Assembly: GCF_000439085.1 (NCBI RefSeq)
Contig: NZ_AUUA01000012.1
Coordinates: 1 to 64,000, forward strand
Length of the DNA stretch: 64,000 bases
Source of the DNA: Leminorella grimontii ATCC 33999 = DSM 5078
Lineage (GTDB): Bacteria > Pseudomonadota > Gammaproteobacteria > Enterobacterales > Enterobacteriaceae
Direction: 5' to 3'
The notes beneath the pieces were generated by a model that worked only from the letters and a program-made list of their open reading frames with translations, ran no database searches and was not told where the DNA came from. Made by a program: the position numbers and the translations under genes. Positions 1-64,000 of this stretch are shown here, piece after piece (the first letter of the stretch is position 1; every line of letters starts with the position of its first letter).

Positions 1-119
1 TACTCACCCGTCCGCCACTCGCCGGCAAAGTAGCAAGCTACTTCCCGCTGCCGTTCGACTTGCATGTGTTAGGCCTGCCGCCAGCGTTCAATCTGAGCCA
101 TGATCAAACTCTTCAATTA
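1..119 (-). rRNA. 16S ribosomal RNA, 5' end (partial)
   Basis: The reverse strand reads into the universal start of bacterial 16S rRNA: the AGAGTTTGATCATGGCTCAG primer site followed by the GAACGCTGGCGGCAGGCCTAACACATGCAAG region. Only about the first 119 bases are present and the gene continues beyond the left edge. Its position downstream of btuB-murI, in the same direction, is the rrnB arrangement of E. coli. The exact 5' end (118-119) is set by comparison with E. coli. Confidence 0.97.
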
Positions 120-260
120 AAGTTTGATGCTCAAAGAATCTTTACTGTTAGTTCGTAATGAATTAACTGATGTTCACTCTTCAAGACTTTTATCTATCGT
201 TTGCGCCAAAGCGCTGTTGGATAGCGTCCTGTGAGTGCCCACACAGATTGTCTGATAAAT

Positions 261-271
261 TGTTAAAGAGC
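261..271 (-). promoter_or_regulatory. rrn boxA antitermination site
   Basis: The minus strand reads TGCTCTTTAACA, then a stretch almost identical to the E. coli rrn leader (AATTTATCAGACAATCTGTG). BoxA in nascent RNA loads the Nus antitermination complex. It lies between promoter P2 and the 16S start, as expected. Confidence 0.85.
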
Positions 272-310
272 GTGCGACAGGGGAAAAACTTCCCGTGACG
301 CGGGCTGCGT

Positions 311-338
311 ATATTACGCCATCCCGTTTCAGAGTCAA
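311..338 (-). promoter_or_regulatory. rrn promoter P2
   Basis: On the minus strand a TTGACT -35 element (338-333) and a TAATAT -10 element (316-311) are separated by 16 bases. The bases between them and downstream closely resemble E. coli rrnB P2, including a GC-rich discriminator. Confidence 0.85.
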
Positions 339-407
339 GCGGTAAATCACCGATTTGCGCGTTTAATTCTGAGGGCTAACCGGCTTGTGCCGTGTCAGTG
401 GAGGCGC

Positions 408-435
408 ATTATAGGGGTTCGCCGCGGGCTTTCAA
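408..435 (-). promoter_or_regulatory. rrn promoter P1
   Basis: On the minus strand TTGAAA (435-430) and TATAAT (413-408) are separated by 16 bases and followed by GCGCCTCC, as in E. coli rrn P1. An AT-rich stretch upstream (about 440-480) is a candidate UP element, so the strong stringently controlled promoter begins right after murI. Confidence 0.85.
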
Positions 436-486
436 GCGCTAATTTAAAAAATACGTCTAACTGCCGATTGTTTAATCAAATGACGG

Positions 487-1278
487 CTAAATGGCCTGTT
501 CATGTAAGGACTCAAAGCCAAGCTGGCGCAGCGCGGGCCAAAGCTTCTCGGTATCGCCACCTTTTCTTGAACAATACGCTATTCCCGCAGAATGCTCTCC
601 CCACTGCGCCCCGTTCTCATCTAATAATGACTTAACGCGTCGGGCGATGGCGGCACCGGAATCAATCATCACGACGCCTTCCGGCAATACTTGAGCCAGT
701 TCCTCTTTCAGCAGCGGGAAGTGCGTACAGCCCAATACAACGGTATCCGGCGGCACTGCGGCATTGAGCCAAGGTGACAAAATCCCTTTTAGTTCTTCAA
801 GGGAGACATCGTGGCCGTGCAATTTTTCTTCCGCCATCTCAACCAGCCGGCTCGCGCCCATCAGTTCAATACGACAATCTTGCGCAAACTGAGCAATCAG
901 ATCGTGAGTATAGGGCCGATTAACCGTTACGTTAGTCGCCAAAAGCCCCACGATGCCGTTTCGCGTTAACTTGGCGGCAGGCTTTACCGCCGGCACAACG
1001 CCCACAATAGGAATACTTAGCCGCTCACGCAGCGCTGACAGGGCCACGACGCTTGCGGTATTACAGGCTACGACAATAATATCAATAGCGTGACGCTGGC
1101 AAATCGCCTCTACCATCGCCACCACGCGCTGGGCTATCGTCGATTCGTCCTTTTCCCCATAGGGGAATCCCGCGTTATCAAATGCATAGATGGTAGATAA
1201 ATCCGGCATTAGCTGCCGGATTTCCCGATAGACTGAAAGCCCCCCTACGCCAGAATCAAATACCAATGCTGTCGGCAT
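487..1278 (-). CDS. murI: Glutamate racemase
   Basis: Cytoplasmic cofactor-independent racemase that makes D-glutamate for peptidoglycan. The 263-residue product carries both catalytic cysteine regions: VVACNTAS near residue 70 and VLGCTHFPL near residue 180. The FDSGVGGLSV motif opens the protein, which therefore lacks the roughly 20-residue N-terminal extension of E. coli MurI. AGGAGAG lies 7 bases before the ATG. It sits 26 bases after btuB in the same direction, as in E. coli, so it is probably co-transcribed and partly under the cobalamin riboswitch. The rrn promoters follow. Confidence 0.97.
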   Translation of the reverse strand: MPTALVFDSGVGGLSVYREIRQLMPDLSTIYAFDNAGFPYGEKDESTIAQRVVAMVEAICQRHAIDIIVVACNTASVVALSALRERLSIPIVGVVPAVKPAAKLTRNGIVGLLATNVTVNRPYTHDLIAQFAQDCRIELMGASRLVEMAEEKLHGHDVSLEELKGILSPWLNAAVPPDTVVLGCTHFPLLKEELAQVLPEGVVMIDSGAAIARRVKSLLDENGAQWGEHSAGIAYCSRKGGDTEKLWPALRQLGFESLHEQAI

Positions 1279-1304
1279 AGGGGACTCTCCTTTTTTCGTC
1301 GTTA

Positions 1305-3152
1305 TTAGAAGGTATAGCTCGCAGTGAGATAGTACTCTCGCCCTGCGGTTTCATAGTTGCTGGCCGTTTCATACTCTTTATCAAACAGGTTAGCTACCCG
1401 ACCTCGCACGGTAAACTGCTCGGTAACCGGGTAGGCGACCGATACGTCAACGGTGCTATAGCTGGAAAGCCGCTTCTGTTCGCTGGCGTATGCGGAAGTA
1501 TTATTGTCATATCGCTTACCGTAATACTGATATGATACATCCATATCCAAACCGAACATATTCCAATCAAGCTGATATTTCGCTTTCTGCTTGGAGCGAC
1601 GCGCTAAAACTTCATCATCCTTATCGCGACGCGGATCGAGATACTCCAGCGTTATCCGATGTTCAACCGGCCCGGTGCTGAATGTACCGCTCCACTCTAC
1701 GCCCTTAATGGTCGCCGATTCGATGTTGTAATACTGCCCTTCCCAGGTAACGGGATCGGACTCATAGCCAATCAGGTTAGTCACCTTATTGCGATAGGCC
1801 GAAAGGCGCCAATTCAGCGGCCCAGAGTCCCCTTCAAGCCCGACTTCCCATTGGCGGGATTCTTCCGGCTTCAGGTCTTTGTTGGAAGAAATAGAAAAAC
1901 GTTCTGAACCATACTGTTGGCCCAGAGTAGGCGCCAAGAAGCCGGTGCCATAAGAAAGCGTCAACCGGTAGGAGGGAATGAACTCCCAGGCCGCCGCCGC
2001 CTGCCAGGTCTCATGCCAGCCAAACTCTTCGTTGTCGTCGGTCCGTACCGCGCCTTCAAACAGGAAATTACCCAACGCCTGTTGGCCCGTAAAGTAATAG
2101 CCTGAGTTGTCTCGCTTATAGCGATCGGAAGCGTAGTTATCCGACGACTCCAGCTTCTCCTGACGCCAGTCGACGCCAGCGTTCAGCACCGTTTTATCAA
2201 AGTGATAAGAGTTGCCCCATTGCACGCTGCGCTGCGTTACGTCGTCCAGCGTCGTACCGTCTTTGTAGCGCCCTTTGATGCTGTCGTAGTTATAGTCCTT
2301 ATACCTTTGATAGCTGGTGATAAGCTGGGAAGAGAAGCTTCCTTCAAGAAAGCGCAGTCCCATATCATAATTACGGCTGTAAAGCTGGCGCTCATCACCG
2401 TAGCTGCCGTCATATTCCGTATTGTTGCCGTAGCCGTATGCGCGCAGAAAACCGGAAAACTGGGATGAGAACTGTTGGTCAATGCCCGCCCACAGCGACT
2501 TGCTTCTGAAACCGTCGCGATCGCTGTCGGGTGGGTAAGAAGAAGATGGCTGAATATTGAATCCGCGGGAGTCCTCAAACGAGCCCGCCGCCGTTATTGT
2601 CGTTTTCTCGCCAAAAGTATGGCGAACGCTGCCGTCATAAAGCTGATAGTGGTTTGAACCAACGCCGGCCTCAATCTGCCCGCCGTCTTTATCGCGGGTA
2701 GTGATAATATTAATCACGCCTCCGATGGCCTCGGAACCGTATACCGCCGAGCGAGGCCCGCGAATAAACTCCACGCGCTGCACCAGAGAAATCGGCACCT
2801 GATTAAAGTCCGCCGCGCCCATAATGCCCGATACCGGAAGGCGAATGCCGTCCACCAGCACCAGAACGTGACGGGATTCGGTTCCGCGTACGTAAAGGCT
2901 GGTTGACTGGCCGCGTCCACCATTTTGGGAAATATCCACGCCGGGCAAACGGCGCAATACGTCGGTCAGGCTTTTTGACTGCCAGAGGTCTATCTGATCT
3001 CGCGTAACGATGTCCATCGGCGCAAGCACGGTCGATACCGGCTGGGGGAAACGATTTGCCGTAACCACCATCGTTTCTGCATCATCATCCGCCCATGCGG
3101 AAAAAGCCAACGCGGGAAGCGAGGCCAGTAACATTCTCTTTTTTATAAACAT
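1305..3152 (-). CDS. btuB: Vitamin B12 outer-membrane transporter BtuB
   Basis: TonB-dependent outer-membrane receptor that imports cobalamins. The protein begins with a signal peptide (MFIKKRMLLASLPALAFSAWA). A TonB box (ETMVVTANRF) follows, then the plug domain (SLTDVLRRLPGVDI, GTESRHVLVLVDGIRL), and a 22-strand barrel ending in the aromatic residue of YLTASYTF. Length (615 residues) matches the family. I chose the ATG at 3152 because a typical KKR signal peptide starts there; an in-frame ATG four codons upstream (3164) has no better ribosome site. A B12 riboswitch occupies the leader and murI follows. Confidence 0.96.
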   Translation of the reverse strand: MFIKKRMLLASLPALAFSAWADDDAETMVVTANRFPQPVSTVLAPMDIVTRDQIDLWQSKSLTDVLRRLPGVDISQNGGRGQSTSLYVRGTESRHVLVLVDGIRLPVSGIMGAADFNQVPISLVQRVEFIRGPRSAVYGSEAIGGVINIITTRDKDGGQIEAGVGSNHYQLYDGSVRHTFGEKTTITAAGSFEDSRGFNIQPSSSYPPDSDRDGFRSKSLWAGIDQQFSSQFSGFLRAYGYGNNTEYDGSYGDERQLYSRNYDMGLRFLEGSFSSQLITSYQRYKDYNYDSIKGRYKDGTTLDDVTQRSVQWGNSYHFDKTVLNAGVDWRQEKLESSDNYASDRYKRDNSGYYFTGQQALGNFLFEGAVRTDDNEEFGWHETWQAAAAWEFIPSYRLTLSYGTGFLAPTLGQQYGSERFSISSNKDLKPEESRQWEVGLEGDSGPLNWRLSAYRNKVTNLIGYESDPVTWEGQYYNIESATIKGVEWSGTFSTGPVEHRITLEYLDPRRDKDDEVLARRSKQKAKYQLDWNMFGLDMDVSYQYYGKRYDNNTSAYASEQKRLSSYSTVDVSVAYPVTEQFTVRGRVANLFDKEYETASNYETAGREYYLTASYTF

Positions 3153-3165
3153 AAGGTTAAGCATC

Positions 3166-3430
3166 CAACGTCAGTTGCAGGATGCCGCAAAAAGACAGCG
3201 CGTAGTACGCGACGGCTGTTTTCCATGCGACAGGATCCCGGCAGGTCTTCGGGCTTAAGAACATTGATGGCCAACGACTTCCCATTTAATAAACAGTGTC
3301 TGTATCCAGCCGTAGCCGATACGGTCGCCATCGTTCTATTTACCGCTGCGCGTCAGCTCTGGATTTGCACCAGATTCCCTTTTCACGTTGAAGCCTTAAA
3401 GGCTCCATGCAGACCGGAACCACACATGCT
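3166..3430 (-). promoter_or_regulatory. Cobalamin (AdoCbl) riboswitch in the btuB leader
   Basis: The minus strand contains the B12 box AGCCCGAAGACCTGCC (3255-3240). Upstream it carries the conserved core GGGAATCTGGTGCAAATCC, then AGCTGACGCGCAGCGGTAA (roughly 3390-3345), which are signature segments of cobalamin riboswitches. The element lies directly in front of btuB. Binding of adenosylcobalamin would hide the ribosome site and shut off btuB. Outer limits are approximate. Confidence 0.93.
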
Positions 3431-3556
3431 ACAGGCTGTTAATATGGATGTCTAGACTGCTATTTATTGAAAATCCCTTGAAAGGCTAGACATCATCAGG
3501 TCATGCCCTACAATGCCGCCTTAAGATAATTTCAACAGCATCAACCCGAGACGCCG

Positions 3557-4660
3557 ATGACGCCAGAAATACTCCCAATAGAAAACTATGACGCCCAACT
3601 GACGGAAAAGACCGAGCGCCTGACCGCCATGATGGCGCCCTTCGGCGCGCCGAAGCCGGAAGTTTTCGCCTCGCCGAAAAGCCACTACCGCATGCGGGCG
3701 GAGTTTCACATCTGGCATGAGGGGGATGACCTTTACCACGTCATGTTCGACAGAAATACCAAACAGCGAATTCGCGTTGACGCGTTTCCCGCCGCTAGCG
3801 AGCTGATAAATCGGCTCATGCCTCAGCTTCTGAATGAAATCAAGCCTCATCATTCGCTGCGCTACAAGCTATTTCAAATCGACTATCTCTCAACGGTAAG
3901 CGGCGAAGTCATCGTTTCTCTGCTGTACCACCGCAAGCTCGATGACGAATGGCAGCAGCACGCCGCCAGCCTGCGGGAAAGCCTGCAAAAGCAAGGATTC
4001 AATCTCCAGCTTATCGGCCGGGCGCTAAAACAAAAGATTTGCCTGGAGCGGGACTACGTGGATGAAAAGCTGACGGTAAGCGGTAAAGAGATTATTTATC
4101 GCCAAACGGAAAACAGCTTCACTCAGCCGAACGCCGCCGTAAACGTACATATGCTGGAATGGGCGCAGCGCATAACTGAAGGCTCTCGCGGCGACCTGCT
4201 GGAGCTCTACTGCGGCAACGGTAACTTTTCTCTGGCGCTGGCGGGCAATTTCGATCGCGTGCTGGCTACCGAAATCGCCAAACCGTCCGTAGCCGCCGCG
4301 CAGTACAATATTGCCGCTAACCGAATTGATAACGTTCAGATCGTTCGCATGTCGGCAGAAGAGTTTACTCAGGCAATGCGGGGCACGCGGGAGTTTAACC
4401 GCCTGCAGGGCATCGATTTAACGAGCTACCGCTGTGAAACCATCTTCGTCGATCCGCCGCGCAGCGGGTTGGATGAGCAAACCGTTCGCTTGGTACAGAA
4501 ATATCCGCGCATTCTCTACGTTTCCTGCAATCCCGAAACGCTGTGCGATAACCTGAAGACGCTGAGCGAAACGCACCGCATTACCCATCTGGCGCTGTTC
4601 GACCAGTTCCCGTACACCCATCACATGGAAAGCGGCGTACTGTTGGAAAGAAAAGGTTAA
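3557..4660 (+). CDS. trmA: tRNA (uracil-5-)-methyltransferase TrmA
   Basis: SAM-dependent enzyme that makes m5U54 in the T-loop of nearly all tRNAs (and methylates tmRNA). The 367-residue product matches E. coli TrmA in length and sequence. Visible motifs are the SAM-binding [16 protein letters not shown] (about residue 214), VDPPRSGLD (about 298) and the catalytic-cysteine motif YVSCNPETL (about 323). Divergent from btuB, as in E. coli; the 130-base gap must hold both promoters. The gene is followed by a terminator shared with the convergent autotransporter gene. Confidence 0.97.
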
Positions 4661-4678
4661 CGTTTCTCCCATAAAAAA

Positions 4679-4698
4679 GCCCCAATCACCGTTGGGGC
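4679..4698. terminator. Terminator between trmA and the autotransporter gene
   Basis: The stem GCCCCAA / TTGGGGC has a six-base loop. On the minus strand it is followed by TTTTTT, making it a good intrinsic terminator for the autotransporter gene. The plus-strand tail (CTTCT) is weaker, so termination of trmA is less certain. Confidence 0.85.
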
Positions 4699-4715
4699 CT
4701 TCTAACTAAAATAAA

Positions 4716-7514
4716 CTAGAACAAATACTTTACGCCAAACTGGGCGCTGGTGTCGCTATAGCCGTCAGCGCCTATCTGCTGGGCCACATTGCCCCAAACG
4801 TTAAAGTTCGCGTTGATTTGCCCCTCAACGCCCAGCTTAACCTCACCCACGTCTTTTGCACCGACCTGCCGGTTTTCTTCCCCGCCGATCTCTACCGCAA
4901 AATCTCTCATTAGGTGCAGCCAGTTAATTTCCACAAATGGTTGAAACAGGCGCTGCTTATCGGCATCGCTATCGTGGCGCCCCTGCGCGTAGGCGCGCAA
5001 GCCTAGACGGGTCAACAGGTTTCCAGACGAGCCGTCCGCAGCCATACTTCCGTTCTCCTCGCGATGGTCATCTGCCTTAATTCCCATCCAGACCACCTGC
5101 GCCTTTGGCTGTAGCCAATAGCTATCGTAAGCTTTTTCTCCAACCTTAAAGCTGTATCCCCCCTCCAGAGAAGATGAAATCCCTTTTGAACGATACTTCT
5201 CTGTCGCCAAGCCATCGCCGTTTACCTGATTTTTAAACCAGCCGTACTGTATCCAACCGTCCAGATAGGCACCGGTTTTATTCGCTTCGTTTGCATACCA
5301 GGTTCCATAGGCCCCCACGCTGTAACCTTCGACCTGCCCGCGTGAACGATAGTGGGTCAGCGAAGACTGCGTATTGTTTTGACTATTGCCATAGCCCGCC
5401 ATTAACCCCAGATGCAGCCGACTGTTGCCATTGCCGTACCACTGAGCGATATCGCCCCCCATCTGGGCTACGTAGCGGTTGCTCTGGGTTTTTAGCTGCT
5501 CGCTGCTTTCGCGAAAACGGTTATGTCCGCCAACCTGGCGCAGCCACAGGCTCGTTACGCGGCGTTCGCCCGTTAACACATCGGTATACTGAGTTTCTCC
5601 CAGCCTGTCGTGCAGCCGGGTAATAAACATCGTATTTGCCGCTACGCGGTTGGCTAAATAAGAGCCCGACTCTGGACGGACAACCCTATCGGCTGGCGCA
5701 GGCTCCGGTTTGGGATCGGGGATAGGATCGTTCTGAGGATCGGGCTCCGGGTCAGGATTAACGGGCGTAACGGGTGACAGAGCGCTGGTCAGATACCAGT
5801 TCTTTTCCGTCGCGCTATCCTGACCACGAACCAAAAAGTAGTCATATAGGCCAGCAACAATCCGCCCTGACTGCTCAAAAGTGCCGTCCGAGTTCCCGCC
5901 AACGGTAATCAACTCAATACCGTTTATCGTATCCGCGCCCTGCCCGCCAATATTATTTACGGCGACATAAGTTCTACCCGACGTATTGCCCGCAATCTCT
6001 AAACGATCCGTCGGTGAAGCATCATCACCTAGCTGAGTATTCATTACGATAAGGCCGTTTTGGCCGCTGTAGTCACCCGCAACGCTAAGCGTTTTAAACG
6101 AAGCGCCGTCGTTAAGAAAATTCAGCGTAGACTGGTTGAGCGCTAAATCCGTCAAAGATGAGTTAGCAGTCATGTCCCAGACGCTGTGCTGACCGCTTAG
6201 CGTCAAGTTTACCTGCCCCCCATTTTTTACTGACGTTCTACCCCAGATATAGGAATTATCGCCGGCGTTCGCATTAATTTGTGCGTTAGATGATTCAATG
6301 ATGCCGTAAGAAGTCAGCTTGCCGTCGTTGACGTTGATAGAAGCGCCGTTAGAGGCATACATTGCATAGAAAGCCTCATCTTTCGTCCTTTCACTGCCCA
6401 GGCTGACGTTTTTATTCAGTTGGATATTCCCGTTATCCGGAGCATAAAGGTAAACGACGCTTTTGGCCTTACTGGCGTAGTCTGAAAAATCGGCGGAATA
6501 GTTCCCTTCGACAGTTACAGAACCTCGGCGGCTGTATATGCCATAAAAGTTATTACTGCTATCCGTCGTCGCCTGATTGTTAAAAACAACCGACGTGTCG
6601 TTCAAACGCGCATTGGCGTTATCCGCCATAACGCCTCGAAACGTGCTGCCGGTGGAGGTTGCCGCAGCGGAAAGCGTTATCTCGGCAGAGCCGTCCAAAG
6701 AAAGGCTGAGGGTATTATTGTTATAAAGATTCTTACCCGAGGCATAAATGCCAATAACTTGCTGAGTCTTTCCTTCGCCCGACAGGCGCAGACTTGTGTT
6801 ACCGCTGGAGGTTAAATAGCCATTGAGGGAATACAGGCCGTAGCTATAGGCATTATCGTTTTTTACAGACGACGTCAGGGAGGCATTGCGATATGACAGG
6901 CCAAGCCCGGCGGACTCAATGCCCCGAGAAGCCTCACCGCCCTGTAGCGTTATCAGCAGGTCTTCCGCCTTGATGTAATTGAGCCCGGCGCTGTTGCATC
7001 CGCTCGTACCTCCTGAAGACGCAAGCGGCAGGCACTGAGAAAGAATGCCAGACACCGTTTGGTTACTGGTGACATCAATCGACGTCAGGCCGGTTAACTC
7101 CATATGGCTCAGATCGTTAACGCCTACAGATTCGTTAGCAACGCCAATCGTATATTTTCTGCCGCCGCTGCCTACGGATTTGACTGTCAAGTCATCGGCT
7201 TTAAAAGAGTTGTTATTGCCTCTGATATAAACCGCATAAGTATGGGAAGGATCGCCGGTACCAAATCCGATGGAAGTCACGCTTGAACCGGAACCAAGAT
7301 CGAGCGTCCCGTTGCCATCGCTAAACACCAATCCAGGCCAATGGCGGCTTGCGTCAGTCACCGTAACGGAACCGACGACAGAAATGTTTTTGTTGGTAAA
7401 GTCAATGTGAGTGGTATCACCGGAAAGCGTTTCCGCTTGAGACGGAAAAGTATGCAAATAAGTTGCGGCAATGATAAAAAAGCCGGCTTTATTCCCTAAG
7501 CCAAGATTACGCAT
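4716..7514 (-). CDS. Autotransporter outer-membrane beta-barrel protein (type Va)
   Basis: Surface protein of 932 residues. A signal peptide (1-27, ending PSQA) is followed by a passenger rich in Gly, Ser, Asn and Thr, as in beta-helix adhesins. A proline/aspartate linker with repeated DPEPDP-type motifs comes next (about 585-608). A pertactin-like autotransporter barrel (about 650-932) begins with SLWLRQVGG and ends in FGVKYLF, with the C-terminal Phe needed by the BAM complex. Its barrel resembles that of the giant autotransporter at 20739-30725. It has no extended signal-peptide region. It sits between trmA and yijD, neighbours in E. coli, so it looks inserted into a conserved locus. The ligand is unknown. 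Confidence 0.92.
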   Translation of the reverse strand: MRNLGLGNKAGFFIIAATYLHTFPSQAETLSGDTTHIDFTNKNISVVGSVTVTDASRHWPGLVFSDGNGTLDLGSGSSVTSIGFGTGDPSHTYAVYIRGNNNSFKADDLTVKSVGSGGRKYTIGVANESVGVNDLSHMELTGLTSIDVTSNQTVSGILSQCLPLASSGGTSGCNSAGLNYIKAEDLLITLQGGEASRGIESAGLGLSYRNASLTSSVKNDNAYSYGLYSLNGYLTSSGNTSLRLSGEGKTQQVIGIYASGKNLYNNNTLSLSLDGSAEITLSAAATSTGSTFRGVMADNANARLNDTSVVFNNQATTDSSNNFYGIYSRRGSVTVEGNYSADFSDYASKAKSVVYLYAPDNGNIQLNKNVSLGSERTKDEAFYAMYASNGASINVNDGKLTSYGIIESSNAQINANAGDNSYIWGRTSVKNGGQVNLTLSGQHSVWDMTANSSLTDLALNQSTLNFLNDGASFKTLSVAGDYSGQNGLIVMNTQLGDDASPTDRLEIAGNTSGRTYVAVNNIGGQGADTINGIELITVGGNSDGTFEQSGRIVAGLYDYFLVRGQDSATEKNWYLTSALSPVTPVNPDPEPDPQNDPIPDPKPEPAPADRVVRPESGSYLANRVAANTMFITRLHDRLGETQYTDVLTGERRVTSLWLRQVGGHNRFRESSEQLKTQSNRYVAQMGGDIAQWYGNGNSRLHLGLMAGYGNSQNNTQSSLTHYRSRGQVEGYSVGAYGTWYANEANKTGAYLDGWIQYGWFKNQVNGDGLATEKYRSKGISSSLEGGYSFKVGEKAYDSYWLQPKAQVVWMGIKADDHREENGSMAADGSSGNLLTRLGLRAYAQGRHDSDADKQRLFQPFVEINWLHLMRDFAVEIGGEENRQVGAKDVGEVKLGVEGQINANFNVWGNVAQQIGADGYSDTSAQFGVKYLF

Positions 7515-7807
7515 AAGTTCCTTCTTATGTAAAAAGCAGACTATATATTCAAGCGGTTAGCGGAACATTCTGTGTTCACACGTATAAAGCGACAGCTTTT
7601 GATAAAAACTTAAGCTACCTGATAAATTTATTTTAATTTATGAAAAGAATTTTCTGGAAAACAAAATTAAACGTGAATACGTTGAAAATAATAATATCAC
7701 AGAGAGGTAATATTAATAAAATGATTAATAGATACTAAAAAGAGGTAGATAGCCAACTCTTAAATATTTTCAATACCTAAGAGCTGGTCTATTAATGGAC
7801 ATTGCGA
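7515..7807. other. AT-rich intergenic region upstream of the autotransporter
   Basis: About 290 bases, very AT-rich compared with the neighbouring genes, with no open reading frame worth calling. It must hold the promoter of the autotransporter and the 3' end of the yijD transcript. I see no convincing terminator hairpin or operator. Confidence 0.5.
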
Positions 7808-8182
7808 TTAGTCGGCCTGTTTGGCCACCTTGCGGCGAGAAACGATATTGAGCTTGTGGCCGATCCAGAACACCAGCGCCACGCAGACGATCGTTAGCAG
7901 GAAGTTAGAACCCATCCCGTTGTACTGCGCGCGGATAACGGCGCTGTATAAAAACAGCCCCAGCAGGAAGCAACAGCCCGCAAGCGACGGCGTACCTTCC
8001 GGCATCGGCTGAGAAACGTAGCGTTGATGCAGGAAATAGATAGAAAAACCCAGCGCAATCAGCGGGAAAATGGAAAAGGAAATAACGGAATCAAACAGCG
8101 CATTGAAGGAACCGTTAAGGGATATGCCGGCGATAAACGCTATCAGCAACGTGCCGAATTCTTTTTTTGTTTTTTCTGTCAT
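7808..8182 (-). CDS. yijD: YijD family inner-membrane protein (DUF1422)
   Basis: Small integral membrane protein of 124 residues with four predicted membrane segments (about 10-30, 35-52, 72-90 and 95-113). It aligns along its whole length with E. coli YijD, including the shared LHQRY and MGSNF-like stretches, although the function is unknown. It starts 31 bases after fabR in the same direction, the E. coli fabR-yijD operon order, so it is probably co-transcribed with the fatty-acid regulator. Confidence 0.93.
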   Translation of the reverse strand: MTEKTKKEFGTLLIAFIAGISLNGSFNALFDSVISFSIFPLIALGFSIYFLHQRYVSQPMPEGTPSLAGCCFLLGLFLYSAVIRAQYNGMGSNFLLTIVCVALVFWIGHKLNIVSRRKVAKQAD

Positions 8183-8213
8183 TACTGCTCTCCTTCGTTT
8201 CTTCTACCGCGAT

Positions 8214-8849
8214 TTACAGCGAAACGGGCACTGAACCCTTCTCTTGTTCCCGGCGATACCAATAGTACACGCCTTTAGAAATCATCCTCAGCTGTAAGAC
8301 TAGCCGTTCCTCCAGCTGATTGCGTTGGGCTACGTCAATATCCAACGCTTCTGCGCCGGCGCTGAAAACGATGGTGACCATCGCTTCGGCCTGCGCTTCG
8401 GTAAAGCTTCTGGGCATCTGGTTCGCCTGTTCCAGGTAGTCCGCCAGCTCAGCGATAAAGTGCTGAATTTCACGCGCAACGGCGGCGCGAAACGCCGCAG
8501 ACGTCCCTGAACGCTCGCGCAGCAACAGCCGAAAAGCGTTAGGGTTATGGTCAATAAATTCCATAAACGTGGAAACGGAAGTGCGGATCACGCTGCCGCC
8601 CTTAGCGATGCGCTGCCGCGCCTGACGCATCAGCTGACGCAGCATAAGGCCGCTTTCGTCCACCATCGTTAACCCCAACTCGTCGACGTCGCGAAAGTGA
8701 CGATAGAACGACGTTGGCGCAATACCCGCTTCTCGCGCGACTTCGCGCAGGCTCAGGCTGGCAAAGCTGCGTTCTGCGCTAAGCTGACTAAACGCCGCCT
8801 GAACGAGAGAACGGCGCGTACGCTCTTTTTGTAGTGCTCTGACGCCCAT
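8214..8849 (-). CDS. fabR: Unsaturated fatty-acid biosynthesis repressor FabR
   Basis: TetR-family repressor that adjusts the ratio of unsaturated to saturated fatty acids by controlling fabA and fabB. The N-terminal helix-turn-helix ([19 protein letters not shown], about residues 30-50) and most of the ligand domain are almost identical to E. coli FabR. I chose the ATG at 8849 (protein starting MGVRA), the start homologous to E. coli; an in-frame GTG six codons upstream (8867) is possible. In E. coli sthA separates oxyR from fabR; here oxyR lies immediately upstream in the same direction. Confidence 0.95.
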
Positions 8850-8947
8850 CACGTCTTGGTTCCCCACTTGTTTCTGTCTGAAAAACCGCGCATTCGTTTA
8901 ATGCCGCCCTCTATTGGACCGAGAAACGGCGCAAAATGCTTAGCAAC

Positions 8948-9865
8948 CTATGCCGTTTTTTTCTGTTCCGACTCAATGACGCTCGGCATATGCTCGGCAA
9001 TGCTTTCCGCCAGCTGTTCATAGCGAGCGCGCAGCGGCGAACCAGGGCGATAGACCAAACCGATAGTACGCTTAGGCTCCGGCTTAAAGCAGGGCAAATA
9101 GCAAATACCGTCGCGCTCGCGCTCAGGCGGCGTAGCCAACAGGGGCAGCAGCGTAATGCCGCTGGCGGCAGCCACCATGTTGCGCAGCGTTTCCAAGCTG
9201 GTCGCTCGGAAATGAGAGTCTTCATCGGCACCGGCCTGGAAGCAGAAACCCAGTGCCTGATCGCGCAGGCAGTGGCCGTCTTCCAGCATCAAAAGCTTCT
9301 CGCCGGAAAGCTCCGACATCATAATTTTATCGCGCCCTGCCCACTTGTGATCGGAATAGATAGCCAGGCGCATCGGCTCATCGTACAGCGGGATCTCAAT
9401 GAAGGACTCCGTCTCTTTCACCAGAGCCAAAATGGCGCAGTCGAGCTTACCGCTGTCCAACTGGGACAACAGATCTTTAGTCTGCGCTTCGTGCAGATAC
9501 ATCTCCAGCTTGGGAAACGCCTTGTGCAACATGGGAATGATGTGCGGTAACAGGTAGGGGGCGACGGTCGGTATCAGGCCGATATGCAGCGGCCCGGACA
9601 TGGTTTCGCCCTGCTGGCTCGCCATTTCTTTTAATACTTTGACTTCCCGCAGCACCTTTTTCGCCTGATCGACCAGCAGCATCCCCGCTTGAGTAAACAG
9701 CACCTTACGGCTGGTACGCTCGAGCAGCATAACGCCAAGCTCATCTTCTAACTTGCGGATTTGCCCGCTCAGCGTGGGCTGGCTGACGTGACAGGAATCC
9801 GCCGCACGCCGGAAATGGCAGTGTTCCGAGAGCGCGACGAGGTATTCTAAATCTCGAATATTCAT
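8948..9865 (-). CDS. oxyR: Hydrogen-peroxide-sensing regulator OxyR
   Basis: LysR-type activator of the peroxide stimulon. The 305-residue product has the N-terminal helix-turn-helix (FRRAADSCHVSQPTLSGQIRKLE) and both redox cysteines in GHCLRDQALGFC, spaced nine residues apart like Cys199 and Cys208 of E. coli, so it should sense peroxide by disulfide formation. It is divergent from the peroxiredoxin-glutaredoxin gene, and a candidate OxyR site lies between them, consistent with autoregulation and activation of its neighbour. Confidence 0.97.
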   Translation of the reverse strand: MNIRDLEYLVALSEHCHFRRAADSCHVSQPTLSGQIRKLEDELGVMLLERTSRKVLFTQAGMLLVDQAKKVLREVKVLKEMASQQGETMSGPLHIGLIPTVAPYLLPHIIPMLHKAFPKLEMYLHEAQTKDLLSQLDSGKLDCAILALVKETESFIEIPLYDEPMRLAIYSDHKWAGRDKIMMSELSGEKLLMLEDGHCLRDQALGFCFQAGADEDSHFRATSLETLRNMVAAASGITLLPLLATPPERERDGICYLPCFKPEPKRTIGLVYRPGSPLRARYEQLAESIAEHMPSVIESEQKKTA

Positions 9866-9886
9866 AACCTAATCCCTTACCTCAAG

Positions 9887-9923
9887 ATAGACAGTGTCAA
9901 TAGATAGAATAGTGACTAACGAT
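9887..9923. promoter_or_regulatory. Candidate OxyR binding site
   Basis: Two exact ATAG half-motifs (9887-9890 and 9909-9912) are 22 bases apart. Each is followed at the correct 11-base offset by a one-mismatch CTAT (CAAT at 9898-9901, CGAT at 9920-9923). This reproduces the four-part ATAG-N7-CTAT-N7-ATAG-N7-CTAT spacing of OxyR operators and lies between oxyR and the gene most likely to be its target. Confidence 0.7.
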
Positions 9924-10025
9924 TATACCTATTAACCTACCACATGGATAATCCACATCAACGAAAACATGACATACGGCCACAAAAAAATGCGCCGTCA
10001 AATCAACAGGCTTACGAGGATATCC

Positions 10026-10757
10026 ATGTTTACATCACGCGAAGGACAGAACGTACCGCAAACCACTTTTCATACGCGCCAGGGAGATCGTTGGGTTGAT
10101 GTCACAACGGACGATTTGTTTGCTAACAAGACCGTCATCGTATTTTCTCTGCCGGGCGCCTTTACGCCAACCTGTTCATCCAGCCATCTGCCGCGCTACA
10201 ACGAACTGGCGCCGGTGTTCAAACAGCACGGCGTTGACAGCATTCTGTGCGTTTCCGTTAACGACACCTTTGTAATGAACGCGTGGAAGTCCGAACAGAG
10301 CGCAGAAAATATTACCTTCATTCCTGATGGAAACGGCGAATTCACTAAAGGCATGGGCATGCTGGTCGAGAAAGCCGAACTGGGCTTTGGCCCGCGCTCA
10401 TGGCGCTACTCCATGCTGGTACGCAACGGCGTGGTTGAAAAAATGTTTATCGAACCGAACAAGCCGGGCGACCCGTTTGAAGTTTCAGATGCGGACACCA
10501 TGCTGAAGTACCTGGCGCCGGACTGCAAACTGCAGGAGTCCATCGCCCTGTTCACCAAGCCTGGCTGCCCGTTCTGTGCGAAAGCCAAGCAAATGCTGCA
10601 AGAGCGCGGCCTTCAGTATGAAGAAATTATCCTTGGAACCGACGCGACGACCGTCAGCCTGCGCGCCGTGACCGGTCGCTCAACGGTACCGCAAGTCTAT
10701 ATCGGCGGTCGCCACATTGGCGGCAGCGACGACTTGGAAGCGTTATTTGCGGCCTGA
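10026..10757 (+). CDS. Hybrid peroxiredoxin-glutaredoxin (PGdx)
   Basis: Glutathione-dependent peroxidase that fuses a Prx5-type peroxiredoxin (about 1-160) to a glutaredoxin (about 170-243). The peroxidatic cysteine is in PGAFTPTC (Cys50) and the glutaredoxin CPFC motif is at 181-184; the cis-proline motif TVPQVYI follows. It reduces peroxides using electrons from glutathione. I placed the start at the ATG at 10026, preceded at five bases by GAGGA and giving an N-terminus like that of Haemophilus PGdx; the upstream ATG at 9969 adds 19 unlike residues. It is divergent from oxyR with an OxyR-like site between. Confidence 0.95.
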
Positions 10758-10856
10758 TGGTTTCAAGCAGGCAATATGATGTAGCACCCGCAGGCAGAGG
10801 TCTGTGGGTGAAAGAGAGCACTCCTGTCTAGTTTTAGTTAGCCAATGGTAAGTTTT

Positions 10857-10882
10857 GGCGGACTTCGGTCCGCCTTTTTTTT
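10857..10882 (+). terminator. UUCG-loop intrinsic terminator just before the reductase gene
   Basis: GGCGGAC-TTCG-GTCCGCC followed by eight T residues is a textbook intrinsic terminator with an ultra-stable C(UUCG)G loop. It ends only 21 bases before the ATG of the following gene, leaving no room for a promoter. It may therefore act as a partial terminator or attenuator within a PGdx-reductase transcript. Confidence 0.92.
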
Positions 10883-10903
10883 CTCCCAGGGAGCCCTAAC
10901 AGA

Positions 10904-12352
10904 ATGAAAGAGTTACAGGTTGACGTCGCCGTCATCGGCGGCGGAACCGCCGGCCTCGGCGCATACCGTTCGGCAAAGCGCTTTACCCCCAGCGTAGTGA
11001 TGATAGAAGGCGGGCCGTTCGGCACCTCCTGCGCCCGCGTCGGCTGTATGCCCTCCAAACTGCTGATCGCCGCTGCTGAAGCGGTGCACGAGATTGAAAA
11101 AGCGCCTGAATTTGGCATCCATACAACGGGAGAAATCAAGATTAACGGCCGAGAAGTCATGGGCCGCGTCAAGCGTGAGCGCGATCGCTTCGTCGGCTTT
11201 GTGCTGGAAGGCGTTGATGAAATCCCGGCAGAAGACAAAATCCTGGGCTACGCCAGGTTCCTCGACAACAACACGCTTCAGGTTGACGACCATACCCGCA
11301 TCGTTGCCAGACGCATCGTCATCGCTACCGGCTCTCGCCCAAGCTGGCCCGCACCGTGGAATTCGTTAGGCGATCGCCTGATTATTAACGATGACGTATT
11401 CAATTGGGACGACCTGCCCACCTCCGTCGCCGTTTTTGGCCCGGGCGTTATCGGCCTTGAGCTAGGCCAAGCCCTGCATCGCCTTGGCGTCAAGGTGACG
11501 ATGTTCGGCGTTGGCGGCGCCGTTGGCCCGCTAACCGATGCGGCAATTCGTCAATATGCCGAAAAAACCATCAATCATGAATTTTATCTCGATCCGGACG
11601 CAAAGGTTGAGATTATGGAACGCCGCGGCGACGCCGTATTCATCCGTTATCAGGATAAAGCCGGACAGGCGCAGGAAATTACCGTCGACTACGTGTTGGC
11701 CGCCACAGGCCGCCGCCCGAACGTAGACAATATCGGTTTGGAAAATACGACGCTTGTGCTGGACCCACGCGGCGTCCCCGTCGCGTCGCCTCAAACGATG
11801 CAAACCAGCGTAGCGCACATATTCATCGCCGGCGACGCCAGCAACCAGCTTCCGCTGCTGCACGAAGCCAGCGATCAGGCGCGCATTGCCGGTGAAAACG
11901 CAGGATCCTATCCGGAAGTTTCCCCAGGCCTGCGCCGCAGCCCGATATCCGTCGTGTTCTCCGATCCGCAGATCGCCATGGTAGGCTCAACCTATCGTGA
12001 GCTTAACCAGAAGTTCAGCGCCTGCGGCTGTTTTGAAGTAGGAGAAGTCTCGTTTGAAAATCAGGGCCGCTCCCGCGTTATGTTGCGAAACAAAGGCCTG
12101 CTGCACGTTTACGGCGAACAGGGCACTGGTCGCTTCCTCGGCGCAGAGATGATGGGCCCAGGCGCAGAACACATCGCTCACCTGCTGGCCTGGGCGCATC
12201 AACAGCAGATGACCATCGGCCAAATGCTGGACATGCCGTTCTATCACCCGGTTATCGAAGAGGGGCTGAGAACCGCCCTGCGCGATCTTCACGCCAAGCT
12301 GCGCCTTGGCGACGATGAAATCGAACGCTGCCAGCGCTGCCCCGGCGATTAA
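10904..12352 (+). CDS. FAD-dependent disulfide oxidoreductase, Lpd-like, with C-terminal CxxC
   Basis: Class I pyridine-nucleotide disulfide oxidoreductase of 482 residues, annotated in relatives as dihydrolipoyl dehydrogenase-like. Visible: FAD-binding GGGTAGLGAY (about 12-21), redox disulfide CARVGC (Cys43/Cys48), NAD(P) Rossmann motif GPGVIGLE, second FAD motif FIAGDAS, and the catalytic His-Glu pair in HPVIEE. It differs from E. coli SthA, which lacks the paired cysteines. The tail ends CQRCPGD, an extra CxxC (476/479) not usual in Lpd. Its place after the Prx-Grx gene suggests it reduces a thiol carrier in peroxide defence, but this is inference. Confidence 0.85.
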   Translation: MKELQVDVAVIGGGTAGLGAYRSAKRFTPSVVMIEGGPFGTSCARVGCMPSKLLIAAAEAVHEIEKAPEFGIHTTGEIKINGREVMGRVKRERDRFVGFVLEGVDEIPAEDKILGYARFLDNNTLQVDDHTRIVARRIVIATGSRPSWPAPWNSLGDRLIINDDVFNWDDLPTSVAVFGPGVIGLELGQALHRLGVKVTMFGVGGAVGPLTDAAIRQYAEKTINHEFYLDPDAKVEIMERRGDAVFIRYQDKAGQAQEITVDYVLAATGRRPNVDNIGLENTTLVLDPRGVPVASPQTMQTSVAHIFIAGDASNQLPLLHEASDQARIAGENAGSYPEVSPGLRRSPISVVFSDPQIAMVGSTYRELNQKFSACGCFEVGEVSFENQGRSRVMLRNKGLLHVYGEQGTGRFLGAEMMGPGAEHIAHLLAWAHQQQMTIGQMLDMPFYHPVIEEGLRTALRDLHAKLRLGDDEIERCQRCPGD

Positions 12353-12359
12353 GCCAACC

Positions 12360-12391
12360 TGCGCCTGCGCGCCCAATGCGCGCGGGCGCAG
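12360..12391 (+). terminator. GC-rich terminator after the reductase gene
   Basis: An imperfect long hairpin pairs TGCGCC-TGCGCGC with GCGCGC-GGGCGCA around a CCAAT loop, followed by GCCTTTTC. It lies eight bases after the stop codon, so it is a likely 3' end of the transcript. Confidence 0.65.
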
Positions 12392-12493
12392 CCTTTTCAT
12401 CGTTAAACGTCCTATAATTTAACGCCGTCAACTATACAAACCATTTTCACCTCGCTACATTCCTTTTTTACCTATAAAAAATCGAGACAAAAA

Positions 12494-13399
12494 ATGACGC
12501 GTAAAGACGGATTTCTGGCGCTGCTGGTCGTTATCATATGGGGCATCAACTTCGTGGCGATAAAGATGGGGCTCCAGAATATGCCGCCCCTGCTGCTTGC
12601 CGGCCTGCGCTTTCTGCTGGTTGCCGTTCCCGCGATGTTCTTTATAGCCAGGCCCAAAATACCGCTGTCTTTACTACTGGGCTATGGGCTTACCATCAGC
12701 TTCGGCCAGTTCGCTTTTTTATTCAGCGCTATCAAGTTCGGCATGCCGGCCGGGCTGGCTTCACTGGTCCTTCAGGCACAGGCGTTCTTTACCATCATTC
12801 TCGGCGCGCTGACGTTTGGCGAACGCCTACAGGCCAAGCAGTTTATCGGCATTGCGCTGGCCGTCGTCGGCATACTGGTGCTGATTGAGGGAAGCGTCAG
12901 CGGGCAGTCCGTTACCGTCCTCGGCTTCCTGCTTACGCTGGGCGGCGCGTTCTGCTGGGCAAGCGGCAACATATTTAATAAAAAGATCATGCTGCTGCCG
13001 GAACGTCCGGCGATTATGTCGCTCGTTGTATGGAGCGCCCTGATTCCCATCGCGCCATTCTTCCTTGCAAGCTACCTGTTCGAAGGCGAAGGCGCCATAC
13101 GGCAAAGCCTTGAGGCCATCAACATGACCACGATAATTTGCCTGCTCTATTTGTCCTTTCTGTCCACCATCGTCGGCTACGGCCTGTGGGGAACTTTGCT
13201 AGGGCGCTACGAAACCTGGCGCGTGGCTCCGCTGTCGCTTTTAGTACCCGTTGTAGGCATGGCGAGCGCAACGCTGTTTTTAGACGAAACGCTTTCCCTT
13301 ACTCAGATATTGGGCGCGGCGTTAGTTATGGCAGGTTTGTACATTAACGTGTTTGGGCTGAAAATATACCGCCGAATGAGAAAAGCGCGTTCAAGTTAA
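12494..13399 (+). CDS. eamA: O-acetylserine/cysteine exporter EamA
   Basis: Inner-membrane exporter of the drug/metabolite transporter family with ten predicted helices in two EamA repeats. The 301-residue product is very close to E. coli EamA (YdeD) throughout, for example MSRKDG-like start, PPLLLAGLRFLLVA, GNIFNKKIM and LLGRYETWRVAPLSLLVPVVG. E. coli EamA exports O-acetylserine and cysteine when overexpressed. It lies between two terminators and is probably monocistronic. Confidence 0.93.
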   Translation: MTRKDGFLALLVVIIWGINFVAIKMGLQNMPPLLLAGLRFLLVAVPAMFFIARPKIPLSLLLGYGLTISFGQFAFLFSAIKFGMPAGLASLVLQAQAFFTIILGALTFGERLQAKQFIGIALAVVGILVLIEGSVSGQSVTVLGFLLTLGGAFCWASGNIFNKKIMLLPERPAIMSLVVWSALIPIAPFFLASYLFEGEGAIRQSLEAINMTTIICLLYLSFLSTIVGYGLWGTLLGRYETWRVAPLSLLVPVVGMASATLFLDETLSLTQILGAALVMAGLYINVFGLKIYRRMRKARSS

Positions 13400-13442
13400 A
13401 ATTGATTAGATTCATCTTTAGAAATACCGCTTCTCAATTCAA

Positions 13443-13465
13443 CCGCGCTTTCGCCTAAAGCGCGG
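13443..13465 (+). terminator. Terminator after eamA
   Basis: Perfect nine-base stem CCGCGCTTT / AAAGCGCGG with loop CGCCT, followed by CTTTTCTT on the plus strand. Confidence 0.85.
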
Positions 13466-13559
13466 CTTTTCTTAATAACTTCTTGTTATTATTAAAAACG
13501 TCGATATATACTCCACGAGAAATAGTTTTATCAATAAACCAATAATGAAAGGAATCTCT

Positions 13560-13931
13560 ATGAGAAAAATGGCAATTTTAGCTCTGGCCGCGCTGTTTAT
13601 GACCGGGTGCGCCTCTAAATATTCCATCCTGATGCAGTACCATAACCAATGCGACGCGGCTAACCCCGATCCGCAAGCCTATGTAGGCTACGTTGACTGT
13701 ATGAATTCCATGGTAAGCCTTGATTCAAAGGTGAGTCGCGGCACCGGTACGCTCAACATCATGTCTTACGCCAATCAGCTGAAGCTTCAGGTACAAGAAC
13801 ATAAAATAACGGGCGTTGATGCCCGTAAAGAACTACAAAACAAATACTCCCGCATAAAGTTCAACTATAGCCTTCCTCAGCAACAGGTGACGCCTGCAGC
13901 ACCTGTTGCAGATACGCCAGCGGCAAGGTAA
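13560..13931 (+). CDS. Small putative lipoprotein
   Basis: Unrecognised 123-residue protein. It begins with a lipoprotein signal peptide (MRKMAILALAALFMTGC) with the lipidated cysteine at 17; the following ASKYSIL does not have Asp at +2, so outer-membrane sorting is likely. Mature part has paired cysteines (about 30 and 48) and a Pro/Ala-rich tail. I chose the ATG at 13560 because AAAGGA lies six bases before it; the ATG at 13545 would hide that site. It has its own terminator downstream. Function unknown. Confidence 0.8.
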   Translation: MRKMAILALAALFMTGCASKYSILMQYHNQCDAANPDPQAYVGYVDCMNSMVSLDSKVSRGTGTLNIMSYANQLKLQVQEHKITGVDARKELQNKYSRIKFNYSLPQQQVTPAAPVADTPAAR

Positions 13932-14333
13932 CAAGTCAATTTAACCCACCTTCCGGTGGGTTTTTGCTGTACGTCACACCTTGAAAAGCGGCTCTCGCGT
14001 TTTACAACACTTTCATTTAGAGTGATTGCCAGATCTACTCTTTCCCCTTAACTTCTTCCGAGGTCTGCCTATTGGAAACTGTGTCAAATCAATAAACGCT
14101 GCGGCTTAATGCCCGCACGTTGACGCCATGCTTAGCGCGTATGCGCATAGGCAGCGGTCTTTGATTGCACAAAATTCCGGCACGCCTCGCTCATTGAATA
14201 TTCCATTTGAAAGACAAACTGAGCGCATCGCTTTTCTATTCCGTGTCGGATTTTGTTGCCCGTATTTTTACCGCTCACTCAGGTGAGTAATGAACGGGAT
14301 AAAACGCCCGATAAACACGTAAGGAATCCACTT
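13932..14333. other. Intergenic region before the methyltransferase gene
   Basis: About 400 bases. It starts with the terminator of the lipoprotein gene. The remainder has no convincing open frame, RNA gene or repeat. It should contain the promoter of the methyltransferase gene; I cannot point to strong -35 and -10 elements. Confidence 0.5.
13945..13965 (+). terminator. Terminator after the lipoprotein gene
   Basis: Stem CCCACC / GGTGGG with loop TTCC and a T5 tail, 14 bases after the stop codon. Confidence 0.9.
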
Positions 14334-15176
14334 ATGACGCTCAGCAAACTTATTCATCGCAAAATCCCTCTTACCGCCGATGTGGGAAGTGGAAAAATTC
14401 CCTGGAATGAGCCGGAATTCAGCGCCCGCATGCTCAACAATCACCTCAGTCAAGAACACGACTGGGCTAGCCGACGCGGAGAGCTTATTGAACGGCACGT
14501 TGAGTGGATAGCCCAGCGCCTTGCGAAAAAAGCCCGCATTCTCGACCTCGGCTGCGGTCCCGGCCTGTATCTACAGATGCTGGCCCGAAAAGGGTATCAG
14601 TGCAGCGGCGTCGACTTCTCTCCGGCCGCAATCGACTATGCCCAAAAGCGTGCGAAAGAAGAAACGCTGGCCATCGACTATTGCTGTGAAGACGTAAGGA
14701 CCTTTTCCCCGGTCGGAAATTACGACTTTATTATGATGACCTTTGGCGAACTGAACGTCTTTAGCCGGGACGACGCTACGCGGTTGGTCAACGGCGCCGC
14801 ATCGTGGCTTGCGCCAAACGGCCAAATGTTGATTGAAGTACACTCATGGGAAGAAGTTCGTCGTCAAGGCCTACGGCCTTCAACGTGGGAAACGCTGTCG
14901 ACCGGGCTGTTTTCCGAACGTCCTCACCTGTTGTTGACCGAAAGCGCCTGGGACGAACAGAAAGCCGTCGCGTCCACCGCCTGGTGGACTATCGACGCCT
15001 GCGCTGAAACGTCCTTTTTTACCAGCCACATGCAGGCCTGGAGAAACGACGAATATCTGGAAATGCTAAAAAGCGCGGGGCTTGAGGACGTTTTCCAACT
15101 AAAGGATACCGAATGGCCGGTGGGACAAGCGTTTGATAACGGGTTGTTTGTACTTTGCGGGCGAACTCGCAAATAG
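14334..15176 (+). CDS. Class I SAM-dependent methyltransferase
   Basis: Cytoplasmic methyltransferase of 280 residues; the substrate is not evident. SAM-binding motif I is ILDLGCGPGLYLQML (about 68-82), followed by the acidic motif SGVDFSPAAI and the motif YDFIMMTFGELNVF. The start at 14334 is chosen because AAGGA lies eight bases upstream; the longer frame from 14253 adds 27 residues unlike this family. Flanked by unrelated genes, apparently monocistronic. Confidence 0.82.
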   Translation: MTLSKLIHRKIPLTADVGSGKIPWNEPEFSARMLNNHLSQEHDWASRRGELIERHVEWIAQRLAKKARILDLGCGPGLYLQMLARKGYQCSGVDFSPAAIDYAQKRAKEETLAIDYCCEDVRTFSPVGNYDFIMMTFGELNVFSRDDATRLVNGAASWLAPNGQMLIEVHSWEEVRRQGLRPSTWETLSTGLFSERPHLLLTESAWDEQKAVASTAWWTIDACAETSFFTSHMQAWRNDEYLEMLKSAGLEDVFQLKDTEWPVGQAFDNGLFVLCGRTRK

Positions 15177-15230
15177 GCTAAGCCATATACCAGACGGGAA
15201 GGAGCGACAACCAAAATGCCCTTCCCTTCT

Positions 15231-15812
15231 TCATTCCAACACCTCGCGCTGACGTACTATCCTGTCGATAAGCGCCGAACAGGTTGTCGCCAGCCGCCTT
15301 TCATATATCTGCATGTGGTCGATTAAGTTACGCAGATCGGACAGCTCCTGCACCGTATAGGAGACGGCGCCGGGCTTCTTGATATTATTGCGATAGTCTG
15401 CAGGATTAGCATTAAGCAGTACGATCGCATCTCGATGAGGCAACCGCTTGGCGGCGAAGTGCGCCAGCAGGTTCCTCTGCGGGCGACAGCGTTTGATTTC
15501 CTCTAAATCGGCCTGAAAGGCTTTCAGCATGTCGTCTTCCATATAGGGCGCACAGCCGTCTTTGATAGCGTCGATCATGCGGTGTATCGACAGCTTCCCG
15601 CTGATGCTGGGCTTCTGGAAAGAGGGCGTTGACGAGAGAAACGCATACAGCCGCTGAATGTTAAAGTCCATAAAGTTATAGACCTGCACATAAAGCCCGA
15701 CGAGAACAAAGTCATCCCTGTCGAGATTATCAAGCTCGCCGATGTCCAGACGGCGAAACTCTTCATTTAACGTTACGGCCTCTTCTGCATTCATATCTTC
15801 CGGTGAGTTCAT
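15231..15812 (-). CDS. Hypothetical protein with HEPN-like RNLLAH motif
   Basis: Unrecognised soluble, mostly helical, acidic protein of 193 residues. The stretch RPQRNLLAHF (about 113-122) has the R-x4-H form typical of HEPN domains, which are often RNases or nucleotide-binding helical domains in defence and toxin-antitoxin systems. No obvious partner is adjacent: a methyltransferase converges from one side and a CPBP protease gene lies upstream on the same strand. Function cannot be assigned; the motif alone is weak evidence. Confidence 0.7.
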   Translation of the reverse strand: MNSPEDMNAEEAVTLNEEFRRLDIGELDNLDRDDFVLVGLYVQVYNFMDFNIQRLYAFLSSTPSFQKPSISGKLSIHRMIDAIKDGCAPYMEDDMLKAFQADLEEIKRCRPQRNLLAHFAAKRLPHRDAIVLLNANPADYRNNIKKPGAVSYTVQELSDLRNLIDHMQIYERRLATTCSALIDRIVRQREVLE

Positions 15813-15914
15813 TCTTTTTCATCCCATAATGTTGGCGCAACCGTTTAACCATAAGCGTTTTAGGATATATCAGAACAAGCTTTAATATTCAAACGAGAAG
15901 AAAACGAACGCTCG

Positions 15915-16559
15915 CTATAAAAGCGTCACGACGGCGCACCACGTATTAAACAGTGAATGAAGCACGATAGGCATAATCAGCCCTCGGGTATGTATTCTGA
16001 CAACGCAAAGAATGGCTGAAAAAGCAAACAGGCTTACAAACGTCGTCGGCATGACGTACTGCGTATGCAGGAGAGAAAAGATTAAAGAGGTCGTAACGAT
16101 ACCGACCGTTTTTGAACGCGGGCCCCAGCCGATGCTGGCGTTTAAAAGCAGTCCGCGAAAGATAATCTCTTCATTGACTGGCGCCAATACGATAAACACC
16201 ACCGCCAGTGCGACTTTGACCATTGGAGAATGGGAAGGAAGCTCACCGACCCAGGGTTCAGGCATTCCAAGAAACGCACCAATGACTACGAGTATAAAAA
16301 TCGCCAGCATGGGCAAAGGCAGATCGCGCCATGCAAACTTTCCCAGCGTCAAAAAGCGATAGCGTTTCGAATATTCCCACCAAAAGATCAGCGAACAGGG
16401 CAGCAGCAGGAAAAAATGCATGACGAAGGCGGCCATCCCCGATTGATAAAGATAGGCATAGTTCGGCAGCAGCAGCATCACGTACGACAAAGCATACCAA
16501 CAGAAAAGCGCCGCCAGGCAAAAAAAGGTGTGCTGTAATCTATCCGATTGATTATTCAT
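15915..16559 (-). CDS. CPBP family intramembrane glutamic endopeptidase
   Basis: Membrane protein of 214 residues with about six to seven helices. It carries the Abi/CAAX signature: EEIIFRG (about 129-135) with the catalytic Glu pair and Arg, FSLLH (about 160) and a C-terminal HSLFN (about 201). Members process prenylated or other membrane peptides, and in some Gram-positives act with bacteriocins; in enterobacteria the substrate is mostly unknown. It has no obvious operon partner here. Confidence 0.85.
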   Translation of the reverse strand: MNNQSDRLQHTFFCLAALFCWYALSYVMLLLPNYAYLYQSGMAAFVMHFFLLLPCSLIFWWEYSKRYRFLTLGKFAWRDLPLPMLAIFILVVIGAFLGMPEPWVGELPSHSPMVKVALAVVFIVLAPVNEEIIFRGLLLNASIGWGPRSKTVGIVTTSLIFSLLHTQYVMPTTFVSLFAFSAILCVVRIHTRGLIMPIVLHSLFNTWCAVVTLL

Positions 16560-16694
16560 ATCGCTAACTGGCTGTCCCCATATCCGTCTGACGGCACATT
16601 AATTTCAGCAAGCATTATAAATAATCGGCGGGCGGGCGTCTCATGAAAACGGCTACCCGCCCTTTAAGACGGATAGCCATAGATGCCCAAGCCG

Positions 16695-17993
16695 CTACAA
16701 CACGAGTTTGGAGAGGACAAAGCCAAAGGGCACTGCGCAGAGTATTGAGATGCATCCTGGCAAAAAGAACGGATGATTAACGACCTTCGAGCCGTTCCAG
16801 CGCTTGCTTAAAAACGACCCCGTATCGTCAGTGGCGATAGCAAAGGCGGTCGTTGGATAAATGTTGGTGATGTACAGCGCGCTGACGGCGACGAACCCGG
16901 CGAGGATCGCATTGGGACTGATGCCTATCGACGCCGCAATCGGCATCAGCAGAGCGCAGGTCGCTCCCTGGCTGAAAAGCATTGAGCTTGTAAAGAAGAA
17001 CACTACCGCCAGCAGCGCCGGATACTCCTGCAGCATCTCCTTGGCGAAGTCTTTTATTTCCGGCACGTGTACGCCGATAATCGTACTGCTGAGCCACACA
17101 ATCCCCAAAACGACAACCAGCGATTCAGCGCCAGACTTAAATAAGGGCGTTTCCTTAATGTCCTTAAACGCGATTTTACAGACAAAGATCGTCACCGTAG
17201 ACACGATGAACATAGTAATAATAATCAGATCGCGCGAGCTGACGCCGTGTTTGATAAAGGGTTTAAACAGCAGCATGCCGACGACAAAAAGCACGCCAAG
17301 CAGGAAAATGCCAACAGAGAGTTTCGCATTTTTCTTAACCAGAACGTCTTCCGGCTTGCGAATATTCACCAGATTGGCCTTCAGGCGCTCCTGATATATA
17401 GGATCTTCGGCCAGACTGACGCCCTGCTTATTGGCGATAAACGCCGCGACCAGCATGGCAAACAGCGCGGTCGGAAAAATAACCAACAGCGCAGAGCCGA
17501 AGCTAACGCCCATTGTTTCCACCGTCGCGTACATAATCGCCGTCGCCGCCGAGATTGGTGATGCGGTAATGGCAAGCTGTGAAGCCACGACCGCAGAGCT
17601 TAAAGGCTGGCTCGGCCTGATGCCGTTATCTTTCGCGACTTCCTGAATAACGTTAAGAACGGACATTGCGGTATAGCCCGTTCCCGATAAAACGGTTAAT
17701 ACAAACGTCACGCTCGGCGCCAGAATATTTAAATACTTTGGATGATTGCGTAATAGCCTGTCGGTAAAGTTGACCAAATAATTCATTCCTCCGGCCTGCT
17801 GCATAACGGCCAGTGCAATAATGACGGAAAGAATAATAAGCATAACGTCAATAGGCGGATCGCCCGCCGGTATTCCCAGAATAAAAACGGCGATCCCAAG
17901 CCCCACGCCGCCTGCAAAGCCTACGCCAATGCCGCCCCACCTTGCGGCGACCATGATTGTGCCCAATAGCAATACGATATGCAGTATTAACAT
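16695..17993 (-). CDS. Anaerobic C4-dicarboxylate transporter, DcuA/DcuB family
   Basis: Inner-membrane carrier of 432 residues with about ten to twelve helices. It has the family hallmarks GGIGVGFAGG (about 18-27), APSVTF and ASPISAATA, and ends in FGFVLSKLVL like DcuA. Dcu carriers exchange aspartate, fumarate or malate for succinate during fumarate respiration. The ATG at 17993 is preferred because GGAG lies six bases upstream; the ATG at 18005 overlaps that site. It follows the aspartase gene in the same direction, the aspA-dcuA pairing of E. coli, although sequence divergence prevents choosing DcuA or DcuB. Confidence 0.88.
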   Translation of the reverse strand: MLILHIVLLLGTIMVAARWGGIGVGFAGGVGLGIAVFILGIPAGDPPIDVMLIILSVIIALAVMQQAGGMNYLVNFTDRLLRNHPKYLNILAPSVTFVLTVLSGTGYTAMSVLNVIQEVAKDNGIRPSQPLSSAVVASQLAITASPISAATAIMYATVETMGVSFGSALLVIFPTALFAMLVAAFIANKQGVSLAEDPIYQERLKANLVNIRKPEDVLVKKNAKLSVGIFLLGVLFVVGMLLFKPFIKHGVSSRDLIIITMFIVSTVTIFVCKIAFKDIKETPLFKSGAESLVVVLGIVWLSSTIIGVHVPEIKDFAKEMLQEYPALLAVVFFFTSSMLFSQGATCALLMPIAASIGISPNAILAGFVAVSALYITNIYPTTAFAIATDDTGSFLSKRWNGSKVVNHPFFLPGCISILCAVPFGFVLSKLVL

Positions 17994-18083
17994 ATTATTC
18001 TCCATCGTCTTGTCGTTATATTTATAGAACGAACTTAATTTCTATTTTTTCGTTATTCTGAATTTCGGATAAAAGCCTCCTTT

Positions 18084-18110
18084 GCCATGGATACGATGAA
18101 TATCCATGGC
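18084..18110 (-). other. Perfect hairpin between aspartase and dcu genes
   Basis: Ten-base perfect stem GCCATGGATA / TATCCATGGC with a seven-base loop. No T-run follows on the minus strand. Instead AAAGGAGG follows immediately, a strong ribosome-site look-alike with no start codon in range. It is probably an mRNA processing or stability hairpin in the aspartase-dcu transcript. Confidence 0.6.
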
Positions 18111-18151
18111 CCCAATACAACTCAACTCTCTTTTTCTAATGCAGCGGTAAA

Positions 18152-19582
18152 TTAACTTATTCCGTTTTCATCCCGATAGCGTTTCAATGCCGCGGCGCTT
18201 CTTTTCGGATCGGTCATCACCATCGGGTCCAACAAATAGTCGGCCTGTTCCGGCGTCAGGAGGTTTTCCTCCAGCACAATCTGTCTTACGCTGCACTTTT
18301 TCCCATAGGCGGCTTTAGCGACGCGGGAGCCGACCTGATAGCCGAACAGAGATGAAACGACGGTCGCCAGCGCAGTACTTTCGCGCGCATAGCGTTCGCT
18401 CACCTCTTCGTTGATCTCAATGCCCGCCAGGCACTTATCGATAAACAGCGGAATAACGCGGGTAAGCAAAGTACAGGACTCAAACAGCGCCTTGATAATC
18501 ACCGGTTCCCAAACGTTAAGATCCAGCTCGCCGCCTTCCACCGCCATCGTGACGGCGACGTCGTTGCCGATAACCTGATAGGCAACCTGATTGACCAACT
18601 CCGGCATGACGGGGTTAATCTTGCCCGGCATGATGGAAGATCCCGGCTGAACGGCGGGAACCCTGATCTCATTAAAACCCGCGCGAGGGCCCGAGCCCTG
18701 AATGCGGAAGTCGGTCGCCATCTTGGACAAAAATGCGGCTATCTTCTTTAACTGCGCGGAAATATCGAGATAAAAATCGCCGTTTTGCAAACCGTCAAAG
18801 AAGTCATCCTCCGGACGATACTTTTCCCCCGTCGCGGCCTCGAGGCACTGATAAACCGCGTCCAGATAGCCCTCATGCGTAGACAGCCCGGTGCCGATCG
18901 CCGTCGCCCCCAGAGGCAAAGCCAGCGCGTCCTCATTTGCCTGAGCCAGACGTTCCACAAGCCTGGCGACCTGTGAACGATAGCCGCCAAACTGTTGGCC
19001 AAAGGTCATCGGCACGGCGTCCTGCAGGCAGGTTCTTCCCAGCTTGACCTTATTTTCAAAGGCACGGCTTTTTTCCGCCAGCGCGGCTTCAAGCTTCTGA
19101 AGCTCGGTAACCAGCAGCTTGACGTTAACGCGACAGGTCATTTTCATCGCCGCCGGGATCACGTCGTTGGTGGACTGCCCCATGTTAACGTGGGTATTAG
19201 GATGAACGGCGTCATAGCCTATTTTCCCGGTCATGATTTCATTCGCCCGGTTAGCTACCACTTCATTCATATTCATGTTGGTCGACGTCCCACCGCCGCC
19301 CTGAAAAATATCGATAGGAAAGTGGGCGTCAAACGCGCCCTCCATAACTTCATCCGACGCCTGAACTATCGCATCGGCAATCCCTGCGTCCAGCGCGCCA
19401 ATCTGTGCGTTAGCCTGCGCCGCCGCCCGTTTGATAGCGGCAATGGACCAGAGAAAAAAGGGCACGTCGACGGCGGTTCTGCCCGATACGGAGAAATTGT
19501 CCACCGCCCGCTGGGTTTGTATTCCGTAATAGGCATCGGCCGGTATCATTAACGTTCCTAATAAATCTGCATCTTCCCGCAT
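18152..19582 (-). CDS. Aspartate ammonia-lyase (fumarase/aspartase superfamily)
   Basis: Converts L-aspartate to fumarate and ammonia. The 476-residue product has the superfamily signature GSSIMPGKINPV (about 315-326), QGGGGTSTNMNMNEVVANRA (about 94-113) and GQSTND (about 135). The second motif is closer to the AnsB/AspA aspartases than to FumC, and the linked Dcu carrier fits an aspartate to fumarate route, but a fumarase activity cannot be excluded. It diverges strongly from E. coli AspA. GAGGA lies six bases before the ATG. A LysR regulator is divergently encoded. Confidence 0.82.
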   Translation of the reverse strand: MREDADLLGTLMIPADAYYGIQTQRAVDNFSVSGRTAVDVPFFLWSIAAIKRAAAQANAQIGALDAGIADAIVQASDEVMEGAFDAHFPIDIFQGGGGTSTNMNMNEVVANRANEIMTGKIGYDAVHPNTHVNMGQSTNDVIPAAMKMTCRVNVKLLVTELQKLEAALAEKSRAFENKVKLGRTCLQDAVPMTFGQQFGGYRSQVARLVERLAQANEDALALPLGATAIGTGLSTHEGYLDAVYQCLEAATGEKYRPEDDFFDGLQNGDFYLDISAQLKKIAAFLSKMATDFRIQGSGPRAGFNEIRVPAVQPGSSIMPGKINPVMPELVNQVAYQVIGNDVAVTMAVEGGELDLNVWEPVIIKALFESCTLLTRVIPLFIDKCLAGIEINEEVSERYARESTALATVVSSLFGYQVGSRVAKAAYGKKCSVRQIVLEENLLTPEQADYLLDPMVMTDPKRSAAALKRYRDENGIS

Positions 19583-19620
19583 AAGAGATCCTCATCAAAT
19601 AAATAGTCAACAAGGCCACT

Positions 19621-19659
19621 CTACGTTTTAACCAACGTAGAAAAGCTGATCCACGTCAA
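19621..19659. promoter_or_regulatory. Candidate operator and FNR-like site between aspartase and LysR genes
   Basis: A seven-base inverted repeat CTACGTT-N6-AACGTAG (19621-19640) is a plausible LysR-type operator in the divergent promoter region. Next to it CTGAT-N4-GTCAA (19646-19659) matches the FNR consensus TTGAT-N4-ATCAA at eight of ten positions. Both fit anaerobic, substrate-induced control, but neither is proven. Confidence 0.45.
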
Positions 19660-19723
19660 TGAAAAAAAAGTACAAAAAACATAGATATATTTTATTAAAA
19701 AATCTAATAGTTCAACAAACCCT

Positions 19724-20671
19724 ATGAAAGAGATCCTCTTTGACTTCAGGCAAATTCAGGCTTTTCTGGCAGTCGTTGAAACAGGCGCGTTCACGTCGGC
19801 AGCAAAGAAGCTGGGGCTAACGCAATCCTCCATCTCCCAACAAATCGCCAATTTGGAAGGCGCGCTGGATACCGAACTTATCAACCGTTCGCAGCGCCCT
19901 ATTCAAATGACCGTCACCGGGCAGGAGCTCTACCGATTGGGTACCAAGCTGGTCAATGAAGGGAAATATCTGCAGGACAGGCTCAACGCTATCCGTCAGG
20001 GGCAAATATCCCACCTCAGGATCGGCTTCGTCGATTCCATCAGCAAGACGGTCGGGTTGGATATCCTTCAGTTCTTACAGCCTAAGGTTAAGCATATTTA
20101 TCAGATAACGGGAACGGCCGCCGGCCTGCTGAGCGCCTTGACCAAAGGGGAGATCAATCTTGCTATCACTATGATGCACACCGAAATGCCAAACAGCGTG
20201 AAGATGTATCCGCTGATCGAAGAGGAGTTTCTGTGCATATGCCCCAAAGACTGGCCGGAAACCCGTTTGGAAGAGCTGTGCCAAAATCGGGACTACATCG
20301 CCTATACCAGCAACACGCCGACCGGCATGCAGACCCTGAACTGGCTGAAGTGGAACAACCTCCACCCCAACATTCAGTTTGAAATCACCGACGCGGACGA
20401 CATCCTCAAACTTATCGCTAAAGGCTACGGCTGGACGCTGACCACCCCGCTCTTTATCTCCATCGAACCTGCACTTTCAGAAAAGCTCAAGCTGGTCAAA
20501 ATCGACCACAAAAAGGCGAACAGAAAGATCGTGCTGCTGTGCAGGGACGACGAGCTGTCCGACTTTTATCAAACGCTGGCGCCGGAAGTAAAAACCATAC
20601 TGGAAAAAATGCTGGAAAATCGCTTCTACCGCATGATGCGGGCCGAAGGGAAGGCGTTAGGGATTTTTTAG
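19724..20671 (+). CDS. LysR family regulator of the aspartase-dcu genes
   Basis: LysR-type transcription factor of 315 residues. The helix-turn-helix is FTSAAKKLGLTQSSISQQIANLE (about 22-44), followed by the substrate-binding domain. Its divergent orientation to the aspartase gene with only 140 bases between them makes it the likely local regulator, with a C4-dicarboxylate or aspartate as plausible effector. This role is inferred from position only. Confidence 0.88.
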   Translation: MKEILFDFRQIQAFLAVVETGAFTSAAKKLGLTQSSISQQIANLEGALDTELINRSQRPIQMTVTGQELYRLGTKLVNEGKYLQDRLNAIRQGQISHLRIGFVDSISKTVGLDILQFLQPKVKHIYQITGTAAGLLSALTKGEINLAITMMHTEMPNSVKMYPLIEEEFLCICPKDWPETRLEELCQNRDYIAYTSNTPTGMQTLNWLKWNNLHPNIQFEITDADDILKLIAKGYGWTLTTPLFISIEPALSEKLKLVKIDHKKANRKIVLLCRDDELSDFYQTLAPEVKTILEKMLENRFYRMMRAEGKALGIF

Positions 20672-20691
20672 CTGGCGGAGGCCTAAAAAAA

Positions 20692-20712
20692 GGGAAGGCG
20701 CCCCGCCTTCCC
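20692..20712. terminator. Bidirectional terminator between LysR gene and giant autotransporter
   Basis: Nine-base perfect stem GGGAAGGCG / CGCCTTCCC with a CCC loop. On the minus strand seven T residues follow, so it terminates the autotransporter mRNA; on the plus strand TCTTTA follows, giving weaker termination for the LysR gene. Confidence 0.9.
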
Positions 20713-20738
20713 TCTTTACTTATCACATTGCCGATAAC

Positions 20739-23700
20739 CTAGAACCGGTACTTAACCCCCAACGTCACCGCCGTGTCGCTGTAGCCCTTGTCACCCAGCT
20801 GCTGCGCCACGTTGGTCCACAGGTTCAGATTGCGGTTCAGCTGCCCCTCGGCCCCCAGCTTCAGCTCGCCCACGTTACGGCTGCCCGCCTGGCTTACCGT
20901 CACCCCGTCCATCGTCGCCCCCGCCTGCTCGCTGTTGTACAGCCAGTTCGCTTCGGCATAGACGGTGAACAGCTTCTCCTTGCCCTTGTCGATATCGCTC
21001 ACGCCGTCGCGCGACACCTTCAAGCCCAGCCGCGTCTGCACGTTGTTATCCCCGCTCGACGTCACCTTCGTGCCGTTAGCTTCACGCACCGTGTCCGCCG
21101 TTATCCCGCTCCACGTCACCTGCCCCTGCGGCGTCAGGTAAACCCGTCCGTTGGCGCTCTCGTAGACCGGCATCCGGTAGCCCGCCTCTATAGAGGCGCT
21201 GAAGCCGTCCATGTCGTACGACTCGCTCGCCACCTGCTGGCCGCTCACCTCCGCATCCAGCCAGCTGTACTGCACCCAGCTGTCCACGTACGCGCCGTTT
21301 AGCGTATTGGCGTCCTGATACCAGGTGCCGTAAAGGCCGGTGCTGTAGCCCTTCACCGAGCTGTCCGCCTGATAGCCGGTCTTCTGTGAATCCGTTTTGC
21401 TCTTGGCATAGCCGTAGCCCAGCATCACCCCCAGCCCGGCGCGGCCGTTGTCGGACGTATCGATATGACTGATTTCGCCACCGCCCTGTATCACATAGCT
21501 GTTGGTCGAGGTATTCAACTGCCCGCTGTTGTCGTGATAGCGCTGGCGACTGCCCGCCTGACGCAGCCACAGGCTGGAGTTCTCCGCTCTGCCCTCACGG
21601 TCCGCCAGCCGCAGCGTAAACAGCCGGTTGGCCGCCGCCATGTTGGCCATGTAGCCCCCTGCCTCCGGGCGGTAGATGGACGGATCCGGATCCGGTGAGT
21701 ACAGCGACGAACGCAGGTACCAGTCGCCGTCGTCCGGCGTGCTTACGCCCCCCTGATACAGGAAGTATTCGTAGGCTCCGGCTATTGCGCGGCCGCTCAG
21801 CGCAAAGGTTCCGTTAGATGCCCCCTGCACCTCGATAAGCTTGATGCCGTTCTCAGTCTGTTCCCCTTCTCCCCGGGCGCTGACCACCGATACTTTGCTG
21901 GAACCGCTGGTATTGCCGGTAATCATCAATTTGTCGGTGGAAGAGCTGTCTCCCGCCAGATCGGTATTGAATATTACCGTGCCGCCGTTGCCTACATAGT
22001 CGCCGTCAATGGTGAACGTACCCTGACCCGCGCCGGTCAGCGCGTGGCCCATAACCAGATTACCCGCGTTGGTCACGTTGCCCGTCACCGTGCCGTAGCC
22101 GCCCAACGCGCCATACTGGCCGATGGTAACGTGACTCTGAAGGTTGGCGACGGTTGCCGTGGCGTTGCCCAGCTGCAGCACGCCATTTTCTACAGACGTC
22201 AACCCGGCCTGAACGTTGTCTCCATCAATAATGACCGTTCCTGTACCGCGCTTGACCACCGTTCCGCTGCCGCTTACCGCATTGGTCAACGTCCACAGGC
22301 TATCGGTTTCCAGTACAAAGGAACCCGCGTTATTCACCGTGCCGTCACCCAGATTGGCGGCAGCGGTAGCCGTTAGCGTAGTCCCCGCCGTAGTAGTGAA
22401 GTTACCGTCGAAGTTCTGGTTGTTGCCGCCCAAATACACGTCAGCGGCATTGGTCAGTAGAACTTCTCCGCCGCCGTTGAGGTTGTTGAACAGCGTGCCG
22501 CTGGCCGTATCCAGATTAAGCAGGCCTGCCAGACTGATGTCGCCCAACCCCAGCCCCTGCGGTTTGGTCAGCCTTGCCGTCGCGCCGCTTTGGATATCGG
22601 TGGCCGCCGTCAGGCTGCCGTTATTTTGAGTGACGCTTAACGTTCCGCCGGTCAGAGTCAGCTGGCCGCCGCCCGTCAGAGTACCCGCTGCCGTACCGCC
22701 GTTGCTTACGGTCAGCTCGCCCGCGTTAAGGTTAAGCACAGAGCCGGTAGTGGAATTAAGCTGCCCCACCGTCTGCACGTTGCCGTTGAGGTCCACGCCC
22801 GCGCCGCTCTGCATATTCAGGCTCGACGTCTGGCCAAAGCCGTTGTCGGTAATCAGCACCACCGTACCGCCGTTAACGTCGGTAGCTCCTCGGTAGTCGC
22901 TGGCCGCGTTGCCGATGCGCACTGTACCCGTGGCGTTGACGGTAAAGCCGCCGTCACCGGTAAGCTTCGCGCCAAGCTTGTTATCCGTTGCTCCTGCGTT
23001 GCTTAAGATCACCGACTGTCCGGCAAAGGCATCCAGCTGAGTCAAACCGTAGCCCAGATACAGCCCGTCGCTCCTCACCGCACCAAAGTAGTTGTAATGA
23101 GCGTTGCCCGCCGTAATACCGTTTTGTACCAGCCCCACCACCGTGTCCGGCGCTATCGGCGTTCCGTCTGTCTGGGTTAGCGCCAGCTGCGTACCGTCGC
23201 CGTTGACCGTAGTCGCCGCCACGATTTGGTCACGTACCTCATCGTCTTGGTCAAACAGCGATGTACCGGTCACGGGCAGAGGATTTGGCAGATTGGCCGG
23301 AGTGGTGACGGCAAGCGTACCGCCGCCGGTTACGTCAAGGCTGTCGACCGTCAGATGCCCCTCTGGACGATGATCACTGCTGCTGTAGTCGACTTCCAGT
23401 TGGCCTCCGTCCATCACCAGCCCGCCGATGGCGTGGGAACCGTCAAGCTTCATGCTGCCAAGCTTGCTGCCCGAACCGTTGAGTTGCAGCGTCGCCAACC
23501 CCATCGCGGCATCCGCGTTAGCGTCCAGCACAAAGCGGCCGTCGTCCATCGCCACCGTCCCGCTGAAGTTGCCGCCTGAAGCGCTGGCATTGAAAGTAAA
23601 GTCATTCGTACCGCTACCCAAATCGACCTTCAGGATGCCGCCGCCCGTAAGTTCGCGGGTAAAGTCCAGATCGGAGGCTGCGGTCTTAAGCACCGATAAG

Positions 23701-26700
23701 GTACCGCTTGCTCCCAGATTCACCGTACCGGTACCGCTCGCCAAATTATCCATTTCAGCGATTTGCAGAGTACCGCTATTCACGTTGACGTTCGCCGTAT
23801 TGGCGCTGTTGTCGCCATTCCAAATCAGGGTGCCATCGCCCGCTTTAGTGATGGCGCTGGCGCCGTTGCCCAGGTCGTCCCAACCGTTCATGGTGGCCGC
23901 TACGCCGCCGTCAACAATAACGCTGCCGCTTTGATTCAGCGTTACGTTACGCGCGCTGGTCAGGTCTGCCGTGATTTGCAGATTGCCGCCGTTAAGCACC
24001 GTCAGGTTGGTGGCGGAGCCGTCGCCCAAATTGGCATCGGCAGAGATAGCCACCGTGCCAGCCTGAATGTCGGTTTTGCCGGAGTAAACGTTGGTTCCAT
24101 TCAGCGTTAGCGTGCCCGCGTTTTGTTTAACCAGGTCGCCGGTCCCGCTGACGATAGCGTTCAGCGTCATCGAAAGCGCGTTATCGACAACAAGTTGATT
24201 AGCGTTTTGAATGCCGCAGGCCCCGCCGAGGTGTTTGGTTTCGCTGACCGTCAGCGTGGAGGCCGCATCGATATCCATGATGCCGCTAAAGCCGCCGTTG
24301 TTGCCGCTCAGGCGCACGTCGCTGCCGCTGTGGCTGTTCAGCGCGCCGCTACCGCTGAGCGCATTGGCAAAAGTACCGTCGGCGTTATCCAGCGTCACGT
24401 CGCCGTTAGCTACCACGCTACCTGCGCCTAAAGACTGTACGTCCTTAAGCAGCGCCTCGGCTCCGACATCCACCGTCGTCGTTGCGCTCAGGCCGGTATT
24501 GGCGTTAGTCACCGCAAGCGTTCCGCCTGCGACAGTCAGGTTGCCGCTGCCGGTTAAGGTACCGGACGACGCGCCGCCGTTAGTCAAGGTCAGGCTGCCG
24601 CCGCTAAAGTTCAGGGTTGAACCAGCAGTGCCGGTTAACGCGCCGATGGTCTGGGTCTTACCGTTCAGATTAACGGTGGTGGCCGCCGCCAGCGCAAGCT
24701 CGGACGTCTGCCCCAGCGCGTTGTCAGTGCCTACTATCAACGTACCGCTCTGAACGTCCGTCTTACCGGTGTAGCCGTTGTCGAGATTGCTTAGGGTCAG
24801 CGCGTCTGCGCCGTTACCCGCGATAATCCCCAGGTCGCCGCTGCCGGTTACCTTGGCCGACAGCGTTTTTTCGTTACTGGCAGCCGTATCGATAACCAAC
24901 TGGCTGCTGCCGGTGGTCAATAGTTCAAGACGCGTCAGGCCGTAGCCCACGTACAGGCCGTTGGCCGTCCCGCCATTATCTTTGGTAGTCAGGCGGTAGT
25001 CGTAGTAGGCGTCCGCCGCATGTACGCCGTTCTGTAACAGGTCAGTTGCCGTGGCGTTGGTGATAGCGCTGCCGCTCTCGTCAACCAGCTGGAGGTTGCC
25101 CCCTTCGCCGGTGACGGACGTTGCTGAAGCCAGCTGCACCAGCGTCTCGACCTGCTGGTCCAGTAGCCCTTTGGTCTGATTTGGGATGGCCGGCGCGGCG
25201 TTGTCAAAGCTGCTGTGGTTAATCATCACCTTACCGACGCCGCTGGCGTCAAGTGACGTCGCCGCAATGCGGTTAGCCGCAACCGACGCGTTTGGAATAT
25301 TCACGCCGAAGTCCACCGTACCGCCGCTAAAGGTCAGCCCGCCAATGGTCTGTACTCCGCTGCCCACGGTGGTGGTGTTATTGCCCATCACCGACAGGAT
25401 GGCTTTGGTCAACGCCGTGGCGTTAAGGCCCGACAGCGCAAAGTCATCGCTGTTCATCTGCACCGTGCCCGCAAACTGCGCGCCGACGTTTGCGCCGAAG
25501 TCAAAGACGGTGCCTGACTGCACGTCAACGACACCAGTCCCGCTCAGAGCATGATTGAGGGTATAGGTAGACGCCGGGTTCAGCACCAGTGAAGACGCCC
25601 CGTCAATGGCAATCTGCCCCGAGGACGTGGCGGTATCGCCCATCTGAATAAGCTGGTTGGTGGTAAAAGCTGCGCCATTCGCCAGATTCAGCCGGTCAAA
25701 GTGCTGAACGTCTGCCGTATTGGCCAGCGTATAGTCCGCGCCGTCGAAGGTCAGGCTGTCAGCATTGCCGCCCGTACCCGCATCCAGGGTGTCGAAGGTA
25801 GCGCCGTCTTTCACCGTGACGTGATGCTCGCCGCCTGCCGCACCGACAAAGCCGTTGAGGTGAGCGTTATCAGACAGCGTGACGATATTTTTACCTGCCC
25901 CTGCGGCAATCGAACCGTTAACGACCGCCGTGTCTGTCAGGGTCAGTACGTTATCACCGTCGCCGAACGTCACGTCGTTCATCGTCGTCGCGCCCGAGGC
26001 GTTGACGGTGTTGTCGCCGTGACCAAGCGCGATATCGCTAAGCACCGCCGTCGCCAGCGTCAGCAAGCTGTTGCCGTTTCCTGCAGCCACGCCTCCGGCA
26101 GTGGTGTCACTAAGGGTTATCGTATTATCCCCGTCACCCAGCAGGCTATCCCCCAATGTCGCACCGCCGCTGGCGGTCAGCGTGTTGTCACCGTTGCCCA
26201 GAGTTAAATTACCCAAGCGTGAGCCTCCGCTCACCGTCACAAGGTGGTTGGCCGTGCCGCTCATCGTCAGGTCGCCCAGCGTAGAGGCCTCTTTCACTTC
26301 AACCGTGTTAACCTGATTACCCGCCAGAACCACGTCACCGGCGTGCGTCGAGCCACCGGTCGCCTTCAGCACGTTGGCGCCGCCGCTGGCAAGAATATTC
26401 CCGTCAATCGAGCCGCCGCTCAGGTTAAGGGCGTTATTGCCGCTGGTGAAGTCCAGCTTACCTACGATGGTACCGGTGTTGGTGAAGGTTTTATTGCCGG
26501 AATTGCTCATCGCGATGGCTGCAATGGATGACGACGATGCCTGAATGGTGCCGCTGTTGCTGATAGTGGACGCATCATGCACATTTAGCACGTTGCCGGA
26601 GCTGACCGTCGACTGCGATACCAGGTTGCCCGAGTTAGACACCGCCTTCGCGCCGCTCACGTCTATTGCCGAACCGCCCGCCGCACTAAGTACATTAACG

Positions 26701-29700
26701 CTCGCGCCGGTGTTCACCTCGCGGTCGTTGCCGTCCAACGTCGCCTTCACGCCGATACCGCTGCCGCTCACGTTAATGGTCAAATTCGCTGAATCAGAGA
26801 AGTCCAAGTTAGCGGCTACCGCGCTGCCGTTCTCGTTCAGGTACAGGATGCCCGTGCCGTTGGTGACGTCAATCGTGCCGGAGTTAGTCCTCGCTAACGA
26901 CGCGCCGGTCTTGATGCCAATACCCGTCCCCCCCACTTTAATGTGGGTGTTGTCCAACGATATTCCTTCTATCCCCGCCACGTTGTGAATGCCGATACCG
27001 CTGGCCGAGGCGTCGCTCATATCGATAATCGTGTTGGCGACGTTCAGGCTTAGCGCGCCGGTATCGAGCAAAATGCCGTCCGCAGTGCCCTTAGCTACGA
27101 TTGTACCGCTGCCGGACACCGCGCTCAGATTTAGCCCAGCGCCCGCGTCCACGTGAATCGCCGCCACGCCGTTTACCGCCTCGATAGTGCCGGAGTTACT
27201 GATGGTGCTGTCCGCGCCTTTGATATGAATGGCCGTGCCGCTGGCCTGAATGTCTCCGGTGTTGACCACGTGGCCGTTATCCAGATCTATCGCCGTATGG
27301 CCGCCGCCCTGAGACAGGTTGATATTGCCCTGATTGTTGATGGTACCGCCGTCCTGCGCCAGGAAGGCGGTTGAACCGGAACTGCCGGTAAGCGAGGTTA
27401 CGGTGGCATGGTTCTCTACCGTACTACCCGCTCCTGTCGCTTTACCCACCACCGCGTTGTCGCCGCTGACGCTAAACGCCGCGCCGGCGGCTATCACTGC
27501 CTGTCCAGCGTTCTCCGCCAGCACGCCAGTGGCATTGGTGCCAATGGTTAATTGACTGCCGCCGGCAAGCGTAGCCAATGAACCCGTACCGCTGACTCGA
27601 ATGCCTGACGTCACCTTGTCGCTGCCGGTTTTGCCGGTAAGCTTCAGATTCAGGTCGCCGTTCATCGTCGCTCCATCGGTGACGTAAAACAGCGTCGCTC
27701 CGTCGCCGCTTACTTGGGTTTGGGTACCGCCCGCCAGGGTCTCTATCGCTGAACCTGCGCCGTCAATCCAGAAAGCAATCTGATCGGACTTGGCGCTGTC
27801 GAAGTTGACCGCCACTCCGTCATTGAGAGTAACCTTACTTCCCTGAGAGGCGTGAACGCCGACCGTCCCGGCCCCATTGAGGCTAACCGCCGCCGCGTTG
27901 ACGCCGTCGCCAATGGTCACCTTCACCTGGCTGCCGCTGGCCATGACGCCGGTAGCCCGGGTCGCGTCGTTCGCACCGTCCCAATCGCCGTTAAGGGTAA
28001 TGTTGCCCGTTGAGCTCAGGCGGGTTGCCAACGTCGCGGCTGAAGCCGACAGACCAACGCTTCCCGCACCGCCTAGAGTGATATTGCCGCTGTTAGCGCC
28101 AACCGCCCCTTCTTCGACCTGAATACCGGTGGCTCCCGTTCCGCTGAAGGTAATGTTGCCAGAGTTGGTAAGCGTCGCCAGATTACGAGCGATATAGCCC
28201 ACCACGCCGTCAAGAGACGAGCTAAGATCCGCACCGGCAGTCAGCTTAGTAGATTGCTTTTCAGCGTCAGTCATCACCCGCTCAGCGCCGGTCAGGTCAT
28301 AGCCCTGCCCGTCGGCAATCCCTGCTATCGCCCCAACGCCTGACAGATTAATGGTGGCCGTTGAGCCAATAGTTCCCGTAGCACCGCCTTCCACCAGAAA
28401 GCCCGTCGCATTTTTACCGTTGACGTTAACCGTCATGCCGCCGGAATCCACCGTCGTACCGTTACCGGTAGCGACAATTACGGTCGAGCCCTCCCCCGAA
28501 GCGGACATCGTAGAGGTAGCCGCCGCCGAACCGGTAAACGACGCCCCGCCGTCAAGACGCATCAAAGTAGAGTTATTGGTGGTAACGTCCTGAGTACCGG
28601 AACTGGTGTTGGTGATTTTGGAACCCGTGCCGTAAACGTAATAGCCAATCTGATTCTCACCGTCGGCAAAGGTCACCTGGCCGTTGCCGGACAGACCGAT
28701 CGAGCCTTGGTTACGGGCGTGAACGCCAATCGCGCCATTGCCTTTTAAATTGACAGTGCCCGAGATGTCGACCAGCGAGTTCGCCCCTTCAGACCAAGCC
28801 CCGTAGTTGCGCAGGCCGGTGGACGGATCGGCGCCGCCGGTGATATTAATCTGGCCGGTTGAACTTACCTGTCCTCCGCTTAATGTCTTGATGCCAATGG
28901 CATTGATGCCCTGAATATCAATCAGGCCCGTATTTTTGAGTCCTTTAGCGTTGCTCTGTGCCTGAATGCCGACGTTTTCTTTAGGAATAAACTGCCCGCC
29001 GCCGCCATCGCCCAAGAGAGTGATGGCACCACTGTTAGTCACATCCAGCGAACCGCCGCTCACCGCAAGAATGCCAAACGCGCCTTCGGCCATCGAACCT
29101 AAAACAATTTCACCCTGGTTATCAACTGTCCCTATCGTACTGCCATTAACGCGAATGGCGGTGGAACTATTAGCAGCATAAACGTCGCTGCCGTCTTTAG
29201 CTCTGCCGATATACATCACGCCGTTAGCGCCGTTGGTAAAGCTGCCCTGATTGTCAATTCGCGCACCGTATACGTAGCCCAGAACCGCATTGCCCTTATT
29301 ACCGGCGGTAATGCCAATATTCATCGTGCCGTTATTGACGGCTCGCCCCCCGTTAAGCGTGGAGATCCCCATTGCGCCACCATTTGACGTTGCGCTCCAG
29401 AAAGCTGGGGACACGTTCAATATGCCGCTATTGGTAAACAGGCTGTCCGCACCAGATACATAAACGCCAAATCCAGACACTCCACTGTTGGGAGTCCCCG
29501 TCGTCAACGTACCGTTATTGAGAAAATGAGAGCCCGATAAAACGGTAGCCGTATAGTGAGTCGTTTCGATTTCGCCATCATTAATGCCCGTCGCGCCGTT
29601 GAGCAACCTGAACACGCCTGCGTTAATGACGCCAACGCCCGGCCCGCGAATATCGCCGCTAATTTTGCCGGTTTCGGACAGGCGCACCGTCGCCTTGTCA

Positions 29701-30725
29701 CCGTTGGCCATAAATACCGTCACTACGTTGGCGGGAAGGGTGAGTATCGGATCCACACCGGCTGGCACTTTATTGATCGTATAGTTGGTGGCGACGGTAG
29801 TGTAAGCCTTCGACAGCTCGACATCATATTGATTCGCAGCAAGCGCACCGGACTGCACTTTAGCCGTCAACCAGTCGTTGTAGGTTTTAAGATCGCCAAG
29901 GGAGTTCACGGCGACGGAGCTGCCGTCAAAAGCAGAAAAACTTCCCTTATAGGTCGTTTTTCTCGCTACCGCAGTTTGAGTTTGGGCTGACGACGCGGAA
30001 TAGTCGGGTTCAGTAGAAAAAGAGACCGAGTTTTTTGAGTTCCAAGTCGCTTCCGCTGACTGGTTGGTCGACGTACTATCGACGTAAACTAACTGGGTAT
30101 CCCTGTGTGCGCCGATAAAGTTTACCCCATCGGCATAAATATCGGCCGCCCCTGACGTGACGGTGGCAAACCGGGTTTGGTAGTAGACGTCCACCGGGCC
30201 GGTTTTAGCCATGCCAAAACCGCCGTTGGAATAGCCGCTTTCAAATTCCTTAAAAGCCGTGGCGTCATAAACCGAGACGACTTTAGAAGAATTAGTAATA
30301 GGATCGATAACCGTAATATTCTTGCTTTTAGAACCTAAATTAACCTGGATTTCGCCAGCGGGAAGCGGTGCCGCGTTTATATATCCGGCGGCAATCATCT
30401 GATTTATCGTACTAAAGGTGATATAGCTGCCCGATGCAGAAGAGTAGGAAGAAGGCCCGTTTACGCGATAGCTCTGCCCGTCCGAGATAGTCACCGATCC
30501 CGCGCCGTAATTATTGGTCGAAAACGACCAGTTGCTGTCCAGATCGCAAACCATTGTGACGGAGTTACAGCTGCTGGCCTGTGCTGCTGAAACCAACGAC
30601 AGTCCCAGAGCTACTGCGGCCAACGTTTTGTTGGCAGCGCGCTTGATTTTTCCCCGACCCAGCTCGGAGGTGACCACCCACTGCATTAGCGTACTGTTCC
30701 AGATGATGCGGTATATTTTATTCAT
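20739..30725 (-). CDS. Giant autotransporter adhesin (about 3328 residues)
   Basis: Type Va secreted surface protein. It starts with an extended signal-peptide region (MNKIYRIIWNSTLMQWVVTS), typical of very large autotransporters, with cleavage likely after AAQA (residue 50). The passenger (about 51-3050) is Gly/Ser/Thr/Asn-rich with many beta-helix turns such as NSGTI. A block of GDGDNTLTL-like tandem repeats lies at about 1435-1662. Two related segments about 630 residues apart contain autotransporter-associated beta-strand repeats (TLTLNGTNVYSGKT-type). The barrel (about 3055-3328) ends in GVKYRF. I use the ATG at 30725, where the signal region starts and GGACAC lies just upstream; 30755 is the frame maximum. 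Likely adhesion or aggregation. Confidence 0.92.
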   Translation of the reverse strand: MNKIYRIIWNSTLMQWVVTSELGRGKIKRAANKTLAAVALGLSLVSAAQASSCNSVTMVCDLDSNWSFSTNNYGAGSVTISDGQSYRVNGPSSYSSASGSYITFSTINQMIAAGYINAAPLPAGEIQVNLGSKSKNITVIDPITNSSKVVSVYDATAFKEFESGYSNGGFGMAKTGPVDVYYQTRFATVTSGAADIYADGVNFIGAHRDTQLVYVDSTSTNQSAEATWNSKNSVSFSTEPDYSASSAQTQTAVARKTTYKGSFSAFDGSSVAVNSLGDLKTYNDWLTAKVQSGALAANQYDVELSKAYTTVATNYTINKVPAGVDPILTLPANVVTVFMANGDKATVRLSETGKISGDIRGPGVGVINAGVFRLLNGATGINDGEIETTHYTATVLSGSHFLNNGTLTTGTPNSGVSGFGVYVSGADSLFTNSGILNVSPAFWSATSNGGAMGISTLNGGRAVNNGTMNIGITAGNKGNAVLGYVYGARIDNQGSFTNGANGVMYIGRAKDGSDVYAANSSTAIRVNGSTIGTVDNQGEIVLGSMAEGAFGILAVSGGSLDVTNSGAITLLGDGGGGQFIPKENVGIQAQSNAKGLKNTGLIDIQGINAIGIKTLSGGQVSSTGQINITGGADPSTGLRNYGAWSEGANSLVDISGTVNLKGNGAIGVHARNQGSIGLSGNGQVTFADGENQIGYYVYGTGSKITNTSSGTQDVTTNNSTLMRLDGGASFTGSAAATSTMSASGEGSTVIVATGNGTTVDSGGMTVNVNGKNATGFLVEGGATGTIGSTATINLSGVGAIAGIADGQGYDLTGAERVMTDAEKQSTKLTAGADLSSSLDGVVGYIARNLATLTNSGNITFSGTGATGIQVEEGAVGANSGNITLGGAGSVGLSASAATLATRLSSTGNITLNGDWDGANDATRATGVMASGSQVKVTIGDGVNAAAVSLNGAGTVGVHASQGSKVTLNDGVAVNFDSAKSDQIAFWIDGAGSAIETLAGGTQTQVSGDGATLFYVTDGATMNGDLNLKLTGKTGSDKVTSGIRVSGTGSLATLAGGSQLTIGTNATGVLAENAGQAVIAAGAAFSVSGDNAVVGKATGAGSTVENHATVTSLTGSSGSTAFLAQDGGTINNQGNINLSQGGGHTAIDLDNGHVVNTGDIQASGTAIHIKGADSTISNSGTIEAVNGVAAIHVDAGAGLNLSAVSGSGTIVAKGTADGILLDTGALSLNVANTIIDMSDASASGIGIHNVAGIEGISLDNTHIKVGGTGIGIKTGASLARTNSGTIDVTNGTGILYLNENGSAVAANLDFSDSANLTINVSGSGIGVKATLDGNDREVNTGASVNVLSAAGGSAIDVSGAKAVSNSGNLVSQSTVSSGNVLNVHDASTISNSGTIQASSSSIAAIAMSNSGNKTFTNTGTIVGKLDFTSGNNALNLSGGSIDGNILASGGANVLKATGGSTHAGDVVLAGNQVNTVEVKEASTLGDLTMSGTANHLVTVSGGSRLGNLTLGNGDNTLTASGGATLGDSLLGDGDNTITLSDTTAGGVAAGNGNSLLTLATAVLSDIALGHGDNTVNASGATTMNDVTFGDGDNVLTLTDTAVVNGSIAAGAGKNIVTLSDNAHLNGFVGAAGGEHHVTVKDGATFDTLDAGTGGNADSLTFDGADYTLANTADVQHFDRLNLANGAAFTTNQLIQMGDTATSSGQIAIDGASSLVLNPASTYTLNHALSGTGVVDVQSGTVFDFGANVGAQFAGTVQMNSDDFALSGLNATALTKAILSVMGNNTTTVGSGVQTIGGLTFSGGTVDFGVNIPNASVAANRIAATSLDASGVGKVMINHSSFDNAAPAIPNQTKGLLDQQVETLVQLASATSVTGEGGNLQLVDESGSAITNATATDLLQNGVHAADAYYDYRLTTKDNGGTANGLYVGYGLTRLELLTTGSSQLVIDTAASNEKTLSAKVTGSGDLGIIAGNGADALTLSNLDNGYTGKTDVQSGTLIVGTDNALGQTSELALAAATTVNLNGKTQTIGALTGTAGSTLNFSGGSLTLTNGGASSGTLTGSGNLTVAGGTLAVTNANTGLSATTTVDVGAEALLKDVQSLGAGSVVANGDVTLDNADGTFANALSGSGALNSHSGSDVRLSGNNGGFSGIMDIDAASTLTVSETKHLGGACGIQNANQLVVDNALSMTLNAIVSGTGDLVKQNAGTLTLNGTNVYSGKTDIQAGTVAISADANLGDGSATNLTVLNGGNLQITADLTSARNVTLNQSGSVIVDGGVAATMNGWDDLGNGASAITKAGDGTLIWNGDNSANTANVNVNSGTLQIAEMDNLASGTGTVNLGASGTLSVLKTAASDLDFTRELTGGGILKVDLGSGTNDFTFNASASGGNFSGTVAMDDGRFVLDANADAAMGLATLQLNGSGSKLGSMKLDGSHAIGGLVMDGGQLEVDYSSSDHRPEGHLTVDSLDVTGGGTLAVTTPANLPNPLPVTGTSLFDQDDEVRDQIVAATTVNGDGTQLALTQTDGTPIAPDTVVGLVQNGITAGNAHYNYFGAVRSDGLYLGYGLTQLDAFAGQSVILSNAGATDNKLGAKLTGDGGFTVNATGTVRIGNAASDYRGATDVNGGTVVLITDNGFGQTSSLNMQSGAGVDLNGNVQTVGQLNSTTGSVLNLNAGELTVSNGGTAAGTLTGGGQLTLTGGTLSVTQNNGSLTAATDIQSGATARLTKPQGLGLGDISLAGLLNLDTASGTLFNNLNGGGEVLLTNAADVYLGGNNQNFDGNFTTTAGTTLTATAAANLGDGTVNNAGSFVLETDSLWTLTNAVSGSGTVVKRGTGTVIIDGDNVQAGLTSVENGVLQLGNATATVANLQSHVTIGQYGALGGYGTVTGNVTNAGNLVMGHALTGAGQGTFTIDGDYVGNGGTVIFNTDLAGDSSSTDKLMITGNTSGSSKVSVVSARGEGEQTENGIKLIEVQGASNGTFALSGRAIAGAYEYFLYQGGVSTPDDGDWYLRSSLYSPDPDPSIYRPEAGGYMANMAAANRLFTLRLADREGRAENSSLWLRQAGSRQRYHDNSGQLNTSTNSYVIQGGGEISHIDTSDNGRAGLGVMLGYGYAKSKTDSQKTGYQADSSVKGYSTGLYGTWYQDANTLNGAYVDSWVQYSWLDAEVSGQQVASESYDMDGFSASIEAGYRMPVYESANGRVYLTPQGQVTWSGITADTVREANGTKVTSSGDNNVQTRLGLKVSRDGVSDIDKGKEKLFTVYAEANWLYNSEQAGATMDGVTVSQAGSRNVGELKLGAEGQLNRNLNLWTNVAQQLGDKGYSDTAVTLGVKYRF
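25740..26420 (-). repeat. Tandem GDGDN-type repeats inside the giant autotransporter
   Basis: About ten imperfect units of roughly 18-22 residues, each with a glycine-aspartate-asparagine turn (LGNGDNTLTA, LGDGDNTITL, LGHGDNTVNA, FGDGDNVLTL). The regular spacing implies one beta-helix coil per unit. The turns resemble RTX nonapeptides but lack the strict GGXGXDXUX form, so calcium binding is only a possibility. Confidence 0.75.
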
Positions 30726-30936
30726 TTTTAGTGTCCATCTACGGTATTGATTCAAACATCAAAAGGTGTGCGAACTCCCTGCCTGGCCGTCCGCTTTTAA
30801 TTCGTCGCTCAGAGACGTACAAAGCCCCATAGCCCACTATGGAGTCGGCGTCAGACTAAGTTGGGGATAAGAAAAGAGTTGTTAATGATGTAAATTCCTT
30901 TTATTGCGGCTCCTCTTATTGGCGCCAATCCTTGAA

Positions 30937-31236
30937 TTAAGGGGTATGAATAAGCTGCTCCTGATGCAGGAAGCGCTTTACCGTCTCGGCGTTGACTTTT
31001 ACGCCTAGGCTTATTTCAAAGACGGATTCCCCGGTAAGGTAGCGGGATATAATTTCCTGCCGGAGTTCGGGCTGATAAGCCTGATATATGTATTTGGACT
31101 GAAAAGTCCGCTGACAATTTTCACAGCGATAGCGTTGCAAACCGCTTTTTCCTCGCCCGTGCTTACACACTCGGTCGTTTTTTCCGCAGTATTTACACTC
31201 CGGCGCCGCCATTAATCTGTATGCATTCCTTGCCAT
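30937..31236 (-). CDS. Stand-alone IS1 InsA-like zinc-ribbon/HTH protein
   Basis: 99-residue protein resembling the InsA part of IS1. The zinc-binding pattern CKYCGK...RYRCENCQRTF (four cysteines, about 14-43) is followed by a helix-turn-helix-like region ending in ETVKRFLHQEQ. No insB frame follows, and I see no IS1 terminal repeats, so this is not an intact insertion sequence. It could be an IS1 relic or a domesticated DNA-binding protein. It is transcribed toward the giant autotransporter, ending about 210 bases from that gene's start. The real start may be the internal ATG nine codons in. Confidence 0.7.
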   Translation of the reverse strand: MARNAYRLMAAPECKYCGKNDRVCKHGRGKSGLQRYRCENCQRTFQSKYIYQAYQPELRQEIISRYLTGESVFEISLGVKVNAETVKRFLHQEQLIHTP

Positions 31237-31964
31237 ATATCACCCTAACAATACGATGGACGTACTTTTTCCTACGTGATAAAAAATGACAAACAGGCCG
31301 AACAGCAACTCATATAAATGAGTTAGCCGCCGAAATATACACGTATTAAAACTCCATTTGTGCATACTAAAACCCGCAAAAAACGGAGGTAGAAGGAAAG
31401 ACAATAAGGATAGTCTCACCCTCACTAAGCAACATAATAGATCGATTTAACCTGATCAAACAACCTTTTAAGACTGAAAATATCAATTAAACAATATAAA
31501 CAAAATTAAATATTGTTTATATCAAAAAATGAATAGAAAAGATCGAGGATAATATAAAAACAAGGCATTAACGTTACATATATCCACAATAACAAAAACA
31601 ACAACCCATTTAGATTTTAGGAAATCAGATAACACTTCAGAAAACCCGACCGTAATACGTGAAGGCCACTTTATTTATAAGAAAAAGCACAGGATATAGA
31701 ATTCATTAATAAAAAGTATCTGAGCATAAAGAAAGGCGTTGATATTAGTGATGAACGCTTTGAGTTATACGACAACCTAGGCAGTGCCGCACGGCAGATG
31801 AGCTAGAAAGGCAATTAATTCTTACCATATAGCTACTTTGATCCATTCCTGGCGCGCGCCCAGGCAAAAGATGCCCCCTCTCCTAATCCCGGCAGGAAGA
31901 AACGGCGTTCGAAAGCGTTATATCGTTATAAATGGCGCAACGAATGGAAGCAAGACAATGAAAA
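31237..31964. other. AT-rich gene-poor region with decayed coding remnant
   Basis: About 730 bases, very AT-rich from about 31430 to 31700 in contrast to the flanking genes. No intact gene is visible. The right part (31681 onward) holds the pseudogene described separately; the left part holds the promoter of the InsA-like gene. The base composition and decay point to an old insertion. Confidence 0.6.
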
Positions 31965-32007
31965 TCAGACGACAGCAGCCTTTTGCCCATTAAACCGCAC
32001 TACCAGA
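31681..32007 (+). pseudogene. Degraded coding remnant with in-frame stops
   Basis: In one frame the sequence reads EKAQDIEFINKKYLSIKKG, then VDISDERFELYDNLGSAARQ and MS, a stop, KGN, a second stop, and then FLPYSYFDPFLARAQAKD followed by a very basic tail (GRKKRRSKALYRYKWRNEW). The residue composition looks like real protein on both sides of the two stops. Upstream, a reading in another frame (TSENPTVIREGHFIYKK) may be its earlier part after a frameshift. Family not recognised. Its 3' end overlaps the end of the convergent XRE-cupin gene. Confidence 0.4.
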
Positions 32008-32537
32008 TAAACGCAGACGTCCTTGCTCTCATTTTTAAACGCACAGTCGTTCGGCGGGCCAAGTTCAAGGCAGTCCCCAGCGCCCATTTCATGCCGCGCA
32101 TCCCCTTCGATAAACACCAGCTCTCCACGCTGCACCCAGATAAGGTGGTGAGAGTTTAGGTAAGCGGAGGCGGGCATAGGGATATCTGTTCCCGGCGGAA
32201 GCTCGATTTCAACCATATCCAGAGGAAATTCCGACAGCGGTGAAACGTGGCGGCGCAGGTAGCCGCTTTGAGGATCGCACCAGACGGGCTGGTGCTCACG
32301 GGGCAACAACCTGCCTTCGCGTATTTCAGCGCGGGCAATCAGCGTAGACATGCTGATGCCGAACGCGCCGGACAGACGGCCCAGCAGCGTAGCCGTAGGG
32401 CTGCTCTCCCCCCGTTCGATTTTATACACCATCGCACGAGACACGCCGGCGCGCTGAGCCAGTTCGGCAAGCGACCAACCGCGGGCTTCTCGCTCGATTT
32501 TGATTCTTGCACAGATTTGTTGATTTAGATTGTCCAT
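31965..32537 (-). CDS. XRE-cupin transcriptional regulator
   Basis: 190-residue regulator with an N-terminal XRE helix-turn-helix (LAELAQRAGVSRAMVYKIERGESSPTATL, about 23-51) joined to a C-terminal cupin (about 110-185, with SHHLIWVQRGELVFIEG). Such proteins sense small molecules through the cupin. It is divergent from mnaT with only about 50 bases between the starts, so it probably controls mnaT and the DMT transporter gene. Confidence 0.88.
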   Translation of the reverse strand: MDNLNQQICARIKIEREARGWSLAELAQRAGVSRAMVYKIERGESSPTATLLGRLSGAFGISMSTLIARAEIREGRLLPREHQPVWCDPQSGYLRRHVSPLSEFPLDMVEIELPPGTDIPMPASAYLNSHHLIWVQRGELVFIEGDARHEMGAGDCLELGPPNDCAFKNESKDVCVYLVVRFNGQKAAVV

Positions 32538-32586
32538 TATATTAATAATGGCATATCACTATAGTGGAAATCAAAGAGTAAAAAAT

Positions 32587-33105
32587 ATGCTTATCCGTGA
32601 TGCAAAGGAACAGGACTGCGCGGACATCGCCAACATCTATAATCACGCGGTGCTGAACACAACGGCCATATGGAACGACAGCGTAGTTGATGCGCCCAAT
32701 CGTATTGCCTGGATGCAGCAAAGACAGAACGCAGGCTATCCGGTTATCGTCGCAGAACAAGACGGACGCGTCGTAGGCTTTGCCTCTTTCGGCGACTGGC
32801 GCGCCTTTGACGGCTATCGCTATACGGTAGAACACTCAGTATACGTTCACCCGGAGCATCACGGAAAAGGCATTGGAAAAACGCTGATGGTCCGCCTGAT
32901 AGAGATCGCCCGTAGCCTCGGCAAGCACGCGATGGTTGCAGGCATTGAGTCCGAAAACGCCGCGTCGCTGTATCTGCATCGTCAGTTAGGATTTATCGAA
33001 ACGGCGCGCATGCCGGAAGTCGGCGCAAAGTTCGGCCGCTGGCTGGATTTAACCTTTATGCTGCTGCGGCTTGATGAACGCGACGGCCCGGAGCCCGCGA
33101 AATGA
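32587..33105 (+). CDS. mnaT: L-amino acid/methionine-sulfoximine N-acetyltransferase, MnaT (YncA) type
   Basis: GNAT acetyltransferase of 172 residues, very close to E. coli MnaT/YncA and Salmonella MddA. Shared motifs include IYNHAVL-TAIWND, the acetyl-CoA loop HPEHHGKGIGK (about 95-105), GIESENAASL and KFGRWLDLTFM. Such enzymes N-acetylate methionine analogues such as methionine sulfoximine and phosphinothricin, giving resistance. The ATG at 32587 matches the family start; a longer frame from 32530 would overlap the divergent regulator. Overlaps the next gene by four bases (ATGA), so co-translated with it. Confidence 0.92.
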   Translation: MLIRDAKEQDCADIANIYNHAVLNTTAIWNDSVVDAPNRIAWMQQRQNAGYPVIVAEQDGRVVGFASFGDWRAFDGYRYTVEHSVYVHPEHHGKGIGKTLMVRLIEIARSLGKHAMVAGIESENAASLYLHRQLGFIETARMPEVGAKFGRWLDLTFMLLRLDERDGPEPAK

Positions 33106-33548
33106 ATCAGGGACTCGTCATCGCCCTCGCCATCGCCGCCGGCATTGGATTGGTTTTTCAAAACTGGCTGATGGTGCGCATCACGCTCTCATCGTCCACC
33201 GTTTTGGTCGCTATGTTTTTAAACGCGCTGGTCGGCATTACGCTTATTTCCACGCTGCTTATCGGCAAAGAGGGCGCGTCCGGCTTTAAGGCCGTCTTCA
33301 TGAACCTCCACTGGTGGATGCTTATCCCCGGCCTCCTTGGCGCGTTTTTCGTCTTCGCCAGCATCAGCGGCTACCGCTATCTGGGCGCCGCCGCGACCAT
33401 CAGCCTGCTGGTCGCCAGCCAGCTCGTCGGCGGGCTGGTGATGGACATCGTTAGAAGCGACGAAGTTGACCTTTCTCGCCTTGCTGCCCCGATTGCCGGC
33501 GCCGTTTTACTGGTGATAGGAACCTGGCTGGTCGCTCAAGGGCGGTGA
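33102..33548 (+). CDS. DMT-family transporter (DUF606/YdcZ type)
   Basis: Inner-membrane protein of 148 residues with five predicted helices, half the size of classical DMT exporters, as is usual for the DUF606/EamA-like single-unit family that works as a dimer. Its start overlaps the end of mnaT. The pairing suggests export or handling of the acetylated amino-acid analogue, an inference from context. The divergent XRE-cupin gene is the likely regulator of the pair. Confidence 0.85.
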   Translation: MNQGLVIALAIAAGIGLVFQNWLMVRITLSSSTVLVAMFLNALVGITLISTLLIGKEGASGFKAVFMNLHWWMLIPGLLGAFFVFASISGYRYLGAAATISLLVASQLVGGLVMDIVRSDEVDLSRLAAPIAGAVLLVIGTWLVAQGR

Positions 33549-33625
33549 ACGGCGCGCCGCTTTCAGTCGTGCGCTAAATATGCTACTTATGGCTGAAATG
33601 GAATAAAGAAGACAGCAGACCACGG

Positions 33626-34444
33626 ATGAAGCTCACCGAACTCTATCCCTCCCCCTTGCTTCGCGGCTATATCAGCCGCTACTGGTCGTGGCAGGAAGAA
33701 GCCAACCTGCCGCCGCTGCTGCCGGGCTGCGGCGGGGAGATGTTTTTCTATCAGCGGCCCGTAGAAATCACGCGTCCGGGTAGCAAAGAAAGCGAGCGTA
33801 AAACCAGCGCGCTGCTGTTGCCCAGAGACGCCGCCTTTCGCTTCCACGCCCACGCGCCCATAAGCTTTATCGCCGTCCGCTTTCGCACCGGCGCGCTGCG
33901 CCACTTTTGCCCTTTGGCCGAAACCGAGCTGATTGACGTCAGCCTTAGCCCGTCAGAGGTTTGGGGGAAAAGCGCCGCCGAGTTGGAACAGAGGCTTTGG
34001 GAAACGCCTCGCGTAGACGATAAGGTTAAAATGATTGAGCGCTTTCTGCTTCACCAACTGACGCTAAACAGAAAAGAGCGCCATGTCTGGCTGGATGAAG
34101 CCGCTCGCCGAATGTATTACCAGTGTAGCCACATCACCCAGCGCGATCTCGTTGAGCTTTCAGGCTTTGGCGAACGCTATTTCCAAAAAACGTTTAAAAA
34201 CCACTTTGGCGTAGCGCCAAGGCACTTTCAGCGCATCATCCGCGTAGAACAGCTCACCCGCCACCTGCTGCTACACTGGCAAAAAGACTACCTGAGCGCA
34301 GCGCTGGAATACGGCTATTACGATCAGTCCCACTTTATTAAGGACTTCCGCTTCTTTATCGGCGATACGCCCTCCCGCTTTCTTCAGGAAAGCAACTTCC
34401 GTTCGCATTTTTACAATACTCCTTCACGCCAAAACGTAAGCTGA
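33626..34444 (+). CDS. AraC family transcriptional regulator
   Basis: 272-residue regulator. The N-terminal part (PSPLLRGYISRYWSWQEE, LPGCGGEMFFY, AFRFHAHAPISFIAVRF) is of the DUF6597 sensor type. The C-terminal double helix-turn-helix carries ITQRDLVELSGFGERYFQKTFKNHFGVAPRHFQRIIR and ALEYGYYDQSHFIKDFRFFIGDTPS (from about 170). The DUF6506 gene lies 62 bases downstream on the same strand, so it may be the target. Inducer unknown. Confidence 0.88.
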   Translation: MKLTELYPSPLLRGYISRYWSWQEEANLPPLLPGCGGEMFFYQRPVEITRPGSKESERKTSALLLPRDAAFRFHAHAPISFIAVRFRTGALRHFCPLAETELIDVSLSPSEVWGKSAAELEQRLWETPRVDDKVKMIERFLLHQLTLNRKERHVWLDEAARRMYYQCSHITQRDLVELSGFGERYFQKTFKNHFGVAPRHFQRIIRVEQLTRHLLLHWQKDYLSAALEYGYYDQSHFIKDFRFFIGDTPSRFLQESNFRSHFYNTPSRQNVS

Positions 34445-34506
34445 ACGACGTCAGAGGCGCATTGCGCCTGACGATTAACGTTAAGTTCAAACAATAAGGA
34501 GTCACT

Positions 34507-34815
34507 ATGTCGCTTAAAGCCGCTTTTCTATTTTTAAGCCCGGAAGGGAACGCCAGCATTCACCGCAGCGAAGTCAGCACCGACAGCGTGAGCGTCACCA
34601 CCTGTGCGGTAAACGACTACCGTGCGGCCTGCGAGCTGGCTAAGAAACTGGTCAATGACGAAGGCATCGTCGCTATCGAACTCTGCGGCGGGTTCGGCAC
34701 TGAAGGCGTAGCCGAAGTAAAACGGGCGGTTGACGGTAAAGCCGCCGTCGGCGTCGTTCGCTTTGACGCTCATCCCGGCCTTCAATACCAGAGCGGAGAT
34801 AGCCTGTTTAAATAG
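34507..34815 (+). CDS. DUF6506 family protein
   Basis: Small 102-residue protein with an alternating alpha/beta pattern (KAAFLFLSPEG, DGKAAVGVVRFD), recognised as the DUF6506 type often found beside AraC regulators. AAGGAG precedes the ATG at six bases. Function unknown. A strong hairpin with T4 follows at 34831-34870. Confidence 0.78.
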   Translation: MSLKAAFLFLSPEGNASIHRSEVSTDSVSVTTCAVNDYRAACELAKKLVNDEGIVAIELCGGFGTEGVAEVKRAVDGKAAVGVVRFDAHPGLQYQSGDSLFK

Positions 34816-35194
34816 CCTCATATCATTTACCGTGGCGCAGCCCGATTTTCTGGTGGATGCGCCACGTTTTGAGATCGCTGACCGAACGACGTACCGCGCA
34901 TCCCCCCAATGCAGACCAATCGACTTCGTTAATCAAAATGCGCAAAAAAGCGCTATGGCTAAATCTGGGCGCTATCTTTTCCACAGGGCTTATTTTTTAT
35001 CAAAAAAGACCAATACCACTTAACTTCTTACTAATCGTAGACTTAAGTCTTATTTATAAAATTGCGCATGATGCAATTTTTTGCGTAGATCACGCATTTG
35101 AACAATTTATTTGCGCACTTTTATAAAAAAAACTAGAGTCATGCTCAAAGAACGCACTCAATGCGCTCAAACCACGCAACTCAAGGAGATATAA
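34816..35194. promoter_or_regulatory. Regulatory region upstream of the KdgT-like gene
   Basis: About 380 bases. It begins with the terminator at 34831. It then holds several copies of TTGCGCA or TGCGCA (near 34937, 35064 and 35110), a palindrome AAAATTGC-N7-GCAATTTT (about 35058-35080) and TGCGT-N5-ACGCA just after it. The clustering near the promoter suggests binding sites for the DeoR-type regulator encoded at 38648 or for a global regulator; which is not decided. Confidence 0.5.
34831..34870 (+). terminator. Terminator after the DUF6506 gene
   Basis: Perfect nine-base stem CGTGGCGCA / TGCGCCACG with an 18-base loop, followed by TTTT. Confidence 0.7.
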
Positions 35195-36172
35195 ATGGCC
35201 CAAATCCGCATTAAACGCGCCATAGAAGCCGTACCGGGAGGCATGATGGTCGTCCCGCTTTTCGCCGGAGCGTTCATTTCAACTTTCTTCCCCCAGACGG
35301 CAACCTACTTCGGTTCCTTCACCGGGGCTCTGTTCAACGGCTCGTTAAGCATTCTCGCCGTCTTCTACGTGTGTATGGGCGCAAGCATCGACATTAAAGC
35401 GACGCCTTACATTCTTAAGAAAGGCGGAACGCTATTTGGCGTGAAGATCGGCACCGCGGCCATTATCGGCATCGTGTTAGGCCAATTCCTCGGCGAAGCG
35501 CCGATCGACAGCGGCTTGTTCTACGGCCTGTCGACGCTGGCAGTCGTCGCCGCGCTGAACGACACCAACGGCGGCCTGTATATGGCGCTGATGGGCCAGT
35601 ACGGCAAGCCGCGCGACATCGGCGCCTACTCCATCATGTGTCTGGAGTCCGGCCCGTTCCTGACCATGGTCACGCTCGGCCTGGCCGGCCTTTCCGCCTT
35701 CCCGTGGCAAACGATGGTTGGCGCTATTCTGCCGCTCGTATTCGGTATGCTTATCGGTAACCTCGACCGTGAAATGCGCGACTTCCTTAAGGTTGCCAGC
35801 CCGGTCATGATCCCGTTCTTCGCACTGTCTCTGGGCTTTGGCCTCGATCTGACCAAGATCTGGCAGGCGGGCCTGATGGGCGTCCTGCTGGGCGTGGGCG
35901 TAGTTGTCGTCACCGGCTTTACTCTGTTTATCGGCGATCGCCTGACTGGCGGAACGGGGGTAGCCGGGCTTGCTGCGGCCTCGACGGCGGGTAACGCGGC
36001 GGCCGTACCGGCGATAGTCGCCGCCTCGAACCCGGCCTATGCGGAAGCCGCCAAGCACGCAACGGCGCTGGTAGCCGCCTGTGTGGTAGTGACGGCCATT
36101 CTTACGCCGCTGGTTACCGCGTGGGGTGCGAAGAAATTCGGTGCGCCGAAGGATATCCCTGACCCAGAATAA
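35195..36172 (+). CDS. 2-keto-3-deoxygluconate permease (KdgT) family transporter
   Basis: Inner-membrane carrier of 325 residues with about ten helices, matching the KdgT family in length and in [19 protein letters not shown] and [19 protein letters not shown]. Canonical KdgT imports 2-keto-3-deoxygluconate with protons. Here it is the first gene of a cluster with a four-carbon acid sugar kinase and PdxA2, so a C4 sugar acid such as D-threonate or D-erythronate is the more likely substrate. AAGGAGAT precedes the ATG. Confidence 0.9.
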
Positions 36173-36235
36173 GCACGACAGCACGATAAGAATAAACGGT
36201 AACATTGACACTGCGCGTGATTTAGGAGAAACGCT

Positions 36236-37477
36236 ATGCAATCTAACTGGTTCATTGCCGCCGACGACCTGACCGGCGCCGCCGACTGCGCAATCGCCTT
36301 CACCAAGGTGGGAACGCCCGCAGCGGTCTGTTGGGGAGAAGGTAACTCAAGCGCGCCCGTCGTGTCGGCCAATATCGAAAGCCGGGCCCTGACGGCGGCG
36401 CAAGCCGCTTCGGCCCACCGGGAAGCGCTTGAGCGCTTCTGGTCACCCAATACGCTGCTTTACAAAAAGGTTGACTCAACCCTGCGCGGCCAGCCGGCCG
36501 CCGAACTGGTAGCTACCGTCGATTTTCTTAAAGAAAAAGGCGCTGGCGCGTTCGTTATCGTCACGCCCGCCTTCCCCGGCACCGGGCGCACCACCGAAGG
36601 CGGCGCCGTGCTGGTTCAGGGGCAGCCGCTGGAGTCTACCCCGCTATGGGCACGGGATCATACTTACGAAAGCGCCCACATCCCGACAATTTTAACCGAG
36701 GCGGGCCTGCCCGCCGAGGCCGTTTCTCTCGCCTGCGTGCGCCAAGGCGCGCAGGAACTGGGTCATCTCATTGATGAAGCCCGAAGCAAGGGCCTGGCGG
36801 CGCTGGTATGCGACGCCGCCAGCGAAGACGATCTGGATATTATCGCCGCAGCAACTTTGCCGCGCGCACAGCACCTGTTTTGGGTTGGTTCAGGCGGCCT
36901 CGCCGCCGCGCTCGCCCGGCAGGAAAACAAGGCCACGCATAGCCTTTCTTTAAACTTGCAGGCAAAACGAGGCGGCGTGCTGATCGCCGTCGGTAGCCTG
37001 GCCGAAGCCTCGCGCGCCTCAGCGCAACGTCTGGTTGAGTCCGGTAAAGTGCGCCATGCGCTTATCGGCCCGGACGTCATTTTGGCAGACGACAAATCCC
37101 GGCTTGACGCGGTAACCGCCTCGGTACTGGCCGACCTCGCCAGCGGGCAGGACGTGCTGGTTGAGGTCGCGCTGACCGAATCGCCCGACCTCACTTTAGG
37201 CACTCGCCTGATGGACAGCCTGGCCGCCTCGCTGCGCCCGGCGGCCGACGTTGTCGGCGGGCTTATCGCCACCGGCGGCGACACTGCGGTCGCCCTGCTG
37301 AACCACTTTGGCGTCAACGGACTCGATCTTATCGAAGAAGTGGAAAGCGGCATCCCGCTCGGCCTGTCGATTGGGCAGGTCCGCACGCCGGTCGTTACTA
37401 AGGCAGGCGCATTCGGCGGCGAGAACACGCTGCCCCGCTGCCTTGAGCGCATTCATGCGTTGAGCGAGCGCCAGTAA
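36236..37477 (+). CDS. Four-carbon acid sugar kinase (DtnK/OtnK, DUF1537)
   Basis: 413-residue kinase. N-terminal domain begins IAADDLTGAADCAIAF, the sugar-acid-binding signature, with KKVDSTLRG near residue 80. The C-terminal nucleotide-binding domain contains IATGGDTAVALL (about 340) and KAGAFGGENTL (about 388). Family members phosphorylate D-threonate, D-erythronate, L-threonate or similar acids. Partnership with a PdxA2-type dehydrogenase without an aldolase or isomerase points to D-threonate or D-erythronate 4-phosphate made here and then oxidatively decarboxylated. Confidence 0.88.
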   Translation: MQSNWFIAADDLTGAADCAIAFTKVGTPAAVCWGEGNSSAPVVSANIESRALTAAQAASAHREALERFWSPNTLLYKKVDSTLRGQPAAELVATVDFLKEKGAGAFVIVTPAFPGTGRTTEGGAVLVQGQPLESTPLWARDHTYESAHIPTILTEAGLPAEAVSLACVRQGAQELGHLIDEARSKGLAALVCDAASEDDLDIIAAATLPRAQHLFWVGSGGLAAALARQENKATHSLSLNLQAKRGGVLIAVGSLAEASRASAQRLVESGKVRHALIGPDVILADDKSRLDAVTASVLADLASGQDVLVEVALTESPDLTLGTRLMDSLAASLRPAADVVGGLIATGGDTAVALLNHFGVNGLDLIEEVESGIPLGLSIGQVRTPVVTKAGAFGGENTLPRCLERIHALSERQ

Positions 37478-37535
37478 AGAGCAAGTTTTGGTAAAATTAT
37501 GCCCAGTTTCATATTGTTAAAAGGAAACGTTTAAT

Positions 37536-38549
37536 ATGCCTAACGCATCAACATTAAGTCCCGTTATTGCCGTCACTATGGGAGACGCAGCCGGTATTGG
37601 CCCTGAAATTATCGTGAAGAGCTTAAGCCATCGCTCTGTTTACGAAACGGCCCGGCCGCTGGTGATTGGCGACGCAAAAAGGCTTCAGGAAGCGGCAAAG
37701 CTGCTTAAGTCCGACCTCGTCGTTAACAGCCTGAAAACGCCGGAAGGCGCGGCTTTCACCTTTGGTACCATCGACTGTATTGATTTGGACATTATCCCCG
37801 CCGGGCTGCCGTTTGGTCAGGTTTCCAAAGAGGCCGGCGAAGGGTCCTATCGTTTTATCGAGAAGGCCGTCGAGCTGGTAAAAGCCGGTCAGGCGCAGGC
37901 CATCTGCACTGCGCCACTCAGCAAGGAAGCGATGTACCTCGCCGGGCACAAGTTCCCCGGCCATACCGAGACGCTGGCCTACCTTACCGGTACGCCGGAA
38001 GTGTCGATGATGCTGAGCGCGCCGAACCTGCGCGTGGTGCACGTCACCACCCATATCGGCCTGATTGACGCCATCGCCAAAATCGAACCGGGTCTGGTAG
38101 AACGCACCATCGGGCGCGCCCACGAAACGCTTATCCGTGCCGGCATCGAAAACCCGCGCATCGGCGTTTGCGCCATTAACCCGCACGCGGGCGAAAACGG
38201 CCTGTTCGGCTACGGCGAAGAAGAGACCAAAATCATTCCTGCCATTACCGCCTGCAAGGCCAAGGGCTGGAACGTGGAAGGTCCGCTACCCGCTGATACC
38301 CTGTTCTTCAGGGCCACGCGCGGCGACTTCGACGTGGTGATCGCCATGTACCACGACCAAGGCCACGGCCCGATCAAGGTGATGGGCATCGCCGACGGCG
38401 TCAACATCACTATCGGCCTACCGGTGATTCGTACCTCGGTCGACCACGGCACCGCCTTCGACATCGCTGGCAAAGGCATCGCTGACGAAGCCAGCCTGAT
38501 GGAAGCCCTGCGTCAGGCCGTTATGCTTGCGCCGAAGGGAAGGGCCTAA
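37536..38549 (+). CDS. pdxA2: 4-phospho-D-threonate/D-erythronate dehydrogenase, PdxA2 type
   Basis: NAD- and metal-dependent dehydrogenase of 337 residues. The PdxA fold motifs are visible: MGDAAGIGPEI (about 11-21), metal-binding histidine regions GHKFPGHTETLAYLT, NPHAGENGLFG and MYHDQGHGPIKV. Its position after a four-carbon acid sugar kinase identifies it as PdxA2, which makes dihydroxyacetone phosphate and CO2 from the phosphorylated C4 acid, rather than as the vitamin B6 enzyme PdxA. Confidence 0.88.
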   Translation: MPNASTLSPVIAVTMGDAAGIGPEIIVKSLSHRSVYETARPLVIGDAKRLQEAAKLLKSDLVVNSLKTPEGAAFTFGTIDCIDLDIIPAGLPFGQVSKEAGEGSYRFIEKAVELVKAGQAQAICTAPLSKEAMYLAGHKFPGHTETLAYLTGTPEVSMMLSAPNLRVVHVTTHIGLIDAIAKIEPGLVERTIGRAHETLIRAGIENPRIGVCAINPHAGENGLFGYGEEETKIIPAITACKAKGWNVEGPLPADTLFFRATRGDFDVVIAMYHDQGHGPIKVMGIADGVNITIGLPVIRTSVDHGTAFDIAGKGIADEASLMEALRQAVMLAPKGRA

Positions 38550-38590
38550 CCTACTGAACGGAGCTCAAATTCTTCCTTCGTCACAGACAA

Positions 38591-38617
38591 TGGCGCTATT
38601 TTCTGCCAAAATAGCGC
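38591..38617 (+). terminator. Hairpin after pdxA2
   Basis: Perfect 11-base stem GGCGCTATTTT / AAAATAGCGCC with loop CTGCC. There is no long T-run after it (TAATTAAG), so it may be a terminator using the U-rich stem or an operator for the DeoR gene that starts 30 bases later. Confidence 0.6.
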
Positions 38618-38647
38618 CTAATTAAGCAAAGGGAGGTTTGGGCTACC

Positions 38648-39403
38648 ATGCGCCAAAGCAGAGAACGCCGAGAACAAATTCTGATAGCCCTCGCCGAGGG
38701 CGAAGCCGACGTCGACGTGCTGGCGGAACGCTTCGGCGTTTCTCCCTCCACCGTGCGGCGCGATCTGCAGCGCCTTTCCAAAGAAAAAGCGGTTATGCGC
38801 ACCTACGGCGGCGCCATTCTTGCCCCCATTGGGGTTGAAGAAACCCTGGCGGAGCGCGAAGTGCGCAACATCGAAGCCAAGCAGGCCATCGCACGCGCCG
38901 CTGTATCCTACATTCAGGACGAAGAAACCATTATTCTCGACGGCGGATCGACGGTTACCGCTCTCGCTCAACTGCTGCGGGAACGAACCCTTCGCGTCAT
39001 TACCAACAATATGAAAGTCGCCTGGCTGCTGGCCGACGCGCCCGGCATTTCCCTTATTCTGCTCGGCGGCACCATCCGTCCTATCAGCATGACCAGCTAC
39101 GGCCCTCTGGCGGAAGAAGCGATGCGCACCCTCACCGCCGCTCGCCTGTTCACCAGCGCCGACGGCGTGGTGGCCGACCGGGGCCTATGCGAAGCGACGC
39201 TCGAACAGGCCTCTCTCAAGCGCCTGATGATGCGTCAGGCGGCGGAAACCTTCATTCTGGCCGACAGCACCAAGCTTGGCGCCGCCTCCCAGTCCGCCTG
39301 GGCGCCGTTCCCGGCAAGGTGGCATCTGATTACCGATAAGTCCGCGCCTGACGAAGCCACCGAGCCGTTTGTCGACGCGGGGGGAAAGGTAACGCGGGCG
39401 TAG
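38648..39403 (+). CDS. DeoR family regulator
   Basis: 251-residue regulator with the DeoR helix-turn-helix at the N-terminus (VDVLAERFGVSPSTVRRDLQRL, about 24-45) and a C-terminal sugar-phosphate sensing domain (ILDGGSTVTAL, VITNNMKVAWLL, ADSTKLG). It ends the kdgT-kinase-pdxA2 cluster in the same direction and probably represses it until a phosphorylated intermediate appears. GGGAGG lies upstream of the ATG. Confidence 0.9.
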   Translation: MRQSRERREQILIALAEGEADVDVLAERFGVSPSTVRRDLQRLSKEKAVMRTYGGAILAPIGVEETLAEREVRNIEAKQAIARAAVSYIQDEETIILDGGSTVTALAQLLRERTLRVITNNMKVAWLLADAPGISLILLGGTIRPISMTSYGPLAEEAMRTLTAARLFTSADGVVADRGLCEATLEQASLKRLMMRQAAETFILADSTKLGAASQSAWAPFPARWHLITDKSAPDEATEPFVDAGGKVTRA

Positions 39404-39421
39404 AACAGAAGCCCCCTGAAA

Positions 39422-39461
39422 TTTCGTTTATTTCGAATATTGTTATTTTCGTTTATTTCGA
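39422..39461. repeat. Direct repeats in the toxin-antitoxin promoter
   Basis: TTTCGTTTATTTCGA occurs exactly at 39422-39436 and 39447-39461, a 25-base period, within 40 bases of the antitoxin ATG. Such repeats are typical autoregulatory operators of toxin-antitoxin loci. Confidence 0.6.
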
Positions 39462-39498
39462 TTATTCTCTTGAAAACGACGAACAGAGGATAATCTCT

Positions 39499-39957
39499 AT
39501 GGCGACAACGTTAACCAATCTTAACCTTCCCGCTCCCCGTGAAATTGAACTGGCCCAGCGGGGAAAACGAGAACTTATCGCGCATCTTTCCACGAAACTG
39601 GAAACCCAGCGCATTTCAATTCTCGACGCGGATAGCAAAACCCACACTATCGAGTTGCCAACCAGCGCGCTGACGATGTTAATAGACATCCTTGGAGAGC
39701 TGGCAGCCGGCAACGCCGTGCAGATCGTACCGGTTCACGCGGAGCTGACGACGCAGGAAGCCGCCAACATGCTCAACGTTTCGCGCCCTCACATGGTGAA
39801 ACTGTTGGAAGAAGGCAAGCTGCCGTTTCACAAAACCGGGCGACATCGCAGGGTGCTGTTTGCAGACCTGATGGCCTATAAGAAAGCGCGCGAACGCGAA
39901 AGCCTCGACGCTATGCAGGCGCTGGCAGAGCAGGCGCAGGATTTAGGGATGTACTAG
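39499..39957 (+). CDS. Excisionase-type HTH antitoxin
   Basis: 152-residue protein. The central MerR/excisionase-like helix-turn-helix (LTTQEAANMLNVSRPHMVKLLEEGKLPFHKTGRHRRVLFADLMAYK, about 83-130) is preceded by a region with a strand-rich dimerisation look. This family is paired with PIN-domain toxins; the PIN gene follows directly. AGAGGA lies eight bases upstream of the ATG. It probably represses its own promoter through the direct repeats at 39422-39461. Because the toxin appears damaged, the antitoxin may now be a relic or a free regulator. Confidence 0.85.
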   Translation: MATTLTNLNLPAPREIELAQRGKRELIAHLSTKLETQRISILDADSKTHTIELPTSALTMLIDILGELAAGNAVQIVPVHAELTTQEAANMLNVSRPHMVKLLEEGKLPFHKTGRHRRVLFADLMAYKKARERESLDAMQALAEQAQDLGMY

Positions 39958-39958
39958 G

Positions 39959-40492
39959 GTGTGTCCCGCGAGGTTAAGGGATTTACTGATGCACTTAGGG
40001 ATCGTGGGTTTATATCAACCGAAATGGAGCAATCGCATTCAGGATGAATGGCGAACCAACCTGCTGGAGAAACGGCCTGACATCGCGCCGGAAGCACTCA
40101 GGCGCACCGTTAGCCTGATGAACCACGCCCTGCCGGACGCTAACGTCACGCGCTATGAACCGTTGATAAAAGGGTTAACGCTTCCCGATGAAGACGATAG
40201 GCACGTGCTGGCGGCGGCGATACGCGCCAAGGCTGAAGTGATTGTAACGTTCAACCAAAAAGACTTTCCGCATCACTCACTGGCGCCGTTTAACGTCGAA
40301 GCCCTCCACCCGAATGAATTTATCTCCGACCTGTTCGACCTCAATCACGCCCTAACGCTTGAGGCCGTAAGACGGCAACGTCAGTCGCTCAAGCATCCGC
40401 CAATGGCCGCGGACGATTTTTTGGAAATGCTGTTAAAACAGGGCTTATCGATGACGGTTAATGCATTAAAGGCGTTCGTTCACGCCTTCTAA
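39959..40492 (+). pseudogene. PIN-domain toxin lacking its N-terminus
   Basis: The frame opens at a GTG and reads CPARLRDLLMHLGIVGLYQPKW. Relatives of this PIN family start with a short strand and the first catalytic Asp (YDANVLYP-like) directly before PA-LRDLLM; those roughly ten to fifteen residues are absent here and are not found in any frame in the two bases after the antitoxin stop. Later acidic positions remain (DEW near 30, LPDEDDRHVLAAAI near 70, VTFNQKDFP). The missing first metal ligand suggests an inactive RNase; sequencing-error explanations would need a deletion. Confidence 0.7.
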
Positions 40493-40518
40493 TGCTTTTG
40501 TACGCCTTACAAACACAT

Positions 40519-40547
40519 CGCCCGGAAAACTGCACGTTCACCGGGCG
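40519..40547. terminator. Hairpin between PIN and dcuC genes
   Basis: Stem CGCCCGG / CCGGGCG with a 15-base loop between two convergent genes. There is no T-run on either side, so its activity as a terminator is uncertain. Confidence 0.45.
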
Positions 40548-40579
40548 ACGCGTTTATTTCGTCAGAAAATGTTCCTGCG

Positions 40580-41950
40580 TCAAAACACCAGGAAGTTCAC
40601 CACAAACATCGTCACGATGCCGCCCAGCGCGGGGATCAGCGTTCGTTTTACGATGGCGAACGGCGAACATTCGCCGGCCTTGCTGACCGCAATGATGATG
40701 CCCGCCACCGGGGAGATAGAGCGCCCCATCCCCGCCATCAGCTGCATCGGCAGGATCATACTGACCGCGCTGGCGCCGAACTTGGTCGCAATAGACGGCG
40801 CAAGGCCCGCGAAGGAGAAGAAGGCGGCAACGCCTGAGCCCGTCAGCACCGCCGTGATGCCCACCAGCAGCGTCATCACGATGGTCATGCTGGTAAAGCC
40901 AAAGCCCGCGTTCTGCACCGACTCAAGCAGATAGTCGATGGCGCCGATGGTTTGCATCCCTTGCGCATAAATATCGGCGCAGACCAGCAGGGAAACGATG
41001 CTGGTGAACATGCCGCCCATGCCTTTGAAAAACACCTGAACGCCCTTGCAGCAGGCGAGGAGGTCGCGTTTGACGATAAGCTCGCACACAAATGCCGTCA
41101 GCGTGCCGATAATCATCGCGGTCACGACGTCAATCTTGATGGTGTTGATAACCAGCGGGCTGAACACCAGCACCAGAATCACCGGGAAGACGGGCAGCAG
41201 CGCGTAGAAGGTCGGCGCCTGCTCTTCCTTCGGGGCGTTCGCGTCAACCGCGTCTTGAATAACAACGACGTGCCCCTCTTTTTTATCGTAGTACTTGGCG
41301 GTAAAGAAAATCAGCACCGACACCACAACCATAACCGCCACGGCAACCGGCATCTGATAGTGCGCAAAATAAACCGCCGCTTCCATCCCCGCATGCTTGG
41401 CCGCCAGGTTCGCGGTGCCCACCGCCGGGCCGAGGTCCATAAACGCACACAGGCCGATCATAGCCGCCGCCGCCGCTTTGCTCACGCCTAAGCGAACCAG
41501 CACCGGGAAGAAGGTTACCAACAGCAGCATCGCAAGCCCGGCCGCGCTGGAGATCGCCACGTGCAGCATCTGCGCGCAAATGTAGCCGAGCGCCAGAATC
41601 AGGTACGGTGCCTTAATTACCTGCAAAGGGCGAATGCAGACGTTAACCATCGCGTTCGAGGCCTTAATGTGGTCCATGTAGCTGGCAAAGCCGCCCGCCG
41701 CCATGATGATAAGGCCGATGCCCGCAATCTGGGTGGTCAGCGAGCCTTTGGCAAAGGCGAAGATATCCAGCCAGACGGAGCCCGTCGACGTCGCCTTGCC
41801 GTACAGAATGCTTTTTTCCGGATAAAAAATGGCGGTGATAGTCAGCAGCAAAAGCCCCGCCAGCAGCAGCACGGTCTGCGGCTGATAATTTTTGATAATC
41901 AACCATGCGGCAACGATCGTAATCACTATCGCGACGATGAGTGCGGTCAT
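40580..41950 (-). CDS. Anaerobic C4-dicarboxylate transporter DcuC family
   Basis: Inner-membrane carrier of 456 residues with about twelve helices, matching DcuC in length and in motifs such as IMAAGGFASYMDHIKAS, AAAAMIGLCAFMDLGPAVG and MAGMGRSISPVAGIIIAVSKAG. DcuC of E. coli mainly exports succinate during fermentation. Here it is divergent from an RpiR regulator and near a fumarate-forming lyase gene, so it may import a substituted dicarboxylate or exchange fumarate for succinate. Confidence 0.9.
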   Translation of the reverse strand: MTALIVAIVITIVAAWLIIKNYQPQTVLLLAGLLLLTITAIFYPEKSILYGKATSTGSVWLDIFAFAKGSLTTQIAGIGLIIMAAGGFASYMDHIKASNAMVNVCIRPLQVIKAPYLILALGYICAQMLHVAISSAAGLAMLLLVTFFPVLVRLGVSKAAAAAMIGLCAFMDLGPAVGTANLAAKHAGMEAAVYFAHYQMPVAVAVMVVVSVLIFFTAKYYDKKEGHVVVIQDAVDANAPKEEQAPTFYALLPVFPVILVLVFSPLVINTIKIDVVTAMIIGTLTAFVCELIVKRDLLACCKGVQVFFKGMGGMFTSIVSLLVCADIYAQGMQTIGAIDYLLESVQNAGFGFTSMTIVMTLLVGITAVLTGSGVAAFFSFAGLAPSIATKFGASAVSMILPMQLMAGMGRSISPVAGIIIAVSKAGECSPFAIVKRTLIPALGGIVTMFVVNFLVF

Positions 41951-42182
41951 GTGGTGTGTCCTTCTGTTTGTTTTTCCGGGTGGAAAGAACTACGATGGGA
42001 TCGCTTCGCGCCTAAGTAAATCGTGCGTATGACGTTCTTTGGTTATTGCGCGGATCCTTTACGGAGCCATAGTAGGAGTGGGGGATCTTCAGCTAAATGA
42101 GAAACTCTTTTTCTCACAATAAAATGTGCGCGGGATCGCAGTTCGACAGAGCGTCATGGATACAGCTCAGGAGCAGCAGTCA

Positions 42183-43070
42183 ATGAAAAACAACGTCCCG
42201 CTGACGCTGGAAGACTATATTGCACAAACGGCCAACCTGCATTCGCTGACCGACTCAGAATGCCGGCTCGACGACTACATCAAGAGGCACTTTAGCGAAC
42301 TCCCCTTCCACGGCATCGTCGATCTGGCCCGCAACGCGGCGGTCAGCAAGGCCACCGTCGGTCGCTTCTTAAACAAGCTGGGATATACCGGCTATTCCGC
42401 CTTCCGGCGCGCGCTGGAAGACACCCTGTCACAGCAAAAGCTGGCACCGCCGTTCGAGCTGGCGTCCCGCGCGCAGGAAAGGCCCAAAACCTCCACGGCA
42501 GAGATCGTCGCCGAATTTAACAAGAACGTCTCCGCCCTGTTTGAAAGCTTCAAGAACAGCATCGATATCCAAAGCCTGGACGAGTTCATCAAGCTGATTT
42601 TAGACGCCGAGCGGCGCATCTACGTGATTGGTCCTTCTTCTTCTCACGCCATGGCGGAGCACTTCACGACGCTTATCAAGTATTTCAGAGATAAAGTGAC
42701 GCTGCTTTCCGTCGACGCGGGCGATTTGCCGAAGTCCCTGTTGAATATCTCGAACCGCGACGTGCTGATCGTCTTTTCCTACTACCGGTTTAACCGGGTG
42801 GTTATCCGGGTGACGGAGTGGTTTCGCAAGAAGGACGCCGTGGTGGTGCTGCTGACCAACTCGGAGTCCAACCCCTACGGCAAGTTCTGCAATTTGCAGT
42901 TTGTCCTGCCGAGCGACGCGCAGTCGGTGTTCAAAAGCCGGATCATCGGCTTCTTCTTCGTTGAGCTGGTGCTGCATCTGGCGTACGAACAGGGGGAAGG
43001 CGAAGGCAACTTTGACCAGTTGGAAGAGCTGTTCGTCTTTTTTGAGACGTTTTCACCGCTGCCGAAATAG
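42183..43070 (+). CDS. RpiR/MurR family regulator
   Basis: 295-residue regulator with an N-terminal RpiR helix-turn-helix (FHGIVDLARNAAVSKATVGRFLNKLGYTGYSAF, about 37-70) and a C-terminal SIS phospho-sugar-binding domain (RIYVIGPSSSHAMAEHF, VLIVFSYYRFN). The ATG at 42183 is preferred, with AGGAG nine bases upstream; an ATG nine codons earlier (42156) also exists. It lies between the dcuC and lyase genes and probably controls both. The SIS domain hints that the inducer is a sugar phosphate or similar. Confidence 0.87.
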   Translation: MKNNVPLTLEDYIAQTANLHSLTDSECRLDDYIKRHFSELPFHGIVDLARNAAVSKATVGRFLNKLGYTGYSAFRRALEDTLSQQKLAPPFELASRAQERPKTSTAEIVAEFNKNVSALFESFKNSIDIQSLDEFIKLILDAERRIYVIGPSSSHAMAEHFTTLIKYFRDKVTLLSVDAGDLPKSLLNISNRDVLIVFSYYRFNRVVIRVTEWFRKKDAVVVLLTNSESNPYGKFCNLQFVLPSDAQSVFKSRIIGFFFVELVLHLAYEQGEGEGNFDQLEELFVFFETFSPLPK

Positions 43071-43084
43071 GCTATTTCCAAAAA

Positions 43085-43118
43085 TGAAGCCCCGAAAGAT
43101 CGCTCTTGCAGGGCTTCA
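43085..43118. terminator. Bidirectional terminator between RpiR and lyase genes
   Basis: Stem TGAAGCCC / GGGCTTCA with an 18-base loop lies between two convergent stop codons. A-rich sequence before and T-rich sequence after are only moderate. Confidence 0.6.
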
Positions 43119-43133
43119 TTCCGATTATTCCCG

Positions 43134-44504
43134 TTACGCTTTCAGCGTTTTCTCCACCGAGTCAAAAAACGCGACGGTTTCATCAATCAGCGCATCGTTA
43201 CAGCCGAGGTAGGAAGAGGGATCGCAGGCGGCGAGGATCTCTTCTTCCGTCAGCGTTTCGCGAATTCGCTCACAGCCGAGGGCGAGCTGCTGGAGATCTT
43301 TCGAGCCGTCGGCGTCTTTCAGCAGCGCCTTCATGATGTGGTAGCCTTCGTCGCGGCCGATTTTGTCGGCCAGCCTCATCGATACGGATTCGGACATAAT
43401 GAAGTTTTTCGACGCGCTGAAGTTGTCTCTCATTCTCTGCTTATCGACCACCAGGTGCGTCACCAGACGACAGGCGCGATCCAGGCTGGCGGACAGCGCC
43501 AGCGCGGCCTCCGGCAATACCGTCCAGTTGAGCACGCGCATGGATGCGGCCCGAACGTCCTGCTGGTCGAGCAGGTTGGCGGAGCCGGACGCATACATCC
43601 AGCCCATGCGGGACAGCGTCTGGATCATGTTGCTGGCGCGCGGGTTGGTTTTGTGCGGCATGGTGCTGGAGCCGCCGCCGCCCTCGCCTTCTCGCACTTC
43701 GGCAATCGACGCACGGCCCATATTTTCCACGTCATTGGCCATCCGGCACAGCGTGCCATGCACCAACGCGAAGAACTGAACCACCTGCACGACGTTGTCC
43801 TGACTGGCGTTCATCATGCCGACGGGTGTGGACAGCCCCAAGGCGTCCATCAGATTTCTGCGGGTTTCCATGCCGTGCATGCCCACGGACGACAGGTTGC
43901 CCACCGCGCCGCCGAACATGCCGGTAATGGCCGTCGGGTAAAGGCTATCGAGACGCTGAAGGTGGCGAGCCACCTCCCCCAGATAGCTGCTGACCTGTAG
44001 CCCCCAGGTGGTGGCGGACGCATCCATCGAGTTGGTTCTGGCCACCATCACCGTCGCCTTGTGCGCCAGCGCCATGGTTCTCAAATTCTCGCCGAGCGTA
44101 ACGAGCTGACCGCGCAACAGGAGAAGGGACTGCTTCACGCGCATCGCTAGCGCGGTGTCCAGCAGATCCTGCGTGGTGCATCCCCAGTGGAGATATTTTT
44201 TCACCAGCGGCGTACCGGCGTCGGTTATCTGATCGACCAGCGGCTTAATGGCCATGCCGACAGAGCGAGTGTCGGCGGCCAGCCGCGGCCAGTCGATCTT
44301 AAGCGTACGGCAGGTGGCGGCGATGTCGTCTGCCGCCTGGGTCGGAATAATGTTCAGTTCCGCCTGCACGCGGGCGATCGTCGTTTCAAACGTCAGCCAG
44401 CAGTTGATCAGGTTTTCATCGGACCAGATCTGCTTCATTTCCGGCTGTGTGAACAGAGATGAATACAGCTCTGAATCGAAGACTGAGCTAAGGCTACCGC
44501 GCAT
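43134..44504 (-). CDS. Fumarase/adenylosuccinate lyase superfamily enzyme (PcaB-like)
   Basis: 456-residue lyase with the superfamily signature GGSSTMPHKTNP (about 273-284), an earlier HWGCTTQDLLDTAL (about 87-100) and MDASATTWG (about 130). The TMPHK form and the length match adenylosuccinate lyase and 3-carboxymuconate cycloisomerase rather than aspartase. These enzymes usually split a C-N or C-C bond of a succinyl adduct. The DcuC-family carrier and RpiR gene next door suggest catabolism of a substituted aspartate or related acid. The ATG at 44504 has GGGAG six bases upstream; the frame extends 18 codons further. Substrate unknown. Confidence 0.82.
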   Translation of the reverse strand: MRGSLSSVFDSELYSSLFTQPEMKQIWSDENLINCWLTFETTIARVQAELNIIPTQAADDIAATCRTLKIDWPRLAADTRSVGMAIKPLVDQITDAGTPLVKKYLHWGCTTQDLLDTALAMRVKQSLLLLRGQLVTLGENLRTMALAHKATVMVARTNSMDASATTWGLQVSSYLGEVARHLQRLDSLYPTAITGMFGGAVGNLSSVGMHGMETRRNLMDALGLSTPVGMMNASQDNVVQVVQFFALVHGTLCRMANDVENMGRASIAEVREGEGGGGSSTMPHKTNPRASNMIQTLSRMGWMYASGSANLLDQQDVRAASMRVLNWTVLPEAALALSASLDRACRLVTHLVVDKQRMRDNFSASKNFIMSESVSMRLADKIGRDEGYHIMKALLKDADGSKDLQQLALGCERIRETLTEEEILAACDPSSYLGCNDALIDETVAFFDSVEKTLKA

Positions 44505-44753
44505 GAGGGACTCCCGTTTAGGTGAATAAGCGCTGCTATTTATTAGGGTATAACCCAACCGCGCCTATTGCTGCATGAATAGCCGAAATTCTCGGCCAAT
44601 TGCTTTTTAAGAAAAATGAGAATGTGAGTTTCCCATGGGTAGGGGGGCGGTTAGTGGGGGAAATGTGATGGGGTTAACATAAATGGGGGAGTGATTTTTT
44701 GGGAGGGTAATGTGCAGGATTGGAGCACCAACATTATTATTGATAGCCCTATA

Positions 44754-44925
44754 AAATCAGCATTGGTGGATATTCCGACCGAAAACACACTGTGCTTATA
44801 TCACCGCCGTGCTCGGTCGGTAGGGCGCTTTTATTAGCCTTGGGAGTGCGTCGGGCATAGCCTTCCTAGGGGCCCTTCGTTGGCTTACGCCAAGTCGACC
44901 CCAACGGAAGACTCTCCCTCCGATT
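44754..44925 (+). repeat. Dispersed structured intergenic repeat, copy A
   Basis: The first 70 bases resemble the left end of copy B at 56254. A hairpin with stem CCGACCG (44775-44781) / CGGTCGG (44814-44820) has exactly the same spacing as the CCGGCCG / CGGCCGG hairpin of copy B. The later part (44878-44925) is 48 bases identical to 56446-56493, and GCGTCGGGCATAGCCTTCCT is also shared. The copy lies downstream of both the lyase gene (start side) and argG (3' side). Not a recognised enterobacterial ERIC or REP sequence. Confidence 0.85.
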
Positions 44926-44971
44926 AACTCAACAGATCGCTCAGGGCTTACTTCTAGGCATCATCATTATT

Positions 44972-44991
44972 AGGCCGCTCAACGGCGGCCT
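44972..44991. terminator. Hairpin downstream of argG
   Basis: Stem AGGCCGC / GCGGCCT with a TCAACG loop, about 20 bases after the argG stop codon. There is no T-run on the minus strand, so it is a weak terminator or an RNA 3'-end stabiliser. Confidence 0.5.
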
Positions 44992-45007
44992 TAAGTCTAT
45001 AGCGAAA

Positions 45008-46405
<1,398 letters not shown>

Positions 46406-46411
46406 TCACAA

Positions 46412-46450
46412 AATGCATTTTTATGCATAAAAAATGATTTTAAATTTAAC
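46412..46450. promoter_or_regulatory. Tandem ArgR (ARG) boxes upstream of argG
   Basis: AATGCATTTTTATGCATA (46412-46429) is a good palindrome resembling the ARG consensus TGAATWWWWATTCA with C for A at two symmetric places. A second, weaker box (46433-46450) follows after three bases, the usual spacing for a pair bound by the ArgR hexamer. The pair lies about 60-100 bases upstream of the argG ATG. Confidence 0.7.
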
Positions 46451-46670
46451 CGCGTTTTACAAGAAAAGGGAAGCGCTTTGTTGAACTTTTTTGCCCAATA
46501 GGGGAGGCATGTCTGGGATAGTATGGCGTTTTTTGAGGTTCATCAAGCGGTGATAGCCTGCCTATTGCCGAACCTGTAAGTCAGGCTTACAGGTTGCATT
46601 TTGTTCAAGCTCACCTTCTTTATAAATGGATTTGAGAATTTGGAAGGCTTCTCTCATTTATCTGTTTAAA

Positions 46671-46701
46671 CGGGGCTAACGAAAATTACCCATCAGCCCC
46701 G
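46671..46701 (-). terminator. Terminator after the SymE-like gene
   Basis: On the minus strand, CGGGGCT-N17-AGCCCCG is followed by TTTAAAC. It lies just after the stop codon of the SymE-like gene. Confidence 0.65.
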
Positions 46702-46708
46702 CTTTACG

Positions 46709-46993
46709 TCAAACCGCGATGGCCGTTTTTACGTTCTTCACCGCGCATTGAACCTGCTTAAGGCGAGCACTTAGCACCGTTTCACGATCGGTGTCGGCTA
46801 TCAATACCAGGCAGCCGTTCATCACCTTGACGGTAAATCCTTTGCCGATGTCGAACCCAACCTCTTTCAGCCAGAGGCCGGAGATATTCAGCATCGGGAC
46901 GTCTCTCTTCGCTTGTAGCGGACGATATCTCACGTGATAGCGACGTTCGGTTCGGGAAATGGGGGATTTTGGGGTAGAATGGGGGTTAGCCAT
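46709..46993 (-). CDS. SymE family type I toxin-like protein
   Basis: 94-residue protein of the SymE family, with an AbrB/SpoVT-like fold. The core PMLNISGLWLKEVGFDIGKGFTVKVMNGCLVLIAD (about 33-67) corresponds to the E. coli SymE segment I-LKG-WL-AGF-TG-V-VKVM-GC-VL. In E. coli SymE is an SOS-induced RNA-cleaving toxin silenced by antisense RNA SymR. I cannot see a clear LexA box or SymR promoter here, so regulation is open. Lies in a small accessory segment next to selC. Confidence 0.85.
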   Translation of the reverse strand: MANPHSTPKSPISRTERRYHVRYRPLQAKRDVPMLNISGLWLKEVGFDIGKGFTVKVMNGCLVLIADTDRETVLSARLKQVQCAVKNVKTAIAV

Positions 46994-47080
46994 GATCAGC
47001 TCCGTGATAGTTGATTGTGGTTAGACGCTCCGGCGTGCGCCAACACGACCGGGGCGTTGCTTATTGAATTCATATCGGAT

Positions 47081-47124
47081 GGTAGGTACCATCTGATAAT
47101 TACTCTACCTTAGTGGTACCTACC
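47081..47124. promoter_or_regulatory. Perfect inverted repeat in front of the YlcI/YnfO-like gene
   Basis: GGTAGGTACCA (47081-47091) and TGGTACCTACC (47114-47124) form a perfect 11-base inverted repeat ending directly at the ATG. It encloses TGATAAT, a plausible -10 element. It could be an autoregulatory operator of the ribbon-helix-helix-like product or an RNA hairpin over the start. No ribosome site is visible. Confidence 0.65.
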
Positions 47125-47289
47125 ATGCAAGAGAAAAAGAAGCATAATTTCGATCGTTCGAAAAGCACTACTAAAAATATTCGGTTTGAGGACGATCTTT
47201 TAGAACAGATTGAGAAAGCTGCTGGGAAAGGGAATTTTAGTGCTTGGGTGAAGGAGGCTTGTAGGTTAAGGCTTTTAAAAAACAAATAG
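47125..47289 (+). CDS. Small YlcI/YnfO-like (DUF3950) protein
   Basis: 54-residue basic protein (MQEKKKHNFDRSKSTTKNIR start, FEDDLLEQIEKAAGKGNFSAW, VKEACRLRLLKNK). The strand-helix-helix pattern with IRFEDDLLEQIEKA and FSAWVKEACRLRL is that of a ribbon-helix-helix DNA-binding protein, as in the YlcI/YnfO family found in prophages and islands. It starts within the inverted repeat above and likely binds it. It is divergent from the SymE-like gene and converges with the HNH gene. Confidence 0.72.
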   Translation: MQEKKKHNFDRSKSTTKNIRFEDDLLEQIEKAAGKGNFSAWVKEACRLRLLKNK

Positions 47290-47346
47290 GACTAACAATG
47301 TACTGAAAACTAAGCCAGGGATGAAGAGTAAGGGAACGTAATATAT

Positions 47347-48819
47347 TTATATGTTTTTATTATAATTAAATAATTTCCACTTTAATAATAGATATTTCTT
47401 ATCCAATTGATATTTATGTTTTGATATTTTCTTACCTTCAAAAAGATCGGCATAAATACATTTAACATTGAAATGAACCGTAAGTCTCTCTGGTTCAATA
47501 CCCATCAAATTATTATCAAATAAATTATGACAATCTGAAACAAGTAGAATTCCATTACTTGTACTCATACTACGAGTCATTGAATAATCTCCAATATGGC
47601 AAGCCTGAAGAAGTGCTGGTATTTTTTGTCCAGTTACTGCGCACGTATAATAAAAATTATCTAATACCCTATATTTAAAATCTAATTGTAACGCAGGGGT
47701 TCTTATTAGTAAATTTTTCCTTAAAATACCTTCATCAAAAACTTCATTTAATTTTACTATATTCCTAATTCTCTTTCTACTTTTAATACTATGCACATAG
47801 TTTTCTCTCTTTATTTTATTTTTAGTATTATTTGAAATATATTCACTTAAATATCTCTCTGACTCATCTCTATTCATGGATATTAAGTTAGCATCATGAC
47901 TAGCCATATTACAGTTAATCATAATTCTATAACAAACTGAATTAAAATAAGAAAAACCCATAGGATCAAAAGGAGATTTTTTATATAACTCACTTAGCTC
48001 TCTATTTTTACAGATCTTCCACGCGTCATTTTTATTAATTGTTCTAATCAAGTATTGATAGAGTTTTCCGTCAAAAAAATCATTTACTATCCTTTTATCT
48101 AAAGGTTCAGAAGATCTAATATTCGAATTTAAAGAAGAATAATCCAAAGCAGGTTTATTAATATCATTTTTTACCTTAATTTCAATAGGATATTCTAGTC
48201 GAGTGGAAAATCTATTAGCAATAGCTTCTCTTAATCTTAAATCTGCTTTAGCTTCCTCTTCAATCATCTTTCTACGCTGTTCATCCCGTTTTATTGCCTC
48301 ATCTGATAATATGAACCCATCATTTACAAGTAAACTTCTAGGAATAGAACGTCCCTTTAATTTATATTCTTCAACTTTCAACGTAATTTCATCACTGATT
48401 GTCGAGAGCATATTTCTACAACTAACTATTCGTCTCACATATTTAACATTAGGAGTGAGATTATTTTTACTTTCATATTTATTTTTTTCATTTTTCATCT
48501 TCTCCCGCATAACTACGAGGTCATCTAATGATGAATAAAAATATGGTCTTTTTTCTATATTTTTACGATGCCTCTCAATGCGCTTCTTGCGCTCTTCGTT
48601 ATCTAATATATTTAAAGTATCATGAATAACATTCTTTACTTCAATTTTATTAGATAACGTTTTTTTACCTTTTTTTTCATTCTTATTTTTTTTACTCTTC
48701 AAAACTCGTTTCTTTTCTATACTAACGAGCATATCCGAAACAGTTGTAGCCATCTCATTGCTTACTTCAGCACTATTTAAAGCCTCAATCAACGATGATG
48801 CAATAGCATGATTTTTCAT
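47347..48819 (-). CDS. HNH endonuclease-domain protein in AT-rich DNA
   Basis: 490-residue protein rich in Lys, Asn and Ile. The C-terminal HNH_2 domain is visible: CAVTGQKIPALLQACHI (about 402-418), then SNGILLVSDCHNLFDNNLMGIEP (about 431-453), giving the Cys/His pairs and the catalytic His. The N-terminal 380 residues are charged and helical, with a coiled-coil-like stretch near 40-110; family unknown. The DNA is far more AT-rich than the surroundings and abuts selC, so it was probably acquired. Such nucleases often act in phage defence. I used the ATG at 48819; a TTG five codons upstream is also possible, and neither has a good ribosome site. Confidence 0.8.
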   Translation of the reverse strand: MKNHAIASSLIEALNSAEVSNEMATTVSDMLVSIEKKRVLKSKKNKNEKKGKKTLSNKIEVKNVIHDTLNILDNEERKKRIERHRKNIEKRPYFYSSLDDLVVMREKMKNEKNKYESKNNLTPNVKYVRRIVSCRNMLSTISDEITLKVEEYKLKGRSIPRSLLVNDGFILSDEAIKRDEQRRKMIEEEAKADLRLREAIANRFSTRLEYPIEIKVKNDINKPALDYSSLNSNIRSSEPLDKRIVNDFFDGKLYQYLIRTINKNDAWKICKNRELSELYKKSPFDPMGFSYFNSVCYRIMINCNMASHDANLISMNRDESERYLSEYISNNTKNKIKRENYVHSIKSRKRIRNIVKLNEVFDEGILRKNLLIRTPALQLDFKYRVLDNFYYTCAVTGQKIPALLQACHIGDYSMTRSMSTSNGILLVSDCHNLFDNNLMGIEPERLTVHFNVKCIYADLFEGKKISKHKYQLDKKYLLLKWKLFNYNKNI

Positions 48820-48969
48820 ATAAGCGATAACCAATCAGTATAGATAATAAATACAATTATTACATTATTTCATAATATTCAGTGAGTTAACTCACAAATT
48901 AACACATTAAATATAATTCTTCAGCTAAATAAAGCCCTTTCTTATTAGTAAATAATAAGGAAATTAACT

Positions 48970-49064
48970 TGGCGGAAAGCCACAGGAGTCGAACCTGCCA
49001 AGGACCGCTGGCGGCCCCATCTGGATTTGAAGTCCAGCCGCCCCACCGGGGACGATGACTTTCC
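48970..49064 (-). tRNA. selC: tRNA-Sec (selenocysteine, anticodon TCA)
   Basis: The minus strand gives a 95-base tRNA with the long acceptor and variable arms of selC. It begins GGAAAGTC, has the anticodon loop CTGGACTTCAAATCCAG with TCA, a long variable arm GGGGCCGCCAGCGGTCC, the T-loop GGTTCGACTCC, and ends TTCCGCCA with CCA encoded. It is close to E. coli selC with paired changes in the acceptor stem. selC is a well-known island insertion site, and AT-rich accessory genes lie on its 3' side. Confidence 0.96.
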
Positions 49065-49214
49065 GTTGGCTCAGAGGCGCTGGCGTGAAGAAAAACAACG
49101 CCGTACGGAGAGGGGTAAAGCCCGTTGATTATACCGTTAAACGCTCAAGATGGTAGTCCTGAAAACGCCCCCTTTTCACATCCGCGCAACACGGGCGCTT
49201 GGTGAAAGCAGGCT

Positions 49215-50396
49215 CTAGTAAACCAACTCCCCATACCTGTCCCGATACTCCTTCGGCGTAATGCCGTGCGCCTTCTTAAACACCGAGTAGAAATACTGCA
49301 GCGACGGGTAGCCGCACATCTGCGAAATCTCGTTAATCGACAGCGTGCTGGCCGCCAGAAACTCGCAGGCGCGGTTGAGCTTTTCCTGATGGATAAGGTT
49401 ATGGATGGTGTTGCCGGTTTCGTCGCGGCAGCGCTTCTCCAGGTTGGAACGGGAGAGGCCGACTTCGTCCAGCACCTGCTCGACCTTGATGCCCTTGCAG
49501 GCGTGGTTGCGGATAAAGTGCATCGCCTGGATCACCGCCGGGTCGTGCAGCGAGCGGTAGTCCGTCGAGCGGCGTTCCACCACCTTCATCGGCGGCACCA
49601 AAATGCGCTGAATGGGGAGCTCGCCCTGCCCGCTCAGCAGCCGGTGCAGCAGCTTGGCGGCCTGATAGCCCATCTGCCGCGAGCCCTGCGCCACCGACGA
49701 CAGCGCCACGCGGGACAGATAGCGCGTCAGCTCTTCGTTGTCGATGCCGATCACGCACAGCTTCTCCGGCACCGCGATGCCTAAATGCTCGCACACCTGC
49801 AAAAGGTGACGGGCGCGGGCGTCGGTCACGGCGATAATGCCGGTGTGGGCGGGCAGGTTTTGCAGCCAGTCCGACAGGCGGTTTTGAGCGTGCTTCCAGT
49901 TCTCCGGCGCGGTCTCCATGCCCTGATAGACCGAGCTGCGGTAGTTGCCCTCTGCCGCCAGCTGGCGAAACGCGTGCTCGCGCTCCTGCGCCCAACGGTG
50001 GGTGTCATCATGGGGAAGGCCGTAAAAGGCGAAATGGTTGAGCCCCTTCTCCTTCAGGTGCTCAAACGCCATCTTGACCAGCGCGTGGTTGTCTGTCGCG
50101 ATGTAGTGCGCCTTGGGGTAGTCCTCATCGCGATGGTAGGAGCCGCCGACGCCAACTACTGGAATGTCCAAACCGCTGAGCGCCTGCTCAATGGCCGGAT
50201 CGTCAAAGTCCGCAATTACGCCGTCGCCCAGCCACGCCTTGACGCTGTCTATCCGACAGCGGAAGTCTTCATCAATGAAAATATCCCAGTCGCACAGCGA
50301 CGCCTGCAAATACTCGCCGACGCCCTCAATCACCTGACGATCGTAGACCTTGTTGGCGTTAAACAGCAGCGTAATGCGAAAGCGTTTTTCAAACAT
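49215..50396 (-). CDS. xylR: Xylose operon activator XylR
   Basis: Xylose-responsive activator of 393 residues, very close to E. coli XylR. The N-terminal LacI-like periplasmic-binding domain (RITLLFNANKVYDRQVIEGVGEYLQAS onward) senses D-xylose; the C-terminal AraC double helix-turn-helix contains GIKVEQVLDEVGLSRSNLEKRC and LSINEISQMCGYPSLQYFYSVFKKAHG. It is the last gene of the minus-strand xylFGHR set and should activate xylA and xylF promoters. Confidence 0.97.
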   Translation of the reverse strand: MFEKRFRITLLFNANKVYDRQVIEGVGEYLQASLCDWDIFIDEDFRCRIDSVKAWLGDGVIADFDDPAIEQALSGLDIPVVGVGGSYHRDEDYPKAHYIATDNHALVKMAFEHLKEKGLNHFAFYGLPHDDTHRWAQEREHAFRQLAAEGNYRSSVYQGMETAPENWKHAQNRLSDWLQNLPAHTGIIAVTDARARHLLQVCEHLGIAVPEKLCVIGIDNEELTRYLSRVALSSVAQGSRQMGYQAAKLLHRLLSGQGELPIQRILVPPMKVVERRSTDYRSLHDPAVIQAMHFIRNHACKGIKVEQVLDEVGLSRSNLEKRCRDETGNTIHNLIHQEKLNRACEFLAASTLSINEISQMCGYPSLQYFYSVFKKAHGITPKEYRDRYGELVY

Positions 50397-50454
50397 GGCG
50401 TACAGTTCCCAATAAAGCAGCGCTACCCGTTGATAAACTTACTATAAAATTCAA

Positions 50455-50513
50455 CGCCCCGCACGTTCCCCAATCCCACCCTGCGGCGCAGATCGAAAAA
50501 AACGTGCGGGGCG
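50455..50513 (-). other. Long perfect inverted repeat between xylH and xylR
   Basis: A 13-base perfect stem CGCCCCGCACGTT (50455-50467) / AACGTGCGGGGCG (50501-50513) with a 33-base loop lies in the 130-base gap between xylH and xylR. It is probably an mRNA barrier that lowers xylR relative to xylFGH or protects the xylH end. Confidence 0.7.
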
Positions 50514-50526
50514 GATCGCCGAAGTA

Positions 50527-51702
50527 TCAGGCCCGCTTCTTGGTCGCCGAGTCCATCCATACCGCCAGCAGCAGGATGGTGCCCTTGACGATGTACTGCC
50601 AGAAGGTCGGTACGTCGAGCATACTCATGCCGTTGTCCAACGAAGCCATGATAAACGCCCCCATCACCGCGCCGGCCACGCTGCCCACGCCGCCGGAGAG
50701 GCTGGTGCCGCCGATAACGCAGGCGGCGATGGCGTCCAGCTCGGCGATGTTGCCCGCCGACGGTGAGCCAGCGCCCAAGCGGGAGCTTAAAATCAGCCCG
50801 GCGATCGCCACCATCAGGCCGTTAATAGCGAACACCGCCAGCTTGGTGCGCTCAACGTTGATGCCCGACAGCCTCGCCGCGTCGATGTTGCCGCCGATGG
50901 CGTAAATCCGGCGACCAAAGGCGGTGCGGGTCGCCATAAAGATGCCGACCATCATCAGCGCCGCCAAAATAAGCACCGGGGTCGGCACGCCGCGGTAGTC
51001 GTTCAGCAGCCAAATAGCGCCGAGCAGGATCACCGCCGTCAGGCTCTGACGGCCAACGTCGCTGGAAGCGCCGGCTACCGGCAGGCCCAGCGCTACGCGG
51101 TGGGCGCGCTGGCGCCACTGCCAAATCACGAACAGCGCCATTACCGCAAAGCCGATACCAAAGCCGATGCCGTTGGGCAGGTAGCTTTGGCCAATCTGCG
51201 ACATTGCTGCGCTGGTCGGCGATACGGTGGTGCCGTTGGTGATGCCGACCAGAATGCCGCGAAACGCCAGCATCCCGGCGAGCGTGACGATAAACGACGG
51301 CACCTTGCGGTAAGCCACCCACCAGCCGTTCCAAGCGCCGAGCACCAACCCTGCGGCCAGCGTCACGACGATGGTCAGCGGCAAAGGCCAGCCGAGCCAG
51401 ACGTCAAAAATCGCGGCCGCGCCGCCCAAAAGCCCCATCATCGAGCCGACGGAAAGGTCAATCTCCGCCGAAATAATGACAAACACCATCCCGACCGCCA
51501 GCACGCCGGTGATCGCCGTCTGACGCAGCAGGTTGGAGATATTGCGCGGGCTGATGTAGGCGCCGTCGGTCGCGACGCTGAAAAACAGGATAATCACGAC
51601 GATGGCCGCCAGCATCACGAAAACCTGAAGGTTGACGCGCTTGGGCTTTGGCGGTGCGGCCTTCGGCGTATCGGTTAGTATGTTATTCACCATGGTGTTC
51701 AC
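50527..51702 (-). CDS. xylH: Xylose ABC transporter permease XylH
   Basis: Membrane component of the high-affinity xylose importer, 391 residues with about ten helices. It is almost identical to E. coli XylH after the N-terminus ([57 protein letters not shown]). Its start overlaps the xylG end by about 20 bases, indicating translational coupling; an ATG three codons later (51693) would also work. Confidence 0.97.
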
Positions 51703-53212
51703 TCCTGAGTGCTGCTTCCATAATCTGTTCTTGCGTCAAGCCCTGATTTTGTAGATCGGCCTTAATGCGCCCTTCGTGCATCACCAGCACCCGGTCGCTT
51801 AAGCCGAGCACTTCCGGCAGTTCGGACGAAATGACGATAAGCGCGATGCCCTGCTCCACCAGCTGGTTAATCAGCTTGTAGATTTCATACTTGGCGCCGA
51901 TGTCGATACCTCGCGTCGGCTCATCGAGAATAAGAATTTTCGGGTTGAGCAGCAGGCACTTGGCGAGGATCGCCTTCTGCTGGTTGCCGCCGCTCAGGCG
52001 GGCTATCGCCAGCTCTACCGACGAAGTTTTTACCTTAAGGCGCGCGATGGACTCGCCGATCGTCGCTTGCTCTTTGGCGTCGTTCAGCACGCCGAGCGGG
52101 CCGCTGAAGTCGTCCAGCGCCGCCAGCGTGATGTTGGCGCCGACGCCCATAATCGGCACGATGCCGTCTTTCTTGCGGTCTTCCGGCACCATGGCGATGC
52201 CGTGGGCGATGGCGTCTTGACAGCGGCGGATTTTCACCGGGCTGCCGTTGATGAAAATCTCTCCCTGCCAGCGGCCGCGATAGGCGCCGAACAGGCACTG
52301 TACGGTTTCGGTTCTGCCCGCCCCCACCAGCCCGGCGATGCCGAGAATTTCCCCTTTGTGCAGGGAAAAGGAGACGTCGTTGACCCGCTTGATGTGGGTA
52401 TTGATCGGGTGCCAGGCGGTCAGGTTCTCCACCCGCAGCACCTCTTCGCCGATAGCGTGCTCAGACTGCGGATACAGCTCTTTCAGCTCGCGCCCCACCA
52501 TCATGGCGATAATGTCGTCTTCGCTCATTTCGGCGGCCGAGCGCGTGCCGATATGCTTGCCGTCGCGGATCACACAAATCCAGTCAGAGATGGCCTTCAC
52601 TTCATTCAGCTTGTGGGAAATGTAGATACAGGCGATGTCGTGGCTTTGCAGGTCGCGAATGATGTCGAGCAGGATCTCAGTTTCGCTTTCGGTCAGCGAA
52701 GCGGTCGGCTCGTCCAGCACCAGCAGGCGCACCTGCTTATTGAGCGCCTTGGCGATCTCTACCAGCTGCTGCTGGCCCAGCCCCAGCTCGCCCACTTTGG
52801 CGTCCGGGCTGACGTTCAGCTTCACCTGCTCCAGCAGGCGCTGGCAGCGCAGAAACATGGCGTCGTAGTCCATCACGCCGAAGCGGCAGCGTTCAGAGCC
52901 GAGGAAAATGTTCTCAAGCACCGTCATTTCTTTCACCAGCGCCAGCTCCTGGTGAATGATAGCGATGCCCTTTTGTTCGGTGTCACGAATGGTCTTGGCG
53001 GCAATCACGTCACCGGAAAACACGATATCGCCCTGATACTGGCCGTGCGGATAAATGCCGCACAGCACCTTCATCAGCGTCGACTTGCCGGAGCCGTTCT
53101 CTCCACAAAGGGAGAGCACCTGGCCCGCATCGAGCGTCAGGGAAATATCGTCAACGGCTTTAACATCGCCAAAGGTTTTGGTGATGCGCCGCATTTCTAA
53201 CAGATGTGGCAT
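51683..53212 (-). CDS. xylG: Xylose ABC transporter ATP-binding protein XylG
   Basis: Energy-coupling subunit of the xylose importer, 509 residues with two ABC domains. The first has Walker [10 protein letters not shown] (about 36) and signature LGLGQQQ; the second has GLVGAGRTE and LSGGNQQKA with [10 protein letters not shown]. This is the usual sugar-ABC arrangement with a degenerate half. It overlaps xylH and follows xylF across a GC-rich hairpin. Confidence 0.97.
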
Positions 53213-53279
53213 TGGATGTACTCCACACTACGGGCAACATGACGGAAAGTTCTGCACAACCGACCGTCGCCCATGGGAT

Positions 53280-53305
53280 CCGGGCGCAGGGAACTCCGCG
53301 CCCGG
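53280..53305 (-). other. Intercistronic hairpin between xylF and xylG
   Basis: Stem CCGGGCGC / GCGCCCGG with a ten-base loop in the 101-base gap. This is the usual place for a stabilising hairpin that keeps the binding protein in excess over the membrane and ATPase subunits. Confidence 0.7.
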
Positions 53306-53313
53306 TGCGTCCG

Positions 53314-54312
53314 TCAGTTATAGATACTCTCTTTGCTGTGGAAGCCATCGGCTACCACGGTAGCGTCGATGTTGGACTTCTCGACTTCAACCGGCGTCAG
53401 CAGGTAGGCCGGTACGTCTTTCTTGCCGTTGTTCAGCGTAGCGTTGGACTTCGGCGCTTTGCCGCTGCCCAGATCGACCGCGATTTCCGCCGCTTCGTTA
53501 GCCAGAAGCTTGATGGGCTTGTACACCGTCATGGTTTGGGTGCCCGCCACGATACGCTTGATGCCCGCCAGGTCGGCGTCCTGCCCGGAGATGGCGACTT
53601 TACCCGCCAGCCCTTGAGCAACCAGCGCCTGCACCGCGCCGCCGGCGGTGGCGTCGTTAGAGGCGACCACGGCGTCTATCTTGTTGTTGTTGGCGGTCAG
53701 GGCGTTTTCCATGATCTTCAGGGCGTTCTCCGGCAACCAAGCGTCTACCCACTGGTCGCCGACAATCTTGATTTTGCCTTCTTTAATCAGCGGATTAAGC
53801 ACGTTCATCTGCCCCTGACGGAACAGCTTGGCGTTGTTGTCCACCGGCGAACCGCCCATCAGGAAGTAGTTACCCTGCGGCACGCGGTCCACCAGGCTCT
53901 TGGCCTGCAGCTCGCCCACCTTTTCGTTGTTAAACGAGATGTAGAAATCGATGTCGGCGTCGTTAATCAGACGGTCATAGGCCAGCACCTTGATGCCCTC
54001 GCGCTTGGCCTCCGCAATCACGTTGCTCAGCACCTGGCCGTTGTAGGGGATGATCACCAGCACGTCGACGCCGCGGTTAATCATGTTCTCAATCTGCGCC
54101 ATCTGGGTTTCTTCGTTGCCGTTAGCGGACTGCACGAAGACTTTAGCGCCCAACGATTCCGCCTTGGCGACGAAGATGTCGCGGTCTTTTTGCCAGCGCT
54201 CCAGGCGCAGGTCGTCAATCGCCATCCCAATCTTTACGTCTTTGGCGTTAGCCATATGCCCTGATAGCGCCAGTGATGCACAAACGGCAAGTAATACATG
54301 CTTTAATTTCAT
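53314..54312 (-). CDS. xylF: D-xylose periplasmic binding protein XylF
   Basis: Periplasmic xylose receptor of 332 residues. A Sec signal peptide (MKLKHVLLAVCASLALSGHM, ANA) precedes the mature protein, which matches E. coli XylF closely (KDVKIGMAIDDLRLERWQKD, GNEETQMAQIENMINRGVDV, VASNDATAGGAVQAL). First gene of the minus-strand transport operon, divergent from xylA across a long regulatory region. Confidence 0.97.
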   Translation of the reverse strand: MKLKHVLLAVCASLALSGHMANAKDVKIGMAIDDLRLERWQKDRDIFVAKAESLGAKVFVQSANGNEETQMAQIENMINRGVDVLVIIPYNGQVLSNVIAEAKREGIKVLAYDRLINDADIDFYISFNNEKVGELQAKSLVDRVPQGNYFLMGGSPVDNNAKLFRQGQMNVLNPLIKEGKIKIVGDQWVDAWLPENALKIMENALTANNNKIDAVVASNDATAGGAVQALVAQGLAGKVAISGQDADLAGIKRIVAGTQTMTVYKPIKLLANEAAEIAVDLGSGKAPKSNATLNNGKKDVPAYLLTPVEVEKSNIDATVVADGFHSKESIYN

Positions 54313-54883
54313 TTGTTCACATCCTATTCTTGGTCGAGCTATTTCAGTTGTACGCCCGTATCACTATTCGCTACGTGCGCAGTAGGTAAAGGGTAAATAC
54401 TCACCGCTATAGTGTTATCAGTTATTTCTACCGTATCAATTACAGATTCTTACCGCCTTATTACGTTTTTTAGTTTATTTTCATTTTTTTGAGAGGAGTC
54501 ATGTTTTACATATAAAAAGATGAAAGCCACCCAAATGCACATAAAAATAAAAATCAATTAAAATCATATTGTTAAAATAAAACAAAACAGCATCAAACGA
54601 AGAAAAACGTACGCTTATCGTGAAGAAGATCACAGTAGTTAAATTTCATAACTCACTATTTAAATCTGGGAATAACCCCGTTGACTTTATCTCTTTATGA
54701 TTCTCACCAATATAAGAATCATCGCGACGGAAACGTTGTATTTTCTATTTTATTAAAAAAGAAAATAACCGCTTACGGCGCAGATAAGCGCTAAAGAAAA
54801 TATTTGCACCCAAGACTGCGCCGAAAAATGCAGTATTTCGCGCGCAAAACCCGGCATCACTCTATTGCTGAAAGGAAACCGTT
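54313..54883. promoter_or_regulatory. xylF-xylA divergent regulatory region with a CRP site
   Basis: About 570 AT-rich bases with no gene. At 54619-54634 CGTGA-AGAAGA-TCACA matches the CRP consensus TGTGA-N6-TCACA at nine of ten fixed bases. A-rich tracts such as AAATAAAAATCAATTAAAA (about 54543-54561) resemble the A/T-rich XylR sites of E. coli, but I cannot fix their limits. This layout fits the CRP- and XylR-activated divergent promoters of the E. coli xyl locus. Confidence 0.75.
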
Positions 54884-56203
54884 ATGACCCAGTACTTTGA
54901 CAAGCTAGACAAGGTTCGCTACGAAGGCACCGCCGGCAAAAATCCGCTGGCCTTTCGCCACTACAACCCGGATGAGCTGATTCTGGGTAAGAGAATGGAA
55001 GACCACCTGCGCTTTGCGGCCTGCTACTGGCACACGTTCTGCTGGAACGGCGCCGACATGTTCGGTACGGGTTCATTCGACCGCCCGTGGCAGAGCAACG
55101 GCGATGCGCTGGAGCGCGCTAAGGCCAAGGCCGACGTGGCGTTTGAGTTTTTCTCAAAGCTGAACGTGCCGTTCTACTGTTTCCACGACATCGACGTGTC
55201 TCCTGAGGGCGGCTCGGTAAAAGAATATTTGAATAATCTGGCCGTCATGACCGACGTGCTGGCGAAAAAGCAGGAAGAGAGCGGCGTGCGCCTGCTGTGG
55301 GGCACCGCTAACTGCTTTACTAACCCACGCTACGCGGCGGGCGCCGCCACCAACCCGAATCCGGACGTCTTCGCCTACGCGGCCACGCAGGTGGTCAGCG
55401 CCATGAAGGCCACCCAGCGCCTGGGCGGTGAAAACTACGTGCTGTGGGGCGGTCGCGAAGGCTACGAAACCCTGCTCAACACCGACCTGCGTCAGGAGCG
55501 CGAGCAGCTGGGCCGCTTCATGCAGATGGTGGTCGAGCACAAGCACAAAATCGGCTTTAACGGCACCCTGCTTATCGAGCCCAAGCCGCAAGAGCCGACC
55601 AAGCACCAGTACGACTACGACGTCGCCACCGTATACGGCTTCCTCAAGCAGTTCGGTCTGGAAAAAGAGGTGAAGGTTAACATCGAAGCTAACCACGCCA
55701 CGCTCGCCGGCCACAGCTTCCATCACGAAATCGCCTCCGCCATCGCGCTGGGCATTTTCGGCTCCGTTGACGCCAACCGCGGCGACGCGCAGCTCGGCTG
55801 GGACACCGACCAGTTCCCGAACAGCGTGGAAGAGAACGCCCTTATCATGTATGAAATCATCAAAGCGGGCGGCTTCACCACCGGCGGCCTGAACTACGAC
55901 GCCAAGGTGCGCCGCCAGAGCGTCGACAAGTATGACCTGTTCTACGGCCACATCGGCGCGATGGACACCATGGCGCTGGCGCTGAAAATCGCTGCCAAGA
56001 TGGTGGAAGACGGCGCGCTGGATCAGAAAATCGCCGAGCGCTACGCGGGCTGGAACGGCAAGCTTGGACAACAAATTCTGGCCGGCGAAAGCTCGCTGGA
56101 GTCGCTGGCCAAGTACGCCGAAAGCAACCAGATCCACCCGCAGCACCCGAGCGGCCAGCAGGAGCTGCTGGAGAATCTGGTGAATCGCTACATTTTTGGT
56201 TAG
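54884..56203 (+). CDS. xylA: Xylose isomerase
   Basis: Converts D-xylose to D-xylulose. 439 residues, as in E. coli. Catalytic and metal-binding regions are visible: the catalytic His in [12 protein letters not shown] (about 100), [16 protein letters not shown] (about 186), [17 protein letters not shown] (about 230) and [17 protein letters not shown] (about 266). AAAGGAAA precedes the ATG. In E. coli xylB follows closely; here a terminator and a 400-base repeat lie between them. Confidence 0.98.
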
Positions 56204-56210
56204 GTTGGTT

Positions 56211-56236
56211 GGGGCCCCTATGTGCCCCTTTTTTTT
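56211..56236 (+). terminator. Intrinsic terminator after xylA
   Basis: Stem GGGGC-N8-GCCCC followed by eight T residues, seven bases after the xylA stop codon. It should largely separate xylA transcription from xylB. Confidence 0.8.
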
Positions 56237-56253
56237 GGTTTGTTGAATAAGCT

Positions 56254-56649
56254 AAATTAGCATTTGTGTATATTCCGGCCGAAAGGACTTCATACCTATA
56301 TTATCGCCGTGCTCGGCCGGAAGAGCGCCTCCTTTTAGCCTGAAGAGCGTCGGGCATAGCCTTCCTACGGGCCGTTATGAAGCCTTTCGGCTTCACCCTA
56401 GCGGGCCAGCGTAAACGCTGTTCAAACCAGCTTGCGCTGGTTTGTCGTTGGCTTACGCCAAGTCGACCCCAACGGAAGACTCTCCCTCCGATTGGCTCCT
56501 CTCATTTATTCAAAAAACCAAATGATTATTTTAAACGGCAGGCTTTGCCTGCCGCGCACCTGAACTCAATACGGGCTGCTTTCCGGCCGAGCACCATGGC
56601 GATATAGGCACAAAGTATTTACGGCCGGAATATACGCAAGAGCTAATTT
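56254..56649 (+). repeat. Dispersed structured intergenic repeat, copy B, with inverted ends
   Basis: About 400 bases between xylA and xylB. The left end (56254-56322) and the right end (56581-56649) are inverted copies of each other at roughly three in four bases. Each forms its own hairpin with stem TTCCGGCCG / CGGCCGGAA. The middle holds a block identical to copy A (56446-56493) and four small perfect hairpins: 56378-56395, 56408-56419, 56424-56443 and 56536-56554. It has no coding capacity. The form is like a non-autonomous mobile element or a composite of palindromic units; I do not recognise the family. Confidence 0.85.
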
Positions 56650-56676
56650 AAAAAACAATATTCTGAAGGACCTACT

Positions 56677-58131
56677 ATGTACATCGGTATCGATCTCGGC
56701 ACCTCCGGCGTAAAGGTTATTCTGCTCGACGAGCATCAGCAGGTGCTTGCCACCCATACGGAGGCGCTGTCCGTTTCGCGCCCTCATCCCCTGTGGTCTG
56801 AGCAAAATCCTCAGGACTGGTGGCAGGCGACCGACCGGGCGATGCTGGCGCTGGGCGCGCAGCGTAGCCTTAAGGCGGTTAAGGCGCTGGGGCTGAGCGG
56901 GCAGATGCACGGCGCGACGCTGCTCGACCAGCATCAAAAGCCGCTCCGCCCCGCTATTTTATGGAACGACGGGCGCTGCGCCGCGCAGTGCGAAGAGCTG
57001 GAACGCCTGGTTCCCAACTCCAGGCAAATCACCGGCAACCTGATGATGCCGGGCTTTACCGCGCCGAAGCTGAAGTGGGTAGAGGAACACGAGCCGGATA
57101 TCTTCCGCGCCGTCGACAAGGTGCTGCTGCCGAAGGACTACCTGCGCCTGCTCATCACCGGCGAGTTCGCCAGCGACATGTCCGATGCGGCAGGCACCCT
57201 ATGGATGGACGTCGGCCAGAGGGACTGGAGCGACGCGCTGCTGAATGCCTGTGGCCTCGATCGTAAGCATATGCCGACGCTGTTTGAAGGCTCTCAGGTA
57301 ACGGGCATGGTCAAAGCCGACGTTGCCGAACGCTGGGGCATCGGCCAGGTGCCGGTCGCCGGCGGCGGTGGGGACAACGCGGCAGGCGCGGTCGGCGTCG
57401 GCCTGTACAAGGCCGGGCAGGCGATGCTGTCGCTCGGTACCTCCGGCGTCTATTTTGCCGTCAGCGACGGCTTCCTGAGCAACCCGGAGAGCGCGGTTCA
57501 CAGCTTCTGCCACGCCCTGCCGAACGCCTGGCACCTGATGTCGGTAATGCTCAGCGCCGCCTCCTGTCTCGACTGGGCCTGTCGGCTGACCAACACCGCC
57601 AGCGTTCCCGCCCTGCTGACGCAGGTGGAGCAGAGCAAGCCCGCCGCTACGCCGGTGTGGTTTCTGCCCTACCTTTCCGGCGAACGCACGCCGCATAACA
57701 ACCCTAACGCCAAGGGCGCCTTCTGGGGTCTGACCCACGAGCACGGCCCGGCAGACTTGGGGCGAGCGGTGCTGGAGGGCGTTAGCTTTGCGCTGGCGGA
57801 CGGCATGGACGTGCTGCACGCCACCGGCCTCAAGCCTGAAAGCGTGACGCTTATCGGCGGCGGCGCGCGTAGCCCCTACTGGCGGCAGATGTTGGCGGAC
57901 GTCAGCGGGCAGGCGCTGGAATATCGCACCGGCGGCGATGTCGGCCCGGCGCTGGGCGCGGCCAGGCTGGCGCAGATTGCAGTTAACCCCAGCATGCCGC
58001 TGGCCGAGTTCTGCCCGCCGCTGCCGCTGGAGCAACGCCACGAACCAAACGCAACCCTTCATGAGGAATACCGGGAAAAGCGCGAGACGTTTCGCAGGCT
58101 TTACCAACAGCTGCTCCCTTTATGTAAGTAA
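56677..58131 (+). CDS. xylB: Xylulokinase
   Basis: Phosphorylates D-xylulose to xylulose 5-phosphate for the pentose-phosphate pathway. FGGY-family kinase of 484 residues: N-terminal MYIGIDLGTSGVKVILLDE, GLSGQMHGATLLD (about 76), LWMDV, VAGGGGDNAAGAVGVG (about 228) and C-terminal FALADGMDVL, LIGGGARSPYWRQMLADV. AAGGA is eight bases before the ATG. Being behind a terminator and a repeat element, it probably has its own promoter in the last part of the xylA-xylB gap. Confidence 0.97.
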   Translation: MYIGIDLGTSGVKVILLDEHQQVLATHTEALSVSRPHPLWSEQNPQDWWQATDRAMLALGAQRSLKAVKALGLSGQMHGATLLDQHQKPLRPAILWNDGRCAAQCEELERLVPNSRQITGNLMMPGFTAPKLKWVEEHEPDIFRAVDKVLLPKDYLRLLITGEFASDMSDAAGTLWMDVGQRDWSDALLNACGLDRKHMPTLFEGSQVTGMVKADVAERWGIGQVPVAGGGGDNAAGAVGVGLYKAGQAMLSLGTSGVYFAVSDGFLSNPESAVHSFCHALPNAWHLMSVMLSAASCLDWACRLTNTASVPALLTQVEQSKPAATPVWFLPYLSGERTPHNNPNAKGAFWGLTHEHGPADLGRAVLEGVSFALADGMDVLHATGLKPESVTLIGGGARSPYWRQMLADVSGQALEYRTGGDVGPALGAARLAQIAVNPSMPLAEFCPPLPLEQRHEPNATLHEEYREKRETFRRLYQQLLPLCK

Positions 58132-58143
58132 CCCCTCACCTTT

Positions 58144-58162
58144 CCCGGCGGCCCCCGCCGGG
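58144..58162 (+). terminator. Hairpin after xylB
   Basis: Stem CCCGGCGG / CCGCCGGG with a CCC loop, 12 bases after the stop codon. No T-run follows, so it is a moderate terminator or an mRNA end stabiliser. Confidence 0.6.
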
Positions 58163-58315
58163 ATAAGTTAAGTAAAATCATCAGGTAGCTGTTATTAAAC
58201 CCTTTTTCGGATTCCCTTTACGTTAAACCTTCCCCTTCGCTCACTACACGTTTATCCCTACAGCAGCTATGCTTATAGCGTTTTCAACTCAACTTTCTTT
58301 AAATAAGGAGTCGCT

Positions 58316-58765
58316 ATGCGTTTACTTCCCGTACTTTCACTGGTTTTAGGACTGTGCGCCTTTGCCGGAACGGCCAACGCCGCTGAGGCGCAGACCGCAC
58401 AGCAAAATAAAATGACCGTTTGCAACAAAGAGGCGACGGACAAAGCGCTTAAGGGCGACGAGCGTAAAGCCTTTATGAGCGACTGCCTGAAGGCCAAGCC
58501 TGCCGCCGCTGAAAAAGCGATGACCCCACAGCAGCAGAAAATGGCCGACTGCAACAAGCAGGCTGGCGATAAGAGCCTGAAGGGCGACGAGCGTAAGGCC
58601 TTTATGAGCGAATGCCTGAAGGCCAAGCCCGCTGCGGCAGAAAAGGCAATGACTCCGCAGCAGCAGAAGATGGCCGACTGTAACAAGCAGGCCGGTGATA
58701 AAAACCTCAAGGGCGACGAGCGTAAAACCTTTATGGCGAGCTGCCTGAAGGGGAATGCGGCGTAG
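58316..58765 (+). CDS. psiF: PsiF family periplasmic protein with three repeats
   Basis: 149-residue exported protein with a Sec signal peptide (1-22, ending ANA). The mature part is three tandem PsiF units of about 43 residues, each with KM-x-DCNKQAGDK-LKGDERKAFMS-CLK and joined by AKPAAAEKAMTPQQQ. Each unit has two conserved cysteines. E. coli PsiF, induced by phosphate starvation, has two units. The role of the family is unknown. AAGGAGTCGCT precedes the ATG. Confidence 0.9.
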   Translation: MRLLPVLSLVLGLCAFAGTANAAEAQTAQQNKMTVCNKEATDKALKGDERKAFMSDCLKAKPAAAEKAMTPQQQKMADCNKQAGDKSLKGDERKAFMSECLKAKPAAAEKAMTPQQQKMADCNKQAGDKNLKGDERKTFMASCLKGNAA

Positions 58766-58846
58766 TTCTATTTCAAGCTAAATGGCTGCCTGTGGGCGGC
58801 CATTTTAAAAAGCGCCAGCGACATTACTTATTAGGAAGCATAAAGA

Positions 58847-59362
58847 TTAATTTTTAATATCACGGCAATCTGGGGATTTTAATGCTGCTTCCCATAAATC
58901 TGGATATTTTTTACTACTGACGGTGATATTAAACGTATATCCCGCGTTAAGCGCTCGCAATGACCATCCAGGCTTGCAGAAAATAGAAGTCATCGCTTTC
59001 AATGTCTCTTTCTGTTCGGCCTTATCGCTATAAAGATTTTCCGTTCCCTGACCATCGGCCATATAGTACCTTACTTTAATTATGCTTCCTTCTCTGGATA
59101 AAGGCCCTTCCGACGGGTGCTTATCTTCATCAGCGTTATAGGCGGAAATATAGTCATCTATTAGTCTATCATTAATATCTTTATTGTTTTCAATAGCATT
59201 CATTGCCACATAGCTTTTACTATCATTTTTAGAAGGACTATTTTTATGATCCTGATAAAAAGAGTATCCAAACTTTCCTATCATATATAACCCCGCCACC
59301 AAAAATAGCACCTTTATTCCATTTGACGGTTGATTTTTATTCCCTGATGAATGCTCTGACAT
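58847..59362 (-). CDS. Hypothetical membrane-anchored protein
   Basis: Unrecognised 171-residue protein. A short N-terminal cytoplasmic stretch (MSEHSSGNKNQPSN) precedes one membrane helix (GIKVLFLVAGLYMIGKFGYSFY, about 15-36), and the rest is a soluble, probably periplasmic domain with two cysteines (near 129 and 167). The ATG at 59362 is preferred because AAGGGA lies six bases upstream; the frame continues to 59482 with a second hydrophobic stretch. More AT-rich than neighbours. Function unknown. Confidence 0.7.
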   Translation of the reverse strand: MSEHSSGNKNQPSNGIKVLFLVAGLYMIGKFGYSFYQDHKNSPSKNDSKSYVAMNAIENNKDINDRLIDDYISAYNADEDKHPSEGPLSREGSIIKVRYYMADGQGTENLYSDKAEQKETLKAMTSIFCKPGWSLRALNAGYTFNITVSSKKYPDLWEAALKSPDCRDIKN

Positions 59363-59589
59363 AATAAATCCCTTAAATCCTATAGAGTAATTTTCTTTAG
59401 GAGTATAGACAACTATCAAAACATGGAAAAGAAATAGAATTATTATTTTCATCATCCAATTTTCTTCTATTTTAAATAACAAATTACATTTTTTATTATA
59501 TTTTTATTCTTAAAAAAACGCATTATTGAGAATAATAGCCCTACCAATCAGAATCACTCACCCCTATACGCCATATATCTGGAAGCCGC

Positions 59590-59626
59590 TTGACAGATGT
59601 CACCACATGTGTAATGTTATAACATT
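59590..59626 (+). promoter_or_regulatory. Promoter and Zur box of the L36 type B gene
   Basis: TTGACA (59590-59595) is followed after 16 bases by TAATGT. The -10 region overlaps the palindrome AATGTTATAACATT (59613-59626), a close match to the enterobacterial Zur-box core. Zinc-loaded Zur would therefore block transcription when zinc is sufficient. Confidence 0.85.
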
Positions 59627-59645
59627 CCATAACAAAGAGGTCATC

Positions 59646-59780
59646 ATGCAGGTTCTCAGCTCGCTGCGCTCGGCCAAGCTGCGCCATCCGGACTGTAAGA
59701 TAGTCCGCCGTCACGGAAGAATTTTCGTTATCTGTAAATCAAATCCCCGCTTTAAGGCGGTTCAAGGGAGGAAAAAGTAG
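59646..59780 (+). CDS. ykgO: 50S ribosomal protein L36 type B, zinc-independent
   Basis: 44-residue ribosomal protein nearly identical to E. coli Ykg[45 protein letters not shown]. It lacks the CxxC...CxxxxH zinc ribbon of ordinary L36 (only two isolated cysteines remain), so it replaces RpmJ during zinc shortage and frees zinc. The ATG at 59646 has AGAGG seven bases upstream. No L31 type B gene (ykgM) is adjacent, unlike E. coli. Confidence 0.93.
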
Positions 59781-60099
59781 ACCAGTAAACTCATTGCGTT
59801 ATCCACTCCTGTGAGTGCTTACTCACATTTCGTTTTCCCGATCGTATTTATTCCAAGGCGATATTTATCCTCCTGTCCATAAAATATCGCCTTTTAATCA
59901 ACAAATTGCTCATCGTTTACTCTTTCTTTTTATACGCAAGTTAGTATTTACTAACATATTTCGCTCACGATCCCTCTCTATCGCTGAATTAAACACGTTT
60001 CGTGTTTAATTGCTCCACGGTTGGCCGTCTTGTTAATCCCATTACCCCTTCTAGAATGAGGGGTAATCGCTTAATCCAAACTGTGGGAGAAACCTCACC
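59781..60099. other. Intergenic region before the hydrolase gene
   Basis: About 320 bases. It contains the terminator at 59855-59895, the palindrome GTTAGTA-TT-TACTAAC (59940-59955) and the palindrome AATTAAACACG-TTT-CGTGTTTAATT (59987-60011). The two palindromes are candidate operators or, in the second case, a hairpin terminator/attenuator. No gene is visible. Confidence 0.6.
59855..59895 (+). terminator. Terminator after ykgO
   Basis: Perfect 11-base stem AAGGCGATATT / AATATCGCCTT with a 17-base loop, running into TTTT. Confidence 0.75.
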
Positions 60100-60987
60100 A
60101 TGCTGGCGACACTCGAAAAACAAAAACGGCACGTGAATCAGGTAGACATCTGCTTTCGCACCGTCGGCCAAGGGCCGGCGCTGCTGATGCTCCACGGCCA
60201 TCCGCAAAACCACATGATGTGGCATAGGGTTGTACCGGAACTGTCCAAACGCTTTACGCTGGTCATTGCTGACCTGCGCGGCTACGGCGACAGCGATAAG
60301 CCCCGTTCGCCGGAAGGCCAAAGCGCCTATTCCAAGCGCATCATGGCGCAGGATATGTATGAGCTGATGGCGCAACTGGGCCACCCTACGTTTTCTATAC
60401 TGGCGCACGACCGCGGCGCACGCGTGGCCCACCGGCTGGCGCTGGACTACGCCGACGCGGTGCAAAGCATGACGCTGCTCGACATCGCGCCAACGCTCGC
60501 CATGTACCGGCAAACCAACGAGGCCTTTGCCCGAGCCTACTGGCACTGGTTCATGCTGATAAGGCCCACGCCGTTCCCGGAAATTCTTATCGAGCACGAT
60601 CCCGCGCTCTATCTGCGCAGCGTTATGGGTGCGCGCAGCGCGGGAATGGCGCCGTTTACCAAAGAAGCCTTAGCGGAATACCAGCGCTGCCTGAGCCTGC
60701 CCAATGCGGCCTACGGCATCTGCGAAGACTACCGCGCCAGCGCCGGCATCGACCTTGAGCACGACGAGCAGGACATCCGGCTCGGCAACCGCGTTAGCTG
60801 CCCGCTGATGGTGCTGTGGGGCAAAAACGGCGCTATTGAACAGTGTTTTGACCCGATCGGCGAGTGGAAGAAAGTGGCTACTCACCTGCAGGGTGAAGCG
60901 CTGCCTTGCGGCCACTACATCGCGGAAGAAGCCCCGGAGCTGCTGCTTGGCAAGGTTGTCCCCTTCTTTTCATCGGCCTGCGTCTAG
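60100..60987 (+). CDS. Haloacetate (fluoroacetate) dehalogenase-like alpha/beta hydrolase
   Basis: 295-residue alpha/beta hydrolase. Motifs match the haloacetate dehalogenase group: nucleophile Asp104 in LAHDRGARVAHRLALDY with the neighbouring arginines, DLRGYGDSDKPR (about 58-69), the acidic residue in LLDIAP, the His-Trp pair in AYWHWFML, CEDYRA and the catalytic His in PCGHYIAEEAPE (about 272). The Asp nucleophile distinguishes it from serine hydrolases. It leads a set with LeuC- and LeuD-like genes starting 21 bases downstream, so the true substrate may be a C5-C6 dicarboxylate-related compound rather than fluoroacetate. Confidence 0.85.
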   Translation: MLATLEKQKRHVNQVDICFRTVGQGPALLMLHGHPQNHMMWHRVVPELSKRFTLVIADLRGYGDSDKPRSPEGQSAYSKRIMAQDMYELMAQLGHPTFSILAHDRGARVAHRLALDYADAVQSMTLLDIAPTLAMYRQTNEAFARAYWHWFMLIRPTPFPEILIEHDPALYLRSVMGARSAGMAPFTKEALAEYQRCLSLPNAAYGICEDYRASAGIDLEHDEQDIRLGNRVSCPLMVLWGKNGAIEQCFDPIGEWKKVATHLQGEALPCGHYIAEEAPELLLGKVVPFFSSACV

Positions 60988-61008
60988 GCTTTTCGGAGAA
61001 CTTTCACC

Positions 61009-62433
61009 ATGACGTTAGCAAAAACCCTTTATCGCAAGCTGATTGACTCCCACACCGTCCGCGAGCTGGACGCTCAGGGCAACGTGCTGCTGTACATCGA
61101 TCGAACGGTCCTCAACGAATACACCAGCCCTCAGGCCTTCAGCGGCCTGAGGGAAAAAGGGCGCAGGGCCTGGCGGCCGGAAAGCGTGCTGCTCAACGTA
61201 GATCACGTCAACCCCACCCGCCCGGTGCGCGATGACAAAATGACCGATCCCGGCGGCCAGCTTCAGGTGGACTACTTCAGAGAGAACAGCCGCGACTTTG
61301 ACATCGAGCTGTTTGACGTGCTGGACGAGCGTCAGGGCATCGAACACGTGGTCGCCCCGGAGCAGGGCTTCATTCTGCCCGGCATGGTCATCGCCGCAGG
61401 CGACAGCCACACCACTACCTACGGGGCGCTGGGCGCTTTTGGCTTCGGCATCGGCACCTCGGAAATCGAACACCTTCTCGCCACGCAAACGCTGGCGTAC
61501 AAGCGCCTGAAAACCATGCGCGTCACGGTTAGCGGCCAACTTGGTCCTTGGGTCACGGCAAAAGACGTCATTATGTCGCTGATTGCCCGCATCGGCGCCG
61601 ACGGCGCAACCGGCTACGCCATTGAATTTACCGGCCCGGCTATCGACGCCCTGAGCGTGGAAGGACGCATGACCATCTGCAATATGGCGGTTGAGGCGGG
61701 CGCGCGCGGCGCGTTCATGGCGCCAGACGAAAAAGTGTTTGAATATCTAAAGGATAAGCCCCGCGCCCCGAAAGGCGCGCTGTGGGAGCAGGCCATAGCC
61801 TACTGGCGCACGCTGAAAACCGATCCCGGCGCGCAGTTTGACCAAGAGATTGCGCTCGACTGTTCTCACCTTGAGCCGATGGTCACCTGGGGCATCAGCC
61901 CCGATCAGGCCAGCGGCATCGGCGGCGAGGTGCCCGATCCGATGAACGAACCCAATCAACAGAAGCGGATCGCCGACGAAAAGGCGCTGGCCTATATGGA
62001 CCTGCATCCCGGCACTCGCCTGTGCGAGGTGCGCATTTCCCACGCCTTTATCGGTTCTTGCACCAACGGCCGCATTGAAGACCTTCGTCAAGCGGCGAAC
62101 GTATTGAAAGGGAAGAAGATCGCCGCCCACGTGCGGGGCATGATTATTCCCGGCTCCACGCTGGTTCGCCAGCAGGCCGAGCGGGAGGGGCTGGCGCAAA
62201 TCTTTATCGACGCGGGCTTTGAGTGGCGGCAGTCCGGCTGCTCCATGTGTCTGGCGATGAACGAAGACGTGCTGCAGCCCGGCGACCGCTGCGCCTCCAG
62301 CACTAACCGCAACTTTGCCGGGCGCCAGGGCGCCGGTTCAAGGACTCACCTGATGAGCCCGGCCATGGTGGCCGCTGCCGCCGTCGCGGGTCATCTGGTC
62401 GACGTCCGTTCAGTCAGCGGCCAAGGAGAATAA
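61009..62433 (+). CDS. LeuC-like isomerase large subunit
   Basis: 474-residue aconitase-family large subunit with a 4Fe-4S cluster. Cluster ligands lie in IGSCTNGRIEDL (about 348) and SGCSMCLAMNED (about 411). The earlier motif AAGDSHTTTYGALGAFGFGIGTSEIEHLLATQTL is typical of LeuC. It is a paralogue outside a leu operon, so isopropylmalate, citraconate/methylmalate or dimethylmalate type substrates are possible. The small subunit gene follows after two bases. Confidence 0.88.
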   Translation: MTLAKTLYRKLIDSHTVRELDAQGNVLLYIDRTVLNEYTSPQAFSGLREKGRRAWRPESVLLNVDHVNPTRPVRDDKMTDPGGQLQVDYFRENSRDFDIELFDVLDERQGIEHVVAPEQGFILPGMVIAAGDSHTTTYGALGAFGFGIGTSEIEHLLATQTLAYKRLKTMRVTVSGQLGPWVTAKDVIMSLIARIGADGATGYAIEFTGPAIDALSVEGRMTICNMAVEAGARGAFMAPDEKVFEYLKDKPRAPKGALWEQAIAYWRTLKTDPGAQFDQEIALDCSHLEPMVTWGISPDQASGIGGEVPDPMNEPNQQKRIADEKALAYMDLHPGTRLCEVRISHAFIGSCTNGRIEDLRQAANVLKGKKIAAHVRGMIIPGSTLVRQQAEREGLAQIFIDAGFEWRQSGCSMCLAMNEDVLQPGDRCASSTNRNFAGRQGAGSRTHLMSPAMVAAAAVAGHLVDVRSVSGQGE

Positions 62434-62435
62434 CC

Positions 62436-63053
62436 ATGCAAACCTTTACACAAGTGACCGGAAAAGTCGCGCCGATGCTGGACCCAAACGTCGATACCGA
62501 CGTCATCATGCCCAAGCAGTTTCTTAAGGGGATCGATCGTAAAAATCTGGATCGCGGCCTGTTCTTCGACCTGCGTCTGAACGCCGACGGCACGCCCAAC
62601 CCGGACTTCATCCTCAACCGCCCGCAGTGGAAAGGCAGCGCCTTTATGGTGGTCGGCCCTAACTTCGGCTGCGGCTCCAGCCGCGAGCACGCCGTCTGGG
62701 GCCTACAGCAGACCGGCATACGCGCGCTTATCGGCACCTCGTTCGCCGGCATTTTTGGCGATAACTGCCAGCGTAACGGCATCCTGCTTATCCGCCTGAC
62801 GCCTGCGGCGCTCGCCCAAGTGGCCGATGCGGCGCAGGATCCAAAAAGAAATGAAATCACCGTCGACCTGCCGGGCAAGGCCATCGTGCTTAAGGGCGGA
62901 GAGGTTATTCCCTTTGAGATAGACAGCCGCAATCAGGAAGCGCTGATCAAAGGGCTGGACGCCATCGGCGTGACGCTGGAATACCAGCAGGAAATCCGCG
63001 ACTTTGAGGCAGGCTACCGTCAGCGCTGCCCGTGGGTGGTGATATCGCGTTAA
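62436..63053 (+). CDS. LeuD-like isomerase small subunit
   Basis: 205-residue small subunit: DPNVDTDVIMPKQFLKGI, FDLRLN and the phosphate/substrate loop PNFGCGSSREHAVWGLQQ (about 70-87), and FAGIFGDNCQRNGIL. It starts three bases after the LeuC-like stop and surely forms the heterodimer with it. Followed by a good terminator, which ends the hydrolase-leuC-leuD transcript. Confidence 0.9.
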   Translation: MQTFTQVTGKVAPMLDPNVDTDVIMPKQFLKGIDRKNLDRGLFFDLRLNADGTPNPDFILNRPQWKGSAFMVVGPNFGCGSSREHAVWGLQQTGIRALIGTSFAGIFGDNCQRNGILLIRLTPAALAQVADAAQDPKRNEITVDLPGKAIVLKGGEVIPFEIDSRNQEALIKGLDAIGVTLEYQQEIRDFEAGYRQRCPWVVISR

Positions 63054-63098
63054 GCTAACGTGAGGAACTGAGAAAGCGCCCTCGCCCTGCCCGCCGTC

Positions 63099-63122
63099 CC
63101 CCGACGCGAGCGGGGCTTTTTT
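63099..63122 (+). terminator. Terminator after the LeuD-like gene
   Basis: Stem CCCCG / CGGGG with a seven-base loop followed by CTTTTTT. It ends at the stop codon of the convergent LysR gene. Confidence 0.8.
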
Positions 63123-64000
63123 CAGGCCAGAGAGGAAAAATAGTTCTCAAGAAACTCGACGCACACCTTCAGCTTGGCCGAGTCGGACAGCCGCTGCGGG
63201 TAGACGGCCCAAATGTCCGCCGGCTGAGAATATTCCGGCAGCACCTGCACCAGCCGCCCTTCGTCCAGATAGGGCTTTACGTCCCACAGAGAACGCAAAA
63301 AGATGCCGTGCCCGTCCAACCCCCAGCGCAGCACCATCGCACCACTGTTGGATGAGAGCCGCCCGTCGATGCGGGCGACGTACTCACGCTCGTCCCCCTG
63401 CCTATTCAGCCGCCAGCTGCCAAAGGGCGTATCGCGCTCGCGCAGCGCCAGGCAGTCGTGAGAAGCCAGGTCCTCGAGAGTTTGCGGCGCGCCGCGAGCG
63501 GCAAGATATTCCTTCGACGCACACAGCACGCGCGCGTTGCCCATCAGCTTTCTGGCCAGATACTGGTTGGGCAGGTCGCTGCCGACGCGAATTTCCAAGT
63601 CAAACCCTTCCGCAATCAGGTCGGTAGCGCGATCGGAGGTCACGACCTGGATCGCCAGATTAGGATACCGCTTGCCAAGCTGGGATACCGCAGGCGCAAC
63701 GTGGTTGCGGCCAAAGCCGAAGGAACAGACAATGCGCAGCGTCCCCTGCGGCTCCCGCCGCGCTTCGGTGACGTCGCTGAGAAAGTCGTCCAGATCGTTT
63801 AGGATCCGCTGCGCCCACAGGCGGGCCTTCTCGCCCTCTTCCGTCAGCACGATGCTGCGGGTCGTACGGTGAAACAGCCTGACGTTAAGCGAACTCTCCA
63901 GAATGCTCATCCGCTTGCTAACGTAGGCGGGGGAAACGCCAAGCTCGGCCGCGGCGCGAGCGAAGTTCTGCCTGCGGACCACCGTTAAAAAGACGCGAAG
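63122..64000 (-). CDS. LysR family regulator (5' end beyond window)
   Basis: LysR-type regulator whose frame runs off the right edge: the last bases translate as LRVFLTVVRRQNFARAAAEL, which is the usual start of helix-turn-helix proteins of this group, so about five to ten N-terminal residues are missing. The HTH (FARAAAELGVSPAYVSKRMSILE) and the substrate-binding domain are complete. It converges with the hydrolase-leuCD set and may control it, though a target beyond the window is equally possible. Confidence 0.88.
   Translation of the reverse strand, partial: LRVFLTVVRRQNFARAAAELGVSPAYVSKRMSILESSLNVRLFHRTTRSIVLTEEGEKARLWAQRILNDLDDFLSDVTEARREPQGTLRIVCSFGFGRNHVAPAVSQLGKRYPNLAIQVVTSDRATDLIAEGFDLEIRVGSDLPNQYLARKLMGNARVLCASKEYLAARGAPQTLEDLASHDCLALRERDTPFGSWRLNRQGDEREYVARIDGRLSSNSGAMVLRWGLDGHGIFLRSLWDVKPYLDEGRLVQVLPEYSQPADIWAVYPQRLSDSAKLKVCVEFLENYFSSLA

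Follow-up and report, generated by a model that had tools for sequence, protein, structure and literature searches.

Among described repeats the nearest to the one considered here is the Yersinia palindromic sequence of ~168 bp, YPAL or RU-2, whose ends, printed as TTCAGACTGCTGACAAACC ... CTTTGTCAATAACCTCA in Table 1b of PMC2759123, match the ends of the present element. In PMC2229807 the target duplications of YPAL vary from 3 to 26 bp, its targets span or adjoin dyad symmetry, it is listed as without terminal inverted repeats and it might influence transcript stability; ERIC/IRU, RUP and Correia/NEMIS appear there as small non-autonomous elements with folding transcripts, their termini being given as TA. 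A subtype from Y. pestis, YPAL* (model 136), has a published length of 130 bp in a table of PMC2267715. IS1272, of the IS1182 family, targets hairpins by structure, and four gene-near cases lay just downstream; Wan et al. also drew a pathway b (Fig. 13 legend) whose joins, made at the 5' feet, would leave a whole stem-loop duplicated (PMC5678879).

The DNA analysed here, the window, is a 64,000-nt stretch of Leminorella grimontii ATCC 33999 = DSM 5078 (contig NZ_AUUA01000012.1, positions 1 to 64,000), and a dispersed repeat is present in it twice, beside argG (copy A) and between xylA and xylB (copy B). The repeat is of a known, YPAL-like, kind and looks like an undescribed modular variant of it; the literature covered by our search, which took in few subscription papers, gives no account of the large modular form or of a common end for several bodies. 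Our best explanation, to which we give a probability of roughly 0.7, is that it is a non-autonomous YPAL-type mobile element which inserts at the feet of hairpins and whose core would act as a minus-strand RNA within 3' untranslated regions.

Both insertion at dyad symmetry with a duplication of variable length and CAGAYTGnTGACAAA-like sequence at both ends are found in the present family as in YPAL, though the former is not visible at the window copies and the ends of both window copies are degenerate. The bodies differ: an RU-2 query matched 7 of 119 genomes and gave nothing in the window's genome (G000) or in Limnobaculum allomyrinae BWR-B9 (G004), whereas the present element, with hairpin 1 and optional inserts, is 217-356 nt between end motifs in the 24 good-ended copies of these two genomes and of a congener of the window's (G001). 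A flank duplicate score of at least 31, hairpin-like by eye, was reached at 9 of 30 RU-2 loci, a set that had no mismatched-pair control. From ERIC/IRU, RUP and Correia/NEMIS, with their TA termini, the family differs in its ends and in having a hairpin as the duplicated target; ERIC, with its TA duplication and 126-127-bp consensus, was compared by target only, which here is a hairpin, not TA. From REP/BIME with RAYT, as described (GTAG/CGTC-tagged palindromes of 20-40 nt), the present family differs in size and ends, and IS1272 replaces or removes its target hairpin whereas the present family doubles it. An earlier note, made from the letters of the window, had not recognised the repeat as a known ERIC, REP or IS; Rfam has no match for it, but its ends and hairpin targeting match those of YPAL/RU-2.

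The two copies in the window

The features are as follows.

44740..44971, minus strand (the best-folding strand, which is the argG sense strand): copy A, whole element, short form without inserts; ends set by eye against better-ended copies
44740..44749, plus strand: relic of the left end of copy A, TTGATAGCCC (CTGACAAACC in intact copies); weak, 6/9 letters by script
44773..44822, plus strand: hairpin 1 of copy A, the hairpin of the earlier note, TTCCGACCG ... CGGTCGGTA; from the inverted-repeat listing and covariation
44847..44923, minus strand: 77-nt structured core with helices H2, H3, H4 and H5; from model R1 (E=4.7e-21; R1 was itself trained on copy A and 28 others), covariation and strand tests
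44957..44971, minus strand: relic of the right end of copy A, GGCATCATCATTATT (TTTGTCATCAATCTC in intact copies); by eye only, doubtful
44972..44991, minus strand: hairpin AGGCCGC/GCGGCCT between the argG end and copy A; arms 44972-44978/44985-44991
45008..46384, minus strand: open reading frame that, reading its translation, we take to be argG, argininosuccinate synthase
54884..56203, plus strand: open reading frame upstream of copy B, presumably xylA by its translation
56234..56522, plus strand: copy B, entire, including insert A; from its end inverted repeat and its matches to the 172-nt query
56273..56322, plus strand: hairpin 1 of copy B, TTCCGGCCGA ... TCGGCCGGAA; from the inverted-repeat listing
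56377..56444, plus strand: insert A of copy B, ~68 nt, composed of hairpins and interrupting the core; from the gap between two query matches, the length classes and the conservation of the hairpins
56581..56650, minus strand: additional left end with hairpin 1, inverted, next to copy B; 56253-56322 against 56581-56650, 79% complementary
56677..58131, plus strand: open reading frame downstream of copy B, presumably xylB by its translation

The left-end hairpin that the earlier note reported at identical spacing in both copies is where it said: the stem arms are at 44775-44782/44813-44820 in copy A (CCGACCGA/TCGGTCGG) and at 56273-56282/56313-56322 in copy B, 30 nt apart in each. The third stem version, which it had placed at the right end of copy B, turned up in the inverted left-end copy beside it, as TTCCGGCCG/CGGCCGGAA at 56581-56589/56622-56630 with a spacing of 32 nt. 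The span it had given for copy A, 44754-44925, is inside the element and only part of it, with both element ends outside. Congener G001 has the same layout of copy B and extra inverted hairpin 1 between xylA and xylB (L066, the equivalent of 56234-56650). Elsewhere in the window are a cobalamin riboswitch (3223-3433, E=8e-21) and a tRNA-Sec (48974-49064, E=3e-14), both on the minus strand.

Copy B matches the 172-nt query at 56254-56376 and 56445-56493, and its end inverted repeat, TTTGGTTTGTTGAATAA/TTATTCAAAAAACCAAA (56234-56250/56506-56522), stands at 94%. Both ends of copy A are degenerate and the placement of the right one is especially uncertain, the end script having preferred another spot further right with 5/9 letters. 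The hairpin at 44972..44991 is likely the argG terminator, and no second terminator hairpin was seen to the left of copy A. Because the ends of both window copies are worn and neither shows a doubled terminator, we infer the mobility of these two from other copies.

Family, ends and doubled hairpins

With the 172-nt query (44754-44925) 45 BLAST pieces were found in the window's own genome, the best non-self one at E=3.4e-57; the earlier note had proposed such a search and named a lack of further copies as telling against it, and copies are abundant. They are intergenic where inspected, and the family of structured intergenic elements that it envisaged is borne out. What it did not see is that the structured element is a mobile one with terminal inverted repeats and terminator-like hairpins as targets. 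In a sample of 30 genomes, the window's included, matches were present in three, with 38 in G000, 29 in G001 and 44 in G004. Among 67 copies from these three genomes, hairpin 1 and the right anchor are ~119 nt apart, or ~188 nt where insert A is present, and the end motif lies 35 nt beyond the right anchor, or ~95 nt where insert B is present; four copies are intermediate or short (175, 149, 137 and 76 nt). Both inserts are made of small hairpins. Hairpin 1 is carried in the window's genus and in Limnobaculum, and there some copies have the two optional inserts. At three sites whose orthology was judged from the flanks (L001/L069, L053/L023, L007/L026), insert content differs between G000 and G001, and therefore modules seem to be exchanged in place.

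Further to these classes, three Limnobaculum loci (L035, L036, L037) have tandem arrays of three to six hairpin 1 units with a short linker on the left side of the element, and three Limnobaculum copies (L030, L033, L037) are immediately followed by a repeated 7-nt unit (GCCCTTT or GCCCTTA). A truncated copy in the window's genome (L060, G000:C4:23000-23900, minus) adjoins direct repeats, GGTTTATCCCCGC..GCGGGGAAC, which by eye are like those of type I-E CRISPR.

The core extends beyond these genera. With R1, a covariance model of the 77-nt core from 29 copies, matches turned up in 33 of 392 genomes from the bacterial family, which fall in 17 of 154 genera; per-genome counts are lower bounds, with at most 12 candidates scored per genome. 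A short element, 115 nt between end motifs, is present at the fetched loci in the genera of G174, G403, G284 and G231; end to end the unit is 130-131 bp in G231, and this short version in other genera is without hairpin 1. The G403 short element matches plasmids of Yersinia frederiksenii and Serratia proteamaculans at 92.7% (over 124 nt) and 91.5%, and had no match in 20,395 E. coli records; copy A had none among plasmids. YPAL*, at 130 bp, is close in length to the 131-bp G231 element, a likeness of length alone, and may be this short version. The earlier note had also named a match to a catalogued repeat family as counting against its view; the published 130-bp YPAL subtype may be such a match.

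Other arrangements of the same parts were noticed. The core alone is in tandem at L168 (G125) and L163 (G315), with spacings of 105-125 bp and 95 bp, and the same end sequence bounds other interiors at L132, L140, L141, L135, L142, L143 and L146-L148 (G127, G004). In G127, palindromes of ~50 bp that resemble the two ends only come right after terminator-like hairpins (L137:348-398), and the contig ends L129, L130, L134 and L138 of that genome fall within such palindromes.

Better-preserved copies have imperfect terminal inverted repeats, [CG]AGAYTGnTGACAAA. Both ends are recognisable (at least 7/9 letters) in 24 of the 67 copies, the other 43 being without two recognisable ends. Against its reversed control the end pattern, with at most one mismatch, was found 24:6 times in G000 and 25:11 in G001 and, when exact, 36:1 times in G403 and 148:1 in G231.

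For 11 of the 24 good-ended copies the left and right flanks repeat one another with a score above 19, the 99th percentile of 552 mismatched left/right pairs; nine of the 11 score 34-57, where no control pair goes above 26, and all nine repeats look to the eye like whole hairpins. The other 13 do not exceed the control. In the short element a hairpin is present on both sides in 38 of 38 parsed copies (31 from G231, 7 from G403); their flank scores have a median of 42 and never fall below 27, whereas none of 1406 mismatched pairs scores more than 24. These came from 40 short copies fetched by exact ends at the usual spacing (L201 and L211 were not parsed), a choice that favours intact ends, not duplication. 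Across the four genera, the flanks are doubled in three of four short copies (L167, L170, L172) and not in L171 (score 12). The duplicated stretch is 17-32 bp long (median 21) in the 35 of 38 that are measurable, three being without a clean length; in 28 of the 35 its first letter is A and its last T, and in 24 its outermost bases open a self-paired stem of 6 bp or more, the rest having extra flanking letters or imperfect stems. The duplication length thus goes with the hairpin, as expected from cuts made at the feet of a stem-loop. In one G231 locus (L236), two elements of 130-131 bp adjoin with three similar hairpins, as if one terminator had been hit twice.

Might the flanking hairpins instead be unrelated terminators of convergent genes, with no duplication? 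Their setting is what that would lead one to expect, since 24 of the 38 G231/G403 copies lie between convergent open frames (called, as are gene orientations below, by a longest-open-frame heuristic). Yet stem and loop are near-identical on the two sides, no mismatched pair scores as high as the weakest matched one, and the empty site has a single hairpin: at L064 in G001, AAACGGCGGGAAACCGCCGTTT stands on both sides of the element, while the orthologous G000 site (L150) lacks the element and carries such a hairpin once. A second G000 site, L149, is empty relative to L025 of G001. Empty sites were thus found for two of five G001 sites queried in G000, with L021, L028 and L067 giving one flank or separated flanks. 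Chance pairing of unrelated terminators is refuted for the intact copies examined, and we leave it next to no probability in general. Doubled whole hairpins, with a length that follows the hairpin, are an unusually clear case of hairpin-directed insertion.

Covariation and folded strand of the core

The earlier note had noticed one matched G-C to A-T change, and suggested an alignment, a covariance model and covariation statistics. In 29 short-form copies (alignment A1) that pair is GC in 21, AU in 7 and GU in 1, and its neighbour CG in 25 and UA in 4. Over a 39-pair structure 88.2% of cells are paired, 15 pairs have double changes, and the covariation score is 0.170, compared with 0.083 +/- 0.007 when shuffled and at most 0.078 with partners slid; compensatory changes are thus far above both controls, and those that it reported are real. 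Its hairpin 1 does covary, but the strongest signal, which it had not singled out, is in the 77-nt core (44847-44923), where most of the compensatory changes are. Further pair types are not in excess in A1 (31 against 29.4 shuffled, reached by 157 of 500 shuffles). A helix H1b inside hairpin 1 (A1 columns 20-26/40-46) was considered and is unsupported, with 69% of cells paired.

A wider alignment, A5, has 53 distinct cores from 12 lineages (56 matches from 50 sources, for part of the loci fetched, with three identical rows merged), and was fitted to the model, so that it leans towards structure. In it 19 of 24 pairs have double changes. Double-change cells number 210, whereas shuffling gives 64.5 +/- 6.6 and sliding the partners no more than 66; the covariation score is 0.399, compared with 0.123 when shuffled and no more than 0.089 when slid. 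Further pair types again are not in excess (43 against 40.8 shuffled, 118/500). Unpaired core columns 29, 30, 32, 33, 50 and 51 are 96-100% conserved over the 53 cores. Rfam gave no match for the element at gathering thresholds over the window, none at E<=10 over 44700-45010, and none for five relatives. The modelled 77-nt core is a candidate structured RNA, unmatched in Rfam.

If it is an RNA, could it be that of a host regulatory family, a riboswitch or attenuator for instance, that is repeated by chance? A core fold conserved across lineages would suit such an RNA. The bursts of near-identical copies in G231 (148 end-pattern matches against 1), the target duplication and the lack of an Rfam match would not, and we regard it as very improbable.

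As to which strand folds, the earlier note had read the plus strand, and for the core it is apparently the minus that folds. In plus-strand terms the non-Watson-Crick cells of A5 are A.C 59 and G.T 12, U.C 56 and A.G 3, C.C 22 and G.G 2; on the minus strand the majority departures read as G.U (59 vs 12), G.A (56 vs 3) and G.G (22 vs 2). Counted as pair-by-genus events, which are not fully independent, the G.U contrast is 32 vs 10 (p=0.0009); counted by distinct base pairs it is only 12 vs 8 (p=0.50). R1 was built on the plus strand and its bias therefore runs against this result. RNA folding of four cores gave z-scores of -4.2, -4.2, -3.1 and -5.1 for the minus strand, against -0.9, -3.3, -1.5 and -3.4 for the plus. 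GNRA and CUUG are stable loops typical of RNA, and on the minus strand four of the 10 distinct H5 caps are GUAA, GCAA, GUGA or GAAA and one more is CUUG, compared with GNRA in none of 10 on the plus. Hairpin 1 leans the opposite way (G.T 3 and 8 against A.C 0 and 2). For the core the minus strand is favoured; a plus-strand RNA as its main folded species is disfavoured by mismatch polarity, folding z-scores and loops.

Around 20 own-genome copies with 900-nt flanks, to which the tally is limited, the genes to left and right are oriented (-,-) in 8, (+,+) in 6, (+,-) in 4 and (-,+) in 2. Co-transcription with a neighbouring gene was set aside as a general reason for the strand polarity, there being no fixed orientation, with the minus strand often antisense.

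Paired changes can also arise by palindrome-templated repair without selection, and this counts against our best explanation. Pressed further, all of them would arise at the DNA level, by template switching within quasi-palindromes together with gene conversion, and there would be no selection for a fold. The loops of insert A, which by eye flip between copies (TTCG/CGAA, TTT/AAA), the in-place sequence exchange implied by the differing inserts at the three sites orthologous between congeners, and the rarity of cells changed on one side only (3/669, A4) are in keeping with this. It predicts no strand preference, though, whereas the departures above favour the minus strand in all three contrasts, and the strict conservation of the six unpaired columns speaks against it as well; we think it rather unlikely.

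The minus strand might alternatively be structured as single-stranded DNA, an intermediate for a mobilising enzyme in the manner of IS200/IS605, rather than as RNA. Structure is kept regardless of orientation to genes; there is no support for a promoter near copy A, where promoter-like sites are at chance level (1 vs 0.6 expected); and the minus strand folds better with DNA parameters too (two cores tried, z of -2.3 and -1.9 vs -0.9 and -0.1). But the family has inverted-repeat ends and target duplications, which to our knowledge are not expected of that class, its GNRA and CUUG loops point to RNA, and the end-only copies of ~50 bp (L137, G127) suggest movement without the core. Such an intermediate we consider distinctly unlikely.

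A possible route of insertion and its meaning

The non-autonomous, hairpin-foot reading which we prefer calls for an enzyme from elsewhere. No transposase or longer element with these ends was found among the matches listed, with the strict end pattern, in sets of seven and of three genomes, or in a loose end scan of 11 loci. Around unpaired ends in G231, 20 regions of 3.7-7 kb, in which one exact end was required, held nothing transposon-sized: end pairs with duplicated flanks there were 130-131 bp apart, or belonged to the two adjoining elements with a shared hairpin (285 bp, L236); L218, L220 and L231 had no such pair, and L223 and L235 had one only from a neighbouring copy. PF13751, which we take to be the IS1182-type transposase domain, was found in none of the six genomes, other than G231 and G403, that were scanned for it.

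On the preferred reading, a transposase acting in trans would bind the end repeats and join the element ends at the two feet of a target hairpin, probably extruded as a cruciform, and repair would then copy the whole stem-loop, so that the duplication would match the hairpin in length. Where the target is a terminator it would be doubled, and therefore the genes on both sides would keep one and insertion would be cheap. The core would be made as RNA from the minus strand by read-through into a 3' untranslated region. YPAL reportedly, in the original 2006 paper on it, affects the level of upstream transcripts, and the core RNA would most likely affect 3'-end processing or message stability, as reported for YPAL; this is the least certain step. 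The end-only sequences of ~50 bp (L137) suggest that the core is not needed for movement, which would make an effect on the message its likelier role.

A bolder picture, which we offer tentatively and would not back at even odds, is of a transposase in trans that reads extruded hairpins, joins both feet of the cruciform and doubles terminators, and which mobilises a superfamily of unrelated bodies with one end sequence; one of these bodies would be a new minus-strand RNA, often GNRA-capped and with conserved internal loops, present in many genera and acting in 3' untranslated regions or as a mobility cofactor. If that is true, the whole-stem-loop duplication route drawn for IS1272 would operate here at every insertion.

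If YPAL* is a short version of the present family, then only the large modular form is undescribed. The family links several small enterobacterial repeats by one end sequence and one rule, duplication of a whole hairpin, with a length that follows the hairpin and not a fixed stagger. Because G231 has dozens of recent copies, structure-directed transposition, argued from IS1272 in PMC5678879, becomes directly testable, and a doubled terminator would explain the low cost of such elements for their host.
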